Assembly: GCA_903856805.1 (NCBI GenBank)
Contig: CAIOCZ010000054.1
Coordinates: forward strand, 1 to 51,307
Length of the DNA stretch: 51,307 nt
Source of the DNA: an uncultured cyanobacterium
Lineage (GTDB): Bacteria; Cyanobacteriota; Cyanobacteriia; PCC-6307; Cyanobiaceae
Direction: 5' to 3'
The position numbers and the translations under genes are program-made. This document shows, piece by piece, positions 1-51,307 of this stretch (position 1 is the stretch's first letter; the number at the start of each line of letters is the position of its first letter). Under the pieces are notes generated by a model, which saw only the letters and a program-made list of their open reading frames with translations, had not been told where the DNA came from and searched no databases.

Positions 1-561
1 CACGAGGCGGGGGCCGCGGCCGGCCGCGATCTGCTGGTCGCCCGGCATCGCGGTCGGGCGGCGCTGATCAGTCGCAGTGGCGATGGTTTCAGTTGTCGTC
101 AAGCCGCCCAGCTGGCGGCGGGCCTGGGGGTCCTGCGCTTCGATTGGCTCCTGCTGTTGGATCCGGTGGCGATGGCGGATCCCGCCTGTTGGCAGCGGCA
201 GGCCGGGGTGGTGCTGGCCACCGGCGCGGCGGGGCCGCCGTTGCTGGCCGGCCAGCGGCTGGCCAGTGCCGGTCTGGCGGTGCAGGCCCTGGCGATGGAC
301 AGTCAGGCCCTGCGGCTCAGCCTGGGGGACCACCGCTGGTTGTTGCTGCCCGATCGCCAGGCCCTGTGGAGTTGGCAGACCCGGGGGGAGGCGCTGCCCG
401 CCGGCCTGTGGCTGGGCTTCCAACCCCAGCTCCGCGACCGCCAGGTCCTGCGGGCTCCGGCCCTGCGCCAGGTGTGGGTGAGCGGCCCACCGCCAGCCCC
501 GCTGCCCCCTGGCTGGCGGGCCACCGGTGCCCGGGGATCGCTGCAGACCGGCGTGGGCTGA
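1..561 (+). CDS. ComEC/Rec2-like competence protein, C-terminal fragment
   Basis: The reading frame is open from the first base, so the gene begins outside the window and only the last 186 residues are present. The fragment resembles the metallo-beta-lactamase-like C-terminal part of ComEC DNA-uptake channels. It includes a stretch GRAALISRSGDG, a segment RFDWLLLLDP, and a terminal WRATGARGSLQ resembling the 'TD..G.I' ending common in ComEC. ComEC proteins are inner-membrane channels that import single-stranded DNA during natural transformation. No membrane segments fall inside the visible part. Assignment is from remembered family pattern; another MBL-fold protein is possible. Confidence 0.55.
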   Translation, partial: HEAGAAAGRDLLVARHRGRAALISRSGDGFSCRQAAQLAAGLGVLRFDWLLLLDPVAMADPACWQRQAGVVLATGAAGPPLLAGQRLASAGLAVQALAMDSQALRLSLGDHRWLLLPDRQALWSWQTRGEALPAGLWLGFQPQLRDRQVLRAPALRQVWVSGPPPAPLPPGWRATGARGSLQTGVG

Positions 562-635
562 CGGCTCCGTAGAGTGACCTCACCCCAAGCCGATCTGCCG
601 GCGTCATGGCGCCAGGGGATTGGGCTCGGGTGATT

Positions 636-720
636 GGAGAGGTGGCTGAGTGGTCGAAAGCGAACGACTCGAAATCGTTTGAAGGGCAACCTTCCGTGGG
701 TTCGAATCCCACCCTCTCCG
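636..720 (+). tRNA. tRNA-Ser (anticodon CGA)
   Basis: An 85-nt cloverleaf with a long variable arm. The acceptor stem GGAGAGG pairs with CCTCTCC, followed by discriminator G. The anticodon stem AACGA/TCGTT encloses loop CTCGAAA, giving anticodon CGA at 670-672, which reads UCG. The T arm contains GGTTCGAATCC. CCA is not encoded. Confidence 0.95.
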
Positions 721-773
721 TTCTTCTCCCATGGACTGGGGTCGATTATTTTGGGATGATCTGATCTGCTGCG

Positions 774-1676
774 TTGGTCGATCTCGACGTCCTCACCGCA
801 CTCGATGCACTGCAGTGGTTGAGAACGGCAGACGAAGTGACCAGGCGGTTCGGCATCAGTGCTTCGTCCGTGAGCAGGCAGTCGCGAAAGTGTCTGGAAA
901 TTTTTGACGTTCAACTCTTGCGTACTCACGGTGAGTGGAATGTTGTTGGTGACCCATCCTTGCTCCTTTTGGAGCGGCGGGTGCATCAGGCTGCTCGTTG
1001 GCTGGGACGCCGGTCCCTCAGGTTGGAGGCCACCTATTGGTCGGGGCCGCTCCTGTGTTCGCCACCCCCGAATCACTGGATTCTGGGCCTTTCAAATATC
1101 GTGGGCATCTCCAGAAACTTTCAGCTCGTAAGAGATCGTATTGTCGATGCCTGTGTCGTTGGATTGCCTGATATTCCCGATGGTGGTGATCCGGATTTGG
1201 CGGTGAAGACCCTCTCCTCCATGCCCGTTTTCTTTGTCGCCTGTCCAGATCATCCCCTGGTAGGTCGCTCCCATCTTTCCTATGAAGATATTGCGGAATA
1301 TCCAACTCTGGCTCTGCCTGAAGGCTCCTATCCCAAGGTGGAGAAATCCCTAAGGTCCATCGGGCTTTGGAATGACGTCGTTCGAATGTCCCGTTACCGG
1401 CGGGAGGTCTGGGAGGGGCGGACGGAGGCGGAGCTCACCATCGGCTACGGAACCGTGCTCAGTCGGGAGGTGAGCGGCGGCCCCTCGGTGCGTCTTCCCC
1501 TGGAGTTGCCGTTGGCCTCCGGAGAGGCCATTGTGGTGAGGAAAGAGTATTTGGATCACCTCAAGTTCACAGCTTTGTGTGATTTCGTCCTCTCGCGTTT
1601 GCTCCCATTTTCTCTCCGATATCCTGAGATTCAGTTGTTGGAATCGCCTGCAGGGGGCTGGGGTGGCCACGCTTGA
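774..1676 (+). CDS. LysR-like transcriptional regulator with atypical N-terminus
   Basis: A 300-residue protein of LysR length. The N-terminal 35 residues look like a degenerate winged-helix segment (ALQWLRTADEVTRRFGI then SVSRQSRKCLEIF). The remainder resembles a periplasmic-binding-like effector domain, with the typical middle stretch FFVACPDHPLV. The start is a TTG at 774; a stop at 762-764 excludes anything earlier except codons just before it. The gene is visibly less GC-rich in codon choice than its neighbours and lies directly after tRNA-Ser, so acquisition at the tRNA is possible but unproven. Its target genes cannot be inferred. Family confidence is moderate because the HTH is divergent. 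Confidence 0.65.
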   Translation: MVDLDVLTALDALQWLRTADEVTRRFGISASSVSRQSRKCLEIFDVQLLRTHGEWNVVGDPSLLLLERRVHQAARWLGRRSLRLEATYWSGPLLCSPPPNHWILGLSNIVGISRNFQLVRDRIVDACVVGLPDIPDGGDPDLAVKTLSSMPVFFVACPDHPLVGRSHLSYEDIAEYPTLALPEGSYPKVEKSLRSIGLWNDVVRMSRYRREVWEGRTEAELTIGYGTVLSREVSGGPSVRLPLELPLASGEAIVVRKEYLDHLKFTALCDFVLSRLLPFSLRYPEIQLLESPAGGWGGHA

Positions 1677-1683
1677 ACCCCTG

Positions 1684-1702
1684 GGCCGGCGGGCCGCCGG
1701 CC
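1684..1702 (+). terminator. Strong GC hairpin after the LysR-like gene
   Basis: GGCCGGC (1684-1690) and GCCGGCC (1696-1702) form a perfect 7-bp stem with a 5-nt loop, eight bases after the stop of the LysR-like gene. No U-tract follows, so it is terminator-like rather than a canonical rho-independent terminator. A direct repeat TGAACCCCT flanks it. Confidence 0.4.
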
Positions 1703-1764
1703 TTCCCGGTGCCTGAACCCCTCGACTCAGCTCGATAGACTCCTTCCGCTTTTCTTTAGATTGC

Positions 1765-1947
1765 ATGCGCGGTCTGTTCGACGGCTGCTCCAGCTGCAGG
1801 AATTTCTCGGGATGTCAGGGCGCTACCGGGTTCTGCCGGGTGTCGGGCGCCATTTTGGTGCCGGCCTGGGGGCTGGGACGGGGCTGTCCCTATTGGACGG
1901 CCCAGGGGGCGCTGAACCCGCGCATGCAGCCTCCTGTTCAGGAGTGA
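1765..1947 (+). CDS. Small cysteine-rich protein (hypothetical)
   Basis: A 60-residue ORF with ATG start. Five cysteines are spaced C8-x2-C11-x5-C17-x6-C24-x16-C41, and C41 is followed by PYW. This pattern is reminiscent of small metal- or cluster-binding proteins of unknown function. It lies in its own interval after the LysR-like gene and ends ten bases inside the convergent small gene on the other strand. No function is recognised. The Cys spacing is the main argument that it is real; a chance ORF in GC-rich DNA remains possible. Confidence 0.4.
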   Translation: MRGLFDGCSSCRNFSGCQGATGFCRVSGAILVPAWGLGRGCPYWTAQGALNPRMQPPVQE

Positions 1948-2180
1948 AAGAGCAGGACGAGACCCGACTTCACCTGGTGAAACTCCCGCTCCTCCCGGCT
2001 GAGATCCAGGCCCACCTGCAGTCCTTCCTTCAGCGCCACATCGAACGGGGGGGACGATGGTGCCGCCCCGTCACTCCACAGGGCCGCGATCCCTACCGGT
2101 GTGGCGTGCCAGCGGAAGCAGGGGGTGCGCCCGATCGAAGGCTCCTGCAGTGCATCTTCTAGCAGCTCCCGGATCGGCAT
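1938..2180 (-). CDS. Small hypothetical protein (80 aa)
   Basis: An 80-residue soluble-looking protein that starts PIRELLEDAL and ends with the segment DLSREEREFHQVKSGLVLLF. Two consecutive ATG codons are present (2183 and 2180); the second is preferred because a GGAG lies about five bases upstream of it. The amino-acid composition is balanced and unlike the Arg/Pro/Gly-rich shadow frames here, which supports a real gene. It is convergent with the cysteine-rich ORF and divergent from the downstream glycosyltransferase. No family is recognised. Confidence 0.5.
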   Translation of the reverse strand: MPIRELLEDALQEPSIGRTPCFRWHATPVGIAALWSDGAAPSSPPFDVALKEGLQVGLDLSREEREFHQVKSGLVLLFHS

Positions 2181-2287
2181 CATCTCCAGGCTTGGCCCAC
2201 CACGTCAGTCGCCCCAGCTTCGGAGGGGGGCGGCGGCCATGGAAGGGAGCCGAAGGTTTTTGTGATATCGCTTCTAAGTTGAACCGC

Positions 2288-3502
2288 ATGGCTCTGTTGC
2301 CCAGTCCGGTTGCGCTTGTTCACGAGTGGTTTACCCCCCGTTCCGTGGGGGGGTCCGAATTGGTGGCGCAGCAAATTGATGGCCTCTTGCTGGATCAGGG
2401 GCTTGACCCCCGTCTCCATGCCCTCGTGGACGGCGAGAGTTGCCGCCCGGGCAGCTGGCTGTATGGGCGCACGGTGCGAACCAGCTTCATCCAGGGACTT
2501 CCCTGGGGAGTCAGTCATGTGCAGCAGTATCTGCCCCTGTTGCCGCTGGCGATCGAACAGCTCGATCTAGCGGGTCACCCCCTGGTGATCAGCAGCAGCC
2601 ACCTGGTGGCGAAGGGGGTTCTCACCGCTCCCGATCAACTGCATCTGAGTTACGTCCATACCCCGGTGCGCTACGCCTGGGATCAGATGCACCCCTATCT
2701 GGCCAGTTCGGCCCTGGCCCGAGGCCCGTTGGGTCCCCTGGTGCGGTGGCAGTTGCATCAGCTTCGTCAATGGGACGTTCTCAGCAGCCTGCGGGTGGAT
2801 GGCTTCCTAGCCAACTCCCGCTTTACGGCCCGGAGGATCGCTCGTTGCTGGCGTCGGCCCGCCACGGTGCTTCATCCACCCGTGGCCGTGGAGCGCTTCC
2901 GCTGGGACCAGCCCCGCGATGACGTTTACCTCAGCCTCTGTCGCCTTGTGCCCAACAAGCGGGTGGATGTGGTGGTGGAGGCCTTCAATCGCACCGGCCT
3001 GCCGTTGGTGGTGATCGGCGATGGGCCCGAGCGGCGGCGATTGATGGCGCTGGCCCGACCCAACATCCGCTTCCTGGGCCGGTGCGATGACAACGAAGCC
3101 GGCCAGTGGTTGGAACGTTGCCGGGCCTATGTGTATGCAGGTTTGGAGGATTTCGGCATCGCGCCGGTGGAGGCCATGGCCGCTGGGGCTCCGGTCATCG
3201 CCTATGGCGCCGGCGGCATTCTGGACAGCGTTCGCTGCCTGGAAAGCGGCGCTACTGCCCCGACCGGTCTGCTCTTTGGCGAGCAGACCGGTGCCAGCCT
3301 GGCGCAGGCCCTGGAGGCGTTCGAAGCCGATCGTCTCTGGCAGCGGCTGCCGGCGGAGGGCCAGCGCCGCTGGGCGGACCGGTTTGGGCCGGCCTGCTTT
3401 CGCACCCGCCTGTTGGCCGAGCTGGAGCGGCAGTGGGATCGCCATCAACGCCGCCTCCATCGGGATGGCCTGCCGGTGCGGCTGACTGTGCCTCTGGCTT
3501 GA
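2288..3502 (+). CDS. Glycosyltransferase, GT4 family
   Basis: A 404-residue GT-B enzyme. The N-terminus reads LVHEWFTPRSVGGSE, the usual acceptor-domain opening. The C-terminal nucleotide-sugar domain contains VIGDGPERRRLM and the retaining-enzyme E-x7-E motif (EDFGIAPVE, about residues 287-295). It should transfer a hexose from a nucleotide-sugar to a growing lipid-linked saccharide on the cytoplasmic face of the membrane. The start chosen is the ATG at 2288, because upstream codons in the open frame have shadow composition. The sugar transferase 65 bp downstream suggests both serve exopolysaccharide or O-antigen synthesis. Donor and acceptor sugars cannot be told. Confidence 0.85.
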   Translation: MALLPSPVALVHEWFTPRSVGGSELVAQQIDGLLLDQGLDPRLHALVDGESCRPGSWLYGRTVRTSFIQGLPWGVSHVQQYLPLLPLAIEQLDLAGHPLVISSSHLVAKGVLTAPDQLHLSYVHTPVRYAWDQMHPYLASSALARGPLGPLVRWQLHQLRQWDVLSSLRVDGFLANSRFTARRIARCWRRPATVLHPPVAVERFRWDQPRDDVYLSLCRLVPNKRVDVVVEAFNRTGLPLVVIGDGPERRRLMALARPNIRFLGRCDDNEAGQWLERCRAYVYAGLEDFGIAPVEAMAAGAPVIAYGAGGILDSVRCLESGATAPTGLLFGEQTGASLAQALEAFEADRLWQRLPAEGQRRWADRFGPACFRTRLLAELERQWDRHQRRLHRDGLPVRLTVPLA

Positions 3503-3567
3503 GTGGCCTTGGCTGCTGGTGGCGGCAAGGTTGCCCTCTTTAGATAGCTTGACAGCGGTGGTGGTCC

Positions 3568-4284
3568 ATGCTTTCCCGGTTCGGATCCTCGGAACTGGTT
3601 GCTCCCTCTCCCCTGGTTCCGGTCCTGGATCGGTCCTCCGCCGGATTGATGCGCTTGCAGTCGCGCCGGTCGCGGATGCTCAAGCGCAGCGGCGATGTGC
3701 TGTTTTCCCTGCTTGCCCTGGCCCTGGGAGCCCCCCTGTTTGTCCTGCTCGGGCTGCTGGTCAAACTCAGCTCCCCGGGTCCAGTGTTCTATGTGCAGCA
3801 GCGGGTGGGCCGCGGCTACCGCAGTTTCGGCTGCATCAAGTTCCGCACCATGCGCCGCGATGCCGATCGGCTGCTTTCGGCCCTGCTGGCCGAATCGCCA
3901 GATCTGAAGGAGGAGTTTCGCAACGACTTCAAGCTGCGTCACGATCCTCGGATCACGCCGCTGGGGAAGTTTCTGCGCCGTTCCAGCCTCGATGAATTAC
4001 CCCAGTTTTTGAACGTCTTGAGGGGGGAGATGAGTGTGGTCGGTCCCCGTCCCATCGTGCGCAAGGAGCTGCCGCGCTATGGAGACCGCATGGACGAGGT
4101 GCTCGCGGTACGGCCCGGCCTCACGGGCCTCTGGCAGGTGTCCGGTCGCAACAATCTCAGCTATGCGGAGCGGGTGGCTTTGGACGTGCGCTATGCGCGC
4201 CATCGCAGTCTGCGCCTTGATTTAACGATCCTCTGGCGCACGATGGCGGTGATCCTCGATCCCCGGGATCGCGGCGCCTACTGA
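3568..4284 (+). CDS. Polyprenyl-phosphate sugar-1-phosphate transferase (bacterial sugar transferase family)
   Basis: A 238-residue member of the WcaJ/RfbP/EpsL-type family (PF02397). One hydrophobic reentrant or transmembrane segment lies at about residues 45-66 (VLFSLLALALGAPLFVLLGLL). The catalytic domain has the signature KFRTMRRDAD, RRSSLDELPQ, SVVGPRP near residue 158 and GLTGLWQVSGR. It initiates repeat-unit assembly by loading a sugar-phosphate onto undecaprenyl phosphate at the inner membrane. It lies directly after the GT4 gene on the same strand, probably as one operon. Its last 7 bp overlap the end of cobD on the other strand. Confidence 0.9.
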   Translation: MLSRFGSSELVAPSPLVPVLDRSSAGLMRLQSRRSRMLKRSGDVLFSLLALALGAPLFVLLGLLVKLSSPGPVFYVQQRVGRGYRSFGCIKFRTMRRDADRLLSALLAESPDLKEEFRNDFKLRHDPRITPLGKFLRRSSLDELPQFLNVLRGEMSVVGPRPIVRKELPRYGDRMDEVLAVRPGLTGLWQVSGRNNLSYAERVALDVRYARHRSLRLDLTILWRTMAVILDPRDRGAY

Positions 4285-5297
4285 TGGGCTAGGGCTTCGC
4301 TGACCGCCATCGCCAGCATGGGTCCAGCGGCGGCCAGCAGCCACAATCCTTCGAGGCGATCACTGAGCTGCAGGATGCGCTCTACACCAGCCTGGTCGGG
4401 GGCGGGCTGATGGCCAGCCAGCAGCGGTTTGGCCTTGGGGCCATCGGCGTAGTGGTTCAGGCCCCCGAGCCGTAGCTCGGCCGTGTGGGCATAGGCCGCC
4501 TGGGAGACGCCGGCGTTCGGGGAGGGATCGGAGGCCCCATCCCTCAGGGCCTCCCGCAGCAGCCGGTTGGTGGCCCCCAGCCGTCCTGCCGCCAGCGGCA
4601 GACTGAGGGCCACCAACCGGCAGGCCGGCCAGGTGAGCAGGTCGTCGAGACGGGCGCCGGCGGTGCCGAGCCAGCGCAGCCGACCGTGGCGGTAGCCCAG
4701 CATGGAATCGAGGGTGCTGGCGGCCTTGAAGGCCCAGGCCAGGCACAGGGGCCCGGGCAGGGTTGGGTCAACACTCACCAGCGCAGCCCCCACGAGCATC
4801 CAGAACAGCGGGGCAAACAGGCCATCCACGGCATTTTCGGCCGCCGTTTCGGCCGCCGCCCGCAGCACGTCGGCGGCGTCCAGGCGACTCACGTCCCGCC
4901 CCACGATCCAGGCCAGGCGCCGCCGGGCCGTCGCCAGGTCCGGCAGGGCCTCCAGCACCTGTTGCACCGCCTTCTTCAGGCTGCGACCCGCCAGGGCACT
5001 GGCCAGGCCAATCACGAGCAACGGCAGGCCCAGGGCGGGCCAAGGCTGGGAGAGTTGTTCGATGCCCCAGCCCGCCAGGCCGCTGCTCCCCACCACCACC
5101 AGGGTGATCCCCACCCCGGCTAGGCGCAGGTAGCCGGGCCGATCGCCGGCCCAGGCTTCGGCGGGCCCACGCAGGCGGGTGATGGCTTGGCCCATCACCT
5201 GCACGGGGTGCAGCCAGGAGCGGGGATCCCCAATCAGTTGGTCGAGGCCTGCGGCGACGACCACGGCGGCGAGGGGAATCGGGGCGAAGGTGCCCAT
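4278..5297 (-). CDS. cobD: Adenosylcobinamide-phosphate synthase (CobD/CbiB)
   Basis: A 339-residue polytopic membrane protein matching CobD/CbiB. It shows LDQLIGDPRSWLHPVQVMG near the N-terminus, GRDVSRLDAADVLRAAAET in the middle, the D-SPNAG motif (DPSPNAGVSQAAYA) and LGGLNHYADG near the C-terminus. The enzyme attaches the aminopropanol arm to adenosylcobyric acid in cobamide synthesis. The ATG at 5297 was chosen because longer in-frame starts run into ilvC. It begins 20 bp after the ilvC stop, so the two could be co-transcribed. No cobalamin riboswitch is visible upstream. Confidence 0.9.
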   Translation of the reverse strand: MGTFAPIPLAAVVVAAGLDQLIGDPRSWLHPVQVMGQAITRLRGPAEAWAGDRPGYLRLAGVGITLVVVGSSGLAGWGIEQLSQPWPALGLPLLVIGLASALAGRSLKKAVQQVLEALPDLATARRRLAWIVGRDVSRLDAADVLRAAAETAAENAVDGLFAPLFWMLVGAALVSVDPTLPGPLCLAWAFKAASTLDSMLGYRHGRLRWLGTAGARLDDLLTWPACRLVALSLPLAAGRLGATNRLLREALRDGASDPSPNAGVSQAAYAHTAELRLGGLNHYADGPKAKPLLAGHQPAPDQAGVERILQLSDRLEGLWLLAAAGPMLAMAVSEALAHQ

Positions 5298-5317
5298 CGG
5301 CCCCGCTTCTCGGAGGA

Positions 5318-6448
<1,131 letters not shown>

Positions 6449-6475
6449 TCAGCCAACTTGGGATGGCCCATTTCC

Positions 6476-6988
6476 ATGGACGTGCTCAGCCCCAGCCATC
6501 AGGCCATTGCCGACCTGTTCGATGCCCACATGGCGGCTGAGATGAAGGGGGATCTGGAGGGCACCATGGCCACCATGGACGCCGACCCTCACCTCATCAA
6601 CATGGCGTCGGGAACTGGGGGCGTTGGGACCGCCTGGGTCCGCGACTTCTATGCCCACGATCTGATCGGCCAGTTCTTTCCTGCCGATGTCGAATTCATC
6701 CGGATTTCGCGCACCATCAACGACGAACGGTTGGTGGATGAGTGGGTGATCCGTTTCACCCACGATAAAGTGATGACCCACTTGCTCTCGGGGGTGGCCC
6801 CAACCGGTCGGCGGGTGGAGATGGCCTTGGCGCTGGTGGTGGGGGTTCGCGACGGCAAGGTGGCCTACGAGCACGTCTACTGGGATCAGGCCGGTCTCCT
6901 GGCCCAACTGGGCCTGCTTGATCCCACCGGTCTTCCGATCGACACCACCACCGCCGCCCGGCTGCTGGCGGCGACCGGCAAGGGTTGA
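6476..6988 (+). CDS. NTF2-like / SnoaL-type cyclase-fold protein
   Basis: About 170 residues forming a probable single alpha+beta cone domain. The N-terminal helix AIADLFDAHMAAEMKGDLEGTM is followed by DADPHLINM, WVRDFYAHDLIGQFFP, VDEWVIRFTHD and YEHVYWDQA. This order is typical of the SnoaL/nuclear transport factor 2 superfamily. Such proteins bind or isomerise small molecules; the substrate is unknown. An in-frame TTG at 6458 would add six residues, but the ATG at 6476 gives a more usual start. It is divergent from ilvC and convergent with clpP3. Confidence 0.75.
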   Translation: MDVLSPSHQAIADLFDAHMAAEMKGDLEGTMATMDADPHLINMASGTGGVGTAWVRDFYAHDLIGQFFPADVEFIRISRTINDERLVDEWVIRFTHDKVMTHLLSGVAPTGRRVEMALALVVGVRDGKVAYEHVYWDQAGLLAQLGLLDPTGLPIDTTTAARLLAATGKG

Positions 6989-7125
6989 ATCCAAGCTTGC
7001 CGTTGAGGGGCGGATCCGAACGAGCGGGGCGCGATTCTTAACATCCTCTGGCGCCAAGAATAAGCCGGGGTGGATTGCACCGGTGGGGTCTTCAAGCCAA
7101 CGCCCTGAATGATCCCAGAAGGCGA

Positions 7126-7728
7126 TCAGGCTTCGTTGGGATGGGCAATCACCCGGTCAATCAGGCCATACTCGACCGCCTCGGCGGCACTGAGGAAGTA
7201 GTCACGGTCCGTGTCCTTGGCGACCTTCTCCACGGGTTGGCTGCACATGTCGGCCAGGGACAGGTTGAGCATGTCCTTGATGCGCAGGATCTCGCGGGCT
7301 TCGATTTCGATGTCGCTGGCCTGTCGCTGGCTCGTGCCCCCCAGGGGTTGATGGATCATGATCCGGCTGTGGGGAAGGGCCAGCCGTTTGCCCTTGGTGC
7401 CCGCCGCCAGCAGGAAGGCGCCCATGGAGGCTGCCAAGCCCACGCAGATCGTCACCACATCTGATTTCACATATTGCATCGTGTCAAAAATGGCCAAGCC
7501 CGCCGTGACGGAGCCCCCCGGAGAGTTGATGTAGAGATAAATCGGCTTGGAATTGTCCTCGGAGTCGAGATAGAGCATCTGAGCCACCAGGCTGTTGGCC
7601 ACCCCATCGCTCACCTCCTGGCCCAGAAACAGGATCCGTTCCACCCCAAGGCGGGTGTAGATGTCAACCCAGCGCTCGTACTGGCTTCCGGGCAGGCGGT
7701 AAGGAACGCTGGGAGTGCCGATAGGCAT
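7126..7728 (-). CDS. clpP3: ATP-dependent Clp protease proteolytic subunit (ClpP3-type)
   Basis: A 200-residue ClpP with a complete catalytic triad: Ser101 in LAASMGAF, His126 in MIHQPLGG and Asp176 in DTDRDYFLS. It would form mixed rings with the adjacent ClpR and cut proteins delivered by a Clp ATPase in the cytoplasm. It starts 51 bp downstream of the clpR stop in the same direction, matching the known clpR-clpP3 arrangement in cyanobacteria. The paralogue number is given from that context rather than from sequence comparison. Confidence 0.92.
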
Positions 7729-7779
7729 GGGTCGGATCGGGGGAGAGGGGGGCGGCGGTGGAAAGAAAGGAAAAGGGGC

Positions 7780-8463
7780 TCAGCCGATGCCGGCGGCCGT
7801 GGGCAGGGGGGCCGGCAGTTGCTTCTGGCTGGTAAGCACCCGGTCGATCAGGCCGTAGTCGAGGGCTTCCTGGGCGGTGAGGTAGGTCATCCGATCGGAG
7901 TCCCGGGCCAGCTCCTCCACCGTTTTGCCGGTGTTAAGGGAAAGCATCTCAAGCAGCGTCTGTTTGTTGTGCAGCACTTCCTTGGCCCGGATCTGGATGT
8001 CACTGGCCTGGCCTCGGGCACCGCTACGGGGCTGGTGCAGCACGATCGAAGCGTGGGGCAGGGCCGCCCGGTGCCCCTTGGTGCCGGCGGACAGAATCAT
8101 GGCCGCGGTGCCCATCGCCTGGCCGATGCAAATCGTGTGGACGGGAGGTTTCACATAGCGCAGGGTGTCGGCAATGGCAAAGGCTTCGGTTTCAAAACCA
8201 ATCGCATCACCCGAATACCAGCTAGTCCCCGTGGAGTTGATATAGAAGAAAATCGGTTTCTCTGGGTTGTCGAATTCCAAATACAACAACTGGGCGATGA
8301 TCAGTTCAGTGACATCGATGCCCATTTGGCGCTTGGCATCGTCGTCGGAGAACAAGGGCAGGCCCAGATACACAATCCGCTCCTTCAGCAACAGGGAGGG
8401 GAGATCCGGTGGCGGGGTGCGCAGCACGGCGGAATCGCCGTAGTAGGGGGCTGACACCGACAT
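7780..8463 (-). CDS. clpR: ClpR, inactive Clp protease subunit
   Basis: A 227-residue ClpP homologue (from the ATG at 8463). Aligning QAMGTAAMILSAGTKG with ClpP3 puts Gly118 at the nucleophile Ser. His143 (LHQPRSG) is kept, and the triad Asp is replaced by Met in DSDRMTYL. An extra loop, STGTSWYSGDAIGFE, precedes the central helix. These are the known features of cyanobacterial and plastid ClpR, which builds heptamers with ClpP3. A GTG at 8475 would add four residues (TKR). The N-terminal APYYGD and RTPPPDLPSLLLKERI agree with family members. Confidence 0.92.
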   Translation of the reverse strand: MSVSAPYYGDSAVLRTPPPDLPSLLLKERIVYLGLPLFSDDDAKRQMGIDVTELIIAQLLYLEFDNPEKPIFFYINSTGTSWYSGDAIGFETEAFAIADTLRYVKPPVHTICIGQAMGTAAMILSAGTKGHRAALPHASIVLHQPRSGARGQASDIQIRAKEVLHNKQTLLEMLSLNTGKTVEELARDSDRMTYLTAQEALDYGLIDRVLTSQKQLPAPLPTAAGIG

Positions 8464-8496
8464 CCGTTTGGTCACTAGGGGGCTTGAGAAAGGAGC

Positions 8497-9672
8497 CTAG
8501 CGGGGGCCAGGAGGCTCGTGCTCCCCGGCGGCAATCGGATCGGCTCCGGCGGCGCCCCCGCGGCGCCTATCGCCGGCGCGCTGGGGCCGCTCGTTGCCCT
8601 TCTCCGGGCTGCGGTCCCAACGTGCGAACACCATCCTGCCCGTGGGGGTCTGCAGGGCCCCGGTGACCACCACGGGCAGGCGCTCGCCGATCCGCCGCCG
8701 GGCTTCCTCCACCACCACCATCGTGCCGTCATCCAGATAGCCCACGCCCTGCTCGGCTTCCTTGCCTTCCCGCACGATCTTCAACTGCAGACCATCGCCG
8801 GGTTGCACCTCGGCCCGAAGCGCGATCACCAACTCGCTCAGATTGAGAACCTTGAGGTCCTGCACCAGGGCCACCTGGGCCAGATTGAAATCGGTGGTGA
8901 GCAGCGTGCCGCCGGTGTCGGCGGTGAGCTTGAGCAATTTGTCGTCGGCGCCATTGCCCTCGTAGCGGGTGCTGTTCACCACCAGCCGGCGGCCGTAACT
9001 GTCGCGGAGCTCGGAAAGCAGCTTGAGCCCGCGACGACCCTTGGCGCGCTTGTCGCCGTTGGCGGAATCGGCGAGGGCCTGTAGTTCATCGATCACCGCC
9101 TGGGCCACGATCACCTGGCCTTCCAGCAGGCCCGAAGCCAGCAGCCCCCGGATACGGCCGTCAATAATCACGCTGGTGTCGAGGATCTTGGCGCTGGCGG
9201 GCTGCAGCACCCCATCGGCCACCAGCAGTGCTTCCGTGCTGGTCGGGTTGAACAGGCGCAGCAGGGTGCGGCCATGGACTTCGGCCAGGTTGTACCCCAG
9301 CACGCCGAAAAACACGTTGCTCAGGACCGCCGCTAGCGGCTTCACCAGCACCACTTCCCAGGGGAGAGGCAGCAACAGAATCGGGGCCAGCAGCAGGTTG
9401 GCCACCAGCAACCCCAGGATCAGCCCGACGGCACGACTGATCAACAGGTCGGTGGGCATGCTGCGCACCTGAACCATCAGCCGGCGTCGCAGTTGCTGGA
9501 AGAAGAAACCAGCCAGCAGGCCGAAAAAGGCCCCGAAGCCCCCCAACACCAGCCGCAGGCCCTCGAGATTGGTGACCTGCACCAGCAGGGTCTCGGGCAG
9601 CAGATCGACCCCCAACCAGCCGGTGGCTGTGCCGGAGATCAGAAACAGCAGCAGGATGAGGGGGTCCACCAT
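8497..9672 (-). CDS. PIN/TRAM domain membrane protein (YacL-type)
   Basis: A 391-residue protein. Several hydrophobic segments (about residues 1-110) are followed by a PIN nuclease domain starting KILDTSVIIDGRI, with further acidic residues in VIDELQALAD and LLTTDFNLA. A C-terminal TRAM-like RNA-binding segment (VREGKEAEQGVGYLDDGTMVVVEEA) comes next. This order is that of YacL-like proteins, presumably membrane-anchored RNases, although the substrate is unknown. The last roughly 40 residues are charged and low-complexity. The start is the ATG at 9672; the N-terminal hydrophobic helix would otherwise be preceded by a shadow extension. Confidence 0.85.
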   Translation of the reverse strand: MVDPLILLLFLISGTATGWLGVDLLPETLLVQVTNLEGLRLVLGGFGAFFGLLAGFFFQQLRRRLMVQVRSMPTDLLISRAVGLILGLLVANLLLAPILLLPLPWEVVLVKPLAAVLSNVFFGVLGYNLAEVHGRTLLRLFNPTSTEALLVADGVLQPASAKILDTSVIIDGRIRGLLASGLLEGQVIVAQAVIDELQALADSANGDKRAKGRRGLKLLSELRDSYGRRLVVNSTRYEGNGADDKLLKLTADTGGTLLTTDFNLAQVALVQDLKVLNLSELVIALRAEVQPGDGLQLKIVREGKEAEQGVGYLDDGTMVVVEEARRRIGERLPVVVTGALQTPTGRMVFARWDRSPEKGNERPQRAGDRRRGGAAGADPIAAGEHEPPGPR

Positions 9673-9830
9673 GGGTGCTGTTCTCGCGGGGGCCTGACGC
9701 TGGGGTGGATGACGTTCGTGGGGCTGAATCAGTCGGCGGAGCCCGGTCGACTGGGGGCTGTCGGACCCTTCGGTTCGCATGAAGCTTGCCTGATCACGGC
9801 AGATTTGCCCGGAAGGGGTTACCGCACTTG

Positions 9831-11093
9831 ATGGATTCAGCACCCGGCGCCCCTCTGTCCCGATCGCGGCCCTGGCCACCGCGCTCGGCCTACCTGCACA
9901 TTCCCTTCTGCCACCGCCGTTGTTTTTACTGCGATTTTCCGGTGGTCCCCCTGGGGGACCGGGCGGACGGGGACCATTCGGCCTCGATCCGCTCCTACCT
10001 CACCCTGCTGGAGTCGGAGATCGCCGCCGCCGGGGAGGGCCCTCCCCTGAGCACGGTGTATCTGGGGGGGGGGACCCCATCGCTGCTGACTCCAGGCCAG
10101 GTGGGACGCCTGCTGGGGGCCCTGGACCGCCGCTTCGGGCTGGCGGCCGGGGCGGAGATCAGCCTCGAACTCGATCCGGCCAGTTTTGATGTCCCCCGGC
10201 TGCGGGGTTATCTGGCCGCCGGCGTCAACCGCGTCAGCCTGGGGGGGCAGAGTTTTGATGATGGTGTGTTGCTGGCGCTGGGGCGGCGCCATCGTGCGGA
10301 GGAACTGGCCCAGGCCATCGCCTGGCTGCAGCAGGCCCGCGGCCTTGGCCTGCGCAGTTGGAGTCTGGATCTGATTCAGGGGCTGCCCCTCAGCGCCGGA
10401 GCTACCGCCACCGCCGTGCAGGACCATTGGCAGGTTCAGCTGCGGACCGCGATCGAGGCCGGGGCTCCCCATCTCTCGATCTACGACCTGATCGTGGAGC
10501 CGGGCACGGTGTTTGAGCGACGGCAGCAACGGGGGGAGCTGCTCCTGCCCGATGACGACCTCAGTGCCGATCTGATGGCCCTCACCTGGGCGGAGTTGGT
10601 GGCCGCTGGCTATGGCCACTACGAAATTTCCAACTACGCCGTTCCTGGCCACGCCTCCCGCCACAACCGGGTGTACTGGAGCGGCGCGGGCTGGTGGGGA
10701 TTCGGCATGGGGGCGACCGGGGCCCCCTGGGGCCGGCGGCAGCCGCGGCCGCGCACCCGGCAGGGCTACGCGACTTGGTTGGAGCAGGGACAGGTGCCCT
10801 CGCCGGCGATCGCCCGGGAACCCTCCATGCCCCTGGATGAGCGCTTGATGGTGGGGCTGCGGCGACGGGAGGGGGTGAATGGGGCCGCGCTGCTAGCCGC
10901 CGAGGGGGTGGGGCCCGAGGCCGTGGCGGCCCTGAGGGGGCGGTTGCGCCCCTACATGCAGGCCGGTTGGCTGCGGTTGGAGGGGTCCCGTTGGCGCCTG
11001 AGCGATCCGGACGGGCTTGCCCTCAGCAATGCGGTGTTGCGGGAGATTCTGGCCTGGTGGCAGGAGCAGCCGCAACGGAGCCTTGGCGACTGA
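9831..11093 (+). CDS. hemW: Radical SAM heme chaperone HemW-like protein
   Basis: A 420-residue radical SAM protein. The CX3CX2C cluster (Cys27, Cys31, Cys34 in [14 protein letters not shown]) is followed by LGGGTPSLL, the [10 protein letters not shown] strand, [13 protein letters not shown] and the HemN-like C-terminal domain. HemW proteins bind heme and were long annotated as oxygen-independent coproporphyrinogen oxidase. True HemN has an extra cysteine and a longer N-terminus, both absent here. The ATG at 9831 was chosen, with a purine-rich GGAAGGGG upstream. The 3' end overlaps the convergent panB by 71 bp. Confidence 0.85.
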
Positions 11094-11874
11094 TCCAGCC
11101 CCGCAGGGCCTCCACCGCCAGCTCGCGGCCCGCCAGCAACGGGGGACTGAAGGGCGGTTGGCGGGCGGTCAGGCCCAGGAGATCGGCGGTGACCCGCACC
11201 TGGCCGTCGCAGGCATCGCCGGCGCCGATGCCGATCACGGGCAGGGTGAGCTGCTGGCTTAGGGCGGTGGCCAGGTCGGCCGGCACGTGTTCAAGCACTA
11301 GGGCGAAGCAACCCGCGGCCTGGAGATCGCGGGCCTGACGGCGCAGGCGTTCCTGGCCGATCGGATCGTTGGCCTGGCGGCGATAGCCCAGACGGTGCAC
11401 CGATTGGGGTGTCAGGCCCAGGTGGCCCATGACGGGGATGCCGCTGCGCACCATCCGGTCGATCACGGTCAGGGTTTCCGGCTCGGCACCCTCCAGCTTC
11501 ACCGCAGCGGCAGGGCTCTCCTTCAGGACCCGGCCTGCTGCGGCCACGGCTTGGTCGGGGCCGCATTGATAGCTCAGGAAGGGCAGATCGCAGATCAGCA
11601 GCGGGTGAGGGGGCGCGCTCAGGGCCAGGCCACGGGCCACGGCCCTGGTGTGGTGGAGCATGTCATCCAGGGTGACCGGCAGGGTGGTGGCATGGCCAAG
11701 GACCACCATCGCCAGGGAATCCCCTACCAACACCGCATCGGGACCGGCCGCGGCCACCAGGGCCCCTGAGAGGGCATCCCAGGCCGTCAGCACGGTGATG
11801 GGCTGGCCAGCCTGTTTGCGGAGGACCAGATCACCGGGTCGTTGAGGCACGGACACAGGGAGGAGGGGGCCCAT
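11023..11874 (-). CDS. panB: 3-methyl-2-oxobutanoate hydroxymethyltransferase
   Basis: A 283-residue PanB. It shows [74 protein letters not shown]-like sequence (here LGY) and [15 protein letters not shown]. It makes ketopantoate from ketoisovalerate and methylene-THF, the first committed step to pantothenate and CoA. ATGs at 11883 and 11874 are both possible. The start lies only 11-20 bp from the divergent ffs gene, so its promoter must sit inside ffs. The C-terminal tail runs antisense to the hemW 3' end. Confidence 0.92.
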
Positions 11875-11894
11875 TGCTAGCATTGCAAAGACTC

Positions 11895-11984
11895 GGACCC
11901 ATGCGGCCCCGACGCCCAAACCTGGTCAGGACCGGAAGGGAGCAGCCACACGGGATGCTCAGGGCAGGCGTGGACTCCGGGTCA
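11895..11984 (+). ncRNA. ffs: Signal recognition particle RNA (4.5S type)
   Basis: The universal SRP domain IV is visible: GGTCAGGACCGGAAGGGAGC followed by AGCC, with the GGAA tetraloop and the asymmetric internal loop recognised by Ffh. Flanking sequences can fold into the long hairpin (GACGCC with GGCGT; GACCC with GGGTC). Exact ends are estimated from the outer GACCC/GGGTC pairing. It is a short bacterial type without an Alu domain. Confidence 0.92.
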
Positions 11985-12009
11985 CCATTTTCTGGGAACC
12001 AGGGTGACC
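11980..12009 (+). terminator. Inverted repeat after ffs
   Basis: GGTCACC (11980-11986) and GGTGACC (12003-12009) form a perfect 7-bp stem around a 16-nt loop at the 3' end of ffs. The first arm overlaps the outermost ffs stem. No T-run follows, so its role in termination or 3' processing is tentative. Confidence 0.4.
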
Positions 12010-12138
12010 ATCAGGTTCTCTGATCCACCAGTGCATTCTGGCTACGAACGGATCTCTGGCCGTTGCGCGCCGTGGGCAGGAGGGCTGAGGAGCCTGATGA
12101 TTTCCTCTGGCTTGGGAGCGGCGGAGTCCCCAGACCCT

Positions 12139-13353
12139 TCAACCGCCCTGGTTCTGGCGATTGAGCAGGAACGGAGGAATCATGGCGCCACGCTCTTCGA
12201 CCGCGTTGCGCAAGGCATCGCTGAAGCTGGTGGGGGCGCTGGCCGAGCGCTCGACCCGGTAATTGGTGCCGGTTTCGAAGCCGGTGGCAATCACGGTGAC
12301 GTGGATTTCACCCTCTAGGGTGTCATCCACGACGGCACCCACGATGATGTTGGCGTCGGGGTCCACCACGTCGTAGATGACCTCGGAAGCGGTGGTCATG
12401 TCCTCCAGGGTCATATCCCTGCCACCGCTGATATTGATCACACAGCCACGGGCGCCATCAATGCGGGCCGACTCCAGCAGGGGACTGCTCATCGCCGCCT
12501 GGGCGGCTTCACTGGCACGGGAACGGCCGGAGCCGATCCCAATGCCTAGCAGGGCGGTGCCTGCGTCAGCCATCACGGAGCGCACGTCAGCGAAGTCCAC
12601 GTTCACCAGCCCCGGCTTGGTGATGATCTCGGTGATTCCTTTCACTCCCATGCGGAGCACATCGTCGGCAGCCCGGAAGGCTTCCTGGAGAGGCGCCCCG
12701 GCGATCGCATCGCGGAGCCGGTCGTTGGGAATGATGATCAAGGTATCGACGTGCTCGGCTAGTCGGGCGATGCCCTCTTCCGCCTGCCGCAGTCGCTTGC
12801 GCCCCTCGAAGCCAAATGGTTTGGTGACGATGCCGACCGTGAGGGCGCCGCATTCCTTCGCGACTTCCGCGAGGATCGGTGCCGCCCCGGTGCCGGTGCC
12901 GCCGCCCATGCCGGCGGCAATGAACACCATGTCGGCCCCTTCCAGGGATTGCTGCAGTTCGGTGCGGGATTCTTCGGCGGCCTTCTGGCCGATCACCGGG
13001 TTGCCGCCGGCGCCGAGGCCACGGGTGAGCTTCTGACCCAGTTGGATGCGTTTGTCCGCCGAGGACTGCAGCAGGGCCTGGGCATCGGTGTTCAGCACCC
13101 GGTAGCCAACGCCCTGAAGGTCGGAGGCGATCATGCGGTTCACGGCATTGCTGCCTCCACCCCCAACCCCGATCACCTCAATCCGGGCGGTCTGGCTCGG
13201 CACGATGCCATTGCTGTTGGGCGAGGTCTGGCTCATGTCGAGGAAGGACGCATGGAGGGTGGCGTGCGAGTCAGGGCGATCTTCGAGCTGATCTGGATCC
13301 TTGGCGCTCGCCATCGCGGTTGGTGAAGTGGTGCCGTTGGTCTGCGGCTGCAT
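12139..13353 (-). CDS. ftsZ: Cell division GTPase FtsZ
   Basis: A 404-residue tubulin homologue. [18 protein letters not shown] starts the GTPase domain, the tubulin signature [10 protein letters not shown] follows, and the T7 segment [11 protein letters not shown] carries the synergy aspartate. The C-terminal peptide ends with IPPFLLNRQ, the conserved tail that docks FtsZ partners. It forms the Z-ring at mid-cell. The N-terminal 60 or so residues are a variable polar extension; the ATG at 13353 was chosen, and later Met codons (for example MSQTSPNS) are possible. It ends the ddl-ftsQ-ftsZ run. Confidence 0.97.
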
Positions 13354-13475
13354 TATGTCGGTATCCGGGTCAACCGAACTTTTGTGAAGTAGCAGACTGG
13401 CCTGGAAACCCCCAGGGCGCAATCCTGTGTGTGGATTGGCTGGCGGCCCAAGAGCTGTTGCGGTACTGCTGGAGA

Positions 13476-14357
13476 TTACTGCCCTCCCTGCGGTGGCCGG
13501 GCGGTGGAGGGTCCGTCTCCGGGGGCCAGGCTCGCGGCTCCGGGCAGGCTCAGCTCGGGCTGTTCCGGATCGCTGAGGTCAATCAGCTGGAGGCGCCGGC
13601 CACGGATCTGGGCGGGCAGGGTGGCGCTGAGGTGAGCCACGACCTCTAGGCGCTTGCCCAGGCGACTGTCCACCGGCCCGAGTCGCAGGTTCCCGAGCTC
13701 GGCGGTGCGAAGCCAGAGGCTGCCGTTCGGATCAAAGCGGATCTCCTGCAAGCCGGGCCCGATCCGTGGGCTTGCCGCCAGCACGGTTTCCAACGCCTGG
13801 CGATGGCGTTCGTTCCAGCCCACCACCCGGATGGTCAGTGGTCCACGGGTGTGGATCCCCTGGTTCTGGCGCAGGCTGATCCATTGGCCCTTGCGATCGA
13901 CATACCCCTGTTGGAGACCCTGGGAAGTCCGTCGCTCAGCCCGCGCCACCGCTTCCCGATCCACCAGTTCCACCCGCAGCCGCGGCGGCAGCATCAGCCG
14001 ACTGACCTTCACCTGCTCGACCGGTAGGGCCTCCTCCAGCCTCCGACGCAGTTGGTTGGGGTGCAATCCCAGCAGCGGTTGGGGGAAGTGCAGCCCAGCC
14101 GCTTCGATCACCTGGGCGCGGTTCACCAAGGCGCTGCCCTGGACCTCCACCTGGGCGGGCTCGCGCAGGGTCCAACCTTGCCGCAACAGAAGCAGCCCTA
14201 GACCGGCGGCGGTGGCGCTGAACAGGGTGAGCCGCCACAGTTGCCGCAATTGATCGGCGCGGCGCTCGCGGCGTAGTTCCTTGCGGCGTTGGGCTCCCAG
14301 GGGCTGGGGCCCATCGCCCGAGGCTGGCCGACGGCCGGGTTGACTCACAGTTCGCAT
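13476..14357 (-). CDS. ftsQ: Cell division protein FtsQ
   Basis: A 293-residue bitopic protein. A basic N-terminus ([18 protein letters not shown]) precedes a transmembrane helix at about residues 42-60. A POTRA-like domain ([20 protein letters not shown]) and a beta-rich C-terminal domain ([19 protein letters not shown]) follow. It scaffolds the divisome in the periplasmic space. The ATG at 14357 overlaps the upstream gene by 13 bp, suggesting coupled translation. The gap to ftsZ is about 120 bp. Confidence 0.88.
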
Positions 14358-14767
14358 CGGGAGCGGGCCATCAGGTCGTGCATCCAATGGCGGGCGCGAT
14401 GGGCATCGGCAAAGGGCAGATCCAGCTGCTGGCCTCCTCCCACCAGCCGCAGCCGACAGGCTCCCTGGCTTTCCTCCGTGAGCGGGGCTTCCCCTGAGCC
14501 CAGGGACAGCAGCTCCACCAGTTCAAGATTTTTGATCACGAAGGACCCCTGGGGTTGGAACTGACCCGCTTCGAAGCTGCTCCAGCTCAAGACGCCATCA
14601 CAGAGTTGGGCGGCTCCGCAGCCATCCAGTTTGGCCAGTTCAGCGCCGCTGGCCCAGAGGCGGAACAACCGTTGGCGACGACGCTCCAACCATCCCAAGG
14701 CGGTGAGCAGCACGAAGACCAGCAGCGGCGGCAGCCATAGCAGGCCGTGGGTCAGTCCTTCGCTCAT
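14345..14767 (-). CDS. Small membrane-anchored protein between ddl and ftsQ
   Basis: A 140-residue protein with one N-terminal transmembrane helix ([19 protein letters not shown], about residues 9-27) and a cytoplasmic-looking domain beginning [21 protein letters not shown]. It shares the four bases ATGA with the end of ddl and overlaps ftsQ by 13 bp, so it is almost certainly co-translated with both. No domain family is recognised. Position suggests a part in wall synthesis or division, but this is inference. Confidence 0.75.
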
Positions 14768-15867
14768 GCCGGTTCCCCCAGAGCCTCAAAACCACGGCAA
14801 GAGTCTTGCGCTCCCACAACAAGCTGATGGACAAGCTCCTCAAGGGTGACCCCACTCGCTTGCCACAGCATCGGGTACATGCTCTGGCTGGTGAAGCCGG
14901 GCAGGGTGTTGATTTCGTTCAGCCAGAGCTCGCCGCTGGTTTCGTTGTAGAAGAAATCCACGCGGGAGAGCCCACGGGCACCCACGGCCCGACAGGCCGC
15001 AAGGGCCAGGGTGCGGGCCGTCTCGCTCAGGGGCGCCTCGATCCGGGCGGGAATCACCGTGTGGCTCAGGCCTTCGCTGTATTTGGTGGTGTAGTCGTAC
15101 CAGTCGGCGTCGAAACAGATTTCTCCCAGCACCGAAGCCTGCAGCTCGTGCGTTCCGAGCACGGCACACTCCAGTTCCCGGGCACGGACCCCACGCTCGA
15201 CCACAACGCGTGGGTCAAGGGCCGCGGCCGTCCGCAGACCAGCGAGCAGGCCTGCCCGGTCCGACGCCTTGGTGATGCCCACCGAGGATCCCATGTTGGC
15301 TGGTTTGACAAAGCAGGGATAGCCCAGCTCCTGTTCGAGTCGGTCGAGAAGGGCCTCCACCGCCGCCGGGGGGGCCGCTTCGATCTGCGCTGCCTCGACG
15401 CAGGCGTAGGGCACCTGGGGCAGTCCTGCGGCGGCGAAGGCGGCCTTCATCGCTTGCTTGTCCATGCCCACCGCAGAACCCAGCACGCCGGAGCCCACAA
15501 AGGGAACTCCCATCAAGGTGAACAGCCCCTGAATGGTGCCGTCCTCGCCGTTGGGGCCGTGCAGGACGGGGAACCAGACCTCCACGGCGAGGGCCCCGTC
15601 AGGAAAGCCCCGAAAGCCTCGGGGGGCGGAGGGATCGGGCAGGTCGGCGGCGGCGGCGGCGGTTCCCGAGGTGAGCACGGCCTCGGCCACCGCCTCGCCC
15701 CACCAACGGCCCCAGCTATCGATGTAGAAGCAGCTCAACCGATAACGCTCGGCGTTGGCTCCTTGGCGCAGGGCCGCCACGACGGTGTTGGCGGAGCGGA
15801 TCGAGACGGCATGCTCACCGGAGGCCCCCCCGAACACCAGGCCAACGTGACAGGGGGAACTGGGCAT
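14764..15867 (-). CDS. ddl: D-alanine--D-alanine ligase
   Basis: A 367-residue ATP-grasp enzyme. [18 protein letters not shown] is the Ddl N-terminal signature. [35 protein letters not shown] (ATP-binding lysine and loop) and [19 protein letters not shown] (Mg-binding Glu and Asn) complete the set. It makes the D-Ala-D-Ala dipeptide for MurF in peptidoglycan synthesis. It leads the ddl - small protein - ftsQ - ftsZ run, with a 51-bp gap from miaB upstream. Confidence 0.96.
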
Positions 15868-15918
15868 GGGACAAAGGCTCAGGACCGGCCGGCGCCAAAG
15901 GTATCAGTGGCGCCGACC

Positions 15919-17379
15919 TCAGGCCAGGCTGCCGCTCAGGGAGAACGGCCGCACGCTGTCGATGCAGACGTTCACCAGATCGCCAGGGCCATGGCGGTGG
16001 CCAGCGGGGGTTACGGACGGGAAGAAGGTGAGCCGGTTGGTGCGGGTGCGTCCCATCAGTTGGGTCGGGTCCCGGGGATTCACCCCCTCCACCAGCACCT
16101 GCTCGGATCGGCCCAGATAGCGGGCGCTGCATCGCCTGGCCTGCACTTCCACCAGGGCATTGAGTTCCTGGAGCCGTTGCACCTTCACCGGCTCTGGCAG
16201 CTGATCGGGCCAGTCGGCGGCGGGGGTGTTGGGGCGGGGCGAATAGGCGGCCGTGTTGACTTGGTCGAATCCGATCTCCTCCACAAGGGCCAGGGTGCGA
16301 CGGAACTGGACCTCGCTTTCCCCTGGAAAGGCCACGATCACATCGGCGCTGATGGCGGCTTCGGGCATCCGCTCGCGGATCCTGGCGATGATGCGGCGAT
16401 AGCGATCCACCGTGTAGCCACGGGCCATGGCACGCAGGATTTCGTCGTCGCCGCTCTGGACGGGAATGTGAAAGTGTTCGCACACTTTCGGGAGATCGGC
16501 GCAGGCGTCGATCAGTCGCTCGGTGAAGTAGCGGGGATGGCTGGTAGCAAAGCGGATGCGTTCGATGCCGCTCACGTCATGGAGATGGCGAAGCAGGTCG
16601 GTGAAGGTATGGGCGCGGCGACCTTCGGGGGTGATGCCGGGCAGGTCGCGGCCATAGGCATCAATGTTTTGGCCGAGCAGGGTGATTTCCCGATAGCCCT
16701 TGGCGGCCAGTCCCTCCATCTCCCGCCGGATTGCCTCCGGACTCCGGGACTGCTCCCGGCCGCGCACGGCGGGAACCACGCAGTAGGTGCAGCGCTCGTT
16801 GCAGCCATAGATGACATTCACCCAGGCACAGACGCTGCTGTCCCGGCGGGCCGTGGTGATGTCCTCCAGGATCGGCAGCTCGTCGATCGCCACGACCTGT
16901 TGTCCGGTTTCCACCCGGGCCAGCAGGGTGCCAAGGCGGTTGGCGTGTTGGGGCCCCATCACCAGGTCCAGCTCAGGCACCCGTCGCAGTAAGGATTCGC
17001 CCTCCTGTTGGGCCACGCAGCCGGCCACCACCAAGGTGAGTGCTGGGTTGACGCGCTTGCGCTGGGCTTGGCGGCCGAGATAGCTGTAGACCTTCTGCTC
17101 CGCGTTGTCGCGGATCGTGCAGGTGTTGTAGAGCACCAGATCGGCCGTGTGTTCATCCTCGCCAATGCTGTAGCCCATCCCTTCCAGGATTCCGGCCATC
17201 CGCTCGGAATCCGCCTTGTTCATCTGGCAGCCGAAGGTGGTGATCCAGTAGCGGCCACGCCAACCGGTCGGGCCGTCGCCGGTGGTGCCCGGGGCGGCGC
17301 CGGTCGGGACATTGACGTTGGCGGTCCCCCCGAGGTTGGCGGTCCCACTGAGGTTGGCGCGCATCCCTTCCTTGCTCAT
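15919..17379 (-). CDS. miaB: tRNA-2-methylthio-N6-dimethylallyladenosine synthase
   Basis: A 486-residue methylthiotransferase. The N-terminal UPF0004 domain has three cluster cysteines ([38 protein letters not shown]). The radical SAM site is CNERCTYC, and a C-terminal TRAM domain carries the segment [20 protein letters not shown]. It adds the 2-methylthio group to i6A37 of tRNAs reading UNN codons. The first about 40 residues are a variable Gly/Thr/Asn extension containing a short repeat. The ATG at 17379 is used, but the true start could be further in. Confidence 0.95.
17317..17359. repeat. 18-bp tandem repeat inside the miaB 5' end
   Basis: Two near-identical 18-bp units (17317-17334 and 17335-17352) and the first seven bases of a third. 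They share GTTGGCGGTCCC and differ at three bases. They encode the repeated GTAN-type peptides of the MiaB N-terminal extension. Confidence 0.8.
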
Positions 17380-17434
17380 GGAATTATTTTCCGGTATGGC
17401 CGACAGCCTCCGGCCATGGCAGCGTGACGTGCAT

Positions 17435-17448
17435 GGGGCTTAAGCCCC
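17435..17448. promoter_or_regulatory. 14-bp perfect palindrome upstream of dgcA-like gene (candidate operator)
   Basis: GGGGCTTAAGCCCC is a perfect inverted repeat ending 25 bp before the ATG at 17474. It lies in the divergent gap between miaB and the racemase gene. It could be an operator for either gene or an RNA hairpin. Its GCTTAAGC core recurs in the palindrome at 27858-27873. Confidence 0.45.
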
Positions 17449-17473
17449 GGTTCGCCCGTACTTCGCGCCTGTC

Positions 17474-18604
17474 ATGCGCTGCGCCCTGCGTCGTTTTTCC
17501 CTCACCAAGGCCGTTCCGCTGGCGATCAGTCGGGGCACCACGGCGACGGTGGAGCATCTGTTGTTGTCTGTGGAGCACGAAGGGGTGACGGGCTGGGGGG
17601 AAACCGGGGGGTTCGACACCGGCCACCGGTCCTTCACCACCGGGTCCATTGCCGCCGAACTGGAGGCCCTGCTGCCCACCCTGGAGACCCTGGTTCCGGA
17701 ACCTCGCCAGGCGTTCGATTCCCTTTTGGCTCCCCTGTCGCCCCCGGCGCGCTGTGCCGTCGATCTCGCCCTGCTCGATTGGTGGGGCAAGCGGCTGGAC
17801 CAGCCCCTGGGACGGCTCTGGGGCCTGGACCACCGCGCCGTGGTACCCACCAGCGTCACCCTGGGCCTGGGGACAGTGGAGGCGGTGTTGGAGCGGTTGG
17901 AACTGTGGTGGCGGCAGCTGCCCGCCACCCGGATCAAGCTGAAGCTTGGCAGCCCCGCGGGGCTTGACCACGACCGGGCCCTGGTGGAGGCGGTGCGGGG
18001 CGCCCTGGCTCGCCAGGCCGATCGCACCGGGGTGGCCTGCGAGTTGCAGGTCGATGCCAACGGCGGCTGGGATCGGGACGGGGCCCGGGCCATGGTGGGA
18101 TGGTTGGGGGAACAGGGGGTGGTGCTGGTGGAGCAGCCGCTGCCGCCCCAGGCCGACCCTGACGCCGACTGTGCCGCCTTCGCCGATCTGGAGCTGGATT
18201 GTCCGATTCCCCTGGTGGCCGATGAGAGCTGTTGGGATCTGAGCGACGTGGTGCGCCTGGCCCCCTTCGTGGATGGGGTGAACATCAAGTTGTTGAAGAG
18301 TGGTGGCCTCAGTGAGGCCCTGCTGATGGCCTGCACCGCGCGTCGCCTGGGTCTGGCGGTGATGGTTGGCTGCTACTCCGACAGTGCCTTGCTCAATGGG
18401 TCCGCTGCCCAGTTGCTGCCCCTGGTGGATTGGCCGGATCTCGATAGTCACCTCAATCTGCTCGACGATCCCTTCTTGCCGCCGCCCCTGATCCAAGACG
18501 TTCTGCAGCCGGGCCGCAGTGCCGGTGTCGGGGTGCTGCCCTGCCCGAATGGTTCCCTCGCAGATCTTTCCCCGCCAACCCTGCTGTCGACATCGCCATG
18601 CTGA
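17474..18604 (+). CDS. dgcA: Enolase-superfamily racemase/epimerase (DgcA / dipeptide-epimerase type)
   Basis: A 376-residue muconate-lactonizing subgroup protein with a full active site. Lys155-x-Lys157 (RIKLKLGS), metal ligands Asp194 (VDANGG), Glu220 (VEQPL) and Asp250 (ADES), and Lys275 (IKLLKSGG) are all present. Such proteins racemise or epimerise the alpha-carbon of acyl amino acids. They are annotated as L-Ala-D/L-Glu epimerase or, when paired with a DUF1611 protein, as N-acetyl-D-glutamate racemase. The next gene is DUF1611 and overlaps by 7 bp, which favours the DgcA reading; this is inference from gene pairing. A 14-bp palindrome precedes it. Confidence 0.75.
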   Translation: MRCALRRFSLTKAVPLAISRGTTATVEHLLLSVEHEGVTGWGETGGFDTGHRSFTTGSIAAELEALLPTLETLVPEPRQAFDSLLAPLSPPARCAVDLALLDWWGKRLDQPLGRLWGLDHRAVVPTSVTLGLGTVEAVLERLELWWRQLPATRIKLKLGSPAGLDHDRALVEAVRGALARQADRTGVACELQVDANGGWDRDGARAMVGWLGEQGVVLVEQPLPPQADPDADCAAFADLELDCPIPLVADESCWDLSDVVRLAPFVDGVNIKLLKSGGLSEALLMACTARRLGLAVMVGCYSDSALLNGSAAQLLPLVDWPDLDSHLNLLDDPFLPPPLIQDVLQPGRSAGVGVLPCPNGSLADLSPPTLLSTSPC

Positions 18605-19662
18605 GCCCCGATGCCCCCGTGGTGCTGCTCCAGCACCACGGCCTCACCAACCTGAGCGGCAAGACCGGTCTCACCGTGCTCCGCTACCGCCCAGGTCCCG
18701 TGGTGGCCGTGGTGGATCCTGCCCATGCCGGTGCCTCCCTGCGCCAGCTCACGGGCATCGATCGGGAGGTGCCGGTGGTGGCTTCCCTGGAGGAGGCCTT
18801 GCCCTTCGCTCCGCAGGTGGCGGTGGTGGGCCTGGCCCCCTCCGGTGGCCGGTTGCCCCCGGAGCTGCGGGTCGACCTGGCGGCGGCGCTGTCCGCCGGA
18901 TTATCCCTGGCCAGTGGCCTCCATAGCCGGCTGGCGGAGGATCCCGAGCTGGCGGCGTTACGGCAGCCGGGGCGCTGGATCTGGGATTTGCGTCAGGAGC
19001 CGCCCGGTCTGTCGGTGGCCTCGGCCCGGGCCGCCACCTTGCCCGGCCGGCGATTGCTGGCGGTTGGCTCCGACATGTCCGTGGGCAAGATGAGCGCCTG
19101 CCTGGAACTGGCCGCAGCGGCCCAGCGTCAGGGGATTGATGCCCGCTTTGTCGGCACCGGCCAGGCCGGCATCCTGATCAGTGGCGCGGGGGTGGCGCTG
19201 GATGCGGTGCGGGTCGACTACGCCGCGGGGGCCGTGGAACAGGCGGTGCTGACGGCGGCCGCCGGGGCCGATGCGGCCACCCTGGTGCTCGTGGAGGGCC
19301 AGGGGTCCCTAGGCCATCCAGGTTCCAGCGCCACCCTGCCGTTGCTGCGCGGCAGCCAGCCCACCCAGTTGCTGTTGGTGCACCGGGCCGGGCAGACCGC
19401 CATTCGTCACCAACCCGGGGTGCCTCTGCCGGCGTTGCCTCAATTGATCAGCACCCTGGAGGCCTTGGCCTGCCTGGGGCGTCCGGCGGCGGCGGATGGC
19501 CCCCCCCCACGGGTGGCGGCCATCGCCTTGAACACCGGCCACTTGGGGGCCCTAGAGGCGGCGGCGGCCATCGCTGCCACCGCCGCAGCCACCGGCCTGC
19601 CCTGTCACGATCCGGTGCGAGAGGGCGGCGACGCCTTGCTAGCGACGGTGCTCATGGCCTGA
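18598..19662 (+). CDS. dgcN: DUF1611 protein (DgcN-like, probable D-glutamate N-acetyltransferase)
   Basis: A 354-residue protein. The N-terminal Rossmann-like part is followed by a P-loop domain with GSDMSVGKM (residues 157-165), then FVGTGQAGILISG and LVEGQGSLGHPG, the hallmarks of DUF1611. Homologues called DgcN are reported to N-acetylate D-glutamate before a DgcA racemase yields N-acetyl-L-glutamate. The start overlaps the dgcA-like stop by 7 bp, so translation is probably coupled. A 12-bp palindrome TGGATCGATCCA lies immediately after the stop. Exact substrate is inferred from the pair. Confidence 0.75.
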   Translation: MLSPDAPVVLLQHHGLTNLSGKTGLTVLRYRPGPVVAVVDPAHAGASLRQLTGIDREVPVVASLEEALPFAPQVAVVGLAPSGGRLPPELRVDLAAALSAGLSLASGLHSRLAEDPELAALRQPGRWIWDLRQEPPGLSVASARAATLPGRRLLAVGSDMSVGKMSACLELAAAAQRQGIDARFVGTGQAGILISGAGVALDAVRVDYAAGAVEQAVLTAAAGADAATLVLVEGQGSLGHPGSSATLPLLRGSQPTQLLLVHRAGQTAIRHQPGVPLPALPQLISTLEALACLGRPAAADGPPPRVAAIALNTGHLGALEAAAAIAATAAATGLPCHDPVREGGDALLATVLMA

Positions 19663-19755
19663 TGGATCGATCCACACCAGCATTTGGAACCTGGACCTGC
19701 ACCCTTGGACAAGAGCAAGTTCTGGCTCCGCAGGGGGGCTGGAATGTCAAGAGAG

Positions 19756-19829
19756 GGCGAGCGAGGGGATTCGAACCCCCGTATAGCGGCGCCACAAGCC
19801 GCTGCCTTAACCACTTGGCGACGCCCGCC
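19756..19829 (-). tRNA. tRNA-His (anticodon GTG)
   Basis: A 74-nt tRNA with the histidine-specific extra G(-1) at 19829 facing C73. The acceptor stem is GCGGGCG/CGCTCGC with one G-U pair. The anticodon stem GCGGC/GCCGC encloses loop TTGTGGC, giving GTG. The T arm contains GGTTCGAATCC. It lies antisense within the plus-strand accessory block. Confidence 0.95.
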
Positions 19830-19930
19830 GTGGTCAACGAAACTTACACCAGCAGCTCTTCAGCCGGTCTGCCGCATCGGCCCTCGCCTGGCATCGCTTC
19901 GGCGATGATTGGGGCCCTCCTGGTTCTTCA

Positions 19931-20365
19931 GTGACGAGCGGCGTGTTCGTGGCCTCCGCCTTGCCCCGTGCTCTTTTGACCATGGTCGTTCTGGGGGGGA
20001 CAGGCGCCGGCCTGGCGGCCACCAATCCGGGGCCCGAAGCCTTTGCAGAGTTTGCGGGTGAGCGGCTCAGCCGCGAGATTGCGGCGGAGGTGTGCCGGCC
20101 TGAGGGATTACCGATGATGCTGCGGCTGGTCATCCGCGATTGTCCGGGGTTGGTGCAGGCCCAGAAGACCACCCTGGGGCGGCTGGCCCTGGACCATTCG
20201 CACCGCAGCAACCTTGGGCTGCTCAGCCTCTATCGCACCGATCTGGGCGGCGCATCGTTGGGCCGCTGGCGCCTGCCCCGCTTTGAGGCCCTCACCCTGG
20301 CCGTGGCGGGGCGCTTTCTGTTGCTTTCGGCCCAGGAGCAGGCCGTCGATTCGCCCCGGCCATGA
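19931..20365 (+). CDS. DUF4359 domain protein, exported or membrane-anchored
   Basis: A 144-residue protein with a hydrophobic N-terminal segment (about residues 14-29), then NPGPEAFAEFAGERL, two cysteines (VCRPEGLP and RDCPGL) and a basic middle. This matches the cyanobacterial DUF4359 pattern. Function is unknown. The start is a GTG at 19931, with another GTG at 19943 possible. Its stop overlaps the ATG of the CodA-like gene (ATGA), so it belongs to the same transcription unit. The two Cys may pair if the domain is outside the cytoplasm. Confidence 0.65.
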   Translation: MTSGVFVASALPRALLTMVVLGGTGAGLAATNPGPEAFAEFAGERLSREIAAEVCRPEGLPMMLRLVIRDCPGLVQAQKTTLGRLALDHSHRSNLGLLSLYRTDLGGASLGRWRLPRFEALTLAVAGRFLLLSAQEQAVDSPRP

Positions 20366-21660
20366 GCGGCGAGGATCGGCGGACCGTTCTGCCGCCGCTG
20401 CGGGTGCCCCGAGCCCTGCTGGATCCCCGCCGTGCCGATCTTGGCCCGATCGATGGCAATGGACTGGTGGCCGTGCAGCTCCGCCTGGATGGGGATCGGG
20501 TGGAGGCGATCGATCCCTGGCGTGGTTCGGCGTCGCTCCTCCCCCTGGCGCTCACGCCACTGGTGGATCCCCACGTTCACCTCGACAAGGCCTTCAGCGC
20601 CCCCATTGAGGTCAACCCCGAGGGCACCATGGCCGCCGCCATGGTCGCCAATCGGCGGGAGGCGTCCGAACGCCAGCCGGCGATGGTGGAAGCCCGGGCG
20701 GATCGGGCCCTGGCTTTGGCCTGGCAGAACGGATTGCGGGCACTCCGCAGCCATGTCGACAGCCTGGGGCCGTGGGCGGCCCCGAGTTGGGAGGTGTTGG
20801 AGGAGCGCCGCCGCCGTTGGCAGGGGCGCCTGGATCTCCAGCTGGTGGCGCTGGTGCCGATCCTTCACTGGCTCACCCCGGAGGGGGAGGCCCTGGCCAG
20901 GCGGCTGGCGGACGGTCGGGGGGTGCTCGGCGGGGTGCTGGGGGCTCCCTTCCCGCCCAGTCGCCAGGATGGGGACGCCCTGTTGGCCCTGCTGCGGTTG
21001 GCGGAGCGCCATGGCTGCGCCGTGGATCTGCACATCGATGAGAGCGCCGACCATCACGGACGGGGGGTGCGGTTGCTGGCGCAGCTGCTGGCCACCCATC
21101 GGCTGGCGGTGCCCGTGGTTTGCAGCCATGCCAGCAGCATGGGCCTGATGGGGGAGCGTCCCCAGCGGCGACTGGCCGAGGCCCTGGCGGCGGCTGAGGT
21201 GGGGGTGGTGGCCTTGCCGACCACCAACCTCTGGCTGCTGGACAAGCAGCCCCGCCGGACGCCGTCGCTGCGGCCCCTAGCCCCGATTCGCCAGTTGCAG
21301 GACGCTGGGGTGGAGGTGGCGGTCGGTGGGGACAACGTTCAGGACCCCTGGTATCCCGGCGGGGATTTCGATCCCCTCGATCTGGTGCGCTTCTGCGTGC
21401 CGGCCTGCCAACTGCAGCCCTGGCGCCGTCAGGGACTGAGTCCCTTCACCACGGCCGCCTCCCGGTTGATGGGCCTGGCCTGGGATGGGGTGGTGCGGGT
21501 GGGTGGTCCTGCGGATCTGGTGGTGCTCGGCGCGGCCAGTTGGCAGGATCTGCTGGCCCGTCCCCCCCAGCGCCGGGTGCTGCGTGCTGGCCATTGGCTC
21601 CCCCCCCCGGAGGCGGAGCATCCCTCGCCGTTGCTGGCGGCCCTACCCGTTCGCCGCTGA
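20362..21660 (+). CDS. CodA-like metal-dependent amidohydrolase
   Basis: A 432-residue amidohydrolase with all metal-site residues of the cytosine deaminase type: His71 and His73 (DPHVHLD), His224 and Glu227 (HIDES), His256 (CSHASSM) and Asp324 (GGDNVQDPWYPGG). However, the position of the pyrimidine-binding Gln of E. coli CodA (Gln156 in FPQEG) seems to be Pro166. The substrate may therefore not be cytosine. Translation is coupled to DUF4359 by ATGA, and the FAD oxidase starts 5 bp after the stop. It probably deaminates or hydrolyses a cyclic N-compound in the cytoplasm. Confidence 0.8.
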   Translation: MSGEDRRTVLPPLRVPRALLDPRRADLGPIDGNGLVAVQLRLDGDRVEAIDPWRGSASLLPLALTPLVDPHVHLDKAFSAPIEVNPEGTMAAAMVANRREASERQPAMVEARADRALALAWQNGLRALRSHVDSLGPWAAPSWEVLEERRRRWQGRLDLQLVALVPILHWLTPEGEALARRLADGRGVLGGVLGAPFPPSRQDGDALLALLRLAERHGCAVDLHIDESADHHGRGVRLLAQLLATHRLAVPVVCSHASSMGLMGERPQRRLAEALAAAEVGVVALPTTNLWLLDKQPRRTPSLRPLAPIRQLQDAGVEVAVGGDNVQDPWYPGGDFDPLDLVRFCVPACQLQPWRRQGLSPFTTAASRLMGLAWDGVVRVGGPADLVVLGAASWQDLLARPPQRRVLRAGHWLPPPEAEHPSPLLAALPVRR

Positions 21661-21665
21661 CCCCC

Positions 21666-23081
21666 ATGCCCGCCCGCGCCCTTCCGCCCCTCAGCCCCCC
21701 GGTGAGCGGGGCCTGCATCGACAGCCTGGCCGCCGAGCTGGACGGTCAGCCCGCCTTGGAGCTGCTGCGCCACCCTGCCGACCTGGCGCGTCTGTCCAGG
21801 GATTTCAACGACTATTCACCGGTGCTGCAGCCGTTGCTGGCCGGCTGCCGTGCCCAGCTGGTGGTGCGGGCCTTGTCGGTGCAGGCGGTGATGCAGGTCG
21901 CCGCGGCCTGTGCCCGCCATGGAGTCCCGCTGACTGTGCGCGGCGCCGGCACGGGAAATTACGGCCAGTGCGTGCCCCTGGCCGGGGGGGTGGTGCTCGA
22001 TCTTTCTGGGTTGACGGCCCTGCGGCAGTTGGATCCGCACAGTGGCGTGGTGACCGTGGAGGCGGGCTGTGTGTTGGCCGATCTCGATCGGCAACTTGCT
22101 CCCCACGGCCGGGCCCTGCGCCTGTTGCCCAGTACCTTTCGCAGCGCCACGGTGGGCGGCTTTCTGGCCGGCGGCTCGGGGGGCATCGGTTCGCTGCGCT
22201 GGGGTTTCCTGCGGGATCCCGGACACCTGCTCGGCCTGGAGGTGGTGACCCTGGAACCCCAGCCCCGGCTGCTGCAGCTCGACGCGGAGGCCAGCACTCC
22301 CCTTAACCACGCCTATGGCAGCAACGGCATCATCACAGCGGTTCGGTTGAGTACCTGTGCGGCCGTGGCCTGGCAGCAACTGGTGGTGGGGTTCGAGTCT
22401 TGGGAGGCGGCCCTGGCGGTGGGGAGGGAGTTACCGACCACCGCGTTGCTGCTCAATGCCCTCACCCTGGTGGAGGGGCCGTTGGCGGCCGGCCTGCCCT
22501 GGCCCGGCGGCTGTCCGGCGGCGTCGGTGACGGAACCGCGCCTGTTGCTGCTCGCCGCCCCCGACACGCTGGAAGTCTTACCGGCTTGGTTGCTCCGTCA
22601 CGGCGGGCGGCTGTTGTGGCAGGCCGGTCTCGGGGCCCAGCGGGGCCATGGGGTGCGCGAGTTGGGCTGGAACCACACCACCCTCCACTGGCGGGCCCAC
22701 TACCCCGAGTGGACCTACCTCCAGATGCTGCTGCCGGAGGACCCGGCCCCGTTGTTGTCGGCGGTGCGGCAGGGTTGGGGCGATGGGCTGCTCTGGCATC
22801 TGGAGGCGGTGCGGCAGCAGGGTCAGGCGCGGCTGGCCGGTCTGCCGGTGCTGCGCTGGCAGGGCCAGGAGCAGCTCCAGTCGCTCATCGATCTCTGTCG
22901 CGACCAGGGGGCGATGGTGTTCGATCCCCATGTGGTCACGGTGGAGGACGGGGGCCTGGGGGTGATTGACGCCGATCAGGTGGCAGCCAAGGGGCGCCAC
23001 GATCCGGCCGGGCTACTCAACCCCGGTAAGTTGCGGGGCTGGAGCGCCCCACCCCCCGACATCAGCCGCATTCGAGGCTGA
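21666..23081 (+). CDS. FAD-linked oxidase (FAD_binding_4 family)
   Basis: A 471-residue flavoprotein. The PP-loop segment LTVRGAGTGNYGQ (about residues 89-101) and SATVGGFLAGGSGGIGS (about residues 155-171) bind FAD as in the VAO/glycolate-oxidase subunit family. The ending HDPAGLLNPGKL is typical of these oxidases. Substrates in the family include hydroxyacids and cytokinins; here none can be assigned. It starts 5 bp after the CodA-like gene, so the two likely act together. The 3' end overlaps the convergent pentapeptide gene by 20 bp. Confidence 0.85.
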   Translation: MPARALPPLSPPVSGACIDSLAAELDGQPALELLRHPADLARLSRDFNDYSPVLQPLLAGCRAQLVVRALSVQAVMQVAAACARHGVPLTVRGAGTGNYGQCVPLAGGVVLDLSGLTALRQLDPHSGVVTVEAGCVLADLDRQLAPHGRALRLLPSTFRSATVGGFLAGGSGGIGSLRWGFLRDPGHLLGLEVVTLEPQPRLLQLDAEASTPLNHAYGSNGIITAVRLSTCAAVAWQQLVVGFESWEAALAVGRELPTTALLLNALTLVEGPLAAGLPWPGGCPAASVTEPRLLLLAAPDTLEVLPAWLLRHGGRLLWQAGLGAQRGHGVRELGWNHTTLHWRAHYPEWTYLQMLLPEDPAPLLSAVRQGWGDGLLWHLEAVRQQGQARLAGLPVLRWQGQEQLQSLIDLCRDQGAMVFDPHVVTVEDGGLGVIDADQVAAKGRHDPAGLLNPGKLRGWSAPPPDISRIRG

Positions 23082-23580
23082 TGCGGGTGTCGACCCCGGT
23101 GATCGGATTGGTGCCGCTGGCCTCCCGGCAGAGGGCCCGCTGATCCACCCGATCCAGGAGGGCATCGCTGAAATCGGCATTGGTCACGATGGCGCCGCTG
23201 AAGCTGCTGCCGGAGGCGATCACCCCGCGCAGGAGGGCGCCGCTGAGGTCCGCTCCGCTGAAATCCACCTTGTCCATCAGGGCGTCGCTGAGGTTGGCAT
23301 CCCGGAAATCAGCGCCGGGGAAGGCGGCCTGGGTGAGGATCGCCCCGTGGAGATCGGCCCCCTGGAAGCGGGCTTTGCGCCCCACCACACCGGCAAAGGA
23401 GGTTTGGGCCAGATCCTGGCCGCTGAAGTCCTGGCCGCTCTGGTTGGTGAGGGTGTAGTCCACCCCCTGGAATTCGGCACGGGCGGGGGCCGGAGCCCCT
23501 GTGATCAGGCCAAGGACTGCCAGCACCAGGGCCAGCACCATGGGCAGGAGGCGTGGGACGGGGGTGGGGGTGGGGGGCAT
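23062..23580 (-). CDS. Pentapeptide-repeat protein with signal peptide
   Basis: A 172-residue protein. A hydrophobic leader (about residues 12-35, ending APARAE) looks like a Sec signal with an AxA cleavage site. At least a dozen A(D/N)LXX-type repeats follow (for example ADLHGAI, ANLSDAL, ADLSGALL), then a C-terminal region with two Cys (LCREAS and LECG). This matches thylakoid-lumen pentapeptide proteins of cyanobacteria, whose role is unsettled. An internal ATG at 23541 could also start it. Confidence 0.85.
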   Translation of the reverse strand: MPPTPTPVPRLLPMVLALVLAVLGLITGAPAPARAEFQGVDYTLTNQSGQDFSGQDLAQTSFAGVVGRKARFQGADLHGAILTQAAFPGADFRDANLSDALMDKVDFSGADLSGALLRGVIASGSSFSGAIVTNADFSDALLDRVDQRALCREASGTNPITGVDTRISLECG

Positions 23581-23628
23581 GAAGGGGCGGCCCTAGGACC
23601 GTGGCGGGGGAGGGGGACGGTGCTCGGA

Positions 23629-24924
23629 TCAGTCGGGGTCGTCCTTGGGCTGATGCTGGCGGATGGATCGCCTGCCGTCGATGAGGGGCAGGGCGGCGCC
23701 GAGCAGATAGAGCGAGCCGGCCAGCACTGGAGGGGCCAGGGCGCCGCCATCGGTCGTGTGGTTGACGGCCAGGAGCCAGTCCAATCCGGCCTCCACCCCG
23801 GACACCTCCTCCAGTTGATCCGCCAGGGAGGGACAGGCCAACGCCAGCTCGGTGGCGCTCCAACTGCGGTGGTCGGGGATCGGAACGATGGCGGCCCGAT
23901 CGCCGGGGGCCAGCAGCAGCCTGAGCATGGACTCCCCTTCTTTGTGGCGCTGGATGCCCAACAACCAGCGCCGTGGCCGACGGCCATCGCGGTGGTCCAG
24001 TTCGGCACGCAGGGCCGCCGCCGCCGGGGGATTGTGGGCACCATCGAGCACAAGGGGATGGGGCCCCCAGGAGCGCAACTCCAGCCGGCCGGGCCATTGG
24101 GCCGCCGCCAGGCCGGTCGTGATGGCTGCGGCGGGGATCGGCCAACCCCGGGCCGCCAGGGCCCGGGCCAGGGCCACCGCCACGGCGCCATTGCTGCGCT
24201 GCAGTTCTCCCGCCAATCCCAGCAGCGGTCCACCGGCGCAGGGGGAGGGCAGGGGATCCAGCCACTCCAACCGACAGCCCACCCGCTGGGCCTCGGCGTT
24301 CAGCACCTTCGTCACCTCAGGGGGCTGCGGGGCGCTGAAGGCCACGCTGCCTGGGGTCATCACCCCGGCCTTTTCCAGGGCGATGGCCGCCAGGGTGTCG
24401 CCCAGGTGTTCGCGGTGGTCGAGGCCAATGCTGGCGAAGCCCAGCACCTGCCGATGGGGATGGGCGCTGGTGGCATCCAGCCGTCCCCCCAATCCCACTT
24501 CCAGTACCGCCAGCGGCAGCCCCGCGATGGCAAACCGATCAAAGGCCGCCGCCGTGAGCAGCTCGAAGGGGGTGAGGTGATGGCGCCGGGCCAGGGCTTG
24601 CCAACGGGTCAGATCCTCCCTCAGGGCCTCGGCGCTGATCCAGTCGTCGTCAATTTGGATCCGTTCTCGCCAGCTCACCAGGTGGGGAGAGCGGTAGGTG
24701 CCCGAACGCAGTCCGGCGGCCCGCAGGATGGCATGGAGGAGGGTGCAAATCGAACCCTTGCCATTGGTGCCGGCCACCTGGACAGCCTGGAAGCGCCGTT
24801 CCGGAGATCCGCCGTCCGCCAGGGCCCGTTGCAGGCGATCCAGGCCCAGGTCGATGCCACGCCGTTCGAAAGGTTCCAGCAGATCGCTGAGGTCGAGGGG
24901 CGGCGGCAGGTTGAGGGGCACCAT
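23629..24924 (-). CDS. folC: Folylpolyglutamate synthase / dihydrofolate synthase
   Basis: A 431-residue Mur-ligase-family enzyme. It shows FQAVQVAGTNGKGSICTLLH (P-loop), GTYRSPHLVSWRERIQ, LAVLEVGLGGRLDATS, GLDHREHLGDT and LVLDGAHNPPAAA. It adds glutamate to dihydropteroate and to folates. The start chosen is the ATG at 24924, five bases after the argD stop, so argD and folC are likely co-transcribed. The longer frame running back into argD is a shadow. Confidence 0.93.
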   Translation of the reverse strand: MVPLNLPPPLDLSDLLEPFERRGIDLGLDRLQRALADGGSPERRFQAVQVAGTNGKGSICTLLHAILRAAGLRSGTYRSPHLVSWRERIQIDDDWISAEALREDLTRWQALARRHHLTPFELLTAAAFDRFAIAGLPLAVLEVGLGGRLDATSAHPHRQVLGFASIGLDHREHLGDTLAAIALEKAGVMTPGSVAFSAPQPPEVTKVLNAEAQRVGCRLEWLDPLPSPCAGGPLLGLAGELQRSNGAVAVALARALAARGWPIPAAAITTGLAAAQWPGRLELRSWGPHPLVLDGAHNPPAAAALRAELDHRDGRRPRRWLLGIQRHKEGESMLRLLLAPGDRAAIVPIPDHRSWSATELALACPSLADQLEEVSGVEAGLDWLLAVNHTTDGGALAPPVLAGSLYLLGAALPLIDGRRSIRQHQPKDDPD

Positions 24925-24929
24925 GGCGC

Positions 24930-26147
24930 TCAGGCCAGGGATTGCAGGGCAAGTTCCAGGCGTTCCACCAGCTTGCGCAGCTGCTTGGGCTTGATCACCA
25001 GGGGAGGCACCACACGCACCACGTTGGGCCCGGCGGACACCAGCAGTAGCCCTAGGTCCATGGCGGCCTTCACCACGTCGGGGGCGCTCGGGCCCCCCTC
25101 GCGCAGCACCAGTCCCTGGAGCAGGCCCCACCCTCGGGATTCCACCAGCAGGTTGGGGTGGCGATCGATCAGGCCATGGAGCAAGTCCTCCAACAGCGCA
25201 CCGCGGTCGCGGACTTGGCTGAGCAGGTTGCGCCGCTCGATTTCGGCGAGCACGGTGAGGCCGGCTCGGCAGGCAAAGGGATTACCACCAAAGGTGCTGG
25301 CGTGGTCTCCCGGGCGGAAGTGATCCACGGCGGCTTTGACCGCCAGGGCTCCAATGGGGATGCCCCCTCCCAGGCCTTTGGCCATGGTGAAAGCATCCGG
25401 TTCCACTCCCAGCTGCTCATAGCCCCACCAGCGGCCGCTGCGGCCCACCCCGATCTGCACCTCATCGAAGATCAGCAGAATGTTGTGGGCGTCGCAGAGT
25501 TGACGCACCCGCTGAAAGAAGGCGGGATCGCCTGGATTCACCCCGCCTTCCCCCTGCAGGGGTTCCAGGAGCACTGCCGCCACCCTGGGACCGTCGGCTT
25601 CAGCGGCGGCGAGCAGGGCCTCGAAGGCCGACGTGTCGTTGTAGGGGAAGTGGCGGAACCCCTGCACCATCGGCTCGAAGCCCTGGTGATATTTGGGTTG
25701 GCCGGTGGCGGACACGGCGGCGAGGGTGCGGCCGTGGAAGCTGGCGTGGGCCGTGAGGATCAGGGGCTCGGCGATGCCGCGCACCATGTGGCCATGCTTG
25801 CGGGCCAGCTTGATGGCGGCCTCGTTGGCTTCCGCCCCGGAATTGCAGAAGAACACCCGATCGGCACAGCTGCGGGCGCAGATCGCCCGCGCTAGCTCCT
25901 CCTGTTCGGGGATGCCGTAGAGGTTGGAGACATGTTGAAGACGCCCCAGTTGGCGGTTCAACTGGCGCCGCAGCACCCGATCACTGTGGCCGAGGGTGCA
26001 CACGGCGATTCCCGCCATCCCATCGAGGTAACGGCGTCCTGCCTGATCCCAGAGCCACACCCCCCGTCCCCGCACCAGTTCCAAGGGGAAACGGGCGTAG
26101 GTGTCCATGACCGAGGACGCCGGAAAGGACGGAACCGGTTGGCTCAC
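24930..26147 (-). CDS. argD: Acetylornithine aminotransferase
   Basis: A 405-residue class III PLP transaminase. It shows VWDxxG-like sequence (VWLWDQAGRRYLDGMAGI), FFCNSGAEANEAAIKLARK, FHGRTLAAVSATGQ, LIFDEVQIGVGRSG, the PLP lysine in TMAKGLGGGIPIGA and ASTFGGNPFACRA. It makes N-acetylornithine in arginine synthesis. The start is a GTG at 26147. It precedes folC by five bases and lies just downstream of tRNA-Leu on the same strand. Its substrates derive from N-acetyl-L-glutamate, the predicted product of the DgcA/DgcN pair nearby. Confidence 0.94.
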   Translation of the reverse strand: MSQPVPSFPASSVMDTYARFPLELVRGRGVWLWDQAGRRYLDGMAGIAVCTLGHSDRVLRRQLNRQLGRLQHVSNLYGIPEQEELARAICARSCADRVFFCNSGAEANEAAIKLARKHGHMVRGIAEPLILTAHASFHGRTLAAVSATGQPKYHQGFEPMVQGFRHFPYNDTSAFEALLAAAEADGPRVAAVLLEPLQGEGGVNPGDPAFFQRVRQLCDAHNILLIFDEVQIGVGRSGRWWGYEQLGVEPDAFTMAKGLGGGIPIGALAVKAAVDHFRPGDHASTFGGNPFACRAGLTVLAEIERRNLLSQVRDRGALLEDLLHGLIDRHPNLLVESRGWGLLQGLVLREGGPSAPDVVKAAMDLGLLLVSAGPNVVRVVPPLVIKPKQLRKLVERLELALQSLA

Positions 26148-26169
26148 GGGAGGGGTTTGGATTGGGGGA

Positions 26170-26251
26170 TGGGAGCGGTGGGACTCGAACCCACATGCCC
26201 GAAGGCGCTCGATTTTGAGTCGAGTCCGTCTACCAATTCCGGCACGCTCCC
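26170..26251 (-). tRNA. tRNA-Leu (anticodon CAA)
   Basis: An 82-nt class II tRNA. The acceptor stem GGGAGCG/CGCTCCC is followed by discriminator A at 26170. The anticodon stem CTCGA/TCGAG encloses loop CTCAAAA, giving CAA, which reads UUG. A long variable arm is present and the T arm contains GGTTCGAGTCC. It ends 12 bp from the murA stop and lies between murA and argD on the same strand. Confidence 0.95.
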
Positions 26252-26263
26252 TCGGTAGCGACT

Positions 26264-27583
26264 CTACGCGTCGGCGTTGCTGGCTTCACTGCTGAGGCGA
26301 CGGATCTGGGCACCGGCAGCATTCAATTTGCCCTCCATGTTGGCGTAGCCGCGATCGAGAAATTCCAAACCCCGCACGGTGGTGACCCCATCGGCCGCCA
26401 GCCCCGCCAGCACCATCGCCGCCGAGGCCCGCAGGTCGGTGCCCTGGACAGGGGCGCCGCTGAGGCGGACCACGCCTTCGATGTAGGCGGTGTTGCCCTG
26501 CATGCGGATGTCGGCGCCCATCCGTTGCAGTTCAGCCACATGCTGGAGGCGGTTTTCGAAGATGGTCTCTACCACCATGCTGGTGCCGGAGGCGGTGGCC
26601 AACAGGCTCATGAAGGGGGCCTGAAGATCGGTGGGGAAGCCGGGGAACGGCATGGTGCGCAGATCCACGCCCCGGATGTCGCGGGCACTGATGGTCAGTC
26701 CTTCCCCGTCGTGGCTGAGTTGGCAGCCCACGTCTTCAAGCTTGGTGAGCACGGCGCCCAGGTGATCGGGAATGACTGGGGTGACCCGCAGGATCGAGCG
26801 GGTGATCGCTCCGGCGAGCAGGAAGGTGCCGGCCTCAATCCGATCGGGGATCACGGCGTAGTCGGCACCATGCAGCTCAGAAACCCCGTCGATGACGATG
26901 GTGGGGCTGCCGGCGCCGCGGATGCGGGCGCCCATGGCGATCAGCAGGTTGGCGAGGTCAATGACCTCGGGTTCAAGGGCCGCGTTGTCGATGATGGTTT
27001 CACCATCGGCCAGCACAGCGGCCATCATCAGGGTTTCGGTGGCGCCGACGCTGGGACAGTCGAGATGGATGTGGCCCCCGGTGAGACGGCGGCTGCGGCC
27101 CGGGACCACCGCCGTCACCACCCCATGCTCAATCGAAACCTGGGCTCCCAGGGCCTTCAGACCCTTGACATGCTCCACCACGGGACGGGAGCCGATTTGA
27201 CAGCCCCCGGGCAAAGGGACCTGGGCCATGCCCATACGGGCGAGCAAGGGACCGATGCAGAAGAAACTGGCCCGCAAGCTATTCACAAGCTCATAGGGGG
27301 GCGCCGATTGACTGATGTGATCCCCTGAAAGGTCCACGATGTCGCGGCTGCGCGTCACTCTCACGCCCAGGGCGGCGAGGATTTCCCCCATGGCCGTGAT
27401 GTCGGTGAGGGGTGGAACGTTGCGGAGCCGCAAGGTGTCCTGGGTGAGGAGGCAGGCCGCCATCAAGACAAGGGCGGAGTTTTTGGCGCCGCTGACGCGA
27501 ATCTCCCCATGGAGCTGGTGACCACCGACCACCTCCAACCGAGGATTGGCAAGCCTGGTGGGGGGAGCGACGGTCACGGTCAT
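26264..27583 (-). CDS. murA: UDP-N-acetylglucosamine 1-carboxyvinyltransferase
   Basis: A 439-residue EPSP-synthase-fold enzyme. ISGAKNSALVLMAA-like sequence (here VSGAKNSALVLMA) holds the catalytic Lys-Asn. The loop Cys128 (LPGGCQIGSRPV) is the fosfomycin-sensitive residue. DRIEAGTFLLAGAITRS and PFPGFPTDLQAPFMSL are further signatures. It performs the first committed step of peptidoglycan synthesis. The ATG at 27583 fits the family; the open frame extends upstream but with no family similarity. Confidence 0.96.
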   Translation of the reverse strand: MTVTVAPPTRLANPRLEVVGGHQLHGEIRVSGAKNSALVLMAACLLTQDTLRLRNVPPLTDITAMGEILAALGVRVTRSRDIVDLSGDHISQSAPPYELVNSLRASFFCIGPLLARMGMAQVPLPGGCQIGSRPVVEHVKGLKALGAQVSIEHGVVTAVVPGRSRRLTGGHIHLDCPSVGATETLMMAAVLADGETIIDNAALEPEVIDLANLLIAMGARIRGAGSPTIVIDGVSELHGADYAVIPDRIEAGTFLLAGAITRSILRVTPVIPDHLGAVLTKLEDVGCQLSHDGEGLTISARDIRGVDLRTMPFPGFPTDLQAPFMSLLATASGTSMVVETIFENRLQHVAELQRMGADIRMQGNTAYIEGVVRLSGAPVQGTDLRASAAMVLAGLAADGVTTVRGLEFLDRGYANMEGKLNAAGAQIRRLSSEASNADA

Positions 27584-28038
27584 CGCGGATTCTAAAGCTG
27601 GTATGTGCGAGGCATATTGACAACAAATCCGACGATCGTCCATAAGGCCGCCGTGGGAACTGGCATGGGTGGGGTGGGAGATGCGCTTGGGGATGGTTCC
27701 AGATCTAAGGAGCTGGCTTGAGTCTGACGCCCTGAAGCGAGGCTGCTCGGTCCTCGGTTGCGTTCCTGGCACGGTCCCCCGATGGTTTATGGTTGACTTG
27801 CCGGCTTTGCTATGCCGGTACCCGCAGTGTCGGCTAACTACCGGTCTGCTCAGGGTGAGCTGCTTAAGCAGCTTGACGGGGCCATCGGTCTTTATGGCTG
27901 ATTTCAATCCCTGAATCCTTCAGGAACCCGTCTGAATCAACCCCAGTCTCTGCCTTGGAGATTTCTAATTTCCAAGCCCATAGCAAGGCCTGAACTCGTT
28001 TGAGATCAGTGCCATGCTTTGTGAGAGACGCCACGCCC
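27584..28038. other. Gene-poor 455-bp interval between murA and tRNA-Leu(CAG)
   Basis: No convincing full-length gene. It must hold the promoters of minus-strand murA and plus-strand tRNA-Leu. Seen in it: a hairpin CCGGC (27801-27805)/GCCGG (27814-27818), the 16-bp palindrome at 27858-27873, and a 29-codon plus-strand ORF (27812-27901, starting MPVPAVSANYRSAQGELL) that spans both. The rest is less GC-rich than surrounding genes and shows no recognisable motif. Confidence 0.6.
27858..27873. promoter_or_regulatory. 16-bp perfect palindrome
   Basis: AGCTGCTTAAGCAGCT reads identically on both strands. It could be a dimeric regulator site or the stem of a tight RNA hairpin. It shares the core GCTTAAGC with the palindrome in front of the dgcA-like gene. 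Confidence 0.4.
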
Positions 28039-28122
28039 GCGGATGTGGCGGAATTGGTAGACGCGCTAGTTTCAGGTACTAGTGGCAGCAATGTCGTGGG
28101 AGTTCAAGTCTCCCCATCCGCA
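28039..28122 (+). tRNA. tRNA-Leu (anticodon CAG)
   Basis: An 84-nt class II tRNA. The acceptor stem GCGGATG/CATCCGC is followed by discriminator A. The D arm carries TGGCGGAATTGGTAGACGC. The anticodon stem CTAGT/ACTAG with loop TTCAGGT gives CAG, which reads CUG, expected to be the main leucine codon in such GC-rich DNA. The T arm has GTTCAAGTC. Confidence 0.95.
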
Positions 28123-28130
28123 TTAACACC

Positions 28131-28379
28131 ATGATCGTCATTAAGATCACTAACGCCTCAGAAGTCGTTGCCTCCAAGGTTGGAAAGTTTCTTGAGGCAC
28201 TCACTCCCGACGACTTTGATCGCAACACTGTCGAAGACATTGTGGTTAAAAAGCTGATCGAGAACCTCTCGGCCGAGGGCCTTCGTGGCGAGGTCGCGGC
28301 CATTCGTGGCCTCGACCTCGCCGCCAGTGAGCTTGTGCTGCAGGATTCTCTGCATGTGCGTCGCCACGAGACTTTCTGA
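28131..28379 (+). CDS. Small conserved-looking protein of unknown function (82 aa)
   Basis: An 82-residue acidic protein beginning MIVIKITNASEVVASKVG, with alternating helices and strands and a C-terminal SELVLQDSLHVRRHETF. The composition is unlike the shadow frames and the codon use is less GC-rich than later genes. It starts 8 bp after tRNA-Leu, so the two may share a transcript. Its last 26 bp overlap the start of the TrmH-family gene. I recall similar small proteins in picocyanobacteria but no function. Confidence 0.7.
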   Translation: MIVIKITNASEVVASKVGKFLEALTPDDFDRNTVEDIVVKKLIENLSAEGLRGEVAAIRGLDLAASELVLQDSLHVRRHETF

Positions 28380-29205
28380 TCCCGAGCTGATCAGCAGCCG
28401 CCGCAACCCCTTGGTGCGCCAGCTTCGGCAGTTGCACGACAGCCCCGGTCGCCGCGACCAAGGGTTAATGCTGGTGGAGGGCACCCACCTCCTCCATGAG
28501 GCGCTGAGGCTGGGCCTGGTTCCCAACCTGTTGGTGGCCACGCCCACCTGGTTCGACCGCCATCGCCCCCTGCTGGCGGTTCTTCCCGCTTCCTGCACCG
28601 TGCGGGCGGCCACGGCCGAGGTGCTGGCGGCGATGGCCACGACCCGGAGTCCGGATGGGGTCGTGCATACCTTGCCCCTGCCATGGGCCGGTGCCGAGTC
28701 GCTCCATTCGGCCGCTCCCCCAGGGTTCGTTTTGGCGTTGGATCGTCTGCAGGATCCCGGCAACCTTGGCACCCTGATGCGCACCGCCCTGGCGGCGGGG
28801 GTGGACCAGATCTGGCTGGGGGAGGGGGCGGATCCCTGGCAGCCCAAGGTGCTGCGGGCCTCCAGTGGGGCCGCTTTGGCCCTGTCGATCGTGCGCCTAG
28901 CTGCCGATGGCCTTCGGGATCGGGTGGACCAGGCCGGTACCGAGGGGCTGCAGCGGTTGGCCGCCGTGCTTCCCAGCCCCGACTGTTCGGCTCCTAGGCC
29001 CTACTGGCAGATCGACTGGACCCGGCCGACCCTGTTGCTGCTGGGCAACGAAGGGGCCGGGCTGGCCCCCGATCTGCTGGCCCTCGCCGATCAGCGGATC
29101 ACCATTCCCCACAGTTCAGAGGTGGAGTCCCTGAACGTGGCGGTGGCGGCGGCACCGCTGCTGCTGGAACGTTGGCGCCAGAGCTTGCTCGCTGCGGAGC
29201 CCTGA
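28354..29205 (+). CDS. TrmH/SpoU-family RNA 2'-O-methyltransferase
   Basis: A 283-residue SPOUT enzyme. The N-terminal substrate-binding domain (ISSRRNPLVRQLRQL, MLVEGTHLLHEAL) precedes the catalytic knot with motifs LDRLQDPGNLGTLMRTALA, LLLLGNEGAGL and IPHSSEVESLNVAVAAA. It uses SAM to methylate a ribose in rRNA or tRNA; the exact site is unknown. The ATG at 28354 lies inside the preceding small gene, implying translational coupling. Confidence 0.9.
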   Translation: MCVATRLSDPELISSRRNPLVRQLRQLHDSPGRRDQGLMLVEGTHLLHEALRLGLVPNLLVATPTWFDRHRPLLAVLPASCTVRAATAEVLAAMATTRSPDGVVHTLPLPWAGAESLHSAAPPGFVLALDRLQDPGNLGTLMRTALAAGVDQIWLGEGADPWQPKVLRASSGAALALSIVRLAADGLRDRVDQAGTEGLQRLAAVLPSPDCSAPRPYWQIDWTRPTLLLLGNEGAGLAPDLLALADQRITIPHSSEVESLNVAVAAAPLLLERWRQSLLAAEP

Positions 29206-29242
29206 CAGGGGAGAATGGCTCCAATGCCGTTGCGTTTCTCCG

Positions 29243-30721
29243 TTGTCCGCACTCCCTGTCCCCGTCCAGCCGGAGCTCGCCGCTGCCGGCTTTGATTTCG
29301 ATGTGATCGTGATCGGCGCTGGCTATGGCGGGTTCGATGCCGCCAAACATGCCGCCGACCATGGCCTGCGGGTGGCGATTGTGGAGTCGAAGGAGATGGG
29401 CGGAACCTGTGTCAATCGTGGCTGCGTGCCCTCCAAGGCCCTGTTGGCCGCCAGCGGTCGGGTGCGCGAGTTGGCCGATGCCGATCACCTCAAGGGCTTT
29501 GGCATCCATGCGGCGCCGGTGCGTTTTGAGCGCCAGAAGATCGCCGACCATGCCCGCCAATTGGTGGAAACGATTCGAACCAATCTCACCCGTGCGCTGG
29601 AGCGCTCCGGGGTCACGATTCTCCGGGGGAAGGGACGATTGGAGGGGCCCCAGCGGGTGGGGGTGCGGGAGCTCAGTGGCGTCGATCGCACCTACACCGC
29701 CCGGGATGTGATCATCGCCACCGGCTCCGATCCTTTTGTGCCGCCCGGCATTGAAACCGATGGCCGCACGGTGTTCACCAGCGATGAGGCCATCAACCTT
29801 GAATGGTTGCCCCGCTGGATCACGATCATTGGCAGCGGTTACATCGGTCTTGAGTTTGCCGACGTCTACACGGCGCTTGGTTGTGAGGTGACGATGATCG
29901 AAGCGCTGGATCGGGTGATGCCCACCTTCGATCCCGACATCGCCAAGATCGCAGCCCGCCAGCTGATTGACGGTCGGGAGATCGATGCACGCTCCGGCGT
30001 GCTGGCCAGCCGCATCATCCCTGGCTGTCCCGTCCGGATCGAGCTGGTGGACATGGCCACCCGGGAGCCGGTGGAGACCCTGGAGGTCGATGCGGTGCTG
30101 GTGGCCACCGGCCGGGTGCCGGTAAGCCGCGACCTCAATCTGGCGTCGATGGGGGTGGAGACCAACCGGGGATTCATTCCCGTGGACGACAGCCTGCGGG
30201 TTCTGAAGGCGGAGCAACCGGTGCCCCATCTTTGGGCCGTGGGCGATGTGACCGGCAAGATGATGCTGGCCCATACGGCCGCCGCCCAGGGCACGGTGGC
30301 GGTGGACAACATCCTGGGCCACGAGCGCAGGATCGACTATCGCTCGATCCCAGCGGCTACCTTCACCCATCCAGAAATCAGTTCGGTGGGATTGAGTGAG
30401 GCAGACGCAAAAAGTCTGGCCGTAGGCGAAGGCTTCGAGCTGGGGTCGGTGCGCAGTTATTTCAAGGCCAATTCCAAGGCCCTGGCGGAACTGGAGAGCG
30501 ATGGCCTGCTCAAATTGTTGTTCCGCAAGGACACCGGGGAGGTGCTTGGTGCCCACATCTACGGTTTGCATGCCGCCGATCTGATCCAGGAGATCGCTAA
30601 CGCCGTGGCCCGTCGCCAGGGAGTGAGCCAATTAGCCACGGAAGTGCACACCCATCCCACCCTCAGCGAGGTGGTGGAAGCCGCGTACAAGCAGGCCGTT
30701 CTGGCCCTCACCGGAGCCTGA
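29243..30721 (+). CDS. lpdA: Dihydrolipoyl dehydrogenase
   Basis: A 492-residue flavoprotein disulfide reductase. It has the FAD site [18 protein letters not shown], the redox pair Cys56/Cys61 ([13 protein letters not shown]), the NAD site [16 protein letters not shown], the second FAD site [19 protein letters not shown] and the His-Glu pair THPTLSE. It serves as E3 of pyruvate dehydrogenase and glycine decarboxylase. The start is a TTG at 29243, because no ATG lies in frame upstream before a stop. trpC starts two bases after its stop. Confidence 0.95.
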
Positions 30722-30723
30722 GG

Positions 30724-31608
30724 ATGGAGATTCGTCGCCGGCCCCCCAACCCCTCGGTGCGGGTTGCCCATCTCGAATACGGCATTCCCCACGTTGAGGA
30801 TCAGCCCCGCCACATTCTTGAGAAAATTGTCTGGGAAAAGGATCGGGAGGTGGCCGTTGCCCGGGAGCGGGTGCCCCTGGATCAGCTCAAGCGCCAGGTG
30901 GCCGATCTCCCCCCCACCCGCGATCTGCCGGCGGCCTTGCGCGCCTGCTGTCGCAAACCGGCGGTGATCGCCGAGGTGAAGAAAGCCAGTCCCAGCCAAG
31001 GGGTGATCCGGGCAGATTTCGATCCTGTGGCGATCGCTCGGGGCTATGGGGCGGGCGGCGCCACCGCCCTGTCGGTGCTAACTGACAAGGCGTTTTTTCA
31101 GGGTGGCTTTGACGTGTTGGTGGAGGTGCGCCAGGCGGTGGAGCTGCCGTTGCTGTGCAAGGACTTCATCCTTTCTCCTTATCAGCTCTACCAGGCCCGG
31201 GCGGCCGGCGCCGATGCGGCCTTGCTGATCGCCGCCATCCTGTCCGACCAGGACCTGGCCTACCTGCTCAAGGTGGCGCGGGCCCTGGGATTGGCGGTGC
31301 TGGTGGAAGTGCACGACGCCGAGGAGATGGAACGGGTGCTGGCCCTGGAGGGGGTGACGCTGATCGGCATCAACAACCGCGATTTGAGCACCTTCAACGT
31401 CGATCTGGCCACCACCGAGCGGTTGATGGAGCGTTTTGGACCGGCGGTGCGGGAGCGGGGTGCCCTGCTGGTGAGCGAATCGGGCCTGTTCAGCCGCGCC
31501 GATCTGGATCGGGTGGTGGGTGCTGGCGCTGATGCGGTGTTGGTGGGAGAGGCGCTGATGCGTCAGAGCGATGTGACCACCGCCCTGGAGACCCTGATTG
31601 ATGGCTGA
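30724..31608 (+). CDS. trpC: Indole-3-glycerol phosphate synthase
   Basis: A 294-residue TIM-barrel enzyme. A cyanobacterial-type N-terminal extension ([19 protein letters not shown]) precedes [63 protein letters not shown] and VSESGLF. It closes the indole ring in tryptophan synthesis. It is coupled to lpdA (2-bp gap) and overlaps the next flavoprotein gene by 8 bp. No other trp gene is in the window. Confidence 0.95.
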
Positions 31609-32866
31609 TCCGTGGGCGGACCCCGCTGCCTACGACCTGGTGGTTTGCGGTGCCGGCCCTGCTGGCGCCATCGCCGCAGCTCATGCGGCCCGGGCGGGCC
31701 TGCGGGTGGCGTTGGTGGAGAAACACCGCCTGCCCCGCCATAAACCCTGTGGTGGGGGGATGCCCGCCACGGTGGGGCCCGAGTTGGCGGCTCTGGTCCC
31801 GGAGGCGGTGCGGGACTTTGGTATCACTCTCATGCGCCACACCTGGAAGGGGGGGGAAGCCCAGCTGGGCAGCGTCGATGGCGTCGATCAACCGGGTTCA
31901 GGCTCCAGTCGGGCCCTCTGGATGGTGCAGCGGCCGCTGTTTGATCAGGCCTTGGTGCAGGCGGCCGTGGGGGCCGGAGTGGAGTTCTGGGAGGGCTGGC
32001 AGCTGCGCCATGTCACCGTCGAGCCGCAGGAGATCCTGCTGGACTTGCGGCGGCGAGGCGGTGCCGAGGTGCCCCCCCTTGAGCGACGGGTGACGACCCG
32101 CCACTTGATCGGTGCCGATGGGGCCGGCAGTGTGGTGGCCCAAAGCGCGGGCCTGCGGCGCTCGCCGCGCATTGGCCTCGCCTTGGAGCTGGAGGTGCCC
32201 CATCGCTGGGATCCCGCAGATCCCGTGCTGCGGCCTGACACCCTTCATCTCGACTACGGCGTGATTCGCCAGGGCTATGCCTGGGCGTTTCCGAAGGCGG
32301 ACCACATCAATCTGGGGGCGGGCCTGTTTCGGCTTCGTCATCGGGACGCCCGCCGGGATCCCACGGCCCGCACCACGATCCGGGCCGCGATCCAGACCTA
32401 TGCCGCCACCCTGGGATTGGAGGACAGGCTTGAGGGTCTGCGGGTTCATGCCCATCCCCTGCCGGTCTGGGACGGCCCGGAACCCTTGCAGAGCGCCGAC
32501 GGCCGGATCCTGCTGGTGGGGGACGCCGCCGGCTTGATCAATCCCCTGTTCGGCGATGGATTGTTCCATGCGATCCGCAGCGGCCGCTTGGCGGCCGAGT
32601 GCCTGATCGCCGGTCGCGGTCTCGACTACACCCGCCAGATCCATGCCCTGTTGGCGGAGGATTTCGAGGCAGCTCGCCGCCTCACTTGGCTGTTTTATGG
32701 GTTGCCGGGGCTCACGTTCCGCTACGGGATCGCCAATCCCCGGGCCACAGCCGTCGCCGCCCGCATGCTGGGCGGTGAAATTCCCTTTCGCGGCCTGCCG
32801 CGGCGCGCGCTGGTGCGGATTGCCCGGGGGCTGCTGGGGCAAGGGGCCCGAGCCGGCGCGGTCTGA
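31601..32866 (+). CDS. Geranylgeranyl reductase-family FAD oxidoreductase
   Basis: A 421-residue flavoprotein. The Rossmann dinucleotide site [19 protein letters not shown] is followed by the HKPCGGGMP motif of the family, then [17 protein letters not shown] and [18 protein letters not shown]. Family members reduce prenyl chains of chlorophyll, tocopherol or archaeal-type lipids. ChlP itself has a different CGG context, so this is probably a paralogue with an unknown substrate. The ATG at 31601 overlaps the trpC end. An upstream TTG at 31598 would add only one residue. Confidence 0.85.
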
Positions 32867-32884
32867 AGCAACCCCCACAGAAAA

Positions 32885-32905
32885 GCCCACCCGCAGGGGG
32901 TGGGC
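32885..32905 (-). terminator. Rho-independent terminator of rpsD
   Basis: GCCCACCC (32885-32892) and GGGTGGGC (32898-32905) form a perfect 8-bp stem with a 5-nt loop. Read on the minus strand the hairpin is followed by TTTTCTGT, a fair U-tract, about 50 bp past the rpsD stop. On the plus strand it lacks a T-run, so it may only partly stop the converging lpdA-trpC transcript. Confidence 0.75.
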
Positions 32906-32957
32906 AAGGGCGTGGTTGCGGTGTCGAAAGGGGCACGCCTGAGGCGGCCAGCCAGGG

Positions 32958-33566
32958 TCACACCTTGCGGCTATAGAACTCCACCACCAGCAGTTCGTTG
33001 ATTTCCAGCGCCACCCATTCGCGTTCGATGCGGCCGCTGACCTTGGCGCTCATCTTGGCCTTGTCGAATTCCAGGTGGGGCGGGACGTTGGCCAGGCCAG
33101 GAAATTCGAGATTGGCTTCCGCGAGCTTGCGGCTGCACTTGCGCTCGCGGATCGCCACCACATCGCCGGCTCTGCACTGGAAGCTGGCGATGTCCACCAC
33201 CCGGCCATTCACCGTGACGTGGCCGTGGTTCACAAGCTGACGGGCGCCGGGCACGGTGGGGCCAAAGCCCAGGCGGAAGCAAATGTTGTCCAGCCGGTTT
33301 TCCAGCAGCTTCAGCAGGTTGGTTCCGGTGGAGCCTTCCTGGGCGCGGGCTTTCTTGACGTAGCGGACCAGCTGACGTTCGGAAATGCCGTAGTTGAAGC
33401 GAAGTTTCTGCTTTTCTTCGAGGCGGATCGCGTATTCGGAGCGCTTGCGACGGGCTTGGCCGTGCTGACCGGGGGGGTAAGCCCGCTTGGCGGACTTACG
33501 GGTGAGACCGGGAAGGTCCCCCAAGCGCCGCGTGATCCTCAGTCGAGGGCCGCGGTAGCGAGACAT
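32958..33566 (-). CDS. rpsD: 30S ribosomal protein S4
   Basis: A 202-residue S4 starting [16 protein letters not shown]. The zinc-free N-terminal region [12 protein letters not shown] is followed by [17 protein letters not shown] and the S4 RNA-binding domain ([30 protein letters not shown]). It binds 16S rRNA early in 30S assembly and can act in translational feedback. It is a single-gene unit here with its own terminator, divergent from yidD. Confidence 0.98.
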
Positions 33567-33670
33567 GTGGAAACGTTGGCAGGGTGAACGATTGACGCTG
33601 GCGCCGGAGGGCCCGGAGGTCGTCGGCAACGGACCAGGCAAGCTGGGGTCAAGCCCCGCCAGGCCAAGCC

Positions 33671-33916
33671 ATGCAACGCCAATTTGCGATCTTAAACGCT
33701 GGCCTAGCGGCCGTGTTGCTGATGGGGATTGGCGCCTATCGGCGCTGGCTCTCTCCCCTGCTGGGGCCGCGCTGCCGCTTTCTCCCCAGTTGCAGCGCCT
33801 ATGGCCTGGAGGCAATCCAACGCCATGGCCCCTGGAAGGGAGGCTGGTTGACCCTGCGCCGCCTGCTGCGCTGCCATCCGTTCACCCCCTGCGGTTGTGA
33901 TCCTGTGCCTGATTGA
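33671..33916 (+). CDS. yidD: Membrane protein insertion efficiency factor YidD
   Basis: An 81-residue protein. A short amphipathic or membrane N-terminus precedes the family core [27 protein letters not shown] and [18 protein letters not shown], then [10 protein letters not shown]. It is thought to assist YidC-linked membrane insertion at the inner membrane. In many bacteria yidD sits between rnpA and yidC; here it is separate and next to rpsD. Confidence 0.93.
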
Positions 33917-33971
33917 GCCCGGTCCGCCGGTCAGACTGCCGTCTTCGCGCCTGTTCTCCGTGTCCCTGGCG

Positions 33972-34241
33972 ATGGCCCCTACCCTGCGGCTCTACACCCG
34001 AGCCGGCTGTTGTCTTTGTGAGGGGCTCCAGGAACGGCTTGAGGCCCTTCAGCCCCCACCACGGCTGGAGCTGGTGGATGTAGACACCGATCCGCAGCTT
34101 CAGGCCCGCTATGGCCTGTCAGTCCCCGTGCTGGCCCTGCCGGCCACGGCGGAGTTGCCGGAGCGGCAGCTGCCTCCGCACTCGCCCCGGCTGAGCGGTG
34201 AGGGGCTGCGGTGTTGGTTGCGTGCCCAGGGAGGGCTCTGA
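33972..34241 (+). CDS. Glutaredoxin-like protein (DUF836 type)
   Basis: An 89-residue thioredoxin-fold protein. [20 protein letters not shown] gives the CxxC active site near residues 13-16 (Cys-Cys-Leu-Cys). [23 protein letters not shown] gives the cis-Pro. This small family is of uncertain partner; a redox role in the cytoplasm is likely. The ATG at 33972 lies 55 bp after yidD, and murE follows 74 bp later on the same strand. Confidence 0.8.
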
Positions 34242-34315
34242 GCAATCGGTCCTGCGCAGCGACCAGAGCCGCTGCGGTCCGCTTAGAAAGGGGCCCAGAT
34301 CTGGCCCATCGCCGC

Positions 34316-35812
34316 ATGACCCAGCTGCTCCATGCTCTGCTGCAACAGGTGGGTTTGACCGTTCCCGCTGGCCTGGTCAACGCGGAAGTGACGGGGATCA
34401 GCTGTGATTCCCGTTTGGTCGGACCCGGCACCCTGTTCGTGGGGCTGCCCGGGACGCAGGTGGACGGAGGCCGCTTCTGGCCCCAAGTGTTGGCGGCCGG
34501 CGCCTGCGCGGCCCTGATCGGGCCCGCGGCGGCGGCGGCCGTGCCACCGGCCCCCGGGGAGCCGGTGGTGGTGGTGGACGACCCCCTGGCTCAGTGGGCC
34601 GGCCGACTGGCGGCGGCCTTCTGGCAGAACCCCAGCCAGCGCTTGGCCCTGATCGGGGTGACGGGCACCAACGGCAAAACCACCACTACCCATTTGATTG
34701 AGCATTTGGCCGCCGCCGTCGGCCGACCTCCAGCCCTGTTCGGCACCTTGGCGAATCGCTGGCCCGGCCATAGCGTCACCGCTCAGCACACCACGGCCTT
34801 TGCCGATCTGTTGCAGCGGCAGTTGGCCCAGGCCCTGGAAGCAGGCGCCACCATTGGCGCGATGGAGGTGAGCTCCCACGCCCTCGATCAGCAGCGGGTG
34901 GCCGGCTGTCGGTTTGCCGGAGCCGTGTTCACCAATCTCACCCAAGACCACCTCGACTATCACCCGTCGATGGAGGCCTATTTCGAGGCCAAGGCCCAGC
35001 TGTTTGCCCCGCCCTATCTGGAAGGTGGTGCGGTGGTCAACGGCGACGACCCCTGGGGCCGCCAGCTGGCCGAGCGACTGCGGCAGGCGGGCCTCCGCTG
35101 CTGGCGCAGTTCCCTCGACGATCCCGCCGCCGACTTGCACATCACCGATCTGCGGATGACCGGTGGTGGGGTGCGTGGCACCCTGATCAGTCCCTTGGGC
35201 AGCGCTCCCTTCCAATCACCGTTGGTGGGGCGCTTCAACCTGATGAACGCCCTGCAGGCGGTGGGGGGCCTCCTCCAGCAGGACCTGCCGCTCGTCCCCT
35301 TGCTGGAGGCCCTGGCCACCTTCCGCGGCGTGCCAGGGCGAATGGAGCGGGTGATGGGACCAGCCGGCCACGCGCTGCCGGCGGTGCTGGTGGACTACGC
35401 CCACACCCCCGACGGCCTGGAAAATGCGCTGGCAGCCTGTCGACCTTTTACCAGCGGCCGCTTGATCTGCGTGTTCGGCTGTGGGGGGGATCGGGATCGC
35501 ACCAAGCGTCCGCTGATGGGCGCCATCGCCGCCCGGCTGGCGGATCAGCTGGTGGTGACCTCGGACAATCCCCGGACGGAAGACCCCGAACGGATCCTGG
35601 CGGATGTGGTGGGGGGAATTCCTTCAGACACGGAGCTGGACGTCCAGGTGGACCGGGCCCTTGCCATCGCCACGGCCGTCGCCAAGGCTGGTCCGGACGA
35701 TTTGGTGTTGATTGCGGGCAAAGGCCACGAGGATTACCAGATTCTCGGCACCACCAAGGTGCATTTCGATGACCGCGAGGAGGCCGAAAAGGCCCTGCTG
35801 GCGAGGGCCTGA
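34316..35812 (+). CDS. murE: UDP-MurNAc-tripeptide synthetase
   Basis: A 498-residue Mur ligase. [18 protein letters not shown] is in the UDP-binding domain, [14 protein letters not shown] (about residues 114-127) is the P-loop, and EVSSHALDQ and [12 protein letters not shown] complete the central domain. [11 protein letters not shown] near residue 417 is the DNPR motif that marks meso-diaminopimelate specificity. It adds the third peptide residue to UDP-MurNAc-L-Ala-D-Glu. The ATG at 34316 fits the family. Confidence 0.96.
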
Positions 35813-35822
35813 TCGGTCAACC

Positions 35823-36401
35823 TCAGGCGTCGCCGGGCCGGCGGTTGTTCTCCCGCTTCTTCAGAACCAAATAGGAGCCGATGGCCAAGCCCACCGGCAG
35901 CAGGAGGCTCCAGAGATGGCCAAGGGCGGCCGGGCTGAGGTTGTAGTCGTCTTTGGCGGCGGCGTAGGGGGATTCCTTCTCACTGCCGGGGGCCTTGGTG
36001 CCCTCGAGCTTTTTGATGGCCTCGGTTTTTGCCCCAGCGCCCTCCTCGTCCTTGGCGGCGGCATAGGGGGATTCCTTCTCACTGCCGGCGGCCTTGGTGC
36101 CCTCCAGGGTTCCCAGCACGCCCTTGCTAGCGCTGAAGGGGCAGGTGAGCCGGGCGGTGTTGGTGCCGTCCTTGGTGAGATCGAAGACCACCTCGACTTT
36201 GTCGCTATCGACGGTCTTGCTGGAAATCACCTTGGCGGCATCGGTGCGCCACCCTTCTTTGGCGGCGCTTTCCAAACAGGCGGTCTGGGCGGTTTTGAGC
36301 AGGTCGTCGGGGGAAAGAGCTCGGGCGGCCCCGGTGACCAGGCTCAAGGCCGCCGTGGAGGTGATCAGCAGCCGGGAGAGGGATTGACGCGGGAAGGACA
36401 T
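35823..36401 (-). CDS. Exported, C-terminally anchored protein with internal duplication
   Basis: A 192-residue protein. An N-terminal signal (about residues 8-28, ending AARA) is followed by a globular part (LKTAQTACLESAAKEGWRTD, VEVVFDLTKDGTNTARLTCPF). Two copies of a 22-residue segment follow (residues 99-120 and 132-153; 19 of 22 identical), then a transmembrane helix at about 160-180 and a basic tail. No named family is recognised, though similar N-terminal parts occur in cyanobacteria from memory. The start at 36401 has GGAG upstream. It is convergent with murE (10-bp gap). Confidence 0.75.
   Translation of the reverse strand: MSFPRQSLSRLLITSTAALSLVTGAARALSPDDLLKTAQTACLESAAKEGWRTDAAKVISSKTVDSDKVEVVFDLTKDGTNTARLTCPFSASKGVLGTLEGTKAAGSEKESPYAAAKDEEGAGAKTEAIKKLEGTKAPGSEKESPYAAAKDDYNLSPAALGHLWSLLLPVGLAIGSYLVLKKRENNRRPGDA
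35943..36107. repeat. Direct duplication (66 bp, two copies)
   Basis: The copies at 35943-36008 and 36042-36107 encode LEGTKA(P/A)GSEKESPYAAA followed by KD. The DNA is almost identical over about 53 bp, including synonymous positions, which suggests a recent or homogenised duplication with a 99-bp period. Confidence 0.85.
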
Positions 36402-36740
36402 CCTTGGGACTCCAGGAAAATGGATGGGGTAAGGGAGAACAAACCTTGTTGGGATTTGTGACGACGGGATCCGGTTGTCAGTTGGGGTAGGGCTGGCCGG
36501 ATCCATCGAAAACCATCCACTTCACAGTATCGAGATCCAGTGGTTTGGCAACCATGGGCCCTATTGCTGAGAAAAGTGCGCCTGGAGAGGGCTGCCAAAA
36601 ATGACGGGATTATTTGGATTGCGGCTCTTCTGTGGCTGGCCTGCTGCAGGGTGGACTTCGGTGTCAGCTAAGTCGAACCTTCGCGTGCTGGTTGCCGGGA
36701 GGATGGCAAAATCTCATTGAGTTCTCTTGCCTCGTCCTGC
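36402..36740. other. 339-bp divergent intergenic region
   Basis: It separates the minus-strand exported protein from the aquaporin. It is richer in A/T than the coding DNA around it. A 39-codon ORF (36601-36720) is present but unconvincing. Promoters for both flanking genes must lie here; I cannot pick a clear -10/-35 pair. Confidence 0.5.
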
Positions 36741-37481
36741 ATGTCCTCTGGGGTTCCCTTATCCAAGAAGTTTTTGGCCGAGTTGATCGGCACCTTCTGG
36801 CTGGTGTTCGGCGGTTGTGGCAGTGCCGTGCTGGCGGCTGTCTTTCCCTATGCCCAGGCGGAGTCCAATCCCCTTGGTCTCGGGTTCCTAGGTGTTGCCC
36901 TCGCCTTCGGTCTGACCCTGCTCACGATGGCCTATACCATCGGTCACATTTCGGGCTGTCACATCAATCCGGCCGTAAGTTTTGGGCTCTGGGCTGGTGG
37001 CCGTTTGCCCGGTTCCCATCTGGTGCCCTACATCGTGGCCCAGGTGCTTGGGGGAATCATCGCGGGGGGCCTTCTCTACGGCATTGCCAATGGGCGTAAG
37101 GGGTTTGAGCTAAGTGGCAGTAATCCCTTGGCCACTAACGGTTTCGGAGCCCACTCCCCCGGGGGGTATGGCTTTTGGTCGGCCCTGATCATTGAGGTCT
37201 TGCTCACCTTCATTTTTCTGCTTGTGATTCTGGGAACGACCCATAAAAAAGCCCCCCTCGGTTTCGCGGGTCTGCCGATTGGCTTGTCGTTGGTTCTGAT
37301 TCACCTGATCAGCATTCCGATCACCAACACGTCGGTCAACCCCGCCCGCAGCACCGGCGTGGCGGTCTGGGCGGGGGGGGATGCGATGGCCCAGCTCTGG
37401 CTGTTCTGGTTGGCCCCGATCGTCGGGGCTGTGCTGGCCGGCTGGCTTCAACGCCATCTGCTGGAGGCTGGCGAGGCCTGA
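36741..37481 (+). CDS. aqpZ: Aquaporin Z-type water channel
   Basis: A 246-residue major intrinsic protein with six transmembrane helices and both half-helix motifs ([10 protein letters not shown] and [10 protein letters not shown]). The selectivity-filter context (the Arg after the second NPA, and His in HLISIPITN) points to a water channel, not a glycerol facilitator. The length fits AqpZ. The ATG at 36741 is preferred over an in-frame TTG at 36717. It would equilibrate water during osmotic change. It ends two bases from a convergent gene. Confidence 0.93.
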
Positions 37482-37483
37482 TC

Positions 37484-38704
37484 TCAGGCGGCCACAAGGG
37501 TGGCCAGGCTTCGCACCAGCCGTCCCACCTCCTCGGGTGTTGTGGTGAGGTGGGTGCAGGCACGCAAACAGGCAGGGTTCTCAAGGCTGCGCAGCCAGAG
37601 GCCCTGCCTTCCCAATTGCTTCACGCCATCCTCGGGCAGCCGTTCTCTCCCCAGGCCATCCGTCAGCGTGAAGCTCACTAAGCCCCCGGGGGGCGGCGAT
37701 GACAGCAGAGGGGTGATTCCTTCAGTCCCGACCAGTTCGCCCCACAGCTGTCCACTGCGCGCGCGGATCCTCTGCCAGCGTTCCTCGGCGGTGCCACAGG
37801 CTTCCAGTAATTGCAGGGATTGGTTCAGCCCTGCCATCAGGGGGGTGCAGGAGGTAGCCACCTCAAAGCGGCGCCCATCCCCGTGGAAGCCGCTGGAGGC
37901 ACTGCCTTCGTCGCTGAGGCTTCTCCAGCCGATCAGGGTGGGACGGCTCTCCAGCAGCAGCCGCTCCGAGAGGGCGATGGCCCCGAGCCCTTCCGGTCCA
38001 CAGCACCACTTGTGGCCGGTGCAGGCATAAATGTCGGCGGCTCCGGCCGCCGCCTCGACCGGGATCGAGCCCAGGGACTGGGCCCCATCCACCAGCAGCC
38101 AGGGGTGCTTGGGGTGGGCCGCCAGCCGTTCGGCGATCGCGGCGATCGGCATGATCTGGCCCGTATTCCAGAGCAGGTGGGAGAGCACCACCAGTCGGGT
38201 GCTCGGCGTCAGGGCCTGCTCCAGGGAGGCCAGGACTCCGGCTGCGGCGCTGGCGCTGTCTCCTCGTTGATCGGCCACGGCCAGGTTGGTCACGTGGAGC
38301 TGATGGCGGCGGGCAAGCTCGCGGCAGCCGGCCACAACCCCGGGGTGTTCGGCGTCCCCGATCAGCACCGTATCGCCCGCCTCCCAAGGCAGTCCCCAGA
38401 GGGGGAGTAGGCAGCCACTGGTGACATTTTCACTGAAAGCCACCCGTCGGGGAGCCACGCCGAACCATTGGCCGAGCCGCTCGCGCAGCTTGGTGCTGGT
38501 GCGGTTCAGGAAGGGCCACACCTCCGAGGTGAAGGGTCCGAGCTCCTGCAGGGTGACCCAGGCGGCCTGGATGGCGTCCAGGGACGCTTGGGGCAGGGGT
38601 CCCTGTCCGCCGTAATTGAAGTAGGTCTTGTTGGCCAGGGCGGGCATCTGTTGACGCAGGTCCATCCCTTGGGGATCCAACGCGGGCGGAGATAGGGCGG
38701 CCAT
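37484..38704 (-). CDS. Class V PLP enzyme (cysteine/cystine lyase or desulfurase-like)
   Basis: About 406 residues. NKTYFNYGGQGPLPQAS opens the fold; AFSENVTSGCLLPLWGLPW, HLLWNTGQIMPI, LVDGAQSLG (PLP-binding Asp) and CTGHKWCCGPEGLGA (PLP lysine) follow. It resembles the cyanobacterial C-DES type L-cysteine/cystine C-S lyase rather than SufS/IscS, since no conserved catalytic-loop Cys motif is evident. It could supply persulfide for Fe-S assembly. ATGs at 38704 and 38665 are both plausible starts. Confidence 0.8.
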   Translation of the reverse strand: MAALSPPALDPQGMDLRQQMPALANKTYFNYGGQGPLPQASLDAIQAAWVTLQELGPFTSEVWPFLNRTSTKLRERLGQWFGVAPRRVAFSENVTSGCLLPLWGLPWEAGDTVLIGDAEHPGVVAGCRELARRHQLHVTNLAVADQRGDSASAAAGVLASLEQALTPSTRLVVLSHLLWNTGQIMPIAAIAERLAAHPKHPWLLVDGAQSLGSIPVEAAAGAADIYACTGHKWCCGPEGLGAIALSERLLLESRPTLIGWRSLSDEGSASSGFHGDGRRFEVATSCTPLMAGLNQSLQLLEACGTAEERWQRIRARSGQLWGELVGTEGITPLLSSPPPGGLVSFTLTDGLGRERLPEDGVKQLGRQGLWLRSLENPACLRACTHLTTTPEEVGRLVRSLATLVAA

Positions 38705-39119
38705 GGCGAAGCTTCTGGGGGGTCGGACCATCCTCGCTGCCAGGGTCGACCGGGTTTCTTCAGGAATCTGCTAGCATTTTTTAAGTTTTTTAGTGGCTGG
38801 TCCTTGGGCCAGCGGCTCCTTGCCAGGACGGCAGGCTTGGGCTGATCGGATTTTCTATGGCCTGCGGGCCCGGATTGGTGGGAATTTATCTTTTTAGCGC
38901 ATAATTATTCGGCGTAGTTAGCAGTTCTTTTGGGATGATATTGGATGATCTTGTGATTTCCGTCGTGCACTAATCCCTTGCCGATTATTGACGTTGCCTG
39001 TAGGATTTGAAACATCCTGATGTGATGCTTTGATCGCCTTGGTGATCGGGGCATGGGGCCCAGTCCTTGAGGTCCCGAGCTCACGTCACGGGTTCAAGCT
39101 TCCCCGGCGCCCCGCCCCC
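38705..39119. other. 415-bp AT-rich intergenic island
   Basis: No gene is supported. Runs such as ATTTTTTAAGTTTTTTAG (near 38776-38793) and ATAATTATTC (near 38900) stand out from the GC-rich surroundings. It should contain the promoter of the class V enzyme (leftward) and of the small ORF and permease (rightward). A small RNA is possible; no known cyanobacterial sRNA motif is recognised. Confidence 0.55.
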
Positions 39120-39314
39120 ATGACTCGCCCCTCCACCTCCGCCCGCCTGGCCCCAATCACCTGGCAAGCCTTGGTGGCTTATTTCAGTGGTGACTACCTC
39201 GAGCTCGATGGAGAGCTGAAGCGTCCTTCAGCCGCCGAACCGATCCCGGCCCAGGATCGTTTTTATCGCGATCGCCCGTTCGGAGTCGCCGGCACCTCCC
39301 CAACCTCCTTCTGA
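39120..39314 (+). CDS. Small hypothetical protein (64 aa)
   Basis: A 64-residue polar protein with a central ITWQALVAYFSGDYLELDGE and an ending FYRDRPFGVAGTSPTSF. No transmembrane helix or known domain is seen. It ends five bases before the permease start, so it is likely in the same transcript. An upstream in-frame start at 39030 is less likely. A balanced composition supports a real gene; function is unknown. Confidence 0.5.
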   Translation: MTRPSTSARLAPITWQALVAYFSGDYLELDGELKRPSAAEPIPAQDRFYRDRPFGVAGTSPTSF

Positions 39315-39319
39315 CTCCC

Positions 39320-40180
39320 TTGGCCGTGACCTCCCTCCCCCCCCGATTCCCCTCCGCCGCCTTGGGGCGCGGTCGTTTGCCGGAGCAGATTCAGGAAACC
39401 AGGGCCCTGACCCGGCGCCTGTTTCTGCAGATGCTGCGCCGTCCGTCCTCCGCGGTGGTGGGGGTCATTCAGCCGATGATCTGGTTAGCGTTGTTCGGTT
39501 CCCTGTTTGCCCAGGCTCCGGCAGGACTGTTACCCCATTCCATGGGCTACGGAAGGTTTTTGGCGGCGGGGGTGATTGTCTTTGCTGCCTTCAGCGGTGC
39601 GCTGAATGCCGGTCTGCCCATGATGTTTGACCGGGAATTCGGTTTCCTCAACCGCATCCTGGTGGCTCCCCTGCGTTCGCGCAGTTCGATCGTGTTGGCC
39701 TCGGTGATCCAGATCGCTACCCTCAGTCTGATTCAGAGCCTGGCGATCATGCTGATGGCTGGCTTGCTCGGTTTTGGCTGGCCCTCCGGCCTGGGCATTC
39801 CGGCAGTGTTTGTCACCCTGGGGCTCCTGGTGTTCACGGTCACCAGTCTCAGTCTTGGACTGGCCTTTGCCCTGCCTGGCCATATCGAATTGTTGGCGGT
39901 CACCTTTGTGATCAACCTCCCCCTGCTGTTCGCCAGCACCGCCTTGGCTCCCCTGCAGTTCATGCCGGTCTGGATGCGTTGGTTGGCGTCCCTCAACCCT
40001 CTCACCTTTGCGATTGAGCCGATTCGTGCCGCCTATGCCGGCCAGTATTCACTGACCGCACCGTTGTTGAATGCCCCCTATGGCCAGCTCTCGGCGGCCC
40101 TGTGTCTTTTGGCCCTGTTGGTGATCAGCGGCGTCGTGCTGCTGTTGATTCGCCCGCTCCTGTATCGCAAGCTCTCCTGA
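39320..40180 (+). CDS. ABC-2 type transporter permease
   Basis: A 286-residue membrane protein with six predicted helices. A cytoplasmic N-terminal helix (QIQETRALTRRLFLQMLRRPS) precedes IQPMIWLALFGSLF, and FDREFGFLNRILVAPLRS is the typical coupling segment of ABC-2 exporters. LASLNPLTFAIEPIRAAY near the C-terminus is the family's conserved NP motif. No ATP-binding subunit is within the window, so the partner lies elsewhere. The start is a TTG at 39320 or a GTG at 39326. The substrate is unknown. Confidence 0.85.
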   Translation: MAVTSLPPRFPSAALGRGRLPEQIQETRALTRRLFLQMLRRPSSAVVGVIQPMIWLALFGSLFAQAPAGLLPHSMGYGRFLAAGVIVFAAFSGALNAGLPMMFDREFGFLNRILVAPLRSRSSIVLASVIQIATLSLIQSLAIMLMAGLLGFGWPSGLGIPAVFVTLGLLVFTVTSLSLGLAFALPGHIELLAVTFVINLPLLFASTALAPLQFMPVWMRWLASLNPLTFAIEPIRAAYAGQYSLTAPLLNAPYGQLSAALCLLALLVISGVVLLLIRPLLYRKLS

Positions 40181-40182
40181 CC

Positions 40183-40545
40183 ATGCCCTTGCTGCATTCG
40201 TTGGTTCTTCTGTTCCATTTGCTGGGGATGGCCGTGCTGGTGGGCGGGTTCAGCAGCCAGCTCAATCGGCAAACGCCACCCTCCACCAGGCGCATCACCC
40301 CTGGTCAGTGGCACGGGGCCTTGCTTTCCCTGGTCACCGGCCTGGTGCTGGTTGGGCTGGCGGAGGTCTCCCCCGGTGATTCCGAACCGATCAACCACGT
40401 CAAGATCGCGATCAAGTTGATGCTGGCCCTCGTGATCGCTGTCCTGGCTTTCCGCGGACGTCAGCGCACGGTATGGCCCCAGGGCTGGCTCACCCTGGGA
40501 CTGCTCTCCGTTCTGAATACCACCATCGCCGTTCTGGTCCCCTGA
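40183..40545 (+). CDS. Small polytopic membrane protein
   Basis: A 120-residue protein with about four hydrophobic helices. It begins MPLLHSLVLLFHLLGMAVLVGG and has a central LLSLVTGLVLVGLAEVS and a NHVKIAIKLMLALVIAVLAF. The His near the N-terminal helix and the Lys-rich third helix resemble small heme- or quinone-associated membrane proteins, but no family is certain. It starts two bases after the permease and is surely co-transcribed with it. Confidence 0.7.
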   Translation: MPLLHSLVLLFHLLGMAVLVGGFSSQLNRQTPPSTRRITPGQWHGALLSLVTGLVLVGLAEVSPGDSEPINHVKIAIKLMLALVIAVLAFRGRQRTVWPQGWLTLGLLSVLNTTIAVLVP

Positions 40546-40556
40546 GCCGGTTGCCC

Positions 40557-40745
40557 TCAGAGCACCTGGCCCATCATCACGGCCGCGACAGCCGAAAACA
40601 GGGTGATCCCCAGGGCGGTGGTGGGATTCTGCCCGGAGGCCACCGCCAAACTGGTCACGACCCCAGCCCCGAGGCAGGCCACCGCCAACTGGCTGGCCAG
40701 ATCGCCACCGCGGCCGGGTTTTGGGGTTGGGGTTCCTGAGGACAC
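40557..40745 (-). CDS. Very small membrane protein (62 aa)
   Basis: A 62-residue ORF with GTG start. It has a polar N-terminus with PTPKPGRGGD, one helix LAVACLGAGVVTSLAVA, the turn SGQNPTTALG and a second helix ITLFSAVAAVMMG. The two-helix hairpin and balanced composition support a real gene convergent with the preceding one. Function is unknown. It lies 100 bp after the AAA ATPase gene on the same strand. Confidence 0.5.
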   Translation of the reverse strand: MSSGTPTPKPGRGGDLASQLAVACLGAGVVTSLAVASGQNPTTALGITLFSAVAAVMMGQVL

Positions 40746-40844
40746 GGTGCAGCGGGCATCTGCGCCGACCCTATGGGCGATCCGCTGCGACCAAGCCAGG
40801 GCTTGGCCTGCTTGTCATCCCCTGTCGGAGAACTTCAACTGTCG

Positions 40845-42368
40845 TTACATCAAGCTCCCGCTGGCCTCCGGGTCGTTCTGGCTTCGGGGTAGGGCGGAGG
40901 CGGGTCGGGCTCGACCGGTGCTGGCCCAGGTGCGCAGGCTCTCCAGCTGTTCCCGGGCGGTGCGCGAGAGGGGCACCACCTGGCTGGCTGCGGCGATGAG
41001 ATCGGCCTCCAGCAGGTCCCGCCCTGCCCCGAAGGCCAGGTGCAGCGCTTCAATCACGGTCTGTTCCAGCTCGGCGCCGGAGAAGCCGCCGGTACGGTCT
41101 ACCAGGAGTTCCAGGGGGACACGGTGAGTGGGGCGCCGTTGGCGCAGCTGCAGGTCGAGGATGGCCCGGCGTTCGTTGGCGTCGGGGAGTTCCAGCAAGA
41201 AGATTTCGTCGAAGCGCCCCTTGCGTAGCAGCTCCGCAGGCAGTCGTTCCACGCCATTGGCCGTGGCCACCACGAACACGGCGCTGCGTTTCTCGGCCAT
41301 CCAGGTGAGCACGCTGGCCAGCACCCGCTGGCTGGTGCCGCCGTCGCTGCGGCCGTCGCCCCCCAGTCCGAAGCCCTTGTCGATTTCATCGATCCAAAGC
41401 ACGCAGGGGGCCATGGCCTCGGCCCGTTGAATCATTTCGCGGGTGCGCGCCTCGCTGGCCCCCACCAGACCGGCGAACAGCCGGCCCACGTCGAGGCGCA
41501 GCAGGGGCATGCCCCAGCTGTGGGCGATCGCCTTGGCCGTCAGGGACTTGCCGGTGCCCTGGGGGCCCACCAGCAGCACCCCCCGGGGCACCGGTAGCCC
41601 GAATTGCCGGGCCTCCTCGCTGAAGGCCCGTTGCCGTTGGTTCAGCCATTGTTTGAGCGCCTCCAGGCCACCGATATCGGCCGGGCTCGCCTCGCTGGGG
41701 CAGTACTCCAGCAGCTCGCTACGGGCGATCACCTGGCGCTTTTCCTCCAGCACCTCCTCCAGGTCGTCGGCGCCCAGCTGGCCGCGCCGGGCTAGGGCTC
41801 GGGCCGCCAGTTGACGCACCCGTTGGGCGCTGAGCCCATGGCAGGCTCGGATCAATGGCTCCAGCACCGCTTCCGGCAGCGCTTCACCCGTGGCGCGGGC
41901 GATGGCCCGCAGCAGCTCACCGATCTCCTGGGCATCCGGCAGGGGCAGGTCCAACAGATTGATGCTGTCCTCGAGTTCGCGGGGCAGCAGCCATTCCGGG
42001 GCGCTGATCACCAGGGTGTGGCGCCCCTGGCGCAGGCTGGTGGCCAGGTTGCGCAGGCGCCGGCAGATGCCGGCGTCCTCGCAGTAGCGGTGGAAGTCCT
42101 TGAGCAGCAGGATCGCCCCCTGCTCCAGGGGAAGGCTGGCCAGGCAGTCGAGGGCGGCCATCGGATTGCGGGCCGCTTCGCCGTTGCGGTTGGGGGCGCC
42201 CTCGAGGCCACTCACGAAATCCCAGCGCAACAGGGTGCGGCCGCCCAGGCGTTGGGCGGTGGCTGCCAGCAGGGCCTCCACCCGCTCCTCCTCCAGACTG
42301 CGGATCCAGAGAATCGGGGTGCGGGCCCGGATCAGCAGATCCAGCTGATCCACGAGGGCCTGGGTCAT
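40845..42368 (-). CDS. Ycf46-like AAA ATPase
   Basis: A 507-residue protein. An N-terminal Ycf46-type domain (LDLLIRARTPILWIRSLEEERVE split by a turn, then LLLKDFHRYCED) precedes a canonical AAA module. Walker A is GPQGTGKSLTAKAIA, Walker B is CVLWIDEIDKGF, sensor 1 is VVATANGVERLP and the arginine finger is in LLRKGRFDE. Ycf46 proteins occur in plastids and cyanobacteria; a role in inorganic carbon use has been proposed. The C-terminal tail is variable. It follows DUF177 by 30 bp. Confidence 0.85.
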   Translation of the reverse strand: MTQALVDQLDLLIRARTPILWIRSLEEERVEALLAATAQRLGGRTLLRWDFVSGLEGAPNRNGEAARNPMAALDCLASLPLEQGAILLLKDFHRYCEDAGICRRLRNLATSLRQGRHTLVISAPEWLLPRELEDSINLLDLPLPDAQEIGELLRAIARATGEALPEAVLEPLIRACHGLSAQRVRQLAARALARRGQLGADDLEEVLEEKRQVIARSELLEYCPSEASPADIGGLEALKQWLNQRQRAFSEEARQFGLPVPRGVLLVGPQGTGKSLTAKAIAHSWGMPLLRLDVGRLFAGLVGASEARTREMIQRAEAMAPCVLWIDEIDKGFGLGGDGRSDGGTSQRVLASVLTWMAEKRSAVFVVATANGVERLPAELLRKGRFDEIFLLELPDANERRAILDLQLRQRRPTHRVPLELLVDRTGGFSGAELEQTVIEALHLAFGAGRDLLEADLIAAASQVVPLSRTAREQLESLRTWASTGRARPASALPRSQNDPEASGSLM

Positions 42369-42398
42369 GGGAACGGGATGGGGCGAGGGCAGGTTGGC

Positions 42399-42920
42399 TC
42401 AATCGCGATCCAGCTGGCGCAGCGCCGCCCAGCGGGGATCGACTCCAGGGGGGTCACTGCTCCAACGGGCTGGGCCGGGACAAGCGACGCCGCAGCGGTT
42501 GATTTGGGGCAGCCGCAGGCTCAACTGCTCGAACAGCCACCGTTCCGGATCGAAACTGCCGCTGGCCTCAAGCCGGTCATCCAGGGCCTCGGCCACCTCC
42601 AGGAGGTCGATCAGGTCAGATGGGGCACTGGAGCTGCCATCGGGTTCTTGGGCGAGCTCCAGCCGCTCGCTTACCTCGATGGTCAGGGGCTGATTGAACG
42701 GCTGCAGACAGCGATCGCAGCAGAGGGTGAGGATGGTTTCGGCGTGAGCATGAAGGTCGAGAACGTGCCCCCCGTGCTCGACGCTGATCTCGCCGCGGAC
42801 GGGGGTCAGGGTCGGCAGGTCGGCGATGGGTTGATCCACAGTCCAGTGGCGCCGGCCCCCCTGCTGGCGCAACTCCTGAAGAGGAACGGGCTGGAGGGGA
42901 TGGGCCGGTGCCGGGGTCAC
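42399..42920 (-). CDS. DUF177 (YceD-type) protein
   Basis: A 173-residue protein. [21 protein letters not shown] contains the CxxC pair of the DUF177 family, followed by an acidic stretch ([16 protein letters not shown]). The C-terminus has two more Cys ([11 protein letters not shown]). In plants and many bacteria it is linked to 23S rRNA processing and L32 expression. The GTG start at 42920 overlaps the yidC stop by four bases. No rpmF gene follows here. Confidence 0.85.
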
Positions 42921-44059
42921 TTCTTGGTGTTGGGCTCGAAGGGCAGACGGTTGGGGTTGGCGCCGGCCCCTGCCCCCGCCGTGGCCGTCGCTGCCTGGGC
43001 CATCTGCTTGTCAAGGATGGCCTGCAGGTTGTCCGGCAGGGCTTCGCGGGTCAGCAGCCAGGTCTGTAGGCCCTGGAAGATGTTGGCCACCACCATATAA
43101 AGCAGGACCCCGGCCGGGAGGGGGAAGAACAGGAACATCGCCGTGATCATCACCGGCGTGATCTTGTTGGCGGTGGATTGCTGCGGATTGGGCGGCATCC
43201 CCATGCCGGAGAGGATCTGGGAGGCGAACAGGGAGGCTCCAAAGGCGCCCACCAGGACCGCGATGTCCCAGTTGACGGCTCCGTCGGTCATGAAGCCCAC
43301 CTGGCCGAGGGCTTTGATGAACAGGAAGCCACTGCGGGCGGCCAGACCGGGGATGCGGGCTTCGACGATGGCATCGCCGGGGGCCAGGGCCGTGATCGTG
43401 CCCTTGGCATCAACACGCACCACCTCGGAGCCCTTGGTGACGGTCCAGGCGGGGGTAAAGCTGGCGCCATCCTCCACACCATCAAGCACGGAGGCAAAGG
43501 TGGAACCGCTACGGGTGTGCAGCGAGACGGATTCGCTGTCACCGACCCCGAGTTTGGTGCCCTTCTCCAAGCTGGCGATCACTGGGACATGGGTGGTGGC
43601 GGTGACGAAGATCGAATGGCTGGCGCTGTTGAACGGTTTGGGTTCGATGGCGGCGATCTGATCGGCCGGCACCACCTTGAGATTGATGGTGTAAGGCACA
43701 TCGGCGAACGGTGAGCCGCGCAGGGTGGCGAACAGGGCGAACAGGATCGGCATCTGCACCACCAGGGGCAGGCAGCCGGCCAAGGGACTGCCGAACTCCT
43801 GCATCAGCTTGCCGAGTTCCTCCTGCTGCTTCTGGGGATTGCTGGCGTACTTGCTCTTGATTTCCGCTTGGCGCTGCTGCATCACCGGCTGGGCGATGCG
43901 CATGCGGCGGGCACTGCGGATCGAGCCGGCGCTGAGCGGGAAGAGGGCCAGGCGGATGACCACCGTGAGGGCGACGATTGCCAGCCCGTAGCTGGGCACC
44001 AATCCGTAGAAAAAGTCGAGGATCGGGAGCAGCAGGTTGTCGGAGATGTAGCCGATCAC
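42917..44059 (-). CDS. yidC: Membrane protein insertase YidC/Oxa1
   Basis: A 380-residue insertase. N-terminal [20 protein letters not shown] is helix 1, then [21 protein letters not shown], whose Arg lies in the hydrophilic groove. [15 protein letters not shown] is the coiled hairpin and [19 protein letters not shown] is helix 2. A lumenal beta-like insertion of about 120 residues lies between later helices, and the C-terminus ends [11 protein letters not shown]. It integrates thylakoid and plasma membrane proteins. The start is a GTG at 44059, as the longer frame has no homology. Confidence 0.94.
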
Positions 44060-44148
44060 GGCAGGGGGGGCTCTGGGGTGAAGGGATCCGCAGGCCAGTG
44101 TGCCCGAGCGGAGGGAGAGGGCGTGGCCTCGGGCGCTCAGGCGCTCAA

Positions 44149-44643
44149 TCAGGCACTCTGACGGTTCTGATCCCCGAAGCCGCTGCTTGGCCGAGCGGGG
44201 GCAGCGGAGCCACGGGCTTGGCGTTGGGCTTCGATGAAGGTCTCCAGTTCGCGGAAGCGGGGAACCGAGCGCATCTCTAGGCGGGCGCCGTCGTTCAGCA
44301 CCAGCACCATGTCGCCCCAGGCGCCGAAGCCCCGGGGCACGGCCCGAACCTCGCTGATTTGGCTGTACACCACCTGGGTGCGATCCCGGCCGAGCCAGCC
44401 ACCGCTCACGCTGACGCGACGATTGGTGATCCGATAGCGCAGCCACAGGGCCCGCACAATGGCGCCCACGGTGAAGGGCAAACCGATCAGGGTGAGTCCC
44501 AGGACCAGGTTGACAATCAGATCGCCTCGGGCCGGTCCTCCCTCATAGAAGACCGTTTCGTTGGCGGTGAGCGGCTGGCTGGGGGGGAGTCCCTGGGGCC
44601 CAGGGGGCTGGGGGTTGGGAAGGGCGGGAGTGGGGGAACTCAT
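44149..44643 (-). CDS. PH-domain (bPH2-type) membrane protein
   Basis: A 164-residue protein. A Pro-rich N-terminus of about 25 residues is followed by [25 protein letters not shown], whose hydrophobic part is likely a membrane segment. The bacterial PH-like domain comes next ([42 protein letters not shown]). Such proteins sit between rnpA and yidC in cyanobacteria; the function is unknown. The ATG overlaps the rnpA stop (ATGA). Confidence 0.8.
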
Positions 44644-45044
44644 GGGCAGAGGCCGGCCTTGCGCAACAGGTCGGAGCATTCTTCCAGGAGGTCTTCACGG
44701 CCATTCTCCTGGGAACCGGGCTTGAGGCTGATCAGCAGCCACACCGGCGAAGCGTCGTGCTGGCGTGCGGGCTGCAAAAGCTGCAAAACATGATGATGGA
44801 GTTGGCGCCGCAGGCGGTTGCGTTGCACGGACCGCTTGCTCACTTTGCTGCTCACCACCACGCCGCAGCGCCAGGGGCTGGCCCGATGACGCCGCTCCAG
44901 CTCCTGCTCTTGGGGAGGGAGGAGCTCGGCTCGGGCCTGCAGGACGCGCAACACCATGGCGCGCCCCTGAAAACGGCGTCCGTCCCGGTAGAGGCGGTCA
45001 AACACCCGCAGGCCGCGAAGTCGGTGCTGCTGCGGGAGGACCAC
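44640..45044 (-). CDS. rnpA: Ribonuclease P protein component
   Basis: A 134-residue basic protein. HRLRGLRVFDRLYRDGRRFQ starts the fold, VVSSKVSKRSVQRNRLRRQL is the RNR signature helix, and LLISLKPGSQ follows. It binds RNase P RNA and helps cut 5' leaders from pre-tRNA. The GTG at 45044 is chosen from family alignment: the open frame goes further up but overlaps rpmH. It begins 16 bp after rpmH. Confidence 0.92.
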   Translation of the reverse strand: MVLPQQHRLRGLRVFDRLYRDGRRFQGRAMVLRVLQARAELLPPQEQELERRHRASPWRCGVVVSSKVSKRSVQRNRLRRQLHHHVLQLLQPARQHDASPVWLLISLKPGSQENGREDLLEECSDLLRKAGLCP

Positions 45045-45060
45045 AGGAGGACGACCGGAT

Positions 45061-45198
45061 TCAGACGGCGAGCCGGGCGCGGCCGCGACGGCGGCGGGCC
45101 CGCACGACCCGCCGTCCGGTGTGGGTGCGCATGCGCACCCTGAAGCCCGAGACCCGCTTGCGTTTGCGGCTGGTTCCCTCAAGGGTGCGCTTGGTCAT
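45061..45198 (-). CDS. rpmH: 50S ribosomal protein L34
   Basis: A 45-residue, extremely basic protein: [19 protein letters not shown], then [17 protein letters not shown] and a short basic tail ending ARLAV. This is the usual L34 pattern. It opens the rpmH-rnpA-PH-yidC-DUF177 series, the common arrangement in cyanobacteria, here without dnaA nearby. The length is typical. Confidence 0.97.
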
Positions 45199-45239
45199 GG
45201 CGGTCGTCCCTTCCGTGTTCTCGTCAGCCGGCCACCCTA

Positions 45240-45917
45240 TCAGTTGGGGTCCACTTCAATCAGCCAACTGCCCAGGTAGCCGGAGATCGGTACCTCCCCG
45301 GGGGCCTGGGCCATGGCGTTGAACTGGAACATCCCGGCGTTGAAGGGATTGAACAGGGTCATGTAGACGCCAATGGTGCTGCCCACGGGCACGGGGGTGT
45401 TCGGAAAGATCTCGATCGCCTTGCCGTTGGGGGAGACCTCCACGGTGGCCGGAATGATCGATTCACAGCGGGTCCGCGAGAGCATGCCCCCTTCCCGCAT
45501 TCGACACAGCTTCACTTCCTTGGCCTTGATCTCGCTATCGAAGTGCTGGGGCACGGTGATGGTGAGCTTGAGGATCGCGGTCTTGCGGTCTTTCGGTCGC
45601 AGGATCAGGTAGTACTCGGAACGCTTGAGCCGGGTGGTTTCGGTGAGGAAGAAATAAAGCTTGCGGTAATCCTTGGTGTTGTCCCATCGGAATTCCATCA
45701 GGCTCGGCGTGCCCTGGGCCTGGACTGGGCTGGGACTCAGGGGGGGAAGCCCGGGCTGGATCAGTCCCAGGCCCGCCAGCCCGAGGCTCCCCAGGGTGAG
45801 GGCTGCAAGGCCTTGACGAACACGACCGGCATGGGCGCCGGCAGGACGGCGGGCGGTGCTGCCGCTGGCCGAGGTCACGCCTCGGGCGGACAGCCGCAGG
45901 CGCTGGAGGAGGTGCAT
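45240..45917 (-). CDS. DUF2808 domain protein, exported
   Basis: A 225-residue protein. A long leader with a hydrophobic core (about residues 35-58, [21 protein letters not shown]) ends near SPVQAQG, an AxA-type cleavage site. The domain then runs [56 protein letters not shown] and [21 protein letters not shown]. This is DUF2808, found in cyanobacteria and of unknown role, presumably periplasmic or lumenal. The ATG at 45917 is preferred to a longer frame. Confidence 0.85.
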
Positions 45918-45974
45918 GGACGCAACCACGGGAACTTGGAAATTCTCATCAGGTTGCCCTGTCCACATTGCGAC

Positions 45975-46373
45975 CTAGTGGTCGGCGGGGGAGGTGGTTG
46001 GTTGGGCCCGGTCCGGCCGCAGGCGGGCCGCTTCCCTCAGGTAGGGATGGACGACCTGCCGCTCCCGTTCGAGCCAGCCATGGGCCAGGAGGCGGATGCA
46101 GCGCGGCAGATCGCCGGCGACGGCCATTTGCTGGCAGTCCAGCAGGGCGACCCCATCCCAGCCCGGATGACGCCGGGCGATGGCGGCGGGGAAGCAGGCG
46201 TCCAGGTCGGCGGTGACGGAAAAGGTGACCGACAGCAGCCGCCTACCTTCGAGGCCGTTGTGGCCCACCAGCGCGGCGATCAGCTCCTGGACGGCCTCCT
46301 CGATCGCCGCGGCCGTGTTGGCGTTAGCCGTGGTGGCCCCCCGCAGGGCTCGCAGCTCAAGGGCAGGGTTCAT
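45975..46373 (-). CDS. aroH: Chorismate mutase, AroH type
   Basis: A 132-residue protein of the Bacillus AroH class. It has LRALRGATTANANTAAAIEEAVQELI at the N-terminus (split by a turn after TTA), LLSVTFSVTADLDACFPAAIAR, and CIRLLAHGWL, carrying the active-site Arg residues and Glu of the family. It converts chorismate to prephenate for phenylalanine and tyrosine. It starts seven bases after sppA, so the two are co-transcribed. Confidence 0.93.
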   Translation of the reverse strand: MNPALELRALRGATTANANTAAAIEEAVQELIAALVGHNGLEGRRLLSVTFSVTADLDACFPAAIARRHPGWDGVALLDCQQMAVAGDLPRCIRLLAHGWLERERQVVHPYLREAARLRPDRAQPTTSPADH

Positions 46374-46380
46374 GGCGTGA

Positions 46381-47193
46381 TCAGGGGCGGTGGAGCCAGA
46401 GCGGCTGGCCGCTCCATCCCAGCTCCAGGCTGAGGGCCTGGTGGCACTGGTGGAGGAGGTTGAGGCCGGGCACCAGGCCGCCGAACCGCTTGGGTGGTTT
46501 GCCGAAGGTCACGGGCTCGCTCTTCTCCGGGTCCAGCCCAGCCAGTTCGGCGGCGAGTCGCCGCGCCCGGTCCTCGTCGCCCAGTTCGTCAATCAGCCCT
46601 AGCTCCAGGGCCTGGGCGCCACTGAAGACCCGCCCGTCGGCAAAGTCCCGCACGGCCGTTTCACTCAGGGCCCGCCCCTCGGCCACCGCCGCAACGAACT
46701 GGTTGTAACTGCTATCGATCAGCTCCTGCAATAGGGCCCGCTCGGCGTCGTTCAGACCGCGATCGGGGGAGAGGATGTCTTTGTAGAGGCCGCTCTTGAC
46801 GATCTCGAAGCGGATCCCGATCCGCTTGAGCAGCTTCGAGAGGTCATTGCCGCGCAGGATTACCCCGATCGAGCCGGTGATGGTGCCGGGATTGGCCACG
46901 ATGCGCTCCGCCGCCACCCCCACGTACACCCCGCCCGACGCCGAGATGTTGCCAAAGCTGGCCACCACCCGGCAGCCCCGTTCGCGCAGGCGGCGCAGTG
47001 CGGCATGGATTTCCTGGCTGTCGCCCACCGTGCCCCCTGGGCTATCGATGCGCAGCAGCAGGGCGGGACATTCCCGCCGTTGCACTTGTTCGATCGCCTG
47101 CAGAACTCTCAGGCGGGTGGGCCCCGCGATCGGTCCTTCGATGGCGATGCGTGCCAGCGTTCGGCGGGTCTTGCGGCGCCAGGGCCAGGGCAT
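46381..47193 (-). CDS. sppA: Signal peptide peptidase SppA (short form)
   Basis: A 270-residue S49 peptidase. IDSPGGTVGDSQEIH sets up the oxyanion region, Ser86 in NISASGGVYVGVAAERIVANPGT is the nucleophile, and Lys138 in SGLYKDILSPDR is the general base. The length fits single-domain SppA. There is no obvious N-terminal transmembrane helix, unlike many forms, so membrane attachment may be peripheral. It degrades cleaved signal peptides. Confidence 0.92.
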   Translation of the reverse strand: MPWPWRRKTRRTLARIAIEGPIAGPTRLRVLQAIEQVQRRECPALLLRIDSPGGTVGDSQEIHAALRRLRERGCRVVASFGNISASGGVYVGVAAERIVANPGTITGSIGVILRGNDLSKLLKRIGIRFEIVKSGLYKDILSPDRGLNDAERALLQELIDSSYNQFVAAVAEGRALSETAVRDFADGRVFSGAQALELGLIDELGDEDRARRLAAELAGLDPEKSEPVTFGKPPKRFGGLVPGLNLLHQCHQALSLELGWSGQPLWLHRP

Positions 47194-47286
47194 CAGGGGG
47201 GGTGCAACCGCTGGATCTTAAAAAGACAGCGTTACCGGGGCCGCCGCGTGGCTCCAAGGCTGTCCCTATGCCCCTCGGCGTTCCCC

Positions 47287-48360
47287 ATGCCCAAGGCTGT
47301 CTCCTTGCTTCAGGCTGATCCCTCGCCCGCGCTCCTTCCCCCACCCCGACCGGGGGCGGCGCTGGCGCTCGGGTTGGCGATGTTGGCCCCTTTTGCCCTT
47401 TGGGGGACGGCCATGGCGGCGATGAAGCCGCTGCTGGCTGGTTGCGATCCCCTGGTGCTGGCCAGTTTTCGCCTCGTGCCCGCCGGCCTGGTGCTGCTGC
47501 TGGCGGCCCGGCTGCTGGGGCGGCCGCTGCGGATTGATCCGCAGGACTGGCCCTGGTTGCTGTTGTTCGCCGCGGTGGACGGGAGCCTGTTTCAGGGGCT
47601 GCTGGCGCGGGGACTCGGCCAGACCGGCGCCGGCCTGGGGTCGGTGTTGATCGATTCCCAGCCGTTGCTCGTGGCCCTGCTGGCCAGGGGACTGTTCGGG
47701 GAGGCGATCAATCCGGTGGGCTGGCTTGGGCTCCTGATCGGTCTGGCTGGCATCGCCTGCCTGGGCTTGCCGCCGGAGCTGCTGCGGCACTGGTGGCTGG
47801 AGGGGCCCGCGACCCTGGGGGTGCGGCCTTGGAGCCATGGCGAACCGTGGATGCTGGCGGCGGCGGCGGCGATGGCGGTGGGCACGGTGCTCTGTCGGTT
47901 CGCCAGCCGTCGCAGTGATCCGGTGGCGATCACCGGCTGGCATCTGTTGTTGGGGGGGCTGCCGTTGGTGCTGGCGGTTCTGGTGCCACCGATGCTGGAG
48001 GTCGGTGGCCAGCGCGCGTTGGCTCTGGCGGCGGTCTGGCCGCAGTGGAGCTGGGGAGAGTGGGGACTGATGGCCTATGCCTCCCTGCTGGGCAGTGCCC
48101 TGGCCTACGGGCTGTTCTTCTGGTTCGCCAGCAGCGGCGATCTCACCGGGTTCACGGCGCTCACCTTTCTGACGCCGGTGTTTGCCCTCCTCTGCGGTGG
48201 GGTGCTGCTGGGGGAGCGGCTGCGGCCGTTGCAGTGGCTGGGGGTCCTGCTGGCCCTGGCGTCGGTGTTGCTGGTCAATCGACGTGGTGTGCTCTGGCAC
48301 GGGCCGGGCCCAGGGCCCGTGCCAGAGCCGGGGCAAGCTGGGACGCCGGAGTCCGGTTGA
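47287..48360 (+). CDS. DMT/EamA-family transporter
   Basis: A 357-residue membrane protein with about ten helices in two EamA repeats. The first begins LAPFALWGTAMAAMKPLLAG and contains SFRLVPAGLVLLLAARLLG. The second contains SALAYGLFFWFASSGDLTGF and LTFLTPVFALLCGGVLLGERL. A polar insert of about 35 residues separates the halves. Substrates of such exporters include amino acids and metabolites; none is predictable. The ATG at 47287 is preferred. It is divergent from sppA and followed 8 bp later by the GT39-type gene. Confidence 0.88.
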   Translation: MPKAVSLLQADPSPALLPPPRPGAALALGLAMLAPFALWGTAMAAMKPLLAGCDPLVLASFRLVPAGLVLLLAARLLGRPLRIDPQDWPWLLLFAAVDGSLFQGLLARGLGQTGAGLGSVLIDSQPLLVALLARGLFGEAINPVGWLGLLIGLAGIACLGLPPELLRHWWLEGPATLGVRPWSHGEPWMLAAAAAMAVGTVLCRFASRRSDPVAITGWHLLLGGLPLVLAVLVPPMLEVGGQRALALAAVWPQWSWGEWGLMAYASLLGSALAYGLFFWFASSGDLTGFTALTFLTPVFALLCGGVLLGERLRPLQWLGVLLALASVLLVNRRGVLWHGPGPGPVPEPGQAGTPESG

Positions 48361-48368
48361 GATCGGAG

Positions 48369-50228
48369 ATGGCAGGCAGATGGGGGTGGCGGCGTCGCCT
48401 GGTGCTGCTGCTCACCCTGGGGCTAGGGCTCGTGATGTTCGGCTGGCAGCTGGGCACGTCGGGATTGGTGGATGAGACCCCGCCGCTGTTTGCCGCTTCG
48501 GCCCGGGCGATGGCCGAAACCGGCCACTGGTTGATTCCCCACGTCAACGGCCTGCCCCGCTACGACAAGCCGCCCCTGGTGTACTGGCTGATGGGGGGCC
48601 TCTACAGCCTGCCGGGCCAGGAGCATTGGAATCCCCTCGGCACCTGGGCCGCCAACGGTCCGGCCGCCCTGGCCACCGTGCTGGTGATGCTGGCGCTCGC
48701 CGACACCCTGATGCAGTGGCCCCAGGCCGCTCCGGCCGGCACTGAGGCCAGGGCGCGGCCAGCCTTCACGGCCCTAGGGGGGGCTTTGGCGTTTGCCCTC
48801 TCCCCCCTGGTGTTGTTGTGGGGGCGTACGGCGGTGAGTGATGGCCTGTTCACGGGGCTGGTGGCGCTCAGCCTGCTGCTGTGTTGGCGCACCTACGCAG
48901 CCTGCCGAGGACCCTGGTGGACCCCCTGGCCGGTGCTGGGGCTGGCGGTGCTCACGAAGGGACCGGTGGCGGTGGTGCTGGTGGCGTTGACCCTGGGCTT
49001 GTTCGGCTGGCTGCAGGGGGACTGGGGCCGGTTGCGGCGGCGCTTGCGGCCCGCCGCTGGGCTGGGGCTCACCGCCCTGGTGGCGCTGCCCTGGTATGGG
49101 ATGGCCCTGGCCCAGGAGGGCCGCCCGTTCTGGGACAGCTTTTTTGGCTATCACAATCTGCAGCGCTTCACCGGCGTGGTCAATCACCATCTGCAGCCCT
49201 GGTGGTTCTTCGGGCCGGTGCTGGTGGTGGCGAGCCTGCCGATGACGCCCCTGCTGCTGCTGGGGCTCGCCCAGGCGATCGGTCCGTTGCAGGGGCCATG
49301 GAGCTGGCCATGGCGCTGGCCATGGAGCTGGCGATGGCTGCCGGCCCAGCCCCAGGCAGCGCCGTTGTCCCTGGGGCGCTTCGCCGCCTGCTGGCTGCTG
49401 GCGGTGCTGCTGTTCTTCACCGTGGCGGCCACCAAGCTGCCCAGTTACTGGTTACCGGCCACTCCCGCCGCCGGCCTGCTGATCGCGTTGACGGCGGAGC
49501 GTCACTGGAGCCAGGGGGGGCGGTGGGCCTGGCGGTTCACCCTGGGGATCACCCTTGTCCTGGCGGGGGGATTTTTGATGGCGCCCCGCTGGGTGCCCTT
49601 GATCCAGGATCCGGAGCTGCCCACCCTGCCCGCCGAGCTGCTGGCCGGTGGTCGACTGCCGCTGGCCGGGGCCTGTTTCCTGCTGGCGGCATTGTTGGCC
49701 TGGGCCCAGGGGCGCCGCCCGCTGGGCCCGTCCCTGGTGGCCCTGCAGGTGCCGCTGGTGGGTTTTGTGCTGCTGGCCCTGCTTCCCAGTTGGAGCCTGG
49801 GGGATCGGCTGCGGGGCCTGCCGGTGCGTGAGATGGCGGCGGCCCTGGTGCGGCAGGAGCTCCCGGGCGAACCGGTGGCGATGGTGGGGATCCTCAAGCC
49901 TTCCCTGCATTACTACAGCCGCAGGGTGGTCCTCTACGAAGGACGGCGGCCCACCGGTTTGGTCAACCTGGCGGATCGGTTGCGTCATGAGCGCCGGGCT
50001 GGACTGGAGCCCTCCACCCCGGATCAGCATCCGACGGTGCTGATCGTGATTGACCAAGGCACGGCTGCGCTCCCCCACTGGCAGGGGTTGGAGCCCCAGA
50101 TGTTGGCCGCAAGCGGCCTCTATCGCCTCTGGCGCGTGGACCGTGGTGCCCTCGAGGGCCGGGCCCTGGCCCTGCGTCAGGCGGGCGAGGGCCCCACATG
50201 GCGGGATCCGCGGCCCGAGCGCTATTGA
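48369..50228 (+). CDS. GT39/ArnT-like membrane glycosyltransferase
   Basis: A 619-residue polytopic protein. The first loop holds the DE motif (LVDETPPLFAASARAMAETG), then GLPRYDKPPLVYWLMG, both typical of PMT/ArnT-type enzymes that use polyprenyl-phosphate sugars. About twelve hydrophobic helices and a soluble C-terminal domain (VGILKPSLHYYSRRVVLYEG) follow. It likely adds a sugar to lipid or protein on the outer face of the plasma membrane. A Trp-rich 12-bp repeat lies in the middle. Its last 7 bp overlap the histidine kinase gene. Confidence 0.88.
   Translation: MAGRWGWRRRLVLLLTLGLGLVMFGWQLGTSGLVDETPPLFAASARAMAETGHWLIPHVNGLPRYDKPPLVYWLMGGLYSLPGQEHWNPLGTWAANGPAALATVLVMLALADTLMQWPQAAPAGTEARARPAFTALGGALAFALSPLVLLWGRTAVSDGLFTGLVALSLLLCWRTYAACRGPWWTPWPVLGLAVLTKGPVAVVLVALTLGLFGWLQGDWGRLRRRLRPAAGLGLTALVALPWYGMALAQEGRPFWDSFFGYHNLQRFTGVVNHHLQPWWFFGPVLVVASLPMTPLLLLGLAQAIGPLQGPWSWPWRWPWSWRWLPAQPQAAPLSLGRFAACWLLAVLLFFTVAATKLPSYWLPATPAAGLLIALTAERHWSQGGRWAWRFTLGITLVLAGGFLMAPRWVPLIQDPELPTLPAELLAGGRLPLAGACFLLAALLAWAQGRRPLGPSLVALQVPLVGFVLLALLPSWSLGDRLRGLPVREMAAALVRQELPGEPVAMVGILKPSLHYYSRRVVLYEGRRPTGLVNLADRLRHERRAGLEPSTPDQHPTVLIVIDQGTAALPHWQGLEPQMLAASGLYRLWRVDRGALEGRALALRQAGEGPTWRDPRPERY
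49294..49335. repeat. 12-bp tandem repeat encoding W-S/R-W-P units
   Basis: Copies GGCCATGGAGCT, GGCCATGGCGCT and GGCCATGGAGCT (49294-49305, 49306-49317, 49318-49329) plus a degenerate fourth. The 12-bp period keeps frame and gives the peptide PWSWPWRWPWSWRW in the glycosyltransferase. Confidence 0.9.
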
Positions 50229-51307
50229 GCCGGGCGTCGCCTTGGCAGGGGTCCGGGGGTAGCGGTTGCCTCTGGCGGGCGGGGAAGATCGAGGTGGAAG
50301 GCACTGCCTTCCCCCAGCTGGCTTTCGACGCTGATGCGGCCGCCCATGGCATCCACGAGCAGCTTGACCACCGAAAGTCCTAGGCCGGAGCCGCTGCCCT
50401 TGGCGGCGGCGTTGCTGCCCCGCTGGAACCGCTCAAAGATGGTGGCCTGGTCGTCGGCGGGGATGCCGATGCCCCGATCGCGCACGGTGATCCGGAGATA
50501 ATCCGGGAGATCGGTGGTGAGAATCACCTGAATCGGCGTCCCTGGGGGGGAGTATTTGTCGGCGTTTTCGATCAGGTTGAGCACCACCTGCTGGAGGCGA
50601 TCCGCTTCGGTGACGGCAAGGATGGAATCGTCCCCGGTGGGTAACGTCAGCTCAAGTCTTCGGGGCAGCTGGCTGCGGACCAGATCGCAGCTGGTGAGCA
50701 GCACCTCGTCAACGGCAACGGGCTTGAGCAGCAGCTGTAAGCGGCCAGCTTCGCTGCGACTGAGATCCAGCAGGTCGTTGAGCAGGCGGGTGATTCGCTG
50801 GGTTTCGGCTTCGGCGGTGGCCAGGGCCCGGAGCTGCTCCGGGCTGAGGTTGCCACCGCGGCGCTGGAGCCGGCGCAAGTAGCCGCCGATGATGGTGAGC
50901 GGGTTGCGCAGTTCGTGGCTGACGGCGCTGACGAAGTCCCGCTGCTGGTTCCAGGACCGCCCCAATCGCTCCAGCAGGTTGTTGAACACCAGGGCGAGCT
51001 CTTCCACCTCCCTTGGGGCCTGGTCCAGCTTGATTTGGGCATGGTCGAGGCTCTCGGTGGTGATCATCTCCGCCATGCGGTTGAGTTCCTGGAGGGGATG
51101 GAGCAGCTGCCGGGTCAGGATCGAGATGAACAGCAGGGTGAGTCCCAGCGCCACGGACCAGATCGCTAGCAGCCACTGGAACAGATCACTGAGGAAGATG
51201 ATGTCGTTGGTGATATCGCGGGCCACCCAGAGCTTGCTGCCGGTCTGGCTGGTCATGTCGAGGTGGGTGAGGTAGCGGCGTCCGTTGATGTCCACCACGC
51301 GATAGGG
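50222..51307 (-). CDS. Sensor histidine kinase, N-terminally truncated by the window edge
   Basis: At least 361 residues; the frame remains open to the last base. A sensor-domain remnant (NGRRYLTHLDMTSQTGSKLWV) precedes one transmembrane helix (LLAIWSVALGLTLLFISIL) and a HAMP-like linker. The HisKA domain has the phosphorylated His in VSHELRNPLTIIGGYL. The ATPase domain shows NLIENADKYS, DRGIGIP and GSGLGLSVVKLLVDAMGG. Its signal and response-regulator partner are not visible. It could be compared with cyanobacterial Hik proteins. It is convergent with the GT39 gene, with a 7-bp overlap. Confidence 0.92.
   Translation of the reverse strand, partial: PYRVVDINGRRYLTHLDMTSQTGSKLWVARDITNDIIFLSDLFQWLLAIWSVALGLTLLFISILTRQLLHPLQELNRMAEMITTESLDHAQIKLDQAPREVEELALVFNNLLERLGRSWNQQRDFVSAVSHELRNPLTIIGGYLRRLQRRGGNLSPEQLRALATAEAETQRITRLLNDLLDLSRSEAGRLQLLLKPVAVDEVLLTSCDLVRSQLPRRLELTLPTGDDSILAVTEADRLQQVVLNLIENADKYSPPGTPIQVILTTDLPDYLRITVRDRGIGIPADDQATIFERFQRGSNAAAKGSGSGLGLSVVKLLVDAMGGRISVESQLGEGSAFHLDLPRPPEATATPGPLPRRRPAQ

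Follow-up and report, generated by a model that had tools for sequence, protein, structure and literature searches.

Gene organization of the locus

The window, that is, the whole 51,307-nucleotide stretch of DNA analysed here, comes from an uncultured cyanobacterium of the Cyanobiaceae. The features of the region under study are as follows.

17474..18604, plus strand: DgcA-like enolase-superfamily racemase/epimerase, module A (Pfam MR_MLE_N/C, NCBIfam, comparison with CF6-2 DgcA)
18598..19662, plus strand: DgcN-like DUF1611 protein, module A (Pfam DUF1611_N and DUF1611, NCBIfam, PDB 2obn)
19755..19828, minus strand: tRNA-His (GTG), an antisense boundary between the modules (ARAGORN)
19931..20365, plus strand: DUF4359 protein (Pfam DUF4359, 64 bits)
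20362..21660, plus strand: CodA-like amidohydrolase, a relative of PRK07583 and proposed pterin-type deaminase, module B (NCBIfam PRK07583)
21666..23081, plus strand: FAD-binding flavin-oxygenase-like protein, a relative of 6v42, module B (Pfam FAD_binding_4, PDB 6v42)
24930-26147, minus strand: argD (NCBIfam)

ORFs, Pfam and NCBIfam agree with the gene positions and families given in a first-pass annotation, which had correctly reported a racemase gene overlapping the DUF1611 gene (by 7 nt), argD near this pair and cell wall genes in the window. The last are ddl, ftsZ and murA, named by eye from the ORFs. The flanking genes scanned with Pfam and NCBIfam are miaB, DgcA, DgcN, DUF4359, a pentapeptide gene, folC and argD. 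The five genes were said to share one strand; all five do lie on the plus strand, but because the minus-strand tRNA-His intervenes between DUF1611 and DUF4359, they form no unbroken same-strand run. All 18 relative loci in which this interval is present (L018-L034 and L037) keep the tRNA at the same boundary and antisense to CodA; DUF4359 was not detected by tblastn in L018-L021, L024 and L026. ATGA coupling had been described in the second trio; it is present at the DUF4359/CodA junction only, whereas the ATG of the FAD ORF, at 21666, lies 5 nt past the CodA stop. A promoter and terminator scan returned 0 promoters and 1 terminator-like site, fewer than the shuffle mean, and is thus uninformative.

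Distribution of the two gene pairs

Gene presence was compared in an order set of 150 genomes, the window's own included, and a class set of 49 genomes, 3 of them from its own family; the family label Cyanobiaceae was drawn from named loci. In the order, CodA occurs in 148/150 genomes, FAD in 149/150 and DgcN in 79/150, and roughly one half of the family is without module A. CodA and FAD occur together in 148/150 genomes and are neighbors in 147 of these 148, with a median gap of 69 nt; G099 is the one genome with neither CodA nor DgcN. Similarly, CodA and FAD co-occur in the class (21 genomes with both, 1 with CodA only, 7 with FAD only and 20 with neither; p = 5e-7), although this and the other Fisher p values overstate independence because the genomes share ancestry. 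At the limit used, 7/28 FAD genomes of the class are without CodA, and in one case (G240, 28% identity, 89 bits) a paralogue may have been counted as CodA. Beyond the family, only 3 of 18 genomes having both CodA and FAD carry them within 5 kb of each other. The DgcA/DgcN-like genes are both present in 33/49 genomes of the class, both missing from 16/49 and never found singly; they lie at most 1.1 kb apart in 32 of 36 phylum-set genomes having both. Collectively, both pairs are conserved as pairs beyond chance, and the DgcA/DgcN-like genes truly form a pair.

The first-pass annotation had tentatively placed the CodA-like and FAD genes in the same pathway as the racemase/DUF1611 pair, so that all five genes would form a single module recycling D-glutamate and supplying arginine synthesis with N-acetyl-L-glutamate. 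The nearby argD agrees with such a module, as does the position of DgcN, at most 3 kb from CodA in 76 of 78 order genomes having both. However, DgcN is missing from 70/148 CodA genomes of the order. The gene-order survey named in advance as a refutation test also goes against one module: in the class, DgcN co-occurs neither with FAD (both, DgcN only, FAD only, neither: 20/13/8/8; p = 0.55) nor with CodA (13/20/9/7; p = 0.36), and of the 19 genomes outside the family having both DgcN and FAD, none carries the two within 20 kb of each other. Since the panB-to-lpd neighborhood is kept even in relatives without pair A, the closeness of A and B within the family says little. Moreover, module A decays alone: the DgcA/DgcN-like pair is fragmented in G126 and reduced to its two ends in G029, while CodA and FAD still match nearly full length in both genomes (the G029 CodA match reads through one TGA). 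The antisense tRNA also stands against one module; in G113, where the A and B blocks are on separate contigs, it stays with DgcN. A single five-gene module is thus rejected on gene distribution in the order and class sets, and we consider it highly improbable. Modules A and B are separable. Removing the misleading five-gene D-glutamate module leaves the DgcA/DgcN-like pair open to a cleaner test, and the pair's uneven distribution across the family provides a natural experiment.

The DgcA/DgcN-like pair

The best NCBIfam models are racemase_DgcA for the racemase (156.2 bits against a cut-off of 400) and DgcN for the DUF1611 protein (217 bits against 480). Both scores fall under the equivalog cut-offs, and the proteins are therefore labeled only DgcA/DgcN-like. 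The racemase shares 29% identity with DgcA of Pseudoalteromonas CF6-2, and the motifs KxK, VDAN, EQP, ADES and NIK, which we take to be catalytic, are aligned and kept, in line with the complete catalytic residues reported earlier. The DgcN-like protein shares 35% identity with CF6-2 DgcN and is matched by PDB 2obn at 362 bits. In motifs and identities, the earlier DgcA/DgcN-like assignment stands. Similar to the CF6-2 DgcN/DgcA D-glutamate pathway, DUF1611 and enolase-superfamily (MR_MLE-fold) genes adjoin; in contrast, the racemase gene comes first in the window, and the pair is flanked by miaB and the tRNA rather than by dgcR.

As judged from these alignments, the DgcA/DgcN resemblance is valid at the family level and, together with the kept motifs, makes an N-acyl-D-glutamate route a fair guess for pair A. 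Module A (17474-19662) would then probably acylate and epimerize an acidic D-amino acid, for example D-glutamate. Alternatively, the racemase might be a wall-recycling epimerase of L-Ala-D/L-Glu dipeptides, its DUF1611 partner having some other function. The L-Ala-D/L-Glu epimerase model PRK15129 ranks second in NCBIfam at 114 bits, the nearest solved sequences include dipeptide epimerases, and the Dgc scores lie far under their cut-offs; yet the DgcA model scores higher, and a DgcN-like gene accompanies the racemase in 33 of 33 class genomes. We regard the dipeptide epimerase as a possible but somewhat doubtful assignment.

The CodA-like amidohydrolase and its FAD-binding partner

The CodA-like protein matches NCBIfam PRK07583, named 'cytosine deaminase', at 261 bits against a cut-off of 403, and has no Pfam match at E <= 0.001. 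Its metal and His/Glu/Asp columns, whose metal-binding and catalytic roles we presume from E. coli CodA, are present as in that enzyme (1k6w). In contrast, the columns of Q156 and D314, presumably the cytosine-reading residues of E. coli CodA, hold P, S or T and N, respectively, in the 18 rows of alignment A1; cytosine deaminase membership was rejected on the replacement of both. In the 66 near-full CodA ORFs, from 76 found in 80 loci, 13 motif columns are invariant, as are 22 chosen FAD columns in 80/80 loci; the columns checked were picked as invariant in A1 and A2, alignments that share some lineages with these loci (A2 omits L038, which has a stop in the reference, while A3 comprises 27 of the 80 named loci and the window). 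Median omega is 0.14 for CodA and 0.11 for FAD among 28 Prochlorococcus loci chosen by hand from the 80 (26 CodA and 28 FAD sequences; pairs of 80-98.5% identity only), and selection on module B is purifying. The CodA and FAD proteins of Cyanobiaceae each form their own deep clade (100/100). Cyanobiaceae CodA has 6 columns fixed otherwise than in 11 other rows, including F>W at 330, and 63 of the 78 FAD columns invariant in 12 other rows stay unchanged in 7 Cyanobiaceae rows. Given the separate clades and the altered CodA columns, the substrate may have changed.

PDB 6v42, entitled 'flavin oxygenase ... involved in folate catabolism', matches the FAD protein at 5.3e-90, with nearly full-length homology. 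A fold model built from 28 rows (mean pLDDT 84) has segments 94-101 and 171-183 under 50, so no residue-level claim is drawn from it; a single-sequence model (pLDDT 33) was discarded. In the fold comparison, a re-ranking of the top 1000 from Foldseek, 6v42 reaches Z 43.7 over 444 residues at 35% identity, and among the matches listed Z then drops to 29.9, with D-2-hydroxyglutarate and D-lactate dehydrogenases following. Motifs such as GTGNYGQ and WNHTT are common to the FAD protein and 6v42/6v43, and the invariant FAD columns show that the motifs it shares with 6v42 and the Rhizobium kin of 6v42 are conserved; the window protein, in contrast, belongs to the separate clade and no importer or reductase gene was found adjoining it. 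As no paper naming 6v42 or 6v43 was found in the open full-text literature, the substrate and reaction of 6v42 are known here from the entry title alone.

The gene pair resembles proteobacterial clusters of ABC importer, deaminase, FAD, creatininase and RidA genes, such as that of R. leguminosarum pR132501. The deaminase gene directly precedes the FAD gene, alongside ABC-importer, creatininase-family and RidA genes, in 8/8 plasmid loci opened, which were picked from the 25 listed of 141 matches and of which 2 already showed 'cytosine deaminase'. A Rhizobium FAD protein beside a PRK07583 gene (702 bits, above the cut-off) matches 6v42 at 724 bits. The importer-binding protein is of NMT1 type in the three plasmid loci tested; an importer also accompanies pair B in some other cyanobacteria, with NMT1 binding proteins upstream in the cyanobacterial loci L038, L042 and L054. 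In contrast, the window keeps just the two enzymes together, with importer, creatininase and RidA not adjoining, and no importer, reductase or RidA is among its nine proteins scanned with Pfam and NCBIfam. According to PMC9513972, the pterin deaminase gene of V. paradoxus is followed downstream by an endoribonuclease gene, which we read as RidA. By proposed activity, the CodA-like protein resembles the pterin deaminase Arad3529 and the orthologue of that enzyme in Variovorax sp. F1 (PMC9513972).

Two other readings of module B were weighed against ring breakdown of a pterin. The pair might instead serve nucleobases, an oxidase accompanying a deaminase of cytosine, isocytosine or damaged bases: the solved amidohydrolases nearest to the CodA-like protein are cytosine deaminases, in keeping with the name of PRK07583, and the only TetR regulator to be scored, that of L013, resembles RutR (151 bits against a cut-off of 368) and hints at a pyrimidine-like signal. 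The replaced Q156 and D314 columns speak against this, as does the partner flavoprotein, whose nearest solved kin bears the folate-catabolism title, and we hold a nucleobase role to be unlikely. Less likely still, the FAD gene might encode a common D-2-hydroxyacid or glycolate dehydrogenase that lies beside the amidohydrolase by accident. The dehydrogenases that follow 6v42 in the fold comparison agree with it, and GlcD is the best NCBIfam model, but at 68.9 bits against a cut-off of 567.9 GlcD glycolate oxidase was rejected; the drop in Z after 6v42 and the adjacency of FAD to CodA, both in the order and in the opened plasmid loci, likewise argue against it.

We therefore favor, at a probability of roughly 0.6, two independent modules side by side, with A DgcA/DgcN-like and B a deaminase and FAD oxygenase forming the core of a pterin/folate-type ring breakdown. 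Module B is conserved, has invariant motif columns, is under purifying selection and is kin to a folate-catabolism flavin oxygenase; its substrate, step order, importer loss and link to the creatininase family are what we infer. In module B (20362-23081), a predicted hydrolytic deaminase and FAD oxygenase, the CodA-like enzyme would remove the exocyclic amino group from a pterin by hydrolysis, giving a lumazine- or xanthopterin-type ring that the flavoprotein would then oxidize. The lactam so formed might be opened by an amidohydrolase of the creatininase family whose gene lies elsewhere. An operon that includes an importer would feed on compounds taken up from outside; in Cyanobiaceae, with no adjoining importer, the enzymes may clear the cell's own pterins.

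Tentatively, nearly all Cyanobiaceae (Synechococcus, Cyanobium and Prochlorococcus), the most reduced of the free-living phototrophs among them, might keep an importer-less disposal of pterins, in which products of folate breakdown are deaminated and oxidized that would otherwise accumulate and photosensitize cells exposed to light. If so, pterin disposal would be housekeeping damage control, not feeding. Prochlorococcus retains module B despite its small, heavily reduced genome, and pair B is therefore likely to matter. The family models used go no further than labels like 'cytosine deaminase' and 'FAD binding'; should the pair clear pterins, it would provide a testable genetic basis for folate turnover in abundant marine phototrophs and may tie light damage to cofactor loss. 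Nothing was found in the open full-text literature on an operon of this composition, although this does not prove its absence. A search for pterin and Prochlorococcus gave no title on pterin breakdown among the matches listed, one for pterin deaminase and cyanobacteria gave a single match, a mycotoxin review, and passages of PMC1971073, one of the pterin and Prochlorococcus matches, do not mention deaminase or catabolism. In two further searches, PMC9513972 alone among the matches listed dealt with pterin breakdown.

The source genome has two creatininase-family genes, on contigs C112 (15818-16534) and C76. The creatininase clade, bounded at 145 bits by a cut chosen after the scores were seen, occurs in 28/28 FAD genomes of the class and 5 others (p = 6e-9). 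Its identity to the operon copies is modest (30-37%), and in the genomes looked at the gene adjoins an aldehyde decarbonylase gene, not module B.

Gene layout and conservation of the two gene pairs

The annotated region carries two gene pairs, a DgcA-like racemase with a DgcN-like DUF1611 protein (module A) and a CodA-like amidohydrolase with an FAD-binding flavoprotein (module B).

17474-18604, plus strand: racemase-like ORF, from sequence and family profiles
18598-19662, plus strand: DUF1611 ORF, 7-nt overlap with the racemase-like ORF
19755-19828, minus strand: tRNA-His
19931-20365, plus strand: DUF4359 ORF
20362-21660, plus strand: CodA-like ORF, ATGA overlap with the DUF4359 ORF
21666-23081, plus strand: FAD-binding ORF, counted from its ATG
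23062-23580, minus strand: pentapeptide-repeat gene, tail-to-tail 20-nt overlap with the FAD gene end

The first-pass annotation described five same-strand genes with ATGA-type coupling in the second trio. All five ORFs do lie on the plus strand, but the minus-strand tRNA-His splits their row, and the coupling holds for DUF4359/CodA but not for the FAD gene, whose ATG lies 5 nt past the CodA stop. The tRNA-His sits at the identical boundary, antisense to CodA, in all 18 relative loci holding the interval (L018-L034, L037).

Among 150 genomes of the order, counting the window's own, CodA was matched in 148, FAD in 149, and DUF1611 in 81, or 79 without the remnants in G126 and G029; some of these matches run through one or two stops. 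Of the 148 genomes that hold both CodA and FAD, 147 have them on one contig with less than 700 nt between them (median gap 69 nt); only in G115 are they on different contigs. DgcN is missing from 70 of the 148 CodA genomes; in the remaining 78, the distance between DgcN and CodA is 3 kb or less for 76 (exceptions G113 and G115). G113 has its DUF4359-CodA-FAD-pentapeptide block on one contig, and DgcA-DgcN, the tRNA-His, and the division cluster share a different one. G086 has DgcN and FAD with no CodA match, and G099 gave no match for DgcN, CodA, or FAD.

CodA and FAD are present in two genomes with DgcA/DgcN remnants: G126 keeps DgcA and DgcN at the usual site in several stop-containing pieces (L027:4897-6955), and G029 retains only the DgcA start and the DgcN end, apparently fused in frame by deletion (L028:5775-6338). 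Seven small genomes (1.7-2.0 Mb; L018-L021, L024-L026) show the order miaB, CodA, FAD, folC, argD, murA, with neither DgcA nor DgcN and no match to the pentapeptide-repeat gene at these loci. By named loci, the family includes Synechococcus, Cyanobium, and Prochlorococcus (Cyanobiaceae). CodA is upstream of FAD in 79 of 80 such loci (exception L136); 55 are Prochlorococcus, counted by titles, and neither DgcA nor DgcN is seen in these 55, though some contigs stop within or just before CodA. Collectively, module B is retained almost throughout the family, and module A, a DgcA/DgcN-like pair, is missing from or lost by part of it.

PMC10845958 names DgcN-DgcA as a pathway that converts D-Glu into L-Glu. 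Of the 150 genomes, 24 have an additional DUF1611 match of more distant kinship (32-39% identity; e.g., G148:C35:15242-16252), and the DgcA-to-DgcN start distance is unusually long in L085 and L076.

Co-occurrence across the phylum

Five proteins were each searched in 117 genomes of the phylum, 49 of them in the class and three of these from the same family; class counts are given as both/first only/second only/neither. DgcN and DgcA gave 33/0/0/16, and in 32 of the 36 phylum-set genomes with both they lie within 1.1 kb (exceptions G160, G182, G194, G209). CodA and FAD gave 21/1/7/20 (p = 5e-7, made optimistic by kinship). The two pairs do not co-occur in the class: DgcN showed no association with FAD (20/13/8/8, p = 0.55) or CodA (13/20/9/7, p = 0.36), and DgcN and FAD lie within 20 kb in none of 19 genomes outside the family. 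These results speak against the earlier proposal that CodA and FAD share a pathway with the racemase and DUF1611. Tight linkage of module B outside the family is disfavoured: among the 18 genomes there that hold both genes, just 3 (G157, G176, G185) have their best CodA match 5 kb or less from FAD.

Identity of the amidohydrolase and the flavoprotein

Columns that in CodA serve metal binding and catalysis are preserved in the CodA-like protein, and thirteen motif columns show no variation among the window and 66 near-full relatives. Across the 18 rows of the CodA alignment, the column of E. coli Q156 holds P, S, or T and that of D314 holds N; in E. coli CodA, these two residues read cytosine. 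For the FAD protein, 22 columns do not vary among the window and 80 relatives. Prochlorococcus sequences gave a median omega of 0.14 for CodA (325 pairs, 26 sequences) and 0.11 for FAD (378 pairs, 28 sequences). For both genes, trees (18 and 19 rows) place the family rows in a single clade with 100/100 support, apart from other cyanobacteria and Proteobacteria, and six CodA and two FAD columns are fixed differently in the family. Both proteins are thus clearly related to their known kin, but the substrate may differ.

The closest solved sequence to the FAD protein is 6v42/6v43 (5e-90, residues 18-466 of 471), with 6v42 entitled 'Crystal structure of the flavin oxygenase with cofactor bound involved in folate catabolism'. 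A structure model from a 28-row alignment (mean pLDDT 84) also has 6v42 as its top match in VIA-align (Z 43.7, 444 residues, 2.4 Å, 35% identity) and in Foldseek; the VIA-align runner-up is D-2-hydroxyglutarate dehydrogenase (Z 29.9). Moreover, a Rhizobium operon FAD protein matches 6v42 at 724 bits, which ties the 6v42 enzyme to the deaminase-FAD cluster.

Module B neighbourhoods and a possible third enzyme

Eight plasmid loci were opened, picked among 25 listed of 141 FAD-matching records. In all eight, an amidohydrolase or 'cytosine deaminase' gene lies directly 5' of the FAD gene; each cluster also contains ABC-transporter, creatininase-family, and RidA genes. Among selected members of these loci, family scans identified NMT1 binding proteins (in the three tested), Flavodoxin_2/FMN_red, creatininase, and L-PSP/RidA, as well as a TetR protein that is RutR-like. 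At 702 bits, the Rhizobium deaminase exceeds the 403-bit cut-off of PRK07583, the NCBIfam 'cytosine deaminase' model. In cyanobacteria outside the family, NMT1 binding protein, ATPase-like, and permease genes lie upstream of CodA and FAD (L038, L042) or of FAD alone (L054). By eye, L053 has a like importer arrangement, with a creatininase gene 2 kb further, and no NMT1-type importer was seen beside FAD in L039, L044, L045, L049, L056, or L057. At L047:5330-5782 (minus strand; G211), a 150-residue ORF matching the FAD protein start lies near CodA-like and creatininase genes.

According to PMC9513972, both folic acid and pteroic acid are deaminated by the pterin deaminase of Variovorax sp. F1, which has 399 residues and shares 37% identity with Arad3529; V. 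paradoxus has endoribonuclease genes downstream of the predicted genes. In gene placement, the latter resembles the deaminase-RidA linkage of the plasmid clusters. Module B, read as a deaminase-flavin oxygenase pair, fits pterin-type ring breakdown. Because folate photolysis gives 6-formylpterin, we infer that module B may dispose of photosensitising pterins.

A creatininase-family protein is a possible third enzyme with module B. Its clade, defined as at least 145 bits against the protein at G000:C112 by a line set after the table was seen, gave 28/5/0/16 with FAD in the class (p = 6e-9, again optimistic through kinship). All 61 genomes tested in the order carry creatininase-family genes: a single copy in genus g2 (genomes of 1.6-1.7 Mb) and in three other genomes, two copies in the rest. 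The lone copy of G001 groups with the type nearer the operon creatininases (five compared), at 30-37% identity vs 26-31% for the other type. In the two genomes viewed, the gene adjoins a long-chain aldehyde decarbonylase gene, called by Pfam for the G001 copy (L145) and by eye for the window's own genome, and is not next to CodA or FAD. At L143:2774-6514 and L145:3086-6878, creatininase and aldehyde decarbonylase are followed by ORFs that by eye resemble acyl-ACP reductase and AccA carboxyltransferase.
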